Source: Candidatus Vecturithrix granuli
Lineage (GTDB): Bacteria; Moduliflexota; Moduliflexia; Moduliflexales; Moduliflexaceae
Reading direction: 5' to 3'
DNA length: 32,268 bases
Assembly: GCA_000739535.1 (NCBI GenBank)
Contig: DF820464.1
Coordinates: 878,174-910,441, forward strand
In this document: piece by piece, positions 1 through 32,268 of the stretch
Layout: each line of letters opens with the position of its first letter
How positions within the stretch are numbered: position 1 is the stretch's first letter
Notes under the pieces: generated by a model
What the model was told of the DNA's origin: nothing
Databases searched by the model: none
Seen by the model: the letters and a program-made list of their open reading frames with translations, nothing else
Program-made: the position numbers and the translations under genes

Positions 1-36
1 TGTTTTAAAAGTCCATGCAACGGGCATTTCGAGAGA

Positions 37-102
37 GGTGAACAGGAGTGTCAACGCTCTGCTTTGACAGCGAAAGCAGAGCTTTCGCACTCCTCACCTG
101 CA
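37..102. repeat. Dispersed palindromic element, GGAGTG...CACTCC type
   Basis: The outer arms pair (ggtg..aggagtg near 37-50 with cactcctcacc near 88-100). Inside are two small hairpins, gtcaa/ttgac and gcgaaag/ctttcgc. A related element lies at 11165-11224, sharing caggagtg, the caa-gct-tttg core and gctttcgcac. The rest of 1-322 shows no gene I can support. Confidence 0.6.
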
Positions 103-322
103 AACTTTTAAAACAGCTTCTAAGGTTTGTCCTCAATCATTATCGGACAGCACCTCAATATCAGAAAACGTCCGTGTTTTTTGATATTGAACGTGTTGCT
201 CCAACACGCTATGAAAAAATTAGAATATGGATAATGTCTGGCATCTGACCGTAACATTTCTGTTCTGTCGCCGCTTCCATCAATATTGTATTCTTTATCA
301 ATCATATCAGGAGGAAGTCACC

Positions 323-1546
323 ATGAAAATATTCGCAAAGATTGTTGTGCTGTTCGTTGTGTGCAGTGTGATTATGCCCGCCGCAACACATGCCGTTTCG
401 TTAGTCGGAACAAAACACGTTGAGAGCAGCGTGCCCTATACGCGGCAGGTCACCGGGGTGCGTGGGGGAACCGCGTATGAGAGCCGGCCGGGTGGATACC
501 CCACCCAGTTGCGCGGCGATGACGGCCAATTGATCAATGACGGCAAATGGATGATGGCATTTTGCGTTGAGCCTGGGATTAAGGCCCACGACGGGAAAGA
601 AGGCGAACTGCCGGTGGAGGCCGTGGCTCCCGAGCAGAAAAAGGGTGGGTTGCAAGCGGCCTGGCTGATGGACATGTTTTATGACGACGCGCATGATGAG
701 AATCACCTGGCCGCTTTGCAAATGGCGATTTGGGAAGTCGTAACCGATAGCACGTATGACCTGGCGGCCGGCGATTTCAAAATTTGGGATGGCAATCAAG
801 CGGCGCTCGACTTAGCCGCAAGTTATCTGGCGCAAGTGCCGTCAGAGTTTACCCCTGAGCAGCTCGCCTGTTTGAATCGTATGTACCAGTGGATATCGCA
901 TCCCGACAAACAAGATTTTATCGTCACCCGCGGCAATGCGTGCAGTGAGGCACAGCCGATCACCACACAGTCCGTTGCGTTAGTCGAAACAAAACACCTC
1001 GCAAGCAGCGTGCCCTATATGCGACAGGTCAAAGGCGTGCGTGGGGGTGTCGCGTATGAGAGCCGGCCGGGTGGATACCCCACGAAGTTACGTTGCGAGG
1101 GCCGGCAATTACTCAATGACGGCAAATGGATGATGACATTTTGCGTGGAACCCGGAGTGAAAGCCCACGACGGGAAAGACGGAGAACTGTCGGTGAAGTT
1201 GGTGGATCCTGAGCAGAAAAAGGGTGGCTTGCAAGCGGCCTGGCTGTTCGACATGTTTTATGACGACGCACATGACGAGAATCACCTCGCTGCCGTGCAA
1301 ATGGCGATTTGGGAAGTTATTGTCGATCCCGCTGGCCCGTATGATTTGACGACCGGCGATTTCAAAATCTCAGAAGGCGATCCAGCGGCAATTGAGCTAG
1401 CCAAAAGCTATCTGGCGCAAGTGCCGGCGCAGTTTGATCCTGCACGTGTCACATGCTTGAATAACACGTACCGAGTGATCACGCATCCTAAACGACAAGA
1501 TTTGATCATCCAATGGAATACCTGCGGGAACGATAGCTGCCAGTAG
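323..1546 (+). CDS. Secreted protein with two tandem thioester-like (Cys/Gln) domains
   Basis: 407 aa. The start at 323 is chosen because AGGAGGAAG lies just upstream; the frame is open further 5' but without such a site. Residues 1-24 are a signal peptide ending ATHA. Two near-identical units follow, about residues 25-210 and 218-407. Each has FCVEPG (Cys81, Cys274) and, exactly 52 residues later, the Gln of QMAIWEV (Gln133, Gln326). A Cys in an [FY]C.xP context plus Q.AIW is the hallmark of bacterial thioester domains (TED/TQXA), which form an internal Cys-Gln thioester and attach covalently to surface amines. Each unit also has a further C-terminal Cys pair that may form a disulphide. There is no LPXTG, PEP-CTERM or transmembrane tail, so the protein is predicted to be released or periplasmic. 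The thioester assignment rests on motifs only; the units could be a PEP-CTERM-type secreted domain that uses the same motif. Confidence 0.7.
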   Translation: MKIFAKIVVLFVVCSVIMPAATHAVSLVGTKHVESSVPYTRQVTGVRGGTAYESRPGGYPTQLRGDDGQLINDGKWMMAFCVEPGIKAHDGKEGELPVEAVAPEQKKGGLQAAWLMDMFYDDAHDENHLAALQMAIWEVVTDSTYDLAAGDFKIWDGNQAALDLAASYLAQVPSEFTPEQLACLNRMYQWISHPDKQDFIVTRGNACSEAQPITTQSVALVETKHLASSVPYMRQVKGVRGGVAYESRPGGYPTKLRCEGRQLLNDGKWMMTFCVEPGVKAHDGKDGELSVKLVDPEQKKGGLQAAWLFDMFYDDAHDENHLAAVQMAIWEVIVDPAGPYDLTTGDFKISEGDPAAIELAKSYLAQVPAQFDPARVTCLNNTYRVITHPKRQDLIIQWNTCGNDSCQ

Positions 1547-1564
1547 GGTTCTCACATTGTTCTT

Positions 1565-1647
1565 GCAGAGCGCGGTGTACGTGACTGTTCGCTCTGCCGC
1601 TCTCGACATGTACCGGCGGATGATCTCCGATTGCTCGCCGGTACATG
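1565..1647. other. Two consecutive hairpins downstream of the thioester gene
   Basis: gcagagcg (1565-1572) pairs with cgctctgc (1590-1597), and catgtaccggcg (1607-1618) pairs with cgccggtacatg (1636-1647). Neither is followed by a T-run, so they are weak terminator candidates or repeat remnants. The remainder of the spacer to 1941 shows no gene, only the ribosome-binding site AAGGAGAG before the next start. Confidence 0.45.
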
Positions 1648-1941
1648 CGGGTAAGCTGCCTGTCGGGTGAGTCATTAAGGTTGTGAATGACCTACCTTCC
1701 ACCGTCTATAACACCTTCATCATGAGCGGCACACGGGATGGCTACATGGGAAAATCCGCAAGTTCCAGAATTCTCGTCCCTGGAAGAGCGCAAAAATTTC
1801 ATCATTTTGCATTTTTCTGTAACCATTCTCACCACCCCTTCGACTCCTCTACATGTAAGATGAAAATATCATTCATGAAATAGCAAACCGAATGCTGAGA
1901 CAGTCTGTCTGGTATTCACCCAAATAGAAGGAGAGCAAATT

Positions 1942-2571
1942 ATGACTCGTACACACAAAGTTTTAAGCGTTGCACTTATTCTGGCAGTTGGAATTACAAT
2001 GATTGGCATGACTCTGGACGCGCAGGCCTATGGCAAGAAAGATAATCGGCCGACCAATGTTCCCGGAGGCCAATTTCCAGCAGGCCCTGAAGGCCAGTTT
2101 CCAGAGGGACCCGGAGGTCAATTTCCGGGAAAAGATGAAGGCAGAGGCATGGGATTTCTGGAAATGCTGACCAGGGAATTGGACCTGACGCCGGACCAGC
2201 AAGGGGAAATTACAAAGATCATGGCAACCTTCCGGCAGGAACAGCAGGCGAAAATCAAAGAACGCATAGCGGCTCAACGCGAGAAAATGCAGCAATTGTT
2301 TACTGCGGAGTTCGATGAAGCTAAAGTGCGCGAATTTTTCCAGCAAATGGAAGTTGAACGCGAAGCTGAACGCGAGAAGATGCGTGAAGATCGTTTTGTG
2401 GAACGCGTCAAATTAATCAGTGCGATCAACGCGGTCTTAACCCCTGAACAATTAAAAATCGTCCAGGAAAAATTTGATAAATTATTCGAAGAAGATCGCC
2501 CGATGTTTAATCGCCCGATGTTTAATCGTCCAGGGTTTGATAAAGAAGAACGCCCCCCTGTGAACAATTAA
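1942..2571 (+). CDS. Spy/CpxP-like periplasmic LTxxQ-motif protein
   Basis: 209 aa with a good ribosome-binding site (AAGGAGAG). The N-terminus is a signal peptide (hydrophobic about 7-25, ending DAQA). A Gly/Pro/Gln-rich segment with three copies of a GGQFP-type repeat follows (about 42-62). Next is a highly charged helical region with two LTxxQ motifs, LTPDQQ near residue 80 and LTPEQL near 171. This is the arrangement of the Spy/CpxP family, periplasmic helical proteins that bind misfolded envelope proteins or sense metals. The C-terminus carries a short MFNRP repeat. It lies 174 bp upstream of the RND transporter on the same strand; LTxxQ proteins often accompany efflux genes, which suggests an envelope-stress or export role. 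Family is fairly sure, specific function unknown. Confidence 0.75.
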   Translation: MTRTHKVLSVALILAVGITMIGMTLDAQAYGKKDNRPTNVPGGQFPAGPEGQFPEGPGGQFPGKDEGRGMGFLEMLTRELDLTPDQQGEITKIMATFRQEQQAKIKERIAAQREKMQQLFTAEFDEAKVREFFQQMEVEREAEREKMREDRFVERVKLISAINAVLTPEQLKIVQEKFDKLFEEDRPMFNRPMFNRPGFDKEERPPVNN

Positions 2572-2592
2572 ATCTTTCCTTGTTCCTCACCA

Positions 2593-2619
2593 GGCCATGC
2601 ACACAATGGGTGCATGGCC
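2593..2619 (+). terminator. Hairpin between LTxxQ gene and RND gene
   Basis: The perfect 9-bp stem ggccatgca/tgcatggcc has a 9-nt loop and lies 22 bp after the stop codon. No U-tract follows, so this may be a weak or factor-dependent terminator or an mRNA-stabilising hairpin that still lets the pump be co-transcribed. Confidence 0.4.
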
Positions 2620-2745
2620 CCTAATCATTACAGCATTATTCATCAGTTTTATCGGAGCGACAAAGCTCTTCTTTGGCTGTCAAAGGCAAGTTTTGATACT
2701 CCTATCCTCTGTGCTCAGATCAACTGAATAATTTGGAGAGAAAAA

Positions 2746-5700
2746 ATGAAATCACTATTCAAATTTTTTACCGAACGACACCTGTTAGCGAATGCTCTAA
2801 CGATCATGATCTTACTGCTCGGCTCATATTCGCTTATGACGATGAATCGCGAGGAGTTTCCGAATGCCGATACAGGCGTAGTGACAATCTCAACGACGTA
2901 TTCTGGCGCATCCCCTGAAGATGTGGAACTCGAAGTGACCAATAAACTCGAAGATAAGCTCAAAAGTATTACCGGCATTAAGACGATAAGCTCTACCTCA
3001 GCAGAAAATAGTTCACGGATTGAAATTGAAATCGATGAAGATGAAGATCAGGATGAAGTGTATGATGAAATTGTGGAAACGGTGAATGGCGTAGATGATT
3101 TACCCCATGATGCCGATACGCCAAGGATTACCAAAATGAATCCGAAAATGAAGTCGATTTTAACGATCGGTTTTAGCAGCGGTCGTTTGAGTTACCGTGA
3201 GTTACGCGATTATGTGCATGACTTTGAGAAGAAACTGTTGCGAATTGACGGTGTGGCGGAAGTGAATCTTTCAGGCTATCTGGATCGTGAAGTGCGCATC
3301 GAAGTCTCCCCGGATAAACTGATGAAATACGGCGTCTCGCTCAATCAACTCGCAGAGGTGATTTCAGCCCGCAACATTCGTTCATCCGGCGGGTCAATAG
3401 ATACCCCTATTGATCAAAAAAATGTGATTACACTGGCGAAGTTTACCGATCCGGAGGAAGTCGGCGATGTCATTATCAAATCATACTCCAGCGGCGCAGA
3501 AGTTCGGGTGAAAGATGTCGCCACGATCTGCGATGGTTTTGAGGAGTCCGAAACCATCCAACGTATCAATGGGAAGCCAGCTATATCAGCCAGTGTGACC
3601 AAAAGCACCAGCGCAGATATTCTTCGGACCTCCGACGCGATCAAAGCCATGATCGCCGAAGAGCAAGCGACGCTGCCAGCGGATACTATTGAGTTTATGA
3701 TTACGCGCGATGATTCGACCGGCGTGCGCGATAAATTTGAGATTGTCAAATCAAATGGCGCAGTTGGCTTAATTCTCGTCTTTATCATACTGGCAATCTT
3801 CCTGAATATCCGCACCTCGTTTTGGGTGGCGATGGGAATTCCGGTCTCGCTGATGGGGACGCTCATACTGCTGCCGTTTTTTGATGTGGAGTTGGATAGC
3901 CTGACAATGGCCGCAATGGTGCTGGTGATTGGTATTATTGTGGACGATGCGATCGTAATCTCAGAAAATATCTTCCAACGCCGTGAGAAAGGAGAGTCCC
4001 CTCTGGAAGCAGCGGTCAATGGTGTGCATGAAGTCGCATTGCCGGTCTTTTCAACTGTTGCGACCACCGTGCTCGCTTTTATTCCGATGTTCTTTATCAC
4101 GGGGATGATGGGCAAGTTTCTCTATGTGGTTCCCCTGACCGTGATTATTGCACTAACCGTATCGATGCTGGAAGCCTATCTGATTCTTCCGGCGCACCTC
4201 ATGTCCAGCCTGATAAATACGAAGCAGCAGAAAGCCGGGCGTGACTGGTTTCGTCCGATTCGTCAGGGATTTGAACGTCTGGTCTCCAAGATGCTCTCCC
4301 TGCGTTATGTATGGCTGTTTCTGGCCGTAGCAATACTGGCCGGTTCGATTATTCATGCCACTGGTTCAATGAAGTTTGTCCTGATGGATCGCGGCAGTAA
4401 CGTAGAGTCTTTGGACATGACGTTAGAAATGCCATTGGGTACCGCTTTAGAGACGACTTCATCTAAAATGGAAGAAATTGAGGCGATTCTGTCCACCTTT
4501 CCTGGTACAGAAATAAGTGCATATACGACCACCATTGGGTCGGGCGGATGGCGGAGTGTCAGTAGTGGGCATTTAGCAACCATGACGATGTATCTTCCTC
4601 CTGCTTCCGAATTGGCCCGCCCGGTCAATGAGATTGTGGAAGACTTACGTCAGCAAATTGATGCCATTTCAGGCCCTCAAGAAGTGACAATTGGTATGAG
4701 CCTCAAAGGCCCGCCAACCGGCAATGCGGTAGAAATTCTGGTCAAGGGTGGGGATAAAAGCACCCGTAATGCGGCTGTGACTGATATTATGGCATTTCTC
4801 AAGACAGTTAACGGGGTTTCCGACCTCGAACGTGATGATAAATCTGGTAAGGATGAAATTATTATTCAACCCAAATATTCCCTGTTGGCGCGCTATGGGT
4901 TGACAGTCTCTGATCTGGCCCAGACTGTGAGAACAACGTATGAAGGACAAGAAGCGACCACCACACGCTACGGCGATGAAGATGTCAGCTTTAGCGTCAT
5001 CTTGCAGCCTGAATATCGTAAGAACCTCGACTACTTAAAAACGCTGAAAATCTCGAATGATCAGGGTGAATTGATTAATCTGGAGGAAGTGGCGGACTTT
5101 ACAATGCAGCCGGGTGTATATGCATTCTATCATGAAGATGCAGACCCGACAGTGACAATCACCGGTGAGATTGATGAGAACGTAACAACCTCGATAGAAG
5201 CCATGACGGCAGTGAAACAGGAATTTGATTTCGAAAAAATGCGCCAATATTCTGGCATCCAACTTGATGTCGGCGGAGAAGCCGCAGATTCCCGACAAGC
5301 CATTCAAGACCTGCTGATGAGTTTCGGACTTGCGGCAATCGGCATCTATTTTCTGCTCATGCTCCAGTTCAATTCCTTGACGCAGCCCTTTATCGTCCTG
5401 ATCACCATTCCTTTTGGCGTGGCCGGTGTGATTCTGGTAATGGCCTTGCACGGGATGACGCAGGCCTCTTTCTTTGCCGGAATTGGCGTGATCGGGCTGG
5501 CTGGAGTCGTAGTTAACGATGCCATCGTTATGGTGGATCATCTGAATGTCTTGATCCGCCGCAAAGATGAAAATATGGTCGCGCTAATTGCTGAAGGTGT
5601 AGCCGATCGTTTGCGTCCGGTGATTCTGACCACCGTGACCACCGTCTTCGGCTTGCTGCCTTTAACCTACGGCATCGGCGGTGAAGATACCATGATGGGA

Positions 5701-5886
5701 CCAATGGCCATGGCCTTAGGGTATGGGTTACTCTTTGCCACACCGATTACCCTGATTTTATTGCCCTGCTTGTATATGATTAGGATTGATTTTCAGAACG
5801 TAGTTGGTAAAGTCAAACAGATATTGACGCTGCGAAAGCCATCCATAGCAACTCTGCCACAGCCAAAAGAAGCCTCGGCAGTCTGA
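2746..5886 (+). CDS. RND-family efflux transporter permease (AcrB/HAE-like)
   Basis: 1046 aa, the usual length of the family. GGAGAG precedes the ATG. TM1 is at about residues 10-32, a large periplasmic loop follows, then the TM2-6 block from about 340. TM4 carries GIIVDDAIVISEN with the proton-relay aspartates Asp400 and Asp401 (equivalent to AcrB Asp407/408). A second periplasmic loop leads to the TM8-12 block. TM10 reads VVVNDAIVMVD (Asn924, Asp925), so the AcrB Lys940 position is Asn, as in several RND subfamilies outside the classical drug pumps. The protein would export drugs, lipids or other amphiphiles by proton antiport. No membrane-fusion adaptor or TolC-like channel gene is adjacent; these must be elsewhere or the pump works without them. 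The substrate cannot be inferred. Confidence 0.9.
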   Translation: MKSLFKFFTERHLLANALTIMILLLGSYSLMTMNREEFPNADTGVVTISTTYSGASPEDVELEVTNKLEDKLKSITGIKTISSTSAENSSRIEIEIDEDEDQDEVYDEIVETVNGVDDLPHDADTPRITKMNPKMKSILTIGFSSGRLSYRELRDYVHDFEKKLLRIDGVAEVNLSGYLDREVRIEVSPDKLMKYGVSLNQLAEVISARNIRSSGGSIDTPIDQKNVITLAKFTDPEEVGDVIIKSYSSGAEVRVKDVATICDGFEESETIQRINGKPAISASVTKSTSADILRTSDAIKAMIAEEQATLPADTIEFMITRDDSTGVRDKFEIVKSNGAVGLILVFIILAIFLNIRTSFWVAMGIPVSLMGTLILLPFFDVELDSLTMAAMVLVIGIIVDDAIVISENIFQRREKGESPLEAAVNGVHEVALPVFSTVATTVLAFIPMFFITGMMGKFLYVVPLTVIIALTVSMLEAYLILPAHLMSSLINTKQQKAGRDWFRPIRQGFERLVSKMLSLRYVWLFLAVAILAGSIIHATGSMKFVLMDRGSNVESLDMTLEMPLGTALETTSSKMEEIEAILSTFPGTEISAYTTTIGSGGWRSVSSGHLATMTMYLPPASELARPVNEIVEDLRQQIDAISGPQEVTIGMSLKGPPTGNAVEILVKGGDKSTRNAAVTDIMAFLKTVNGVSDLERDDKSGKDEIIIQPKYSLLARYGLTVSDLAQTVRTTYEGQEATTTRYGDEDVSFSVILQPEYRKNLDYLKTLKISNDQGELINLEEVADFTMQPGVYAFYHEDADPTVTITGEIDENVTTSIEAMTAVKQEFDFEKMRQYSGIQLDVGGEAADSRQAIQDLLMSFGLAAIGIYFLLMLQFNSLTQPFIVLITIPFGVAGVILVMALHGMTQASFFAGIGVIGLAGVVVNDAIVMVDHLNVLIRRKDENMVALIAEGVADRLRPVILTTVTTVFGLLPLTYGIGGEDTMMGPMAMALGYGLLFATPITLILLPCLYMIRIDFQNVVGKVKQILTLRKPSIATLPQPKEASAV

Positions 5887-5922
5887 GAATTCTAAAGTGT
5901 TTTAAAAATTTTACGTGCATGG

Positions 5923-5955
5923 AAAAACCGAGTTTTTTCAAAAAACTCGGTTTTT
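5923..5955. terminator. Palindromic bidirectional terminator, CGAGTTTT family
   Basis: A near-perfect stem aaaaaccgagtttttt/aaaaaactcggttttt around a single C, ending in a T-run on both strands. It sits 36 bp after the RND stop. The same core (CGAGTTTT-loop-AAAACTCG) recurs at 6942-6977 and 10549-10581, so it doubles as a dispersed repeat. Confidence 0.7.
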
Positions 5956-6187
5956 TTACCCCACTTGTTCTCAGATTCACAAAAGCTGACGTGATCATCA
6001 ATTGGCTCATCGCCTGCGCCAAGATAGGATCTGAATGTGATGAGAAAGATCACCTGCAAAAAACATTGACAAAATGTATTCATCTTAAAAATTGTCAGAA
6101 CAGTAGAGATTATTGACTATACGACAAAATTCGTTTTGAGAAGCTTGTAGAAAGCGATACAAATTTCTCAGAAAAGTCTGATAATTT

Positions 6188-6589
6188 ATGTGGCGTAAAT
6201 TTGTTCTGTTTTTCCTGGTTGCCGCAGGCATTGGATTCTATGCTTATCAAAATCATCAGGAGACTTCTCAGACTCCTTCTGTCAGATCGGTAGCAGTCAA
6301 TGAGCAGTATTCAGCTACCATTTCACCTGGGGAACTCCCGCCTGAAGCGATTGAGACGCTGCAAGTTATCAAGAAAGGTCCGCCGTTTCCCTATACCAAA
6401 GATGGCACCACCTTTGGAAACCGTGAACAGCTTTTGCCCCGTAAACCAGATGGATATTATCGCGAATTTACGGTAAAAACACCGGGGATTTCTCATCGCG
6501 GCGCACGCAGGATTGTTGTCGGGCAGCAAGGCGAATTGTATTATACTGACGATCATTACCAAACCTTTCGGGAGATTCTGGCAGAATGA
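6188..6589 (+). CDS. Secreted or anchored guanyl-specific ribonuclease, RNase Sa/N1 type (toxin)
   Basis: 133 aa. Residues 4-20 form a hydrophobic signal or anchor. The domain (about 48-131) matches the RNase Sa pattern closely: LPPEAIETL, GPPFPYTKDG, FGNRE, YYREFTV, RGARR, DDHYQTF. By that alignment the catalytic set is present: Glu93 (Sa Glu54), Arg104 and Arg108 (Arg65/Arg69) and His123 (His85). This family cleaves RNA 3' of guanosine. The stop overlaps the start of the barstar-like gene by four bases (ATGA), the usual toxin-then-inhibitor order. No strong ribosome-binding site is visible. It could serve as a secreted nutrient or antagonistic RNase; no polymorphic-toxin trafficking domain is attached. 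Confidence 0.85.
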   Translation: MWRKFVLFFLVAAGIGFYAYQNHQETSQTPSVRSVAVNEQYSATISPGELPPEAIETLQVIKKGPPFPYTKDGTTFGNREQLLPRKPDGYYREFTVKTPGISHRGARRIVVGQQGELYYTDDHYQTFREILAE

Positions 6590-6945
6590 TTGAGGAACAA
6601 GCGTATAACATCCTGGTTCAGCAGTTTACGGCAACGTTTGCGTCAAATTCTGTTGCTGTTATTGTGATTGAAGGGGCGAACATTCACGATAAGCCCAGTT
6701 TTTTGCAAGAATTTGCGGAAAAATTTCATTTTCCGCCGTATTTTGGCAGGAACTGGGATGCTTTTTATGATTGTCTGACCGATTTGGAATGGCTTGACGT
6801 GAAAAATATGCTCATGATCTATTCTCATGCAGCAAGATTTAGAACCGCTCACCCTGAAGATTGGCAGATTGCCATGGAAATTTTATTTGACGCCGCAGAT
6901 TATTGGAAACAACGACAAATTCTATTTAGTATGCTTTTTCTCTAA
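6586..6945 (+). CDS. Barstar-family ribonuclease inhibitor (immunity)
   Basis: 119 aa, slightly longer than barstar (about 90). The diagnostic helix YFGRNWDAFYDCLTD (residues 52-66) matches barstar YYGENLDALWDCLTG. Asp58 and Asp62 fall on barstar Asp35 and Asp39, which occupy the RNase active site. A central strand with hydrophobic residues (MLMIYSHA) and a C-terminal helix/strand complete the fold. Translation is coupled to the upstream RNase by an ATGA overlap. It would bind and block the RNase in the cytoplasm and so protect the producer. The stop codon lies within the first bases of the next palindrome (6942-6977). Confidence 0.85.
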   Translation: MIEEQAYNILVQQFTATFASNSVAVIVIEGANIHDKPSFLQEFAEKFHFPPYFGRNWDAFYDCLTDLEWLDVKNMLMIYSHAARFRTAHPEDWQIAMEILFDAADYWKQRQILFSMLFL

Positions 6946-6977
6946 CAAGCGAGTTTTCTGAAAAACTCGCTTGTTAG
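6942..6977. terminator. Palindrome ending the RNase-barstar operon
   Basis: Perfect 16-bp arms, ctaacaagcgagtttt (6942-6957) and aaaactcgcttgttag (6962-6977), with a 4-nt loop. The arm includes the barstar stop codon. It belongs to the same CGAGTTTT palindrome family as 5923-5955 and 10549-10581. Confidence 0.6.
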
Positions 6978-7010
6978 ACTTATCATTTTTGAGGAGGAAC
7001 AAATTTTACA

Positions 7011-7232
7011 ATGCTTGCGTACCAGAAAGGAACATTAATTTCCTGGAATGATGATCGTGGATTTGGTTTTATCGAACCGGAAAATAAAGCCCAAAAAGTG
7101 TTTATCCACATTTCTGCTCTCAAAAAAGGCGGACGCCGTCCACAAGAGGGTGATGTCATTCATTACCAGTTAGACATGGATCGCGGCGATGGGGATGGCA
7201 TTCCCTGTGAAGATCAACTGTGTGGACATTAG
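7011..7232 (+). CDS. Cold-shock domain protein with residual Excalibur tail (internally deleted)
   Basis: 73 aa, with a strong GAGGAGG ribosome-binding site. Residues 1-52 are a cold-shock OB fold of the kind found at the N-terminus of multidomain envelope proteins: KGTLISWNDDRGFGFI (RNP1 RGFGFI) and VFIHIS (RNP2). The fold runs straight into DRGDGDGIPCEDQLCGH, which is the extreme C-terminus of an Excalibur calcium-binding domain (DxDxDGxxCE). In known cold-shock/Excalibur proteins a basic linker, a transmembrane helix and most of the Excalibur domain lie between. Here they are absent and the frame is intact. It may still bind nucleic acid; the tail probably lacks a complete calcium site. 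Confidence 0.7.
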   Translation: MLAYQKGTLISWNDDRGFGFIEPENKAQKVFIHISALKKGGRRPQEGDVIHYQLDMDRGDGDGIPCEDQLCGH

Positions 7233-7256
7233 TGTTCTTTTAAGGATTAACTGACG

Positions 7257-7310
7257 GGTTCGTAGTCTCGCCTTCAGGCGGAAGAACTCGCTAAACCGAG
7301 AACTACAAAC
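7257..7310. repeat. Dispersed element, GTAGT-hairpin-AAGAA-hairpin-ACTAC
   Basis: The outer arms gtagt (7262-7266) and actac (7302-7306) enclose hairpin cgcc-ttca-ggcg, the linker aagaa and hairpin ctcg...cgag. The same architecture recurs at 21333-21387 and 23813-23863. It lies between the cold-shock gene and threonine synthase; no gene is visible in 7233-7393. Confidence 0.6.
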
Positions 7311-7393
7311 CTGCCATGCTAATTTTGATAAAGCAATTAGGAATATATCGTTTTTATAATTAATTGCTCAGAGGCTGTTAGAGGAGAACTTCT

Positions 7394-8752
7394 ATGCTGT
7401 ATTATTCAACCAATCTTCAAGCTCAACCGGTTACATTTCGTGAAGCGTTATTAAAGGGATTGGCTCCGGATCGCGGACTTTTTATGCCTCGGGAACTTCC
7501 GACAATTTCCGCGGAAGAGCTGCGTCGTTTTTCAGATTTGGACTATGCTGACATTGCCTTTGAAGTGACACGCAAATTTCTGTACACAGAAATGGCTGAG
7601 TCAGACTTGCTGGCAATTGTCAAAGACGCTTATACCTTTCTGATCCCGTTGGAACCCGTATATGAGCGCAAATATGTGATGCGTCTGGATCAGGGCCCGA
7701 CAGCCTCTTTTAAAGATTTTGCCGCTCGCATGATGGGACGCCTAATGCAGTATTTTCTCAGACAGGAAGAGCGAAACCTGCTGATTTTGACCGCGACTTC
7801 GGGCGATACCGGTAGCGCGATTGCCAACGCCTTTTATGGCTTAGAGAACATCAAGGTTGTTGTATTGTATCCTGAACATGAAGTCACGGAACGGCAGCGA
7901 AAACAGATGACCACGCTCGCAAAGAATATTCAAATCATTGCCATCAATGGCAAATTCGACGATTGTCAGGCGTTGGTGAAACGCGCATTTGCGGATCCTG
8001 AATTGGCATCTTTACCGCTGTCGTCGGCAAATTCGATTAATATCGGCAGATTGCTCCCGCAAATGCTCTATTACGTCTATGCTTATGCAAAGCTGCGTCA
8101 TACCGCCGAAGATGAACAGATCATCTTTTCAGTTCCCTCGGGCAATTTTGGCAATCTGATGGGCGGATTGTTGGCAAAACATATTGGACTGCCGGTCAAA
8201 AAATTTGTCGTCGCCACCAATGAAAATGACGAATTTCCGGTCTTTCTGGCAACTGGAGACTATGAAAAGATCGTCCCCTCACGTAATTGTATTTCCAGTG
8301 CGATGAATGTAGGGCACCCGAGTAATGTCGCCCGATTAATCGCCTTATATGGCGGGAATATGGATGAAACTGGACAAATCCATCAAAAGCCTGATTTTGA
8401 TCGACTGCGAAAAGATATATATGCGGTTAGTATCAGCGATGCCGAGACCCAGGAAACGATCAAACAGGTCTATACGGATCATCATCTGCTTCTGGAGCCG
8501 CACGGGGCGGTTGCCTGGGCCGGTCTATCCCACTATTTCAATGCATTTCCGCAAGATGCAGCCGCGGAGCAAATGTGTGTCGCGATTGAAACCGCGCATC
8601 CGGCAAAATTTCCGGTAGAAATTCGGCAGATACTCGGTTTCGATCCGGAGCTTCCGCCGAGTTTGGAAGGTTTGGAAGAGAAACCTGAATTTTTTGTTAC
8701 GTTACCGAATTCATACACAGCGTTTCGACAATTTTTGCAAGAACACTATTAG
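7394..8752 (+). CDS. thrC: Threonine synthase
   Basis: 452 aa, typical of the long bacterial/fungal class. GAGGAGAA precedes the ATG. The protein is a PLP enzyme converting O-phospho-L-homoserine to threonine. The N-terminal domain has YYSTN and GLAPDRGLFMP. The PLP lysine is Lys107 in GPTASFKDFAARMM. ATSGDTGSAIA is the phosphate/PLP loop, followed by SANSINIGRLLPQ and SVPSGNFGNLMGG, all standard motifs of the family. It stands alone here, without hom or thrB, flanked by repeats. Confidence 0.95.
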   Translation: MLYYSTNLQAQPVTFREALLKGLAPDRGLFMPRELPTISAEELRRFSDLDYADIAFEVTRKFLYTEMAESDLLAIVKDAYTFLIPLEPVYERKYVMRLDQGPTASFKDFAARMMGRLMQYFLRQEERNLLILTATSGDTGSAIANAFYGLENIKVVVLYPEHEVTERQRKQMTTLAKNIQIIAINGKFDDCQALVKRAFADPELASLPLSSANSINIGRLLPQMLYYVYAYAKLRHTAEDEQIIFSVPSGNFGNLMGGLLAKHIGLPVKKFVVATNENDEFPVFLATGDYEKIVPSRNCISSAMNVGHPSNVARLIALYGGNMDETGQIHQKPDFDRLRKDIYAVSISDAETQETIKQVYTDHHLLLEPHGAVAWAGLSHYFNAFPQDAAAEQMCVAIETAHPAKFPVEIRQILGFDPELPPSLEGLEEKPEFFVTLPNSYTAFRQFLQEHY

Positions 8753-8783
8753 ACCACAGATGAGAAATCACCAAATCTGTGGT
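8753..8783 (+). terminator. Hairpin after thrC
   Basis: accacagat (8753-8761) pairs with atctgtggt (8775-8783) across a 13-nt loop, starting right after the thrC stop. There is no clear U-tract, so this is a weak terminator call. Confidence 0.4.
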
Positions 8784-8839
8784 TGATGTACATAGGAGTT
8801 GTCATGAGCTGATGCTCACCCGGCACAATGAAAATCAGA

Positions 8840-8903
8840 TGTACCGCGAAACTCCAGTTTCGCGGCTGTCAACGAATGCGCGAAACTGGAGTTTCGCGCT
8901 ACA
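8840..8903. repeat. 64-bp palindrome just upstream of the flippase start
   Basis: Arms 8840-8864 and 8879-8903 are 25 nt each with one mismatch (tgta-ccgcgaaactcc... against ...ggagtttcgcgctaca). Each arm is itself palindromic (cgcgaaact-cc-agtttcgcg), so alternative cruciforms are possible. It ends seven bases before the ribosome-binding site of the downstream gene and would sit in its leader. Confidence 0.75.
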
Positions 8904-8920
8904 TTTCCAGAGGAGAACAG

Positions 8921-10534
8921 ATGACGCAACGAGATTCAACGACGCAAGCCACGGTTCACAATGAAGGTCTTTTTACGAAGATTGCCAAAGCTACCGGCGG
9001 GATGACGATAGTGTTAACCAGCATTAAAATCCTGGGGTTCATTGAAAAACAGGTGCTTGCCTATTTCTTTGGCACGGGATATCAGGTGGATGCCTATTTC
9101 GTCGGATTCAGTCTTATGAAAGTGTTCTGGGATTTTCTGCGCGGATTGATGTCACCCTCTTATCTCCCCACGTTGATAGGTTTTCGCGGTCAGGTAGGCG
9201 AAGAGAAAAGCTGGGAGTTTACCAGTACGATTCTGAATCTGATGACCGTGGTTTTTGTCCTGATCATCGGACTTGCGCTTCTTTTTACTTCACAGCTTAT
9301 TCACTTGGTTGCTCCGGGATTTCAGAGTGAACGATTTGAGGTTGCAGTTGGATTAACGCGTCTTATGTTGACAGGCGCCGGATTTTTTGCTATCGCCATC
9401 ATTACAGGACTGACGTTGAATTCCTACAAACGTTTCTTGCTTGCTCTGATGGATGATGTCGTATTTAAAATCTCCGGATTTCTTGGTTTAGTGTTACTGC
9501 TCCGCTATATCGGCATTTATGGTTTGGCCTGGGGCATTGCGATAGGCAGTTGGATTGCGCCAGTTTTACATTTGATTGGTCTGCGCCAATACTTACCGTT
9601 TTACAAATTTCGGATCAATTTGCGCCTCGAACCGGTACGCAAGATGTTCCGGCTCATGTTGCCGCTACTCGTGGGAATTTCGTGCATTGAAAGCCGGAGA
9701 CTTATTGACAATTTTTTTGCCTCAAAATTAATTATTGGCAGTATTTCAGCCCTGACATTCGGCTATAAATTGATTGAATTCACGTATGTCGCGATTGCGG
9801 AACCCCTGGCTGTTGTGGTCTTACCCTATTTCTCGGACTTAGCCCTCCAGAAAGATCATGCGAAGCTCACAGCTACTTTGATGCCCATTCTGCGAACCGT
9901 GGTGTTGATTTTCACCCCTTTAGCTGGGTGTTTATTTGCCTTACGCTATCCGGTGGTACGCTTGCTATTTGAACGCGGAGAATTTGATGCGACCTCAACA
10001 AACCTCACCGTCATGGCCCTGACATTCTACGCGCCTGGTCTGGTGAGTTTTGCGCTTGACGTGATTCTGCTGCGCTGTTATTTTAGTTTGTCCGATACTC
10101 TGACACCTGCTATCATGGAAGTTGTCACAATTGTCACGCATGTGACGGTGATCTGGCTTTTTATCGGTACACTCGATCACGGCAGCATTGCCCTGGCATT
10201 TACGTTCTCAAAAACCTTAAAAGTTGTAATCTTGTTTGCGTTATTACGCCGAAAAATCGAAGATTTGCACCTGAGACATAACCTTTGGTTTCTGGGAAAA
10301 ATTGCCTTGACAGTCATGATTATGATAGGTATTCTGTCCGGCTATCAGCAGATCTTTTTAAGAATTTTTGACTTTCCCGCGTTCTTATTGAATGCGGCGT
10401 TGATTGTCAGCGGTGGATGCCTGGGCATTGGGATATTTCTCATCTCCGTGTTCGTTATGAAGATTGAGGAAGTTCATCTTATTCTGCAAACGAGTAAGCA
10501 ATTCCTCACATCTTTTAGAAAGTCAGCGCAATAA
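8921..10534 (+). CDS. murJ: MurJ/MviN-family lipid II flippase-like membrane protein
   Basis: 537 aa from ATG 8921, chosen because AGAGGAGAA precedes it. The frame extends upstream to 8828 but those codons fall inside the palindrome. The protein is almost entirely hydrophobic, with about 14 predicted transmembrane segments. Family features are seen: a short N-terminal arm, an amphipathic start (SIKILGFIEKQVLAYFFGTG), DAYFVGFSL, and the loop LLFERGEFDATST, which matches the conserved FxRGxFDxxST of MurJ. MurJ moves lipid II to the periplasmic face for peptidoglycan synthesis. Because other MVF members export O-antigen or exopolysaccharide units, the lipid II role is likely but not certain. Confidence 0.8.
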   Translation: MTQRDSTTQATVHNEGLFTKIAKATGGMTIVLTSIKILGFIEKQVLAYFFGTGYQVDAYFVGFSLMKVFWDFLRGLMSPSYLPTLIGFRGQVGEEKSWEFTSTILNLMTVVFVLIIGLALLFTSQLIHLVAPGFQSERFEVAVGLTRLMLTGAGFFAIAIITGLTLNSYKRFLLALMDDVVFKISGFLGLVLLLRYIGIYGLAWGIAIGSWIAPVLHLIGLRQYLPFYKFRINLRLEPVRKMFRLMLPLLVGISCIESRRLIDNFFASKLIIGSISALTFGYKLIEFTYVAIAEPLAVVVLPYFSDLALQKDHAKLTATLMPILRTVVLIFTPLAGCLFALRYPVVRLLFERGEFDATSTNLTVMALTFYAPGLVSFALDVILLRCYFSLSDTLTPAIMEVVTIVTHVTVIWLFIGTLDHGSIALAFTFSKTLKVVILFALLRRKIEDLHLRHNLWFLGKIALTVMIMIGILSGYQQIFLRIFDFPAFLLNAALIVSGGCLGIGIFLISVFVMKIEEVHLILQTSKQFLTSFRKSAQ

Positions 10535-10548
10535 CAGAAATAAGCGAT

Positions 10549-10581
10549 AAAAGCCGAGTTTTTTCGAAAAACTCGGCTTTT
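10549..10581. terminator. Palindromic terminator, CGAGTTTT family
   Basis: aaaagccgagttttt (10549-10563) pairs with aaaaactcggctttt (10567-10581) around a short loop and ends in a T-run. It lies 14 bp after the flippase stop. It is the third copy of this palindrome family in the window. Confidence 0.7.
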
Positions 10582-10622
10582 GCACACACCGATGAACATC
10601 GAATTTTCAGGGAGGGAATTTT

Positions 10623-11156
10623 ATGGACATCAAAGAACGGATTGAAATCATTGATGATGATATTACCCGGCAGCCGGTTCATGCGATTGTGAATGCAGCA
10701 AACAGTTCATTGCTTGGCGGCGGCGGGGTTGATGGCGCAATCCATCGGGCAGCAGGGCCGCAATTATTAGCGGAATGCCGCACATTAGGCGGATGTCCTA
10801 CTGGTCAGGCCCGGATAACCAAAGGGTACAACTTACCGGCGAAATATGTCATCCATACCGTGGGGCCAGTCTGGGAGGGGGGCGATCAGAATGAAGATCG
10901 GTTACTGGAAAATTGTTATCGCAATGCTCTGAAATTGGCGGTCGAGCATGATATTCGCACCATTGCGTTCCCATCCATTAGCACCGGGATCTATGGCTTT
11001 CCGATTGAACGAGCTTCGCGCATTGCTGCGAAAACCGTCAAAGCCATTCTGGAACAGGAGCAGCGAATCGAAAAGGTGTTTTTTGTGTGTTTTGGGCAAC
11101 ATGACTATCAGGTTTATCAGGAAGCCGTGAAAGAAGTGTTTGGAACTGAAAAATAA
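10623..11156 (+). CDS. Macro-domain protein (ADP-ribose / O-acetyl-ADP-ribose deacetylase-like)
   Basis: 177 aa, a single macro domain, with GGGAGGG as ribosome-binding site. The fold markers are all present: GDIT-like DDDIT (12-16), [25 protein letters not shown] (21-45), the ADP-ribose binding stretch, VIHTVGPVW, and [13 protein letters not shown] near 115-127 contacting the diphosphate. This is the MacroD/YmdB class, which hydrolyses O-acetyl-ADP-ribose and removes mono-ADP-ribose from Asp/Glu. It could connect to NAD-consuming TIR chemistry elsewhere in the genome, but it is 13 kb from the TIR gene and nothing here links them. Confidence 0.9.
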
Positions 11157-11164
11157 TACACCAG

Positions 11165-11224
11165 ACAGGAGTGGCAAAGCTTGTCTTTGCCCATGCGGCA
11201 AAAGACGAGCTTTCGCACTTTGGA
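11165..11224. repeat. Dispersed element related to 37-102
   Basis: It shares caggagtg, caa-gct, tttg and gagctttcgcact with the element at the left edge, and has an internal hairpin (gcaaag.../ctttgc). It sits between the macro-domain gene and the convergent minus-strand paralogue pair. Confidence 0.5.
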
Positions 11225-11244
11225 GAGTTCCGGCGTGCTTGCGT

Positions 11245-11874
11245 CTAAAAATTGGTCTGAGGGGAAATGATCACCATTGATTCGGCTGGATCGCGGTTGT
11301 ATCCCTTTGGCAGGCTATAATGCGTTGGCGACACGGCGTAAATCACATTCGCAAATAACTGCTGGGTATCGAGATTTACGTTGCTCAAGACTTCAACCGC
11401 CGTCTGGTAAAAAGCGTTTGTCAGGCTGATTTTCACAATATTCGGCGGAATCTCTGCCGGCAGGACGCGCAACGCTGAACGAAGGCTATACCAGAACTTT
11501 CGCACAAACGACGCTCTTCCTCCGTTCTGTTTTATGCTGGTTTCAACCAGCAAGCGGTGGACTTGTTGTTTCTCGTCGTCGGTGTGATACGGAAAGACCC
11601 ACCCGATGCAATTCAAGGTTGCGTTGGAGATCGGAATCGGCCCTCGCGCTAACAAAATTTCGTTATCATAGCAATAATTCCACAAAGAACGGCGGATTTC
11701 ATTTGAAATCACGCACAAAAATCCATCATCCATGGCGCGTTTGAGCAACTTTCCGTTCATTTCAACCCGAACCTGTGAATGCACGTCCAGAGCTTTCATC
11801 ATTTCTGCCAATGCTTTCATGTACATGCCTGTGGCTTTGTTATACATTGTCTGGTCTTGTTTCATCTCGGTCAT
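11245..11874 (-). CDS. Uncharacterised protein, paralogue A of a tandem pair
   Basis: 209 aa, not recognised. It is soluble with no signal peptide or membrane segment. It aligns over its full length with the neighbouring 199-aa protein: a helical N-terminus (YMKALAEMMKALD), DGFLCVIS, then GPIPISNATLNCIGWVFPY, and IPPNIVKI. AGAGG precedes the ATG, and the gene starts 12 bp after its paralogue, so the two are surely co-transcribed. This is the second gene of the pair. The conserved GP.P......N.IGW.FP block is the best family handle. Function unknown. Confidence 0.75.
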   Translation of the reverse strand: MTEMKQDQTMYNKATGMYMKALAEMMKALDVHSQVRVEMNGKLLKRAMDDGFLCVISNEIRRSLWNYCYDNEILLARGPIPISNATLNCIGWVFPYHTDDEKQQVHRLLVETSIKQNGGRASFVRKFWYSLRSALRVLPAEIPPNIVKISLTNAFYQTAVEVLSNVNLDTQQLFANVIYAVSPTHYSLPKGYNRDPAESMVIISPQTNF

Positions 11875-11886
11875 AGTATGCCTCTT

Positions 11887-12486
11887 TCATTTAAACGTAT
11901 GAATATATGGATCAAGCTTTTCTCCGACCATAAGTTTCATCTGAAATTGTGTTCTGAGATAACTTGAGGCAGGCAGTCGCTCTAACATGATTTTGACAAG
12001 ATACCTCAAGTTGGGAGGGTTCTGTTCCAGATGCTGCATGGCGAGTTGACATGTTCTCCCCATGACTCTGACTTTCACCAGATTCGTCGGAATATCAATA
12101 GCTGTCTCCTGCAAACGCAGACGGCAGGTGAGCCACCATTGCCGGAAAGCCGCCCAGGATTTTTGGGACAGTTTTGCGCGGGTAATCAGTTCATAAGCTC
12201 GTTCACTTTCTGCAAGGCTTGTAAACGGAAAGATCCATCCTATCCCATTCCATCGCGATTTTTGATTGGGAACGGGGCCTTGCCACAGTAAGAATTCTTC
12301 TCCAACCTGGCTCTGGTAGAGCATACGCTGCACATCTTCTTCAGAAACCGTTTGTAAGAACCCATCGCGTATTACTCGATGAAGAAAGAGATGATCAAAC
12401 GCTGAACGAGCTTCACGATGGCTTTCTAAGGCATTTGCAATATCAAGTAAGGCCTGAATATAAATCTCTATTGCCTCAGCAGTCAT
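11887..12486 (-). CDS. Uncharacterised protein, paralogue B of a tandem pair
   Basis: 199 aa, not recognised. It is the first gene of the minus-strand pair, with GAGAGG upstream of the ATG. It has the same layout as paralogue A: YIQALLDIANALESH, RDGFLQTVS, GPVPNQKSRWNGIGWIFPF, IPTNLVKV, and a helical C-terminus. Identity by eye is low, so the duplication is old or the two have specialised, perhaps as a heterodimer. It is divergent from the lipoprotein gene at 12555. Confidence 0.75.
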   Translation of the reverse strand: MTAEAIEIYIQALLDIANALESHREARSAFDHLFLHRVIRDGFLQTVSEEDVQRMLYQSQVGEEFLLWQGPVPNQKSRWNGIGWIFPFTSLAESERAYELITRAKLSQKSWAAFRQWWLTCRLRLQETAIDIPTNLVKVRVMGRTCQLAMQHLEQNPPNLRYLVKIMLERLPASSYLRTQFQMKLMVGEKLDPYIHTFK

Positions 12487-12554
12487 TTGAACCCGCCTCT
12501 CTTACTTTCTCTTTTCTCTTGACAAATTTGACATTCTTTGAAGGAAAAAGGCTT

Positions 12555-13094
12555 ATGAAGCAAATATTTTTGAATATTTTTCTGATTTGTGCTCTGGCTG
12601 CAGGGGGATGCCAACAGGATTCTGATTATACGCTCGGCGTCTATGATGTCATGACGACTGTGCAGGCCTCAACCTGTCCGTTGTACGTGTCCTCAGTGAT
12701 TGCTGCTTGCATTGTGCCAACGAGCATGATTCTCGGCCAAACGACTGCACAACAGTGGAAACTTCAAAGAATAGCGATCACAGATACCGGAACCGAAAAG
12801 GTTCATCTGACCATTACCTCTGTTACTGACCAGAATGCACGTCTTGTCTTATCTGGAAATGTTGACCACAGTTCCCTTTGTATTGAGGAACAACAAAATA
12901 TTCAGCCCCCCCAGGAAACATTCTATCGTTTTATTTTGATATACGGATACCTTGACCAGGATCGGATCGTTGGTCAAATTCATACCTTTCTTTCAGGGCC
13001 ACAAACTCCTTCTTTTCTGCCAATTGTGATTCCATCTGAGGCCCCGTGTCAGATTTCAGAAACATTTACTGGAATCCTCAGTTATTCGGAATAA
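12555..13094 (+). CDS. Small lipoprotein of unknown function
   Basis: 179 aa from ATG 12555; AAGGAAAAAGG lies upstream and the frame 5' of it has no signal sequence. Residues 1-19 are a lipoprotein signal ending LAAGGC, so Cys20 would be lipidated. The mature part is predicted beta-rich with several cysteines (for instance STCPLY, IAACIVP, SLCIEE, APCQIS) that may form disulphides in the periplasm. No family recognised. It converges on dnaJ with only 9 bp between the stops. It is broadly similar in size and Cys content to the lipoprotein at 29979, but I see no convincing alignment. Confidence 0.75.
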   Translation: MKQIFLNIFLICALAAGGCQQDSDYTLGVYDVMTTVQASTCPLYVSSVIAACIVPTSMILGQTTAQQWKLQRIAITDTGTEKVHLTITSVTDQNARLVLSGNVDHSSLCIEEQQNIQPPQETFYRFILIYGYLDQDRIVGQIHTFLSGPQTPSFLPIVIPSEAPCQISETFTGILSYSE

Positions 13095-13103
13095 AGCCTC
13101 AAC

Positions 13104-14261
13104 TCACGCTTCATTCGATTTTTGTTTAAAGACTTTTTGAAACCAGGAGGAGAGTTTCTTTTTAGGAATTTCCATGAATCGTGATGTTGGCCTTGACACC
13201 TTTTCGCCACTCAAATAAGCAAATTCTTCGAGCAATTCCCGCTGACGAGGCGAAATATGGGATGGAATCCGGACTTTCACTTTGACCAACAAATCTCCGC
13301 GATGACCATTGGAAGAAAACGGAACACCTTTTTTTGAAAGCCGAAAGACACGATCTGGCTGTGTTCCCGAGGGAATACGAATACGCACTTTGCCTTCAAG
13401 GGTTGGCACTTCAATTACGCCCCCCAGAATGGCCTGCGTGACGTCCAGAGGAATTTCACACCAGATATCATTATCTTTTCGTCCAAAAAATTCATGTGGG
13501 CGAACATGAACCGTGATAAAAAGATCTCCGGGAGAACCGCCATACAAACCACTTTCACCTTCACCGCTCACCTTTAAGTTGGTCCCTTCCTCGATATTCG
13601 GAGGGATTTTGATCGCGATTTTTCGTTTCTGAAGAATACGACTATCTCCTTGACATTGGGAACAAGCCTTTTGATACACTCGACCAGTGCCATTACACTC
13701 CTGACAGACCTGAGTAAACCCCAGGAAACCATGAGATTGTCGTACCCTGCCTTTCCCCAAACAGACTGGACAAATCATCGGATAGGTTCGCGGTTCAATT
13801 CCTGTTCCTCGACAGCGCGTACATTGTTCTGACCGTAAAATTTCAACTGTCGTCGTTGCCCCCAGGATCGAGTCTTCAAAAGAAATCGTGACACCATATT
13901 TGAGATCCGCGCCTCGAATTGGTTGATATTTTTTACGAGAGGTATTTTTGGCATTCGAAAAATGATCAAAAATATCAAACACATCATCAACGTGTGTGGT
14001 TGGAGAGCGATACGCTGCTTGGGACGCCGCATCATAGGCGGAAGAAAATCTGTTCCGATCATATTCCGCCCGCTTTTTCGCATCACTCAGGACGCGATAG
14101 GCTTCGGTCACTTGTTTAAATTTATCTTCAGCAAATTTATCTTCCGGGTTGCGGTCAGGATGATATTTGAACGCTAACTTGCGATACGCTCGCTTAATAT
14201 CTGCGTCATCAGACTGTTCGTTCACTCCCAAAATCTTATAGTAGTTTGTCGTATTAGCCAA
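13104..14261 (-). CDS. dnaJ: Chaperone DnaJ (Hsp40)
   Basis: 385 aa, normal length. The start appears to be TTG at 14261: a stop lies three codons upstream in frame and no later Met precedes the J domain. The J domain (about 4-70) has the HPD motif at 34-36. Four zinc-binding CxxCxGxG-type repeats are at 147-150, 164-167, 186-189 and 200-203; the last reads CSQCQGDS, lacking the usual final GxG. The Gly/Phe-rich linker is replaced by a Ser/Asp/Phe-containing segment (FDIFDHF). DnaJ delivers substrates to DnaK and stimulates its ATPase. It lies last in hrcA-grpE-dnaJ; dnaK, normally between grpE and dnaJ, is absent here. Confidence 0.95.
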
Positions 14262-14364
14262 GATACTCTACTCTCAAAAACGAGGAGAACACAGGGAATC
14301 GAGAAAATACGCGGTTCCCCTTCTCTACCTTCCCGGTGTTATTTTCGTGAGATTATCCCCACCA

Positions 14365-15054
14365 TTACTCTGTTTCTTTCTTTTTTGCCACGCCCACTTT
14401 GGGAGCCAGGATCACACGATCGTGCAGATAATAGCCTTTTTGAAACACCGCCGCTACCATCCCTTCTTCCACATCGTCTGTTTCAATCTGCGTCACCGCT
14501 TCGTGAATTTCAGGGTTAAAGGGCTGGCCTTGCGCTTCGATTTCGGTCACCCCTTTTTTCTTCAGCACCCCCAGAAATTTCTCGAAAATCATTTCAATGC
14601 CTTTCAGGAAGTCCTCCAATTTATGCGTTTGTTCTGCGGCTGCAATCGCGCGTTCAAAATCATCCACGATAATGAGCAATTCCTTAATAAGATTTTCATT
14701 CGCATACTTACGAAAGTCAAGAATTTCTTTCTCCTTTCGTTTCTTAAAGTTATCAAATTCCGCTTGTATGCGCAGCCGAGCCTCGTAATGTTCTTTTGCC
14801 TCGACTTCTTTTGCTTCCAGTTGCTTTTTCAGATAAGTCAACTCATCCTCTCCTTCAGCGGTTACTGGCTCTTCAGACAGCACCTCCTTTGTTTCAATAT
14901 TCAACTCCTGGTTCGCTTGAGAGGAAGAGTTGTCGATAGGTTCTTGAATGTATTCTTGAAGGCTGACATCCTCAACCTCTTCAAGTTGTTGTTCATCTTT
15001 TTGCTGCTTCGCTGTTTCTTCATCTTTGACCATTTTTATTGGAATTTTTACCAC
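14365..15054 (-). CDS. grpE: Nucleotide exchange factor GrpE
   Basis: 229 aa. The start is GTG at 15054, preceded by GAGGAGG at good spacing. The first ~75 residues are acidic/Gln-rich and disordered, then a long coiled coil (LKKQLEAKEVEAKEHYEARLRIQAEFDNFKKR). The C-terminal beta domain ends with the GrpE signature region (VAAVFQKGYYLHDRVILAPKVGVAK). It releases ADP from DnaK and acts as a thermosensor. It is 40 bp downstream of hrcA and 103 bp upstream of dnaJ in one heat-shock operon. Confidence 0.95.
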   Translation of the reverse strand: MVKIPIKMVKDEETAKQQKDEQQLEEVEDVSLQEYIQEPIDNSSSQANQELNIETKEVLSEEPVTAEGEDELTYLKKQLEAKEVEAKEHYEARLRIQAEFDNFKKRKEKEILDFRKYANENLIKELLIIVDDFERAIAAAEQTHKLEDFLKGIEMIFEKFLGVLKKKGVTEIEAQGQPFNPEIHEAVTQIETDDVEEGMVAAVFQKGYYLHDRVILAPKVGVAKKKETE

Positions 15055-15094
15055 AATTCATCCTCCTCACACTTATGCTGTTCTATCCTCTTAT

Positions 15095-16159
15095 TCAACT
15101 TTCTCCACGTTCTGTCAAGAGTCGCGATATTGCTTTCGCGGTATATTCGACAATGGGAATAATCTGAGTGTAGTCCATCCGTTTCGGGCCGATAATACCG
15201 ACTGCCCCCAGCGCACGTTCACCATATTTATATGAGGACAGGACAAGGCTGAGATCTTTCATGTCTTCAATATGATTTTCTTCGCCAATCAAAACAATTG
15301 CCTGGTCATCGCCGTCATCAAGGCATTGGTCAAGAATGTGAATCAGCAAACGTTTTTCTTCAAAGGCCTTAAACAAAAGCTTCATTTTTTCAATATCTGC
15401 GAATTCCGGCTGATTCATCATATTGAATGTTCCACCAACATATAATTCATCCTCTTCAACATCATCTAAGAAGAATTGCTGGCTTAATTTAATGGCCTGA
15501 GCAAACAGATAGTCAAACTGCGATTTTTCTGTTTTCATCATTTTCACAAGCTTTGTCCGGATTTCAGAGAGACTCAGTCCCATTAATTCTTCTGTAATCA
15601 GCTTCGAAATCTTGTCAAGCACATCCTGAGAAATCTCTTCTTCCAGCATGATCACGCGTTTGTGTACCAGACCAGCCTCAGAAATGAAGATCACCAGGAT
15701 TTTCGAACTATGTAATCGAATGAAGTCAATATGCCGGCACACTGTATGTTTTAATTTGGGAGCTAACACTAATCCCGCCTGATTCGAAAGCTGCGACAAC
15801 ACATCTGACGTTTTTTTCATCAGATTTCCCAATTCCGATTCGGTATGCAGAACTTGCTCGATATTCAGCGACATGATCTCTTCCAGAGTCTTTTGCGCTT
15901 TTTCCAGGTGATCAACATAAAAACGAAAGCCTTTATCTGTCGGAATTCGTCCCGCCGAGGTATGAGGCTGCACGAGAAATCCCATTTCGTCAAGATCGGC
16001 CATAATATTCCGAACCGTTGCAGAACTGACGCCAATATCATATTTTTTGGCGATCGTCCTGGAACCTACAGGCTCGGCAGTTGAAATGTACGTACACACC
16101 ACTGCGACCAACACTTTATTTTGACGCTCTTCCAACGGTTCACCTGTATGCATACTCAT
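15095..16159 (-). CDS. hrcA: Heat-inducible transcription repressor HrcA
   Basis: 354 aa from ATG 16159. An in-frame GTG three codons upstream overlaps the ribosome-binding site AAGGAG and is rejected. The N-terminal winged helix includes SRTIAKKYDIGVSSATVRNIMADLDEMGFL, then HTSAGRIPTDKGFRFYVD, the HrcA signature, and the GAF-like and C-terminal domains follow. HrcA binds CIRCE and represses the heat-shock operon; GroEL keeps it active. A perfect CIRCE lies directly upstream, so autoregulation is expected. Confidence 0.95.
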   Translation of the reverse strand: MSMHTGEPLEERQNKVLVAVVCTYISTAEPVGSRTIAKKYDIGVSSATVRNIMADLDEMGFLVQPHTSAGRIPTDKGFRFYVDHLEKAQKTLEEIMSLNIEQVLHTESELGNLMKKTSDVLSQLSNQAGLVLAPKLKHTVCRHIDFIRLHSSKILVIFISEAGLVHKRVIMLEEEISQDVLDKISKLITEELMGLSLSEIRTKLVKMMKTEKSQFDYLFAQAIKLSQQFFLDDVEEDELYVGGTFNMMNQPEFADIEKMKLLFKAFEEKRLLIHILDQCLDDGDDQAIVLIGEENHIEDMKDLSLVLSSYKYGERALGAVGIIGPKRMDYTQIIPIVEYTAKAISRLLTERGES

Positions 16160-16180
16160 GTCTCTCACTCCTTATTAAAA

Positions 16181-16207
16181 TTAGCACTCATTTATAAAGA
16201 GTGCTAA
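16181..16207. promoter_or_regulatory. CIRCE operator
   Basis: TTAGCACTC-N9-GAGTGCTAA, a perfect match to the consensus inverted repeat bound by HrcA. It is 21 bp upstream of the hrcA start and downstream of a candidate -35/-10 on the minus strand. Confidence 0.97.
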
Positions 16208-16222
16208 TAAATCCTCAACACA

Positions 16223-16251
16223 AGAATGTGATCAGAAAGCAAATTTGTCAA
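16223..16251 (-). promoter_or_regulatory. Candidate sigma-70-type promoter of hrcA-grpE-dnaJ
   Basis: On the minus strand there is TTGACA (16251-16246), a 17-bp spacer and a weak -10 CATTCT (16228-16223). Transcription would begin just before or within CIRCE, the usual position for HrcA repression. Confidence 0.5.
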
Positions 16252-16324
16252 GACTTTTTTGTGACCCTTCTTTTGAGAGCAATGTCATTTCAACAATACC
16301 GCGAGAATAACTGAAAATGAAAAC

Positions 16325-16355
16325 TTGACAAAGCATTAGAATATTCTAATATAAC
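16325..16355 (+). promoter_or_regulatory. Candidate promoter with palindromic operator for the OsmC gene
   Basis: TTGACA (16325-16330) and TATAAC (16350-16355) are separated by 19 bp. The perfect 16-bp palindrome attagaatattctaat (16335-16350) fills the spacer. A long spacer with a central dyad is the layout of MerR-type activator promoters; a repressor of another family is equally possible. No regulator gene is adjacent. Confidence 0.5.
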
Positions 16356-16462
16356 TAAAGGTAGGTTATAAGCGATAATTTTTTCTATGATCTTGACTTT
16401 TTCTACAATTTTCTGTTAAATATCCTAAAAAATATTTTTCTACTTCAAAAAGGAGGGGACTG

Positions 16463-16885
16463 ATGATGAAGGCTCTTGTCACGCAACTTAAGGGGATAAC
16501 TTTTGCAGCAAAAGGCGAATCAAATCATTGGGTCATGATTGACGGACCCGAAGAATTCGGCGGTTCATCCGCTGCTTCCAGACCTATGGAATTTATCCTG
16601 TTCGGTTTTGCCGGATGTTCAGGCTCGGATATTGCTTCGATTTTGCAGAAAAAACGGGCCAATATCGAAAAATTTGAGATTAGCGTTGAGGCGGAACGCG
16701 CTGAAGAATACCCAAAAGTGTTTACGAAAATTCATCTGAACTTCCTGTTCACAGGGCGCAACCTGAAAGAAAAAGATGTGGAGCGAGCCATTGAACTGGC
16801 GCGCACCAAATATTGCCCGGTCTGGGCGATGTTGAAAGATGCAGTTGAAATTACGTATGCTTACGAAATTCATGCAAGCGAATAA
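16463..16885 (+). CDS. OsmC/Ohr-family protein
   Basis: 140 aa, the family's usual length, with AAGGAGGGG before a double ATG. The two redox cysteines of the family are present: Cys52 in FGFAGCSGSDIASIL and Cys118 in KYCPVWAML. OsmC/Ohr proteins reduce organic hydroperoxides or act as thiol-reactive carriers. The extended YhfA-like subgroup also has the GCSGxD motif seen here, so a dedicated peroxidase role is not assured. It is followed 15 bp later by the start of a broken thiol-redoxin gene, suggesting an ancestral redox operon. The palindromic promoter upstream suggests dedicated control. Confidence 0.85.
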   Translation: MMKALVTQLKGITFAAKGESNHWVMIDGPEEFGGSSAASRPMEFILFGFAGCSGSDIASILQKKRANIEKFEISVEAERAEEYPKVFTKIHLNFLFTGRNLKEKDVERAIELARTKYCPVWAMLKDAVEITYAYEIHASE

Positions 16886-16900
16886 CAGGAGGGTCATGCT

Positions 16901-17074
16901 ATGCCAATCTTAAAAGAACGTGATCAAAAAGCCGTTGCCAAAGAATTTGAAAAACTCAAGGATCATGGCATCCGCTTTTTTGGCGTTCCATCAGGCTATG
17001 AATTTTCAACGCTGTGGCTCTGTTCAACTCAGAGTAACACAAAAAAAATCTGGACACGTATTCCCTTTCGCTGA
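16901..17074 (+). pseudogene. Internally deleted glutaredoxin-like / PDO-type redoxin remnant
   Basis: An intact ribosome-binding site (AGGAGGG) and a 57-aa reading frame. Residues 1-20 (MPILKERDQKAVAKEFEKL) resemble the N-terminus of glutaredoxin-like (PDO-type) proteins. Residues 22-37 (HGIRFFGVPSGYEFSTL) resemble their segment near residue 80-100, DYGIRFYGIPSGYEFSxL. The CxxC-bearing middle is missing, then unrelated residues run to a stop at 17072. It therefore looks like a redoxin gene with an in-frame internal deletion and a lost C-terminus, and should have no oxidoreductase activity. Confidence 0.55.
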
Positions 17075-17263
17075 TATCGTGACGTAATCGAGTTTCTGCG
17101 TGACGTCCTGAATGTCAAGATGTCGATCGGCACCGGGCATAACATTGCCAAGGCTGTGGTGCCTGGTGTGCAGGACATCAATCAGGCACAAGACCTTTCC
17201 AACGTGCGTGTTGGCGTTCGTGATGAACTGTTTCAGGGGAGTCCCCCCATCCTGGCAGGCCCG

Positions 17264-17392
17264 GTGCAATATGATGGCACAGAAGATGGCGTGGCTGCTG
17301 AACTCGTTGCCGCAGGCATTCCCCACAACGCCATCGTGCTCGGCTTTCGCCCGCCGGAAGTCCGCCCGTTTACTGGTTTTGCCGTCGACTGA
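17264..17392 (+). pseudogene. C-terminal fragment of an XisI-like gene
   Basis: The translation VQYDGTEDGVAAELVAAGIP...VLGFRPPEVRPFTGFAVD matches the last ~43 residues of the intact XisI at 29628 (WIQRDGTEDGIARELEQAGIP...). The frame is open upstream to 17075 (YRDVIEFLRDVLNVKMSIG...), but that part does not align to XisI and I do not recognise it. The stretch is therefore a fusion of debris. No ribosome-binding site or XisH partner is nearby. Confidence 0.7.
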
Positions 17393-17591
17393 ACCTGGCG
17401 CAAAGCCATATCTGTGCTGAGCAGTCGTGCCTCCGCCTGAAAAAACGCCACAACTATGAAAAACGCCTTGACAGATTCGTCTTCGATGTTCATTGTATGT
17501 GAAAGACATTCATGCGGAAAGAGCTTCAAGAATAATGAGATGGCAGTGCCCTCCATATACAGGGAGCGTCGCCCAGCAAAGGAGGAGAAAC

Positions 17592-17837
17592 ATGACAGCG
17601 CATATCATGCAACCGCGGGTTTCTGAACGCGTGCTGACGGTGCTCAAAACACTCAATACCCAACAATTGGGAGAAGTACTGTTGTTTATGGAATTTCTGA
17701 AAACTAAAGAGCAGCAAGAAGCCGGAAAAGATCTCTTTTGGCTGAGCATTACCCACGAGGCCAATCCAAATGTGACGCTGGATGACGTACGCACGCGCCC
17801 TCCTGAACATGGCGGCTATTCTGAAAATCATGGGTGA
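17592..17837 (+). CDS. Small antitoxin-like protein (possibly truncated)
   Basis: 81 aa from ATG 17592, which has AAAGGAGGAG just upstream. The helix VSERVLTVLKTLNTQQLGEVLLFMEFLKTKE resembles the N-terminal helices of DUF2281-type antitoxin-like proteins (LxxxQxxEVLxFxEFL). The middle NPNVTLDDVRTR recalls antitoxins paired with PIN or RelE toxins. No toxin follows, and the C-terminus ends abruptly (PPEHGGYSENHG), so it may be an orphan or cut-off copy. Family uncertain. Confidence 0.45.
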   Translation: MTAHIMQPRVSERVLTVLKTLNTQQLGEVLLFMEFLKTKEQQEAGKDLFWLSITHEANPNVTLDDVRTRPPEHGGYSENHG

Positions 17838-18080
17838 ACGGTGTTATACTTTTTAATTCTTCCCTGGCAAATGGGATATCCTCTGTGCCGTAGTATTTTT
17901 CCAGGGAGAGCCACTTTTTTGTTGACAAGATTCTCAGCGTTGTTCTATTGAATTGCGTGATGACATTCATGAGGTAATAATTAGTCACGTTTTTGCTTGT
18001 GAATTGTTTCGGAAATTCGGAGAGGCGTTCGCAAAACACGAGATGGTCAGATGAGTACATTCGGTTTTCCCATTCACCCG

Positions 18081-18173
18081 ATGATGATAATTGTTCCGGC
18101 AGGCGCGTATTTTTACTATTTTTGGTATAAGGCCGGGGGTGGGACGGTGCTGCGCTCCTGGCAGGGAGGATAA
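18081..18173 (+). CDS. Aromatic leader peptide of the aro operon attenuator
   Basis: 30 codons starting ATG-ATG at 18081 (an in-frame ATG at 18051 would give 40). Residues 10-16 are YFYYFWY, seven aromatic residues in a row (codons 18108-18128). KAGGGTVLRSWQGG and a stop at 18171 follow. No strong ribosome-binding site is visible for either start. A strong intrinsic terminator (18201-18236) lies 27 bp after the stop, and aroA begins at 18296. A codon run specific for the end products followed by a terminator is the classic arrangement of ribosome-mediated attenuation (trp, phe and his leaders). Here all three aromatic amino acids are read at once, which suits a gene set making their common precursor chorismate. 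Inferred from sequence; no homologue known to me. Confidence 0.7.
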   Translation: MMIIVPAGAYFYYFWYKAGGGTVLRSWQGG

Positions 18174-18200
18174 CCTGAACCCCTCTTTGCCGCCTCTTCC

Positions 18201-18236
18201 AAAGCCCACTCTAAGAGATGTAGAGTGGGCTTTTTT
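18201..18236 (+). terminator. Attenuator terminator before aroA
   Basis: aaagcccactcta (18201-18213) pairs with tagagtgggcttt (18221-18233) around a 7-nt loop, followed by TTTTTTG. It is the best intrinsic terminator in the window. By hand, ggggtggg (18136-18143), just 3' of the aromatic codons, can pair with cccactct (18205-18212), eight pairs including two G-U, which would break the terminator. gccggg (18132-18137) can instead pair with cctggc (18157-18162), freeing it. These are the alternative structures an attenuator needs. Confidence 0.75.
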
Positions 18237-18295
18237 GTTTCAGGCAACACTGAAACGGCAAGAACAGGTGAAAAATTGAAAATATATTCATTACT

Positions 18296-19540
18296 ATGAA
18301 AAAATTTATTGCACCGACACAGATTAACGGAATTGTAGCGGCCCCGGCGTCCAAAAGCGATATGCTGCGGGCGGCGGCGGCCGCCTATTTAACAGGCAAG
18401 ACTTGTGAAATTGTGCATCCCTCGTTCTGTGATGACGCCAAAGCTGCGCTTGGCATCGTCAGCGCCCTGGGAACGCAGCTTGATCTTCGCTCTGACAACA
18501 TCCTGTTCAGTCCCGGAAATTTGAAGCCTGAACCGGTATTAGACTGCGGCGAATCGGGTTTGTGTATTCGTATGTTTCCCTCAATCGCCGCGCTGCGTCC
18601 TGAGACAATGACGTTAACCGGTCGTGGTTCCCTGATTTCACGGCCGCTCGATATGATTGTCCAGCCCTTACGAGAGCTTGGAGTTGTCTGCCAGACCAAT
18701 AACGGCTTTGCGCCGATCACGGTGACAGGCCCATTACAAGCGGGAAAGGCCGTTGTTGACGCTTCTGTGACTTCCCAGTTTCTGACAGGCTTGTTAATGG
18801 CTTTGCCGCTATGTCAGGGAACCTCAGAAATTATAGTGAAGAATTTGAAAAGTACTCCCTATATCGCCATGACCCTGCACTTGCTTGAGCAATTCGGAAT
18901 TCTGGTTGAACATGAGCAGTATGAACATTTTCTGATTCATGGGCCGCAACCGTATCACCCGCTCTCATATTCGGTTGAAGGCGACTGGTCAGGAGCTGCG
19001 TTTTTGCTTGTGGCCGGTGCCATTGCCGGAAACGTGAGCGTGACGAATCTCAAGCTCGATTCGCTGCAGGCCGACCGCGCCATCCTGGACGCGCTCGCTC
19101 GCTGCGGCGCAGATCTGACTCTGGAAGAATCGCGGGTCAGCGCCCATCAGGGTACTTTGTACGGTTTTGAGTTTGATGCGGTAGATTGTCCGGATCTGTT
19201 CCCGCCGCTTGTGGCTTTAGCGTGCGCTTGCAAAGGGAAAACGGTGATTTATGGAGCGCAGCGTCTCAAAGTCAAAGAAAGCGATCGCGGCATCGCCTTA
19301 TTGACCGAATTTCGCAAAATAGGCGCGAATATCGCCTTATATCCTGACCGAATGGAAATTAGCGGCTCAGAACTTGACGGGGGAAACGTGCATGCGTATA
19401 ATGATCACAGAATCGCGATGGCCTGTGCGATTGCCGCGTTGCGTTCCCGTAAGGGCGTAACAATTGAGGGCGCGGAATGTGTGGCAAAATCTTATCCGCA
19501 ATTTTATGAGGATCTGCAAAGTACGGCAGTATATACGTGA
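18296..19540 (+). CDS. aroA: 3-phosphoshikimate 1-carboxyvinyltransferase (EPSP synthase)
   Basis: 414 aa, slightly short for the family (about 425-440). It joins shikimate-3-phosphate and PEP to EPSP, the penultimate step to chorismate. Family landmarks: SKSDMLRAAAAA in place of the commoner SKSxxxRAL; CGESGLCIRMF, the CGESG.xxR variant of the GNAGTxxR loop; SQFLTGLLMALP; GDWSGAAFLLVAGA; DCPDLFPPLVALA; and RLKVKESDR. The divergent first loop and the Gly-Glu-Ser-Gly loop place it outside the classical enterobacterial type, which can affect glyphosate sensitivity, but catalytic residues look intact. No strong ribosome-binding site is visible. It follows the attenuator and starts the aromatic block. 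Confidence 0.93.
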   Translation: MKKFIAPTQINGIVAAPASKSDMLRAAAAAYLTGKTCEIVHPSFCDDAKAALGIVSALGTQLDLRSDNILFSPGNLKPEPVLDCGESGLCIRMFPSIAALRPETMTLTGRGSLISRPLDMIVQPLRELGVVCQTNNGFAPITVTGPLQAGKAVVDASVTSQFLTGLLMALPLCQGTSEIIVKNLKSTPYIAMTLHLLEQFGILVEHEQYEHFLIHGPQPYHPLSYSVEGDWSGAAFLLVAGAIAGNVSVTNLKLDSLQADRAILDALARCGADLTLEESRVSAHQGTLYGFEFDAVDCPDLFPPLVALACACKGKTVIYGAQRLKVKESDRGIALLTEFRKIGANIALYPDRMEISGSELDGGNVHAYNDHRIAMACAIAALRSRKGVTIEGAECVAKSYPQFYEDLQSTAVYT

Positions 19541-19564
19541 ATAAGAGAAAGGAGGAAGCCGAAT

Positions 19565-20236
19565 ATGATAGATACAGTAGAGGTCAAACGAATTGTCAGA
19601 GATGAGCTTTCAACCATAATTCATGAAGATCGTGAATTTTACGAGATTGTTCAGCACCTGGTCAGGGATCAATGGTTGGAAAGTTCAGAACGTCGCTTTA
19701 ATAAAATTCTCGACGAATTACGCCAGGATCGAGAAGAGCAAAGCAAAAAGTGGGAGGAACAGAACCAAAAGTGGGAAGAAAACCAGAAGATGCTGAATCA
19801 GATATTGCAAGAGATTCACAAAATGTCCCGCAAGCATGAAAGCTCAATTGGTGCGTTGGGCTCACGTTGGGGACTCCATACTGAGGAATCCTTTCGCAAT
19901 GCGTTGAAAAGTATCCTGGAAGATTCCTTTGATGTGCAGGTTGTTCATGTAAACGAATACGATGACAGCGGTGAAGTATTTGGACATCCCGATCAGGTCG
20001 AACTCGATGTGATCATCAAAAATGGCATGTTGATTGTCTGTGAAATTAAATCTTCAATGAGCCGCAGCGAAGTGTACAGTTTCGAGCACAAAATCGCATT
20101 CTATGAAAGAATGCATGACTGTCAGACCAGCAGAAAGATCATTATTTCACCGATGGTAGATAAATACGCACAGCGAGTTGCTGCCAAATTGGGATTCGAA
20201 GTGTATAGTTACGCAGAAGATGTTGAAACAATTTAA
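19565..20236 (+). CDS. Coiled-coil PD-(D/E)XK nuclease-like protein (DUF3782-like)
   Basis: 223 aa with an excellent ribosome-binding site (AAAGGAGGAAG), 24 bp after aroA. Residues 40-92 form a charged coiled coil with a WEEQNQKWEENQK repeat. The C-terminal half has SRWGLHTEESFRNAL, then ELDVIIKNGMLIVCEIKSS, where Asp148, Glu160 and Lys162 fit the D-x(n)-ExK core of the PD-(D/E)XK fold. Similar DUF3782-type proteins are common in filamentous cyanobacteria and other large genomes, usually without known function. Its position between aroA and aroC with short gaps implies co-transcription with aromatic biosynthesis. No functional link is known; it may simply be an inserted gene. Confidence 0.75.
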   Translation: MIDTVEVKRIVRDELSTIIHEDREFYEIVQHLVRDQWLESSERRFNKILDELRQDREEQSKKWEEQNQKWEENQKMLNQILQEIHKMSRKHESSIGALGSRWGLHTEESFRNALKSILEDSFDVQVVHVNEYDDSGEVFGHPDQVELDVIIKNGMLIVCEIKSSMSRSEVYSFEHKIAFYERMHDCQTSRKIIISPMVDKYAQRVAAKLGFEVYSYAEDVETI

Positions 20237-20256
20237 CCTGTACAGAAGGGGAAAAT

Positions 20257-21267
20257 ATGAATTCCTATGGCAGACTATTTCGAGTCCATATTTTTGGCGA
20301 ATCTCACGGCAAAAGTGTGGGCATTTTACTTGACGGTGTACCGGCCGGCATTCCGCTTGCGGCTGAAGATTTTGCCGCGGATCTGGCGCGACGCAGACCG
20401 GGCGCAAAAGGCACAACGCTGCGACACGAGGATGATCTGGGGCTGCTTAAAAGCGGCGTCTTTCAGGACAAAACGACCGGCGCGCCTCTGTTGATTGGAT
20501 TTGACAATAAAGATACTGATTCTTCGGCTTACGATCTGCTTAAAGACCATCCGCGTCCGGGACATGCGGATTTCACTGCATTTCATAAATTCGGCGGGTT
20601 CAATGATTATCGCGGCAGCGGTCATTTTTCCGGCAGAATCACGCTTGGATTAGTGGCGGCTGGCGTGGTCGCCAAAAAAATCATTCAAAACATTCGGATT
20701 GAAGCTGGACTGGTAGAAGCCGGAGGAAGTGAGCGGATTGAGGAAAATGTGGAGCACGCCGTTGCAACTAAAAATTCCATCGGGGCGATTATTGTCTGTC
20801 AGGCGACAGGAGTGCCGGTTGGACTCGGAGAGCCTTTTTTTGATTCGGTCGAATCTCTGCTCAGCCATATTATCTTTGCGGTTCCGGGCATCCGCGGGAT
20901 CGAGTTCGGAGCCGGTTTCGCATCTGCGAAAATGAAAGGCTCTGAATGTAATGATCCGATTCTGGATGCGAGCGGCCGAACAGCAACTAACCATGCCGGG
21001 GGCGTGAACGGCGGCATCACTAACGGCAACCCGCTCGTTTTTCGCGTCGCCGTGAAACCGACCTCCAGCATCGGGCAGCCCCAGAGAACCATTAACTTAC
21101 ACAGCGGGGAACAGACCTCTCTGGTGGTTGAAGGCCGTCACGACGCCTGTTTTGCCTTGCGCTTGCCGGTCGTGATCGAAGCGGCAACAGCTATTGTATT
21201 GGCCGATCTGATGCTGCTGGAACAACAGGTTGCGAGAATAGGGAATAGAGCCATCGAAACTATTTAG
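20257..21267 (+). CDS. aroC: Chorismate synthase
   Basis: 336 aa, at the short end for the family (about 350-390). It eliminates phosphate from EPSP to give chorismate, using reduced FMN. Signatures: GRLFRVHIFGESHGKSVGILLDGVPAGIP at the N-terminus with catalytic His17, RRRPG, RPGHADF, DYRGSGHFSGRIT (flavin-binding region), NHAGGVNGGITNGNPLVFRVAVKPTSSI, and GRHDACFALRLPVVIEAATAIVLAD. The last block usually reads GRHDPCxxxRAVPVxEAM, so the C-terminal region is somewhat divergent. It is 20 bp downstream of the nuclease-like gene. Confidence 0.93.
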   Translation: MNSYGRLFRVHIFGESHGKSVGILLDGVPAGIPLAAEDFAADLARRRPGAKGTTLRHEDDLGLLKSGVFQDKTTGAPLLIGFDNKDTDSSAYDLLKDHPRPGHADFTAFHKFGGFNDYRGSGHFSGRITLGLVAAGVVAKKIIQNIRIEAGLVEAGGSERIEENVEHAVATKNSIGAIIVCQATGVPVGLGEPFFDSVESLLSHIIFAVPGIRGIEFGAGFASAKMKGSECNDPILDASGRTATNHAGGVNGGITNGNPLVFRVAVKPTSSIGQPQRTINLHSGEQTSLVVEGRHDACFALRLPVVIEAATAIVLADLMLLEQQVARIGNRAIETI

Positions 21268-21320
21268 CACGTAGTGCTTTAAGTATTGTAGAAAAATGGA
21301 CTCACCAGTCCCCTTTCTCC

Positions 21321-21416
21321 TACCGCGTAGCGGTTGTAGATCGCCTACGGCGAAGAAGAATTGAGGGCTTAATCCGAGTACTACAATGCTCTATCGCCTA
21401 CGGCGAAAAGGTGAAC
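21321..21416. repeat. Dispersed hairpin element (GTAGT/ACTAC family, extended copy)
   Basis: accgc-gta-gcggt hairpin, then tgtag (21335-21339) / ctaca (21381-21385) outer arms enclosing cgcc-tac-ggcg, aagaa and attgag-ggc-ttaat. A second cgcctacggcg follows at about 21404-21414. It has the same layout as 7257-7310 and 23813-23863. It lies in the 425-bp gap between aroC and pheA. Confidence 0.6.
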
Positions 21417-21549
21417 TAAATCGTAACAAAAAAATAAAGAACACGCCATACGGAACGCGGAATATCTGAGACATTATGCGAAATACTGTTGATATTGAAC
21501 ACGTTGGAACACTACAACGAATTTGGGAATCAAACGGATAAACGAAAGA

Positions 21550-21646
21550 AATTCGTTCCATGCTCAAATCTGCTGTATTCTTAGACTCGTTATATTCTTA
21601 AATTCGTTGTATTCTCAAATTCGTTGTATTCTCAAATTCGTTGTAG
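21550..21646. repeat. 17-bp tandem repeat, AATTCGTTGTATTCTCA units
   Basis: About 5.7 head-to-tail copies of a 17-bp unit (21550, 21567, 21584, 21601, 21618 and a partial at 21635). Units 21601 and 21618 are identical and the outer ones diverge. The array ends 47 bp before pheA. A similar pair, with the same aattcg.tgtagtgtt end, is directly upstream of the TIR gene (23932-23960). Confidence 0.75.
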
Positions 21647-21692
21647 TGTTTGACATCATACGCATGATGCCTCGGGTATTCTGCTTGAAAAC

Positions 21693-22775
21693 ATGGAGGA
21701 ACTGTATAAACTGCGATCGGAAATTGACCGGATTGATTTCGAATTGCTGAAATTATTGAAAACGCGCATGGAGACGGCGTTGAAAATTCGGAAGTTTAAA
21801 GCAGAAATTACCGATACGTCGCGTGAAGCCGAGGTGCTTAACCGGGTAAAGGCTTCTGCTCAGGCTCTTAGCCTGTTAACGCCTGAATTTGCCGAACAGA
21901 TCTTCTCTCAGATCATCGAAGCGAGCAAAACGCTCCAGGCGCAAGGGTATCGGCTGATCGGCTTTCAGGGCGAGCATGGCGCGTACAGCGAAGTCGCGGC
22001 GCGGGCGTATCACAGCGGGTTGGCCTATATCCCCTGCCGTGAATTTGCGGATGTGTTTGAAAGCGTGCAGCAAGGGTATCTGGATCTCGGCATCGTTCCG
22101 GTTGAAAATTCGCTGGGAGGATCAGTGACCCAGGTCAATGAGCTGCTGATTCAATATGATTTACATGTGATCGCTGAAATCAAAAATCCGATCCACCATT
22201 GTTTATTAGCTTTGCCAGGCACGGATCACCGCGATATTCGTGTGGTATTTTCTCACCCTCAGGCACTGACCCAATGCCGGAATTTTCTGCAAAGAAATCA
22301 TCTTGAGCCTCGTCCCTATTACGATACGGCCGGTGCAGCCCAAATGCTCAGCACCGAACGTCCTGATACGGCCGCAGCCTTAGCCAGTAAATTGTGTGCG
22401 GAACTGTATAATCTGGAAATTATCAAAGAAGGCGTGGAAGATCACGAGGCCAATGTCACCAGATTTCTGGTGTTAGATCGGCAGCCGCAACAAGAGATAG
22501 GCTCAAAATGTTCGATCATTTTTTGTATGTCTCGTGAAACTGCCACGCAATCCGGCAGTTTATACGGCATCTTAAAACTATTTGCTGACGCCAAAATCAA
22601 CCTGACACGGATTGAATCAATGCCGAATCGCAATGACCCTGGTAACTATTATTTCTTCCTCGATTTTGAAGGGAATGATACTGATGAAACCGTCAAGCGC
22701 GTGCTTGAAGGGGTAAAAAACAATACAGTGCTCTATAAATTTCTCGGGTGTTATAAGGAGGTTAGTTCCTCATGA
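21693..22775 (+). CDS. pheA: Bifunctional chorismate mutase / prephenate dehydratase
   Basis: 360 aa, standard for the three-domain form. Residues 1-85: AroQ chorismate mutase (LRSEIDRIDFELLKLLKTRMETALKIRKFK). About 88-265: prephenate dehydratase with GFQGEHGAYSE, VPVENSLGGSV, HPQAL and a TRF motif in NVTRFLVL. About 275-355: ACT regulatory domain with GSLYGILKLFADAKINLTRIESMP, where the usual ESRP of the phenylalanine site reads ESMP. It converts chorismate to phenylpyruvate and is probably inhibited by phenylalanine. Its stop overlaps tyrA by four bases. No clear ribosome-binding site; it is separated from aroC by 425 bp of repeats, so it may have its own promoter. Confidence 0.95.
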   Translation: MEELYKLRSEIDRIDFELLKLLKTRMETALKIRKFKAEITDTSREAEVLNRVKASAQALSLLTPEFAEQIFSQIIEASKTLQAQGYRLIGFQGEHGAYSEVAARAYHSGLAYIPCREFADVFESVQQGYLDLGIVPVENSLGGSVTQVNELLIQYDLHVIAEIKNPIHHCLLALPGTDHRDIRVVFSHPQALTQCRNFLQRNHLEPRPYYDTAGAAQMLSTERPDTAAALASKLCAELYNLEIIKEGVEDHEANVTRFLVLDRQPQQEIGSKCSIIFCMSRETATQSGSLYGILKLFADAKINLTRIESMPNRNDPGNYYFFLDFEGNDTDETVKRVLEGVKNNTVLYKFLGCYKEVSSS

Positions 22776-23572
22776 AAATAGCAATAATTGGCGCAGGCCA
22801 TGTAGGCGGGTGGTTTGCCAGAGAATTGATCAAAGATGGGCATGAGCTTGCCATCTTTGATCTGAATCCGCACAAAACCGCAGAATTTCAGGACAATTGT
22901 GTGCTAAAAGAATTGGCAGAACTCACCCAATTTGTCCCAGATTTACTTTTAAACGCTGTCAGCATTCAGCACACGGTGCAAGCCTTTGAGAAGTGCGTTG
23001 CCTATTTACCGGATCATTGCGTGCTCGTTGATGTCGCTTCCGTGAAAGGTGAAGTACCGCGATACTATCAGCAGGCAGGCTTCCGATATGCTTCCTTGCA
23101 CCCGATGTTTGGGCCGACCTTCGCCAATGTCAATGATTTACATGAAGAAAATGTGATTTTGATTACTGAATCCGACCCAAACATCAAAGAATTTTTCAGA
23201 ACCTTCTTTCGGCAGCGCGGGCTGAATATTTTTGAGTTTTCCTTCAAGAAACACGATCAGATGACGGCCTATTCGCTAAGCCTGCCTTTTGCGTCTACTC
23301 TGGTGTTTGCAGCTTGCATGGATAATACGACCGTTCCTGGTACGACCTTTAAACGCCATCTTGCTATTGCCAAAGGCCTGTTGTCTGAAGACGATCACTT
23401 ACTGGCGGAAATTTTGTTTAATGCCTATTCCCTGGAACAGCTTGAAAAAGTGACAGCGCGCCTCGAATTCCTGAAACACGTCATTCGCGCCCGGGATTAT
23501 GAAGAAGCCCAGCGTTTTTTCAATCGTTTGAGAGAAAATATCACCTCAAGCCCTGACGCTCCCGGTGCGTGA
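22772..23572 (+). CDS. tyrA: Prephenate dehydrogenase
   Basis: 266 aa, the compact dehydrogenase without a fused mutase or ACT domain. The Rossmann motif is IIGAGHVGGWFA (5-16) with an acidic residue (Asp30) after the second strand favouring NAD. VDVASVKGE and HPMFGPTFA are the active-site blocks typical of TyrA. It makes 4-hydroxyphenylpyruvate for tyrosine. A ribosome-binding site (AAGGAGG) lies inside the end of pheA and the ATGA overlap couples their translation, so the Phe and Tyr branches are made together. No terminator is seen after it. Confidence 0.92.
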   Translation: MKIAIIGAGHVGGWFARELIKDGHELAIFDLNPHKTAEFQDNCVLKELAELTQFVPDLLLNAVSIQHTVQAFEKCVAYLPDHCVLVDVASVKGEVPRYYQQAGFRYASLHPMFGPTFANVNDLHEENVILITESDPNIKEFFRTFFRQRGLNIFEFSFKKHDQMTAYSLSLPFASTLVFAACMDNTTVPGTTFKRHLAIAKGLLSEDDHLLAEILFNAYSLEQLEKVTARLEFLKHVIRARDYEEAQRFFNRLRENITSSPDAPGA

Positions 23573-23675
23573 TAAATTGATCATATTTCAGAATAATTAT
23601 TTGACATGGAGGGTTAATTGTGAAATGACAGGTTTCATGGGAGTTCACATGAACGAAGTCGTTCGCCCGGCATCA

Positions 23676-23764
23676 TGAAACTACAGGAATCACATATAGG
23701 AAAGAATGTGATGTCAGAGGTGGCAGAAATCTATTCTTTCTTATATGCGATTCTTGTAGTTTCA
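23676..23764. repeat. Long imperfect inverted repeat (MITE/REP-like)
   Basis: The 31-nt arms 23676-23706 and 23734-23764 (tgaaactacaggaatc... and ...gattcttgtagtttca) pair with about three mismatches around a 27-nt centre. There is no coding capacity. It is one of two palindromic elements filling the 396-bp gap between tyrA and the TIR gene. Confidence 0.75.
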
Positions 23765-23812
23765 AAGGATTTGTTATGAGTGTACGCCCATCCGATGCAA
23801 TGAAAATCAGGC

Positions 23813-23863
23813 TCGTAGTAGCCGCTTCAGCGGCATGAAGAAACGCTAAAGCGTTTACTACGA
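23813..23863. repeat. Dispersed element, TCGTAGTA...TACTACGA
   Basis: Perfect 8-bp outer arms enclose gccgct-tc-agcggc, a short linker and aaacgct-aa-agcgttt. It is the best-preserved copy of the family also seen at 7257-7310 and 21321-21416. Confidence 0.7.
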
Positions 23864-23968
23864 ACGGGTATTTTCATAGGAAGCTACATCGAATGAAAAA
23901 TGCAACGAAGGGAAGTAATCATTCTCTGCAAAATTCGTTCTTTTTTCAATTCGCTGTAGTGTTGCTGC

Positions 23969-26311
23969 ATGGATACACCTGAAATCTTTATTTCATACAC
24001 CTGGCAAGGCGAAAGTCTCAAGATTACCGAAGCGTTAGACACTTTTTTGCAGGCGCGGGGCATCACTGTTGTCCGTGATAACCGGGATATTGGCTACAAA
24101 GGATTGATTAAGGAGTACATGCAACGGCTCGGCCAGGGCAAGTATGTCGTCGTCGTACTGAGCGACCAATACTTCACATCCAAAGACTGTATGTTCGAGT
24201 TGCTGCAACTGTCGCGGCAGGAAGGCTTTTACGACCGTATTTTCCCGATCACTGTCGAAGGTATCAGTATTTATGAAGCGGAAGATTTGCTCAGGTACGC
24301 CCGCTACTGGGATGAAAAAATCGCCCATCTACAGCAAGAGATTAAGAACACTGCCAATATCACCAACCTCCAGGGCATTACCGACGATCTCAACCTCTAT
24401 GTTGAAATCCGCCAGAATATCGCCAAATTAATAGACTTTCTGCGCAACATCAACACCCATCCCCTCAAAGGCTCGAATTTCGATCCATTATTGAAGGCCA
24501 TTCAGTCGAAAATCGCGCAAGACCAGGCCCTGTCCGCCGCGCCTGAAGAAGTCAGCCGGGCGACGGAAGCCACAACACCGGCACAGAGCAAGACAGTTGT
24601 GGTGATGTCAGGCGAAGGCCGGCGCTGGGCGTGTTTGATCGGCGCGAATGAGTATGATGAGGCAACGCTGCCGTCCCTGGCATATCCCGAAGCCAATGTG
24701 GACGCCTTCATCCGTGTTCTGGAGGATCAACAGCTTGGCGACTTCGATCAGGTGGTGGTGTTAAAAGGCAAAACCCACACGGAGATCATCCGGGAAATCA
24801 AGAGTTTGACCGGGCAGTTAACGCTCGCCGACCTGCTGCTGGTTTATTTTACGGGCTATGTCCTGCTGGACAAAGAGGAAACCGGCAAGCTCTATCTGCT
24901 CGGCGCAAGCAGTGACCCGGCGGATTTGCCCGGTTCCGCGATTGAATTAGGACGGATCAAAACCTTTCTGGACAAATCGGAAGCGGTACAAAAAATGCTG
25001 ATTCTGGACTGTCAGTATGGCGGCCAGACGCCGCCGTATCATCTCACGGATCCTGACCTGGTGCAAACCCAACTGGGGTGTGCACGCCAGGGCGCATATC
25101 TCATCAGCAACGCGGTGCAAGGAGCTGCCGGCAGCGCGGAGCCATCCGCCAGTTCTCTGACGCAATATCTGCTGGAAGGGCTGACGACCGGCAAGGCAGA
25201 CCTGGATCAGAACGGCAAGGTGACGGTGGATGAATGGTACACCTACGCGCAGCGCCAGATGGTTGACCGGAGCCTGCCCGAACCCTTGAAATGGGATCCC
25301 GGCACGGCCGGCAACTGGGTTGTGGCGCGCACTCCCGGAACGTCGGCGCAGACAGCGGCTATGCTGCCGGCCAGTCTGAAACGGAATTATAAATACATCA
25401 GCGACATGTTCCGCGATGGCAGCGTCATCCCCTTTTTAGGGTCGGAGATGGTGCTTCCCGCGGACCCCGCAGCCGTCGCCGAGGCCAGCGTCAACGAGCC
25501 ACCGCTGGAACGGGAGTTAGCGCAAAAAATGGCGGAGCAAGCGGAATTGCTGCAAACAGGCCAGTGTCATCCGCTGACTGTCATGTCTCAATACTACCAG
25601 ATGCAGGTCGTCGGCGCGCGTCCCCTCTTTTACAAACAATTGAAAAAGCTCTATCCCCAACACGTCCGCCCCGGTGCAATTCACCGCTTTCTGGCGCAGC
25701 AGGATCAACCGATGGTGGTGATCACCGCCAGTTATGATACGCTCCTGGAGCAGGTGTTCCGGGAACACGGCAAACCCTACGCGGTCGTGACCCATATCGC
25801 CTATGCCGAAGACGAAGGCAATCTCGGCAAAGTGGCGGTGTCATATTCGGATCGTCCTGACAACGCGGAAATCGGCCTGTCCGATGAATTGAGCATTGAT
25901 CTGGAAAAATGGTGGGTCTTTTACAAAATTCAGGGCACCTTCGACTTGTTTGTCAAAGGGTTGGCCGGCAAAGAGGAACTTGATTCGATTGTGATTTCCG
26001 AAGAGGATTACGTGGCCTGGCTCAGCCGCCTGAGCGACCAGCACCGGACGATTCCGACGCTGTTTCAGCGGGTGTTTCAACAACGCCTGTTCCTCTTTTT
26101 AGGCTACCGCATGTGCGACTGGAATTTCCGCACCCTCGTCCACATCTTGCGCAAAGACGAGAAAATCCGTAAAGTCAACGCCTACGCCGTGCGCCAAAAC
26201 GCCACGGATTTCGAGCGATCTTATTGGAAGAGCAAAAACGTGCAAATCCTTGATTTTGAAACTTCGGAGTTTATCCAGGGATTGGCAGAGGAAATGAATA
26301 TTCAGCTTTAA
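23969..26311 (+). CDS. TIR protein with degenerate caspase-like and SIR2-like domains
   Basis: 780 aa. Residues 4-160: TIR domain (IFISYTWQ, VVVVLSDQYFTSKDCMFELLQL) with the NADase-type glutamate Glu77 retained. About 217-455: caspase-like (C14) fold, WACLIGANEY, LLVYFTGYV and MLILDCQYGG. The usual His of YFSGHG is Tyr297 and the catalytic Cys of DCCxSG is Gln349, so it should not be a protease. DLDQNGKVTVDEWYTY (411-426) is the EF-hand-like insert common in bacterial caspases. About 475-775: SIR2-like domain, GSVIPFLGSEM, ITASYDTLLE, FYKIQGTFDL, FLGYRMCDWNFRTL. The NAD-binding Asn (TTNYD) is Ser588 and the catalytic His (KxHG) is Gln655. Only the TIR looks enzymatic; the other two domains may be sensors or scaffolds. 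No strong ribosome-binding site. The next gene is a STAND ATPase on the same strand. Confidence 0.82.
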   Translation: MDTPEIFISYTWQGESLKITEALDTFLQARGITVVRDNRDIGYKGLIKEYMQRLGQGKYVVVVLSDQYFTSKDCMFELLQLSRQEGFYDRIFPITVEGISIYEAEDLLRYARYWDEKIAHLQQEIKNTANITNLQGITDDLNLYVEIRQNIAKLIDFLRNINTHPLKGSNFDPLLKAIQSKIAQDQALSAAPEEVSRATEATTPAQSKTVVVMSGEGRRWACLIGANEYDEATLPSLAYPEANVDAFIRVLEDQQLGDFDQVVVLKGKTHTEIIREIKSLTGQLTLADLLLVYFTGYVLLDKEETGKLYLLGASSDPADLPGSAIELGRIKTFLDKSEAVQKMLILDCQYGGQTPPYHLTDPDLVQTQLGCARQGAYLISNAVQGAAGSAEPSASSLTQYLLEGLTTGKADLDQNGKVTVDEWYTYAQRQMVDRSLPEPLKWDPGTAGNWVVARTPGTSAQTAAMLPASLKRNYKYISDMFRDGSVIPFLGSEMVLPADPAAVAEASVNEPPLERELAQKMAEQAELLQTGQCHPLTVMSQYYQMQVVGARPLFYKQLKKLYPQHVRPGAIHRFLAQQDQPMVVITASYDTLLEQVFREHGKPYAVVTHIAYAEDEGNLGKVAVSYSDRPDNAEIGLSDELSIDLEKWWVFYKIQGTFDLFVKGLAGKEELDSIVISEEDYVAWLSRLSDQHRTIPTLFQRVFQQRLFLFLGYRMCDWNFRTLVHILRKDEKIRKVNAYAVRQNATDFERSYWKSKNVQILDFETSEFIQGLAEEMNIQL

Positions 26312-26370
26312 GAAGGATTTCGTCTTGATCATGCCCGCGAAACACGCGAAATACGCGAAAAAAGGATTTC

Positions 26371-26640
26371 GTCCCGGAGGGATGGTTGATAATAGCCCAC
26401 CGTTTTAACGGTGGGGAACCGATGGGTAATCGGCGCGGAGTCCCGGAGGGACGGTTGATAATAACCCACCGTTTTAACGGTGAGGGAAGATCAGCTCATC
26501 AAATATCGTTGATGTCCCGTAGGAACAATTGAAAACGGGTGGGTAATGTTCAGTCGTCCCTAACGGGACTCATAGGGTCATTGCCGTCTGACATTCCCAC
26601 CGTTGAAACGGTGGGCTATTATCGAATGTCCCTCCGGGAC
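26371..26640. repeat. Cluster of GTCCCGGAGGGAC / CCCACCGTT-AACGGTGGG repeats
   Basis: Two direct copies, 26371-26416 and 26440-26485, read gtcccggaggga.ggttgataata.cccaccgttttaacggtg. An inverted copy is at 26596-26640, and a decayed piece lies near 26514-26570. The copies facing each other give the block a MITE-like symmetry. It occupies most of the 383-bp gap between the TIR gene and the STAND gene; no ORF is convincing in it. Confidence 0.8.
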
Positions 26641-26650
26641 GCGGAGGCGA

Positions 26651-26681
26651 GAAACCAGGTTTCTTCAAGAAACCTGGTTTC
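26651..26681. repeat. GAAACCAGG palindrome in the STAND gene leader
   Basis: gaaaccaggtttctt and aagaaacctggtttc form a perfect 15-bp stem with a 1-nt centre, ending 13 bp before the ATG. A second member is at 30554-30586. Such a hairpin at the ribosome-binding region could affect translation. Confidence 0.75.
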
Positions 26682-26694
26682 TTAAACAAACACA

Positions 26695-29004
26695 ATGCAG
26701 ATACAATCACCTTACAAAGGGCTTGCGCCGTATGATGTGGCGGATAAGGACAATTTCTTCGGACGCAAGCGCGAGACGCAGATTCTGCTCGGCAAAATCT
26801 TTGCCAACAACGTGACCCTCCTGTTCGCCGGCACCGGCGTGGGCAAAAGCTCGCTGCTGCGCGCCGCAATTTTCCCGGCTTTAACGGAACAACACGCGCT
26901 GGATGTGGTCTATTATGCGGACTGGGTGCGCGAGCCGCTGGAAGGACTCAAAACTACGATTCAGCAAACGCTCAGCGCCAACGGCAAAATCACGGGACGC
27001 GAACTCAAAAAAAACGACGAACTCCTGTCCTTTTTGACCACCTGTACCGCGTACGCCAGTGAACCCTTGATCCTGATGCTCGACCAGTTCGAAGAACTCT
27101 TCCAATATCATGCCCGTTCCGGCCGGCTGCGTCCGTTTGTGGAGCAGGTGGCGCGGGTCGTGAATACGCCGGACCTGCCGGTGAGCCTGGTTTTGTCCAT
27201 GCGCGAGGATTTTCTGGCCGAATTGAATATTTTCAAAGGCCGCATTCCCGGCTTATTCGACAACTACTACCGGCTGGAAGAGTTGCAAATCGAGCAGGCG
27301 CGCGAGGCGATTGAAAAGCCGCTTAAAAAGGTCGGTTTTCGCTATGAAGACGGCCTGGTTGAACAATTGTTGAACGACTTAGCGGCGCGGGAACAGTCGC
27401 GTCACGTGGAGGCCACCGCGGAAGGTGGACTCCACGTAACCGTCATGGAGTCTGTCGAGCCGCCCTATTTGCAAATCGTCTGCAATGAACTGTGGCGCGC
27501 GGAAAAGGACAATCCCCAAAAAGTCATCACTATGGCTCGCTATAACGCCTTAGGCCGCACAACGCAGATTGTCCGCAAGCACTTCGAGCAGGCCATGGCT
27601 CACTTTTCCTTGCGCGAACAGTCTTTAGCATTCGAGATGTTCCGTTATCTCGTGACCGAGCGGGGCACGAAAATGGCGTACCGGGCTGAGGATTTAGCCA
27701 GCGAACAACTGCTGGGCGTCCCTGTCAGCGAGTTGCAGCCGATTCTGGCGTATTTAGCGAGTAAAGAGGTACGCGTCCTGCGGGCCGATCAACGGCTGGA
27801 TCAGACTTGGTACGAACTCTATCACGATGTCTTTGCCCAGATTATCCGCGCCTGGAGCGAACAATTTCAAGCGGATGAAGATCGCCGCATTTACCGGCAG
27901 ATCAGCAGCGCGACCCGCAAATGGGCCAACGCTGGCCGCGACGAGACCTTGCTGCTGCGCGGGGCCGCGCTGTTGGAAAGCAAAGACTGGCAAAAGCGCA
28001 ACCGCATCGAGACGCTTTTGCCTGAAGAGCAAACCTTTCTCAAGCAAAGTTTGACCCAATATTACCGCGGCGTCTGGCTGCGCCGGGGGATTGTGGCCAT
28101 CATTGCGGTGTTTGCCGTCATCTCCGCTATCGCCGGCTTGTACGCCAATGCGCAGCGCAAGGAAGCCGAACATCAGTCGCGGCTCGGCCGCATTCGTTCG
28201 CTTATCGCTTACGCGTATAAGGATAATGTCGAGGAGCAACGCGAACGGGCGGCGTTGCTGGCGCGGCATGCGTACTTGCTGAACCAGCAGTATCACGGCA
28301 ATATGCAGCCGGAAATTCAGGTGGCGTTAGAGACGATTTTTGCCACGAAATTTATTACGAAGGAACCGTACGATCCTGATGTGGTGAAACAGGTCTGTCA
28401 GAAGGTGCATTTTAAGATCGCTTTAATAGACGAAGAATGGCGGCAATTTACCAACAATGTGCTGCCTTATAAACCGGCCTGCCCGGAATTGCAGCAGATT
28501 TATCCATTGCAGTTGCGCCGCGAGCCGATGACGGCGCGTGATTACATGGCGTTGTCGCTAAATATGGCGGACGCGGGCGGCTGGGGAATCCTGGCGCATG
28601 ATGTCGAGAACCAGTTTAAAGGCCGGGACGACGTAATTTTCGACAAGGCCACCGGGTTACTATGGGAGAAAGCGGGTTCGCCTAATGCATTAAACTACGC
28701 TGACGCCGAAGGCTATTGCGCCAATCTGACATTGACCGGGCATAAAGACTGGCGGCTGCCGACGATTGAGGAATTACTGTCGCTCATAGAACCAGAAAAA
28801 CAAGCCAATGGTTTCTATCTCGATCCCATTTTTGTTCTTCGAGAAGGAGTGAAGTACCCCTGGTATTGGAGCGCCGATATTCATCTAATAAAAGGCGAAG
28901 GTTCGGCGGAGTCGGCGTGGGGCGTCCTTTTCTACGACGGCATCGTGGACTGGGACGGCGTCCACCTCGGCGTCGACGTGCGTTGTGTGCGTGTCGGACA
29001 ATGA
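26695..29004 (+). CDS. nSTAND1 ATPase, membrane-anchored, with C-terminal DUF1566 lectin-like domain
   Basis: 769 aa. Residues 4-30: the SPYKGLAPYDVADKDNFFGR entry typical of nSTAND1. Walker A FAGTGVGKSS (Lys51), Walker B LILMLDQFEELF (Asp130). A helical region follows to about 455, one transmembrane helix at 464-484 (GIVAIIAVFAVISAIAGLYA), and a long linker. A DUF1566 domain covers about 640-769 (VIFDKATGLLWEKAGS, YADAEGYCANLTLTGHKDWRLPTIEELLSLI, YPWYWSAD, VRCVRVG). STAND ATPases oligomerise on ligand binding and trigger effectors; DUF1566 is a C-type-lectin-like ligand binder and a frequent DGR target. Codons 743-761 carry a DGR-like mutation signature (see 28921-28998). The likely partner or effector is the TIR protein upstream. 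No ribosome-binding site is visible. Confidence 0.88.
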   Translation: MQIQSPYKGLAPYDVADKDNFFGRKRETQILLGKIFANNVTLLFAGTGVGKSSLLRAAIFPALTEQHALDVVYYADWVREPLEGLKTTIQQTLSANGKITGRELKKNDELLSFLTTCTAYASEPLILMLDQFEELFQYHARSGRLRPFVEQVARVVNTPDLPVSLVLSMREDFLAELNIFKGRIPGLFDNYYRLEELQIEQAREAIEKPLKKVGFRYEDGLVEQLLNDLAAREQSRHVEATAEGGLHVTVMESVEPPYLQIVCNELWRAEKDNPQKVITMARYNALGRTTQIVRKHFEQAMAHFSLREQSLAFEMFRYLVTERGTKMAYRAEDLASEQLLGVPVSELQPILAYLASKEVRVLRADQRLDQTWYELYHDVFAQIIRAWSEQFQADEDRRIYRQISSATRKWANAGRDETLLLRGAALLESKDWQKRNRIETLLPEEQTFLKQSLTQYYRGVWLRRGIVAIIAVFAVISAIAGLYANAQRKEAEHQSRLGRIRSLIAYAYKDNVEEQRERAALLARHAYLLNQQYHGNMQPEIQVALETIFATKFITKEPYDPDVVKQVCQKVHFKIALIDEEWRQFTNNVLPYKPACPELQQIYPLQLRREPMTARDYMALSLNMADAGGWGILAHDVENQFKGRDDVIFDKATGLLWEKAGSPNALNYADAEGYCANLTLTGHKDWRLPTIEELLSLIEPEKQANGFYLDPIFVLREGVKYPWYWSADIHLIKGEGSAESAWGVLFYDGIVDWDGVHLGVDVRCVRVGQ
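28921..28998 (+). other. Putative DGR variable region (VR) at the 3' end of the STAND gene
   Basis: Sixteen of the 19 codons for residues 743-761 end in C with differing first and second bases: ggc gtc ttc tac gac ggc atc gac gac ggc gtc cac ctc ggc gtc gac. DGRs mutate template adenines, and AAC codons become NNC. DUF1566 proteins normally read roughly FNNGNVNWNNKNNN-YVRCVR here; this one reads FYDGIVDWDGVHLGVDVRCVR, with substitutions at the Asn positions. The A-free gtgcgttgtgtgcgtgtc at its end would be the invariant IMH-like boundary. Confidence 0.65.
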
Positions 29005-29040
29005 TTTGGTCATTTGAATAATTTGATTATTTTGGGGGGT

Positions 29041-29061
29041 ACAGGGGGGCTTCCCCCCTGT
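29041..29061. other. GC-rich hairpin 3' of the variable region
   Basis: The perfect stem acagggggg/cccccctgt has a 3-nt loop and lies 36 bp after the STAND stop. DGR target genes often carry a GC-rich hairpin or cruciform just downstream of the IMH that promotes retrohoming. It could alternatively act as a terminator (a T-run follows at 29071-29076). Confidence 0.6.
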
Positions 29062-29089
29062 CGAAAAATTTTTTTTGAGGGGTTTTGTT

Positions 29090-29119
29090 ATGGCGCGCTA
29101 CGAACATTTACCGATATGA
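29090..29119 (+). pseudogene. Truncated avd-like start (DGR accessory, four-helix bundle)
   Basis: GAGGGG is followed by an ATG encoding MARYEHLPI and then TGA. This is the characteristic N-terminus of Avd / four-helix-bundle proteins (M.RYEHLPIY). In the +1 frame YEFRAF continues briefly, without further similarity. In DGR cassettes avd commonly lies between the variable gene and the TR/RT. Here only the first nine codons remain, and 29120-29223 holds nothing else recognisable. Confidence 0.55.
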
Positions 29120-29223
29120 GTTTCGGGCTTTTGCCCTGAAAGAGCGAAAAACCCATAGCTGTGTAGAACGTGAGTATTGACAATTTGCTCAGCAATCGTT
29201 ATTTTTAGAAACGGAGGGGAGAT

Positions 29224-29640
29224 ATGCCGGCCAAAGATATTTATCATGAGACTGTCAAAAAGGCGTTAATCAAGGATGGCTGGGTGATTACCCATGAGCC
29301 GCTGCCGCTGAAATGGGGTAGAAAAGACCTGTATGTGGATTTGGGGGCGGAAAAATTATTGTTGGCCGAAAAAATCGGCCGCAAAATTGCGGTTGAGGTC
29401 AAAAGTTTTGTCAGCCCTTCGGAAATCGAGGATTTGAAAAATGCGCTCGGCAGTTATCTCCTCTACTCTGATGTATTGGAACAGATCGAACCGGACCGGG
29501 AATTATATTTGGCAATCCGCAAAGCAGTGTATTTTGATCTGTTCGAAGAATCAATCGGTCAATTGCTGCTTCAACATCATCACGTCCGCATCCTGGTTTT
29601 TGATCAGCATCACGAGGAGGTTGTGCAATGGATACCATAG
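29224..29640 (+). CDS. xisH: XisH-family protein
   Basis: 138 aa, full length for the family, with ACGGAGGGGAG upstream. MPAKDIYHETVKKALIKDGWVITHEPL is the family N-terminus. GRKDLYVDLGAEKLLLAEK...KIAVEVKSF gives the D...ExK arrangement of an endonuclease-like fold (Asp at 36-40, Glu-Val-Lys near 58-60). XisH was first described as needed, with XisI, for excision of the fdxN element in heterocystous cyanobacteria. It is now seen widely, always paired with XisI, and a conflict or toxin-antitoxin-like role is suspected. Its end overlaps xisI by 13 bp. Confidence 0.92.
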   Translation: MPAKDIYHETVKKALIKDGWVITHEPLPLKWGRKDLYVDLGAEKLLLAEKIGRKIAVEVKSFVSPSEIEDLKNALGSYLLYSDVLEQIEPDRELYLAIRKAVYFDLFEESIGQLLLQHHHVRILVFDQHHEEVVQWIP

Positions 29641-29963
29641 AAACCTATCGCCGCATTATTCAAGAGGTGTTACGTCCATACAGCCAGATTACATACGCCA
29701 AGGGCGAGATCCACAATGAAACCGTCTTTGATCCGCAGCATGACCGCTATCTCGTGGTCTCGGTGGGTTGGGATGACGTGCGCCGCATTCACGGCTGCCT
29801 GTTGCATGTCGAAATTCTGGATGGCAAGGTCTGGATTCAACGGGACGGCACCGAGGATGGCATTGCGCGGGAATTAGAGCAAGCCGGGATTCCGAAAGCG
29901 CAGATTGTGTTAGGCTTTCATGAGCCGGATGTGCGCCCCTATACCGGCTATGCCGTGGCATAA
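29628..29963 (+). CDS. xisI: XisI-family protein
   Basis: 111 aa, full length. GAGGAGG inside the end of xisH drives the start, and the 13-bp overlap couples the two. Motifs: ETYRRIIQEVL, FDPQHDRYLVVSVGWDDVRRIHGCLLHVEI, KVWIQRDGTEDGIA, AGIPKAQIVLGFHEPDVRPYTGYAVA. XisI probably binds and controls the nuclease-like XisH. A degraded second copy of its C-terminal third is at 17264-17392, showing that such pairs have come and gone in this genome. Confidence 0.92.
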   Translation: MDTIETYRRIIQEVLRPYSQITYAKGEIHNETVFDPQHDRYLVVSVGWDDVRRIHGCLLHVEILDGKVWIQRDGTEDGIARELEQAGIPKAQIVLGFHEPDVRPYTGYAVA

Positions 29964-29978
29964 AAAGGAGGTGATTGC

Positions 29979-30494
29979 ATGAATATTCGCAAAAGATGGA
30001 GACGATGGAGTGGACTTCTGGGGGGAATTCTGTTGTTAGCAGTGCTTTGGGGGTGTCATTCCTCCAGCAGCTCGACGCAAAGCCAGAGTTGTTTGCAACC
30101 CGGACGCTATCGTTATTACAAAATGACGGATTTATCTCTCTCCTCAAGTGCGTTATGCAGGTTTCCCAATGGCGCCCAGACATTTATTGAACAAGGGGTG
30201 ACGAATATTGTGGCAAGCGAGCAAGGATATACCTTTGTCGCCGGAGAAGAAGGCCGATGGGCCTTCACGCTCACCTGTCGCGAGGGGACGAAGCTTGCTG
30301 ATGTCAGTATTGTGCTTGATAACAAATGTCCGAGCACCTTTACGCTGCTCACGGACGCCACGTCAACCGCCGAAATGGATGCACCAGCGTGGGGCGCAGG
30401 GTCTATCTACATTTATGAGTATGTTCTCCTGTGGACCTGTGGAGGCGAAAAGACGTGCCTGGCAAGAGAATCCTGGGGGTTAATCCCGGAGTAA
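29979..30494 (+). CDS. Small Cys-containing lipoprotein
   Basis: 171 aa. AAAGGAGG is at ideal spacing, 15 bp after xisI, so it probably belongs to the xisHI transcript. A basic N-terminus (RKRWRRW), hydrophobic stretch and lipobox LLAVLWGC give lipidation at about Cys26, then a Ser-rich linker (SSSSST). The mature domain contains cysteines that may pair (SCLQPG, ALCRF, TCREG, KCPST, TCGGEKTCL). No family recognised. Pairing of a lipoprotein with xisHI is unusual and may be chance. Confidence 0.75.
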   Translation: MNIRKRWRRWSGLLGGILLLAVLWGCHSSSSSTQSQSCLQPGRYRYYKMTDLSLSSSALCRFPNGAQTFIEQGVTNIVASEQGYTFVAGEEGRWAFTLTCREGTKLADVSIVLDNKCPSTFTLLTDATSTAEMDAPAWGAGSIYIYEYVLLWTCGGEKTCLARESWGLIPE

Positions 30495-30553
30495 ACCTGT
30501 ATAGCTTCATTATTAAGTAACTACTGCATGCTTTCAGAAATAACTAGACACGA

Positions 30554-30586
30554 GAAACCAGGTTTTTAAGGAAAAAACCTGGTTTC
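30554..30586. repeat. GAAACCAGG palindrome, second copy
   Basis: gaaaccaggttttt (30554-30567) pairs with aaaaacctggtttc (30573-30586). It lies between the convergent lipoprotein and hydrolase genes and could serve as a terminator for either. It shares its outer arms with 26651-26681. The rest of 30495-30737 holds no visible gene. Confidence 0.7.
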
Positions 30587-30737
30587 TTCGTCGCGCCTCA
30601 TGTATGCTTATTTCCGAAACTCTGTACTACAAGAATGAAGAATCAACAAAAATTTTCGGACGTTTGCTGAATATCAGCGATTTTTGTCACGCAAAACTTC
30701 CGTTATAAGCCGATGAATAGTGGCAAAATTGTCCAAA

Positions 30738-32012
30738 TTATTTCGTTGTCGCGGCAAAAATCGCATCAAAAATGGCCGTCGTATCCGCTGAATCGGTATT
30801 GAGAAACATCACCATACCCAATTGGTCGTCCGGACGGAAAAACATCGCTGTTTGCACCCCAGGATCGCCGCCGCCATGTCCCCACAGTGTATTTTTATCA
30901 TCGTCCTCTGTTTTTACCCAACATAGCCCTTGTTTTGGGGCACTGGGATAGTGGGGCGTGAATACCTGCTGGACGGTTAGCGATTGTAAAAGGCGGGTTT
31001 CACCAACTGTGCCGGCATTCATGTAGGCCAGAAGGAAGCGGGCCAATTGATTGACGCTGGTACGAAGTGTGCCATCAGGATAGTTGGGAAAACTATATCG
31101 GCAATAGGCCCAAAATTCGCTGCCGTCAGGTGTGGCTTCTGGTTCCCGGCTCATAAACCCCAGTTCTTGAATAAGGCGGATGGCTTCCTGAAATTCAGCG
31201 TTATCTTGATTGTAGGTATAGGGCACAGCAAGCTTTTCTTCCGCAAGTCCGGCGAGATACCACGAGGTTTCTGTCAGGCTGAGGGGCGCAAAAATATGCT
31301 CGATACAATATTCGGCAAAAGGCTGTCCGGCCAGCACTTCCACCAGATACCCAAGTAAGCCGAAGCCGACATTGCTATAATTACGTGGCTCTTCTGGGAG
31401 TTTACCTTGTTCGCCAGGTTGCCAGGTATGGAAATTCCCTTTCGTATCGTAATATTTCCCACCGGGAGTGAAATATTCCATCAGCCATTCTTTGAGTGAA
31501 ATCGCCGGATCGCCGCAGACATAGCTGTCGTCGTAGGCGTTGCTATCCTTGATAGACGACCGGTGGCTGAGCAGTTGCCGCGCAGTAATGGGAACATCCG
31601 GATACGTTGGATTTCTGACTGAAAACGGCAAATAGGTGTTGATATCGACATCTAAATCGAGTTTGCCCTGTTCCCATAGTTGCATGACCGCCGTGGCGGT
31701 AACGGTTTTCGAGACCGAGGCGATGTTCTGAATCGTATCCGCGGTCATGGGGGTTTGGGTTTTGATGTTGGCCAAACCGTAACCCTTCGACCAGACGACC
31801 TCATTATTTTGGATAATTGCGATAGCAAGACCTGGAATATGTTGTTCGGCCATCGTGGTCTGGATAACCGCCTCAATTTTGGCAGCATCAAACATGGCTG
31901 GTGTTTGAGCGAATGTGCAGAGCGGCAGCAGAGAACAGAAACAGAGGCCGAAGAACAAGTTACGGCGCGTTCGTGAACATTGAAAATCCTTCTTTGACGA
32001 TATTACAGACAT
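30738..32012 (-). CDS. Secreted serine hydrolase, class C beta-lactamase / penicillin-binding fold
   Basis: 424 aa from ATG 32012, which has GGAGAG upstream; ten further in-frame codons 5' lack such a site. The signal peptide has an Arg-rich start (SRTRRN) and a hydrophobic LFFGLCFCSLLPLCTFA. The catalytic motifs of family S12 are present: SxxK as ASVSKTVTA, YxN as NYSNVGFG, and HxG near the C-terminus as WGHGGGDPG. Family members include AmpC, D-aminopeptidases, esterases and DD-peptidases; substrate cannot be told. The insert between SxxK and YxN with a Tyr/Trp-rich segment (KYYDTKGNFHTWQPG) is typical of the general Beta-lactamase Pfam group rather than true AmpC. Confidence 0.88.
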   Translation of the reverse strand: MSVISSKKDFQCSRTRRNLFFGLCFCSLLPLCTFAQTPAMFDAAKIEAVIQTTMAEQHIPGLAIAIIQNNEVVWSKGYGLANIKTQTPMTADTIQNIASVSKTVTATAVMQLWEQGKLDLDVDINTYLPFSVRNPTYPDVPITARQLLSHRSSIKDSNAYDDSYVCGDPAISLKEWLMEYFTPGGKYYDTKGNFHTWQPGEQGKLPEEPRNYSNVGFGLLGYLVEVLAGQPFAEYCIEHIFAPLSLTETSWYLAGLAEEKLAVPYTYNQDNAEFQEAIRLIQELGFMSREPEATPDGSEFWAYCRYSFPNYPDGTLRTSVNQLARFLLAYMNAGTVGETRLLQSLTVQQVFTPHYPSAPKQGLCWVKTEDDDKNTLWGHGGGDPGVQTAMFFRPDDQLGMVMFLNTDSADTTAIFDAIFAATTK

Positions 32013-32205
32013 ACGCTTTCTCTCCGTTGCTATTTTTAGCATTGCCCTATGGACAACCTAAAAACAAAAGAGCTGACAGTTGATTTGGTGCAATTGATAA
32101 TCGGGGATTATTGCTGTCCCCATTTACAATAAACCCCGATATAACATCAGCTAAATATTGGAAAGATAATAAGATCTATAGTACTCCTCAATCAAATGTA
32201 AACTG

Positions 32206-32268
32206 TCATTGCGAGGCTTTGCGAAGCAATCCCGCCGAGATTGCTTCGTCGAAGACTCCTCGCAATGA
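32206..32268. repeat. REP-like TCATTGCGAGG...CCTCGCAATGA palindrome
   Basis: 11-bp outer arms (32206-32216 and 32258-32268) and inner arms gaagcaatc / gattgcttc. This motif family (CATTGCGAGG with AAGCAATC) is found dispersed in many bacterial genomes. It may run past the window edge. The rest of 32013-32205 shows no gene. Confidence 0.8.

Follow-up and report, generated by a model that had tools for sequence, protein, structure and literature searches.

A predicted ribosome-mediated attenuator with a mixed Tyr/Phe/Trp codon run upstream of aroA, and its two paralogous cassettes in the same genome

The window analysed here, a stretch of 32,268 nucleotides, carries genes for aromatic amino acid biosynthesis on its forward strand, preceded by a short leader region. 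NCBIfam cut-offs were passed by aroA (TIGR01356, 346 bits against a cut-off of 287) and aroC, and also by the DAHP synthase and the TrpB-like family encoded at two other loci described below. The region upstream of aroA is arranged as a T-rich TTGACA box, an ORF containing the codon run, a G-rich stretch (GGGGGTGGGACG) directly 3' of the run, and a terminator. The features are as follows.

17915-17950, forward strand: promoter-like element, consisting of a T-tract, TTGACA (17922-17927) and a poor -10 region, delimited by the three-locus alignment
18051-18173, forward strand: leader peptide ORF (MSTFGFPIHPMMIIVPAGAYFYYFWYKAGGGTVLRSWQGG, then a stop codon), from the ORF list, with its start set by alignment with the aroF and trpB leaders
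18108-18128, forward strand: putative control codons Y-F-Y-Y-F-W-Y (TAT TTT TAC TAT TTT TGG TAT), a run absent from shuffled windows
18116-18142, forward strand: predicted protecting hairpin of the ribosome-free RNA (minimum free energy fold), 18116-18126 with 18132-18142, sequestering segment 2
18136-18143, forward strand: segment 2, the 5' strand of the antiterminator (GGGGTGGG, within CCGGGGGTGGGACG, which is identical in the aroF copy), pairing with 18205-18212
18160-18191, forward strand: segments 3 and 4, a hairpin (GGCAGGGAGG/CCTCTTTGCC) enclosed by the antiterminator
18201-18240, forward strand: intrinsic terminator (AAAGCCCACTCTA, 7 nt, TAGAGTGGGCTTT, then TTTGTTT), whose 5' arm is segment 5 of the antiterminator
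18296-19540, forward strand: aroA (EPSP synthase; TIGR01356), the gene proposed to be regulated
20257-21267, forward strand: aroC (chorismate synthase), by domain match, a probable operon member
21693-22775, forward strand: pheA (chorismate mutase-prephenate dehydratase), by domain match, of uncertain operon membership, with a 425-nt gap on its 5' side
22772-23572, forward strand: tyrA (prephenate dehydrogenase-like), overlapping the end of pheA, below the NCBIfam cut-offs, with prephenate dehydrogenases as best matches

The first-pass annotation of this DNA had read the genes as an aroA-aroC-pheA-tyrA block. The gene assignments are right by domain, but the block is interrupted by a DUF3782/PD-(D/E)XK nuclease gene (19565-20236) between aroA and aroC, and the 425 nt before pheA contain a 17-bp tandem repeat (AAATTCGTTGTATTCTT) in 5.7 copies (21549-21645). 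Because of the intervening gene and the repeat-bearing gap, co-transcription of pheA and tyrA with aroA is only a candidate arrangement. No second leader before pheA was found in 21268-21692. Directly 3' of the aromatic block lie two defence-like genes, encoding a TIR and SIR2-like protein with weak similarity to ThsA (23969-26311) and then an nSTAND1-Lcl_C protein (26695-29004). Between them are two matches to the Acido-Lenti-1 RNA (RF01687) above the gathering score, at 26439-26484 on the reverse strand and 26596-26641 on the forward strand.

The short ORF with seven consecutive Tyr, Phe and Trp codons, from which the first-pass annotation had started, is indeed present. A set of 100 first-order Markov versions of the window contained no run of at least seven F/Y/W codons, and runs of at least six were seen at 0.02 per window. 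The leader had originally been started at 18081. We rejected this start in favour of the ATG at 18051, because the start codons and first residues of three paralogous leaders (MSTFGFP, MNVFVPH and MSKSVPQ) align there, which gives the aroA leader a length of 40 codons and 40 amino acids. The sequence TTTTTT(A/G)TTGACAA stands in front of all three leaders, 82-129 nt 5' of the leader start; the putative promoter of the aroA leader matches the -10 consensus weakly and was absent from a consensus promoter scan. No Rfam leader family (Trp, Phe or others) reached its gathering score in the window or the paralogous loci, where chance matches only were seen (E up to 10), and the T-box riboswitch likewise had no Rfam match in the same regions.

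Downstream of the codon run, the leader RNA can form mutually exclusive helices. The competing helix proposed earlier, 18136-18143 with 18205-18212, pairs as claimed, with eight base pairs of which two are G-U. The terminator also proved to be as first described, a 13-bp stem (18201-18213 with 18221-18233) followed by a T-run, with aroA on its 3' side. A protecting helix had been suggested between 18132-18137 and 18157-18162; these stretches can pair, but folding gives instead the 18116-18126/18132-18142 hairpin listed above, in which segment 2 pairs with the codon run itself. In all three paralogous copies the terminator stem is paired, with two double-sided changes, and intrinsic terminators with stems of 13-15 bp and T-runs stand between the leader and the first structural gene, as expected of attenuators. 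The antiterminator pairs show no two-sided covariation among the three sequences; an antiterminator G-U of the aroA copy is A-U in the trpB copy. The hairpin of segments 3 and 4 keeps its pairing in the aroF copy with one exception, and the trpB copy has a different hairpin there. When tested against shuffles, the complementarity of segment 2 gave p = 0.06-0.15 in the aroA and trpB copies, which is not rare for such G-rich sequence, and p = 0.014-0.017 in the aroF copy.

The two paralogous cassettes were found in the source genome (8.38 Mb) as diverged copies of the aroA leader region. The second copy, detected by a DNA search of the same genome, is 73% identical over 18084-18236 and has aroE on one side and the DAHP synthase gene aroF on the other; a gene overlapping and 3' of aroF is presumably aroB. 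Its leader (MNVFVPHIEDMMIIPVRYYFYFWYWSGGGTTLSSWQGG) carries the codon run YYFYFWYW, and the aligned aroA and aroF leader peptides share 58% amino acid identity. A covariance model of these two copies retrieved the third (E = 2.3e-8) in front of a TrpB-like gene of the trpB2 type, which is followed by a phenylacetate-CoA ligase-like gene. The leader of the third copy (MSKSVPQISSIVSQFVAQGWWWCVCEWDGSTLVSRRRR) has a run that reads WWW, with Trp codons only. Thus, each of the three short leader ORFs holds a run of product codons (YFYYFWY before aroA, YYFYFWYW before aroF and WWW before trpB2), and the gene behind it belongs to the synthesis of the amino acids so encoded, aroA and aroF being assigned by NCBIfam and the third being TrpB2-like. 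The terminator core that the aroF copy shares with the aroA copy, CCCACTC-N3-18-GAGTGGG, occurs at exactly three sites in the 8.38 Mb, one per putative attenuator. With the terminator excluded, the aroF and trpB copies align better than 500 of 500 dinucleotide shuffles; the alignment of the aroA and trpB copies is marginal, 11 of 500 shuffles being as good. In all three copies the antiterminator strand starts 9-10 nt past the Trp codon or codons of the run. The differences between YFYYFWY and YYFYFWYW are aromatic-for-aromatic changes, by which the particular residue is altered and the class is kept. Since the aroA and aroF runs changed residue and not class, and the trpB2 copy has Trp only, we read these codons as the signal. 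On sequence grounds, the control codons therefore appear to have followed their targets, being mixed F/Y/W before aroA and aroF and WWW before trpB2.

A covariance-model search of 385 genomes yielded no convincing further copy, and the next-best matches that were inspected (in G332, G267 and others) were terminators or repeats without an aromatic leader. The first-pass annotation had named conservation of the aromatic run in relatives as a check. This was not borne out in the available same-family genome (G001), of which the aroF protein is 83% identical to that of the source genome: no leader was found before its aroF and no F/Y/W run around its aro cluster. At the aroF locus of the source genome (L003, 1697-1726), a promoter-like site, TTGACA-18-TACTAT, lies between the terminator and aroF and resembles the sequence directly 5' of aroF in G001. 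Part of the aroF expression probably bypasses the attenuator by way of this candidate promoter.

Another of the suggested checks was to look for two exclusive states by folding. The equilibrium fold of the full leader proved uninformative, as the terminator wins whenever the whole RNA is folded. Because of this, the switch would depend on kinetics, like known attenuators. We replaced the equilibrium fold by folds that lack the 3' arm of the terminator. The A site of the ribosome was set on each leader codon in turn, and the RNA 3' of the ribosome was folded up to an end within the loop of the terminator, which represents a transcript whose 3' arm is still to be made. With these ribosome positions, the antiterminator is freed at the aromatic codons, although the full-length equilibrium knows the terminator state only. 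For aroA, 0.26 antiterminator pairs are expected without a ribosome and about 1 with the ribosome on the codons immediately 5' of the run; the expectation rises to 5-8 for most positions between the first Tyr and the Trp, both included, and is 0 once the Lys codon is reached. In the trpB copy, pairing peaks at 7.0 with the ribosome on either of the first two Trp codons, then falls to 0. The aroF copy behaves less sharply: pairing is high up to F22, including positions upstream of the run, and falls across W-Y-W, and 6.2 pairs are expected without a ribosome, so that the effect of the protecting hairpin of the aroA copy is not reproduced. In each of the three copies, stalling ceases to be permissive where the run ends; for aroA and trpB, it also becomes permissive only at the run or shortly 5' of it. 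The E. coli trpL control, folded in the same way, retained its pairing throughout the tandem Trp codons and lost it at the stop codon. Computationally, the cassettes thus have an antiterminator that is exclusive with the terminator and is exposed when a ribosome stalls on the control codons, with the reservation that pairing in aroF is also high 5' of the run.

The best explanation for these features, and one we hold with considerable confidence, is that a ribosome-mediated transcription attenuator lies upstream of aroA, where it would sense charged aromatic tRNAs and control the aroA operon. RNA polymerase would start about 95 nt 5' of the leader, with a ribosome trailing on the 40-codon leader. 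When Tyr- or Phe-tRNA is scarce (and, more weakly, Trp-tRNA), the ribosome would stop in YFYYFWY and leave segment 2 free to pair with the 5' arm of the terminator, the hairpin of segments 3 and 4 standing between, so that polymerase could read on into aroA. When the amino acids are plentiful, the ribosome would cover segments 2 and 3 on its way to the stop codon, the terminator would form and transcription would end. If no ribosome occupies the aroA leader, segment 2 would be hidden in the hairpin with the codon run, and termination would follow as well. The leaders, their paralogy, the codon runs, the terminators and the mutually exclusive helices are established by sequence and computation; transcription and translation of the leaders, stalling of the ribosome and a response to every one of the three amino acids are what we infer from them. 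The attenuation by ribosome stalling on aromatic codons that the first-pass annotation had envisaged is supported by the paralogous cassettes with target-matched codons, by the stall-position folds and by the shared terminator unique to these loci.

The sensing of all three aromatic amino acids, also proposed there, is firm as regards Tyr and Phe codons, less so as regards Trp. It is possible, though on the whole not what we expect, that the aro leaders sense Phe and Tyr only, and that their Trp codon is a leftover of a Trp-specific ancestor, comparable to the leader of trpB2 or to those before trpE in relatives, with little regulatory effect. Six of the seven codons in the aroA run are Tyr or Phe, and the Trp codon is close to the end of the run, where antiterminator pairing drops. 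Moreover, trpE (two domains), trpC and trpA were not detectable in either the source genome or G001, whereas the same searches found the gene in 14 of 14 control genomes; for the Trp branch, only the trpB2-type gene was found in the source genome, itself behind the putative Trp attenuator. Because trpE, trpC and trpA are not detectable there, a Trp shortage could not be relieved through aroA. Their absence removes the obvious reason for aroA to answer to Trp, and makes Trp sensing puzzling. On the other hand, a ribosome on W25 still leaves 5.6-7.8 of the eight antiterminator pairs, varying with the assumed edge of the ribosome, FWY is identical in both aro copies while the adjacent codons have changed, and the genome is 94% complete, so that the trp genes could be missing from the assembly. 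The simplest reading may be that the family lost de novo Trp synthesis and that the source organism uses TrpB2 on indole, in which case the Trp codon of the aro leaders might either signal shortage in general or survive from a Trp-leader ancestor.

Trp leaders do exist in the same order, where two genomes (G002 and G003) have the leader AWRWWWRQ and a terminator before trpE. In L062 (1226-1403) and the matching stretch of L063, from these two genomes, the leader MNFLRAVSPNEFLIQAWRWWWRQCLPVVW is accompanied by an 11-bp competing helix and a 15-bp terminator. Judging from these leaders, Trp-codon attenuation appears to be in use in the phylum. They resemble the cassettes of the source genome in having a codon run (WRWWW), a terminator, and the competing helix just past the codons. 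They differ from the aro leaders in reading Trp only, and their terminator and peptide sequences differ from those of the cassette.

Two further alternatives to attenuation by charged aromatic tRNAs fare worse. In the first, the leader is translated, the terminator just closes a transcript unit that is upstream or antisense, aroA has its own promoter, and the aromatic run is a coincidence of the membrane-segment kind. Membrane segments do yield aromatic-rich peptides: the sole match of a contig scan with the leader-peptide alignment (L021), which we judged to be due to chance, is a membrane segment of a Bacteroidota protein. A bypass promoter is also likely for aroF. Such a coincidence is improbable, as the genome has three cassettes, all of them preceding aromatic genes, with codons that match the target and a common terminator sequence found nowhere else in the genome, and as no promoter-like site was found between the terminator and aroA except one that overlaps the start codon. 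Still more improbable is an arrest by the nascent leader peptide in response to a free aromatic compound, in the manner of TnaC with free Trp, and not to tRNA shortage: residues flanking the run are conserved between the aroA and aroF leaders (MMII, GGGT, SWQGG), but they largely coincide with nucleotides needed for segments 2 and 3, the trpB peptide differs widely and yet keeps the codon run, segment 2 and terminator, and stalling on a free product would switch biosynthesis on when it is not needed.

The attenuator proposed for aroA shares its principle with well-known systems. The trp, phe and his leaders use codon runs of the regulated product, and the enterobacterial ilvL (ilvGMEDA) and thrL leaders each read several amino acids, made by pathways that have enzymes in common. 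The latter two are like the aro leaders in reading more than one amino acid, but have branched-chain or Thr/Ile codons and serve a different pathway. The E. coli trpL and pheL leaders resemble the cassettes in their codon run and in an antiterminator exclusive with an intrinsic terminator, trpL showing the same stall geometry in the folding test; unlike the aroA and aroF leaders, they read a single amino acid and precede terminal-branch operons, not genes of the common shikimate pathway. The ilv and thr operons are listed among attenuated operons (PMC1183508). The nearest described system to the aro leaders is the AroR leader before aroF of Corynebacterium glutamicum, which has Phe-Tyr-Phe and responds to limitation of Phe, not of Tyr (Neshat et al. 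2014, as summarised in PMC11802643); a putative leader with FYF residues before this gene is also given in PMC4046766. AroR resembles the aroA and aroF leaders in its mixed aromatic codons, its position before a DAHP synthase operon and its attenuation by ribosome stalling, and differs in having three codons and no Trp, in being confined to one locus and in belonging to a different phylum, with no sequence relation shown. In Acholeplasma, the uORFC-13-1 motif before aroF, which combines a uORF containing Phe codon(s) with a terminator, is a predicted attenuator (PMC8632094). Unlike the leaders found here, it is from another lineage and is described there with at least one Phe codon and no Tyr/Trp run. 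The first-pass annotation had regarded a leader reading all three aromatic amino acids as unfamiliar among described attenuators, and in agreement with this we found no leader with Phe, Tyr and Trp together in the literature searched, the coverage of which is incomplete.

The evidence supports a wider scope than a single attenuator before aroA, namely a family of three attenuators in one genome, the control codons of which match their targets. We lean, with some reserve, towards the view that one cassette (promoter, leader, antiterminator and terminator) was copied to three places and its codons rewritten for each target, which would amount to an RNA-only regulon of three members that needs no regulator protein and sums shortages across the aromatic tRNAs. 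The trpB2 cassette would then be a natural re-coding experiment, in which the scaffold is the same and the codons and the target differ, and the comparison suggests that such regulators may spread by copying of whole cassettes followed by codon change. By its anatomy, this is leader-peptide attenuation in a sparsely sampled phylum (four genomes), outside the groups in which the literature searched describes such attenuators, namely Proteobacteria, Actinobacteria and some Firmicutes (PMC2965389, PMC1262725). An attenuator typically monitors a single end product; a run of all three aromatic codons in front of shared shikimate genes would offer a simple means to regulate the common pathway by the sum of its products.

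What the first reader, a model, noticed from the sequence alone, without database searches (positions are those of the whole stretch)
29005..29223. Decayed DGR cassette: hairpin and broken avd without RT or TR
Directly after the variable region come a 9-bp GC hairpin and nine codons of an Avd-like start ending in TGA. The order VR gene, hairpin, avd matches DGR loci, yet TR and reverse transcriptase are missing and xisHI follows. The VR may be frozen, or served in trans by another DGR.
Basis: partly seen in the sequence, partly recalled or inferred. Interest (0 to 1): 0.72.

Follow-up and report, generated by a model that had tools for sequence, protein, structure and literature searches.

The report
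Retroelement target gene without its retroelement
Behind an intact bacterial sensor gene with a hypervariable tail sit the landing marks and first nine codons of the mutating retroelement that once served it, but the template and reverse transcriptase are gone; this cut-off arrangement turns out to be common, and a short repeat array in front of the hairpin marks such target genes across many bacteria.

Summary
Directly after the VR of an intact nSTAND1-Lcl_C gene (26695-29004) lie a 9-bp GC hairpin (29041-29061) and a nine-codon avd start, MARYEHLPI-TGA (29090-29119); neither TR nor RT follows, and xisHI does. MARYEHLPI is not chance: in 85,000 species genomes it occurs at 112 loci, nearly all recognisable Avd starts. 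Of 104 decidable starts, 62 are near-complete avd genes (43 with an RT within 3.5 kb) and 42 are truncated, 41 of them without an RT. So 'VR, hairpin, avd stub, no RT' is a recurrent degenerate DGR locus, a kind already described. The host genome has five cousin VR loci. Three share one unseen TR: 21 of 22 variable columns are adenines of a fourth locus's TR. No TR within 3 non-A mismatches of the window's VR was found in the assembly, nor an Avd or RT of the matching type, so this VR is most likely frozen, or served by an unassembled DGR. Long arrays occur in the sequence examined almost only behind DGR target genes. I found no description of this array.

The parts
26695..29004 (+). Intact DGR target gene, 769 aa: nSTAND1 NTPase and C-terminal Lcl_C domain carrying the VR
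   Evidence: Pfam nSTAND1 4.6e-54 and Lcl_C 1.9e-19; open reading frame
28902..29006 (+). Variable region (VR): differs from the cousin TR at 18 of 30 adenines and 9 of 73 other positions
   Evidence: Fisher p 1.9e-6; no exact cognate TR in the assembly
29005..29034 (+). Array of TTYG units spaced 8-9 nt (TTTGGTCA TTTGAATAA TTTGATTA TTTTG)
   Evidence: in the own-genome loci read, only at VR genes; 37 of 103 avd starts carry one, none in reverse orientation
29041..29061 (+). Post-VR GC hairpin, 9-bp stem, CTT loop
29090..29119 (+). avd stub: MARYEHLPI then TGA; homology to Avd ends here
29120..29223 (.). Sequence not related to avd or to DGRs, with a promoter-like site (29177-29205) for xisH
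   Evidence: no repeat family found in the own genome; promoter scan
29224..29963 (+). xisH (29224-29640) and xisI (29628-29963), a neighbouring operon
   Evidence: Pfam XisH 3.3e-54 and XisI 6.7e-44

Best explanation
This is a degenerate DGR locus, a detached target gene. An nSTAND1-Lcl_C sensor gene keeps its VR and the target-side marks (TTYG array, GC hairpin) plus nine codons of avd; the rest of the core (avd, TR, RT) was deleted, or never came along when the 3' module was copied. Shown: the identity of each part, the absence of a cognate TR, avd or RT in the assembly, and that its cousins were adenine-diversified from a shared TR. Inferred: the VR was diversified earlier and is now most likely frozen, because no assembled TR fits it and its non-adenine positions differ from both cousin TR classes.
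For: Avd start at the canonical place after VR and hairpin. VR-hairpin-avd-TR-RT order verified at intact loci by TR/VR adenine mismatches. 41 of 42 truncated avd starts have no RT downstream, and only 5 of 39 genomes searched for such stubs have a recognisable DGR RT anywhere. No TR within 3 non-A mismatches in the own genome, no bAvd, and only two DGR-type RTs, with a different (SUMF-type) TR. Window VR core has 4 of 50 non-A mismatches to class 2 and 6 of 50 to TR1, against 0-1 for the cousins to their own class.
Against: The assembly is 93.8% complete with runs of N next to its DGR RTs and behind one cousin VR, so a matching DGR could be hidden. The target gene is intact and nearly all its TR-Asn codons are diversified, as in an active VR. 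The hairpin loop is CTT, not the GRNA of Guo et al. 2011, though cousin loci share CTT-type loops. TR1 is a cousin's TR, so the mismatch counts for this VR are indirect.
Confidence: 0.7

Rival explanations
1. The VR is still diversified in trans by a DGR of the same organism whose TR and RT lie in unassembled sequence; the avd stub is only leftover.
For: Three cousin VR loci on different contigs vary at 22 columns, 21 of them adenines of a cousin TR, which implies one TR acting on several loci in trans. The C10 locus holds a TR without an RT beside it. Trans diversification is reported for Thiohalocapsa (PMC10907252). N runs adjoin the DGR RTs.
Against: No TR fits within 3 non-A mismatches. 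The two assembled DGR RTs have SUMF-type TRs, and no RT of the MARYEHLPI clade is present. The 3' end of the VR differs at non-A positions from both cousin classes.
Confidence: 0.25
2. Assembly artefact: an intact avd-TR-RT was collapsed out of the contig at the stub.
For: DGR repeats are hard to assemble. In Thiohalocapsa intact and degraded variants coexist (PMC10907252).
Against: No N run or repeat at the junction; 29120-29223 is unique sequence carrying the promoter-like site of xisH. The same kind of truncation recurs in many independent assemblies.
Confidence: 0.04
3. Chance resemblance: an ordinary terminator followed by a random short reading frame.
For: Nearly the same hairpin stands once behind a non-VR gene (C16:307981).
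Against: 112 independent MARYEHLPI loci, nearly all Avd. The other matches of the hairpin pattern are all at VR loci, and the T-run does not follow the stem directly.
Confidence: 0.01

Closest known systems
Degenerate and remote DGR loci of multicellular bacteria (Thiohalocapsa PB-PSB1, PMC10907252)
   Same: STAND or TIR-linked target gene with a C-terminal lectin-type VR domain; core machinery missing or pseudogenised; several loci per genome
   Different: Here a nine-codon avd stub remains, no intact class member is assembled, and no MITE or transposon was found at the break
BPP-1 DGR target site (Guo et al. 2011, PMC3240598)
   Same: GC-rich stem of 7-10 bp shortly after VR, whose structure matters more than its sequence
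   Different: Loop CTT instead of GRNA; a TTYG array lies between VR and hairpin; no avd-TR-RT follows
Remote variable proteins of cyanobacteria (PMC7517822)
   Same: Dispersed lectin-domain paralogues far from an RT, with signalling or STAND-like N-termini
   Different: Adenine-patterned variation among the dispersed copies is shown here, but the serving TR is not found

Membership tests
Complete diversity-generating retroelement | Reverse transcriptase at the locus | tested here: not met
   No RT in the window; nearest RVT_1 match on the contig is about 81 kb away and reads as a split group II-type RT
Complete diversity-generating retroelement | Template repeat matching the VR except at adenines | tested here: not met
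   No match with up to 3 non-A mismatches in the own genome assembly
Complete diversity-generating retroelement | Accessory protein Avd | tested here: not met
   Only nine codons remain; no PF22296 match in the own genome
DGR target (VR) locus | Adenine-specific variation in the 3' end of a lectin-type target gene | tested here: met
   18 of 30 adenines against 9 of 73 other positions changed relative to the cousin TR; Lcl_C domain
DGR target (VR) locus | GC-rich hairpin of 7-10 bp downstream of VR | tested here: met
   9-bp stem 29041-29061, shared with cousins
DGR target (VR) locus | GRNA tetraloop on the sense strand | tested here: not met
   Loop CTT; loops vary widely in this clade; consensus from PMC3240598
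Avd (bAvd-like) | Conserved N-terminus at the expected place | tested here: met
   Nine of nine residues as in L086, L135, L107, L138, 49 bp after the hairpin start
Actively diversifying DGR target | Population variation at adenine sites | not testable with these tools
   Needs sequencing reads

The most novel reading that the evidence does not exclude
The TTYG array (units of 8-9 nt, always on the sense strand, between the target gene's stop codon and the GC hairpin) is an undescribed target-side recognition element of a widespread DGR clade. It marks VRs and not TRs, and is kept, with the hairpin, when target genes spread without the core.
Probability: 0.4. Interest if true: 0.65.

Novelty: new member of a known kind. 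Interest (0 to 1): 0.45.

Why it matters
Degenerate DGR loci show how hypervariable immune-type sensors spread and freeze. The survey shows that cut-off avd starts are about two fifths of all decidable MARYEHLPI starts, so they are a normal fate and not an oddity. The TTYG array with the hairpin gives a simple sequence mark for DGR target genes that needs neither TR nor RT, and a directly testable candidate for target recognition.

Tried and rejected
Chance MARYEHLPI and ordinary terminator: rejected. Service by the two assembled DGR RTs: their TRs encode a SUMF-type repeat, unlike this VR. Service by the C10 TR: 9 of 73 non-A mismatches. MITE or transposon at the break: no repeat family in the own genome (best other hit 20 exact bases, E 0.005). 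XisHI as a DGR partner: no literature support and no XisHI among the 112 avd loci; other xis genes near VR loci (L045, L046) may be coincidence. VR 3' end in viral contigs: no match. RTs on C3, C16 and C20:991k look like group II intron-type or broken ones.

Full report
What is there. The finding lies directly behind an intact 769-aa gene (26695-29004) with an nSTAND1 NTPase and a C-terminal Lcl_C domain. From 5' to 3' the stretch holds the last bases of the VR, a TTYG array (29005-29034), a 9-bp GC hairpin (29041-29061), a CGAAAAATTTTTTTT run and a Shine-Dalgarno-like GAGGGG, ATG-MARYEHLPI-TGA (29090-29119), about 100 bp of unrelated sequence with a promoter-like site at 29177-29205, then xisH and xisI. 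There is no TR or RT.

Is the avd stub real? A degenerate pattern for MARYEHLPI-Y found one viral contig (L086) with VR gene, avd, TR and RT in order (bAvd and Lcl_C confirmed by Pfam), and the MARYEHLPI pattern found 112 loci in one-genome-per-species contigs. Nearly all continue as Avd (IYKxALDxAVHFExVVxGFSRYHKYTLGTELR). With an Avd profile built from the complete ones, 62 starts reach three quarters of the profile and 42 do not, although at least 900 nt follow; 43 of the 62 but only 1 of the 42 have an RT within 3.5 kb. The last retained Avd residue in truncated copies ranges from 9 to 92, with most at 36 or less. One, L160, stops at the same codon as the window. In intact loci the order VR, avd, TR, RT was verified by adenine-only TR/VR mismatches.

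Are such stubs served in trans? A profile of RTs from intact loci found a match in only 5 of 39 genomes searched. Many of these are incomplete MAGs, so this is a lower bound, but it suggests that most such loci are relics. A few of the 41 loci given to that search (L095, L097, L142, L148) were added by eye and are not in the list of 42.

The host genome. The genome (8.4 Mb, 21 contigs, 93.8% complete, 10.8% contamination) has fifteen Lcl_C genes. Six share the VR and the array (one unit altered in C19), and five of these an intact hairpin: the window, C10:171k, C15:232k, C19:66k, C21:600k; in the sixth, C10:9k, the hairpin is interrupted by an insertion. A seventh Lcl_C gene, C21:770950, has a similar array and hairpin behind it. 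C10:171131-171235 is a TR, differing from the VR beside it at 12 adenines and 1 other position, but with no RT next to it. The VRs on C15, C19 and C21 differ from one another at 22 columns, 21 of them adenines of that TR. They were therefore diversified from one shared TR, which is not in the assembly. The window VR differs from the C10 TR at 18 adenines and 9 other positions (Fisher p 1.9e-6) and fits no assembled TR. In the VR core its non-adenine mismatches to class 2 (4 of 50) lie between the intact-hairpin cousins (0-1 of 50 to their own class) and the copies with broken or missing hairpins (6-20 of 50); this is suggestive, with few copies. The only DGR-type RTs (C14:235k, C19:594k) sit beside SUMF-type TRs, and no RT or Avd of the MARYEHLPI clade is present. 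N runs next to these loci limit the claim.

The hairpin. Three cousins share the hairpin with a CTTG loop; in C21 both arms changed together, and a same-family genome has a different GC hairpin at the same place. Guo et al. 2011 (PMC3240598) showed for BPP-1 that stem structure downstream of VR is needed, while the GRNA loop matters too; the GRNA loop is absent here. The T-run starts 7 nt after the stem, so the scan does not call a terminator, though one copy of the hairpin stands behind a non-VR gene and some terminator role is possible.

The TTYG array. Units TTYGRTNA (8 nt) and TTYGRGYGA-like (9 nt) lie between stop codon and hairpin. Spacing peaks at 8, 9 and 16-18 nt; at least three units in phase occur before 37 of 104 avd starts against 8 of 1897 random stretches of the same loci, always in sense orientation (37 forward, 0 reverse of 103). 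Arrays of four or more units occur in 308 kb of fetched own-genome loci only at VR genes, counting duplicate loci once, with none in shuffles of the avd loci. In the avd loci 21 of 25 lie before the avd start; of the other four, three follow other VR-type genes and one follows a gene with a PEP-CTERM-like end. The array stays next to the hairpin even where the VR lies about 200-300 bp upstream. No such array was seen beside a TR. I found no description in the papers searched, but the search covers open-access papers only. The motif was first noticed by eye in these same loci, so the counts are descriptive and not an independent test; the own-genome cousins also share ancestry. Function is inferred: target marking is my leading guess, a slippage-made spacer the rival.

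Context. The upstream gene (23969-26311) has TIR and SIR2 domains, so target and neighbour fit the STAND/TIR conflict systems that DGRs diversify in multicellular bacteria (PMC10907252, PMC7159879). Degenerate DGR loci and trans service are described there, hence 'new member of a known kind'. What is added here is the survey of avd stubs and the array.

Noticed in passing
window 29005-29034 and the loci: Sense-strand array of TTYG units spaced 8-9 nt between DGR target gene stop codon and hairpin, highly specific to such genes; role unknown.
   Followed up: partly
L042 8133-8235 (C10:171131-171235, minus strand): A template repeat with its VR about 500 bp upstream but no avd or RT beside it: an orphan TR-VR pair.
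   Followed up: partly
L046 9206-9400 (C10:9k): Cousin VR locus in which an insertion splits the post-VR hairpin; its VR is the most diverged of the six.
   Followed up: partly
window 17120-17392: Reading frame resembling the end of XisI (GIPHNAIVLGFRPPEVRPFTGFAVD): a probable second, decayed xisI in the window.
   Followed up: no
L045 7534-7842; L046 13192-13622: xisI behind the C21 VR locus and xisH-xisI about 4 kb behind the C10:9k VR locus; may be coincidence in a genome with several xisHI copies.
   Followed up: no
L099, minus strand, about position 3000 of the reverse complement: A target gene whose VR is almost all asparagine codons (NANNTNNAWCVNFNNGNDNNNNK), like a freshly copied, unmutated TR.
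   Followed up: no
L105, L119, L138, L173 and others: Upstream genes with PEP-CTERM-like arginine-rich ends; where a TR was matched, the VR is internal, about 250-290 bp before avd.
   Followed up: partly
window 23969-26311: TIR plus SIR2 protein with a caspase-like middle part by eye, next to the nSTAND1 target gene; a likely defence or cell-death effector.
   Followed up: partly
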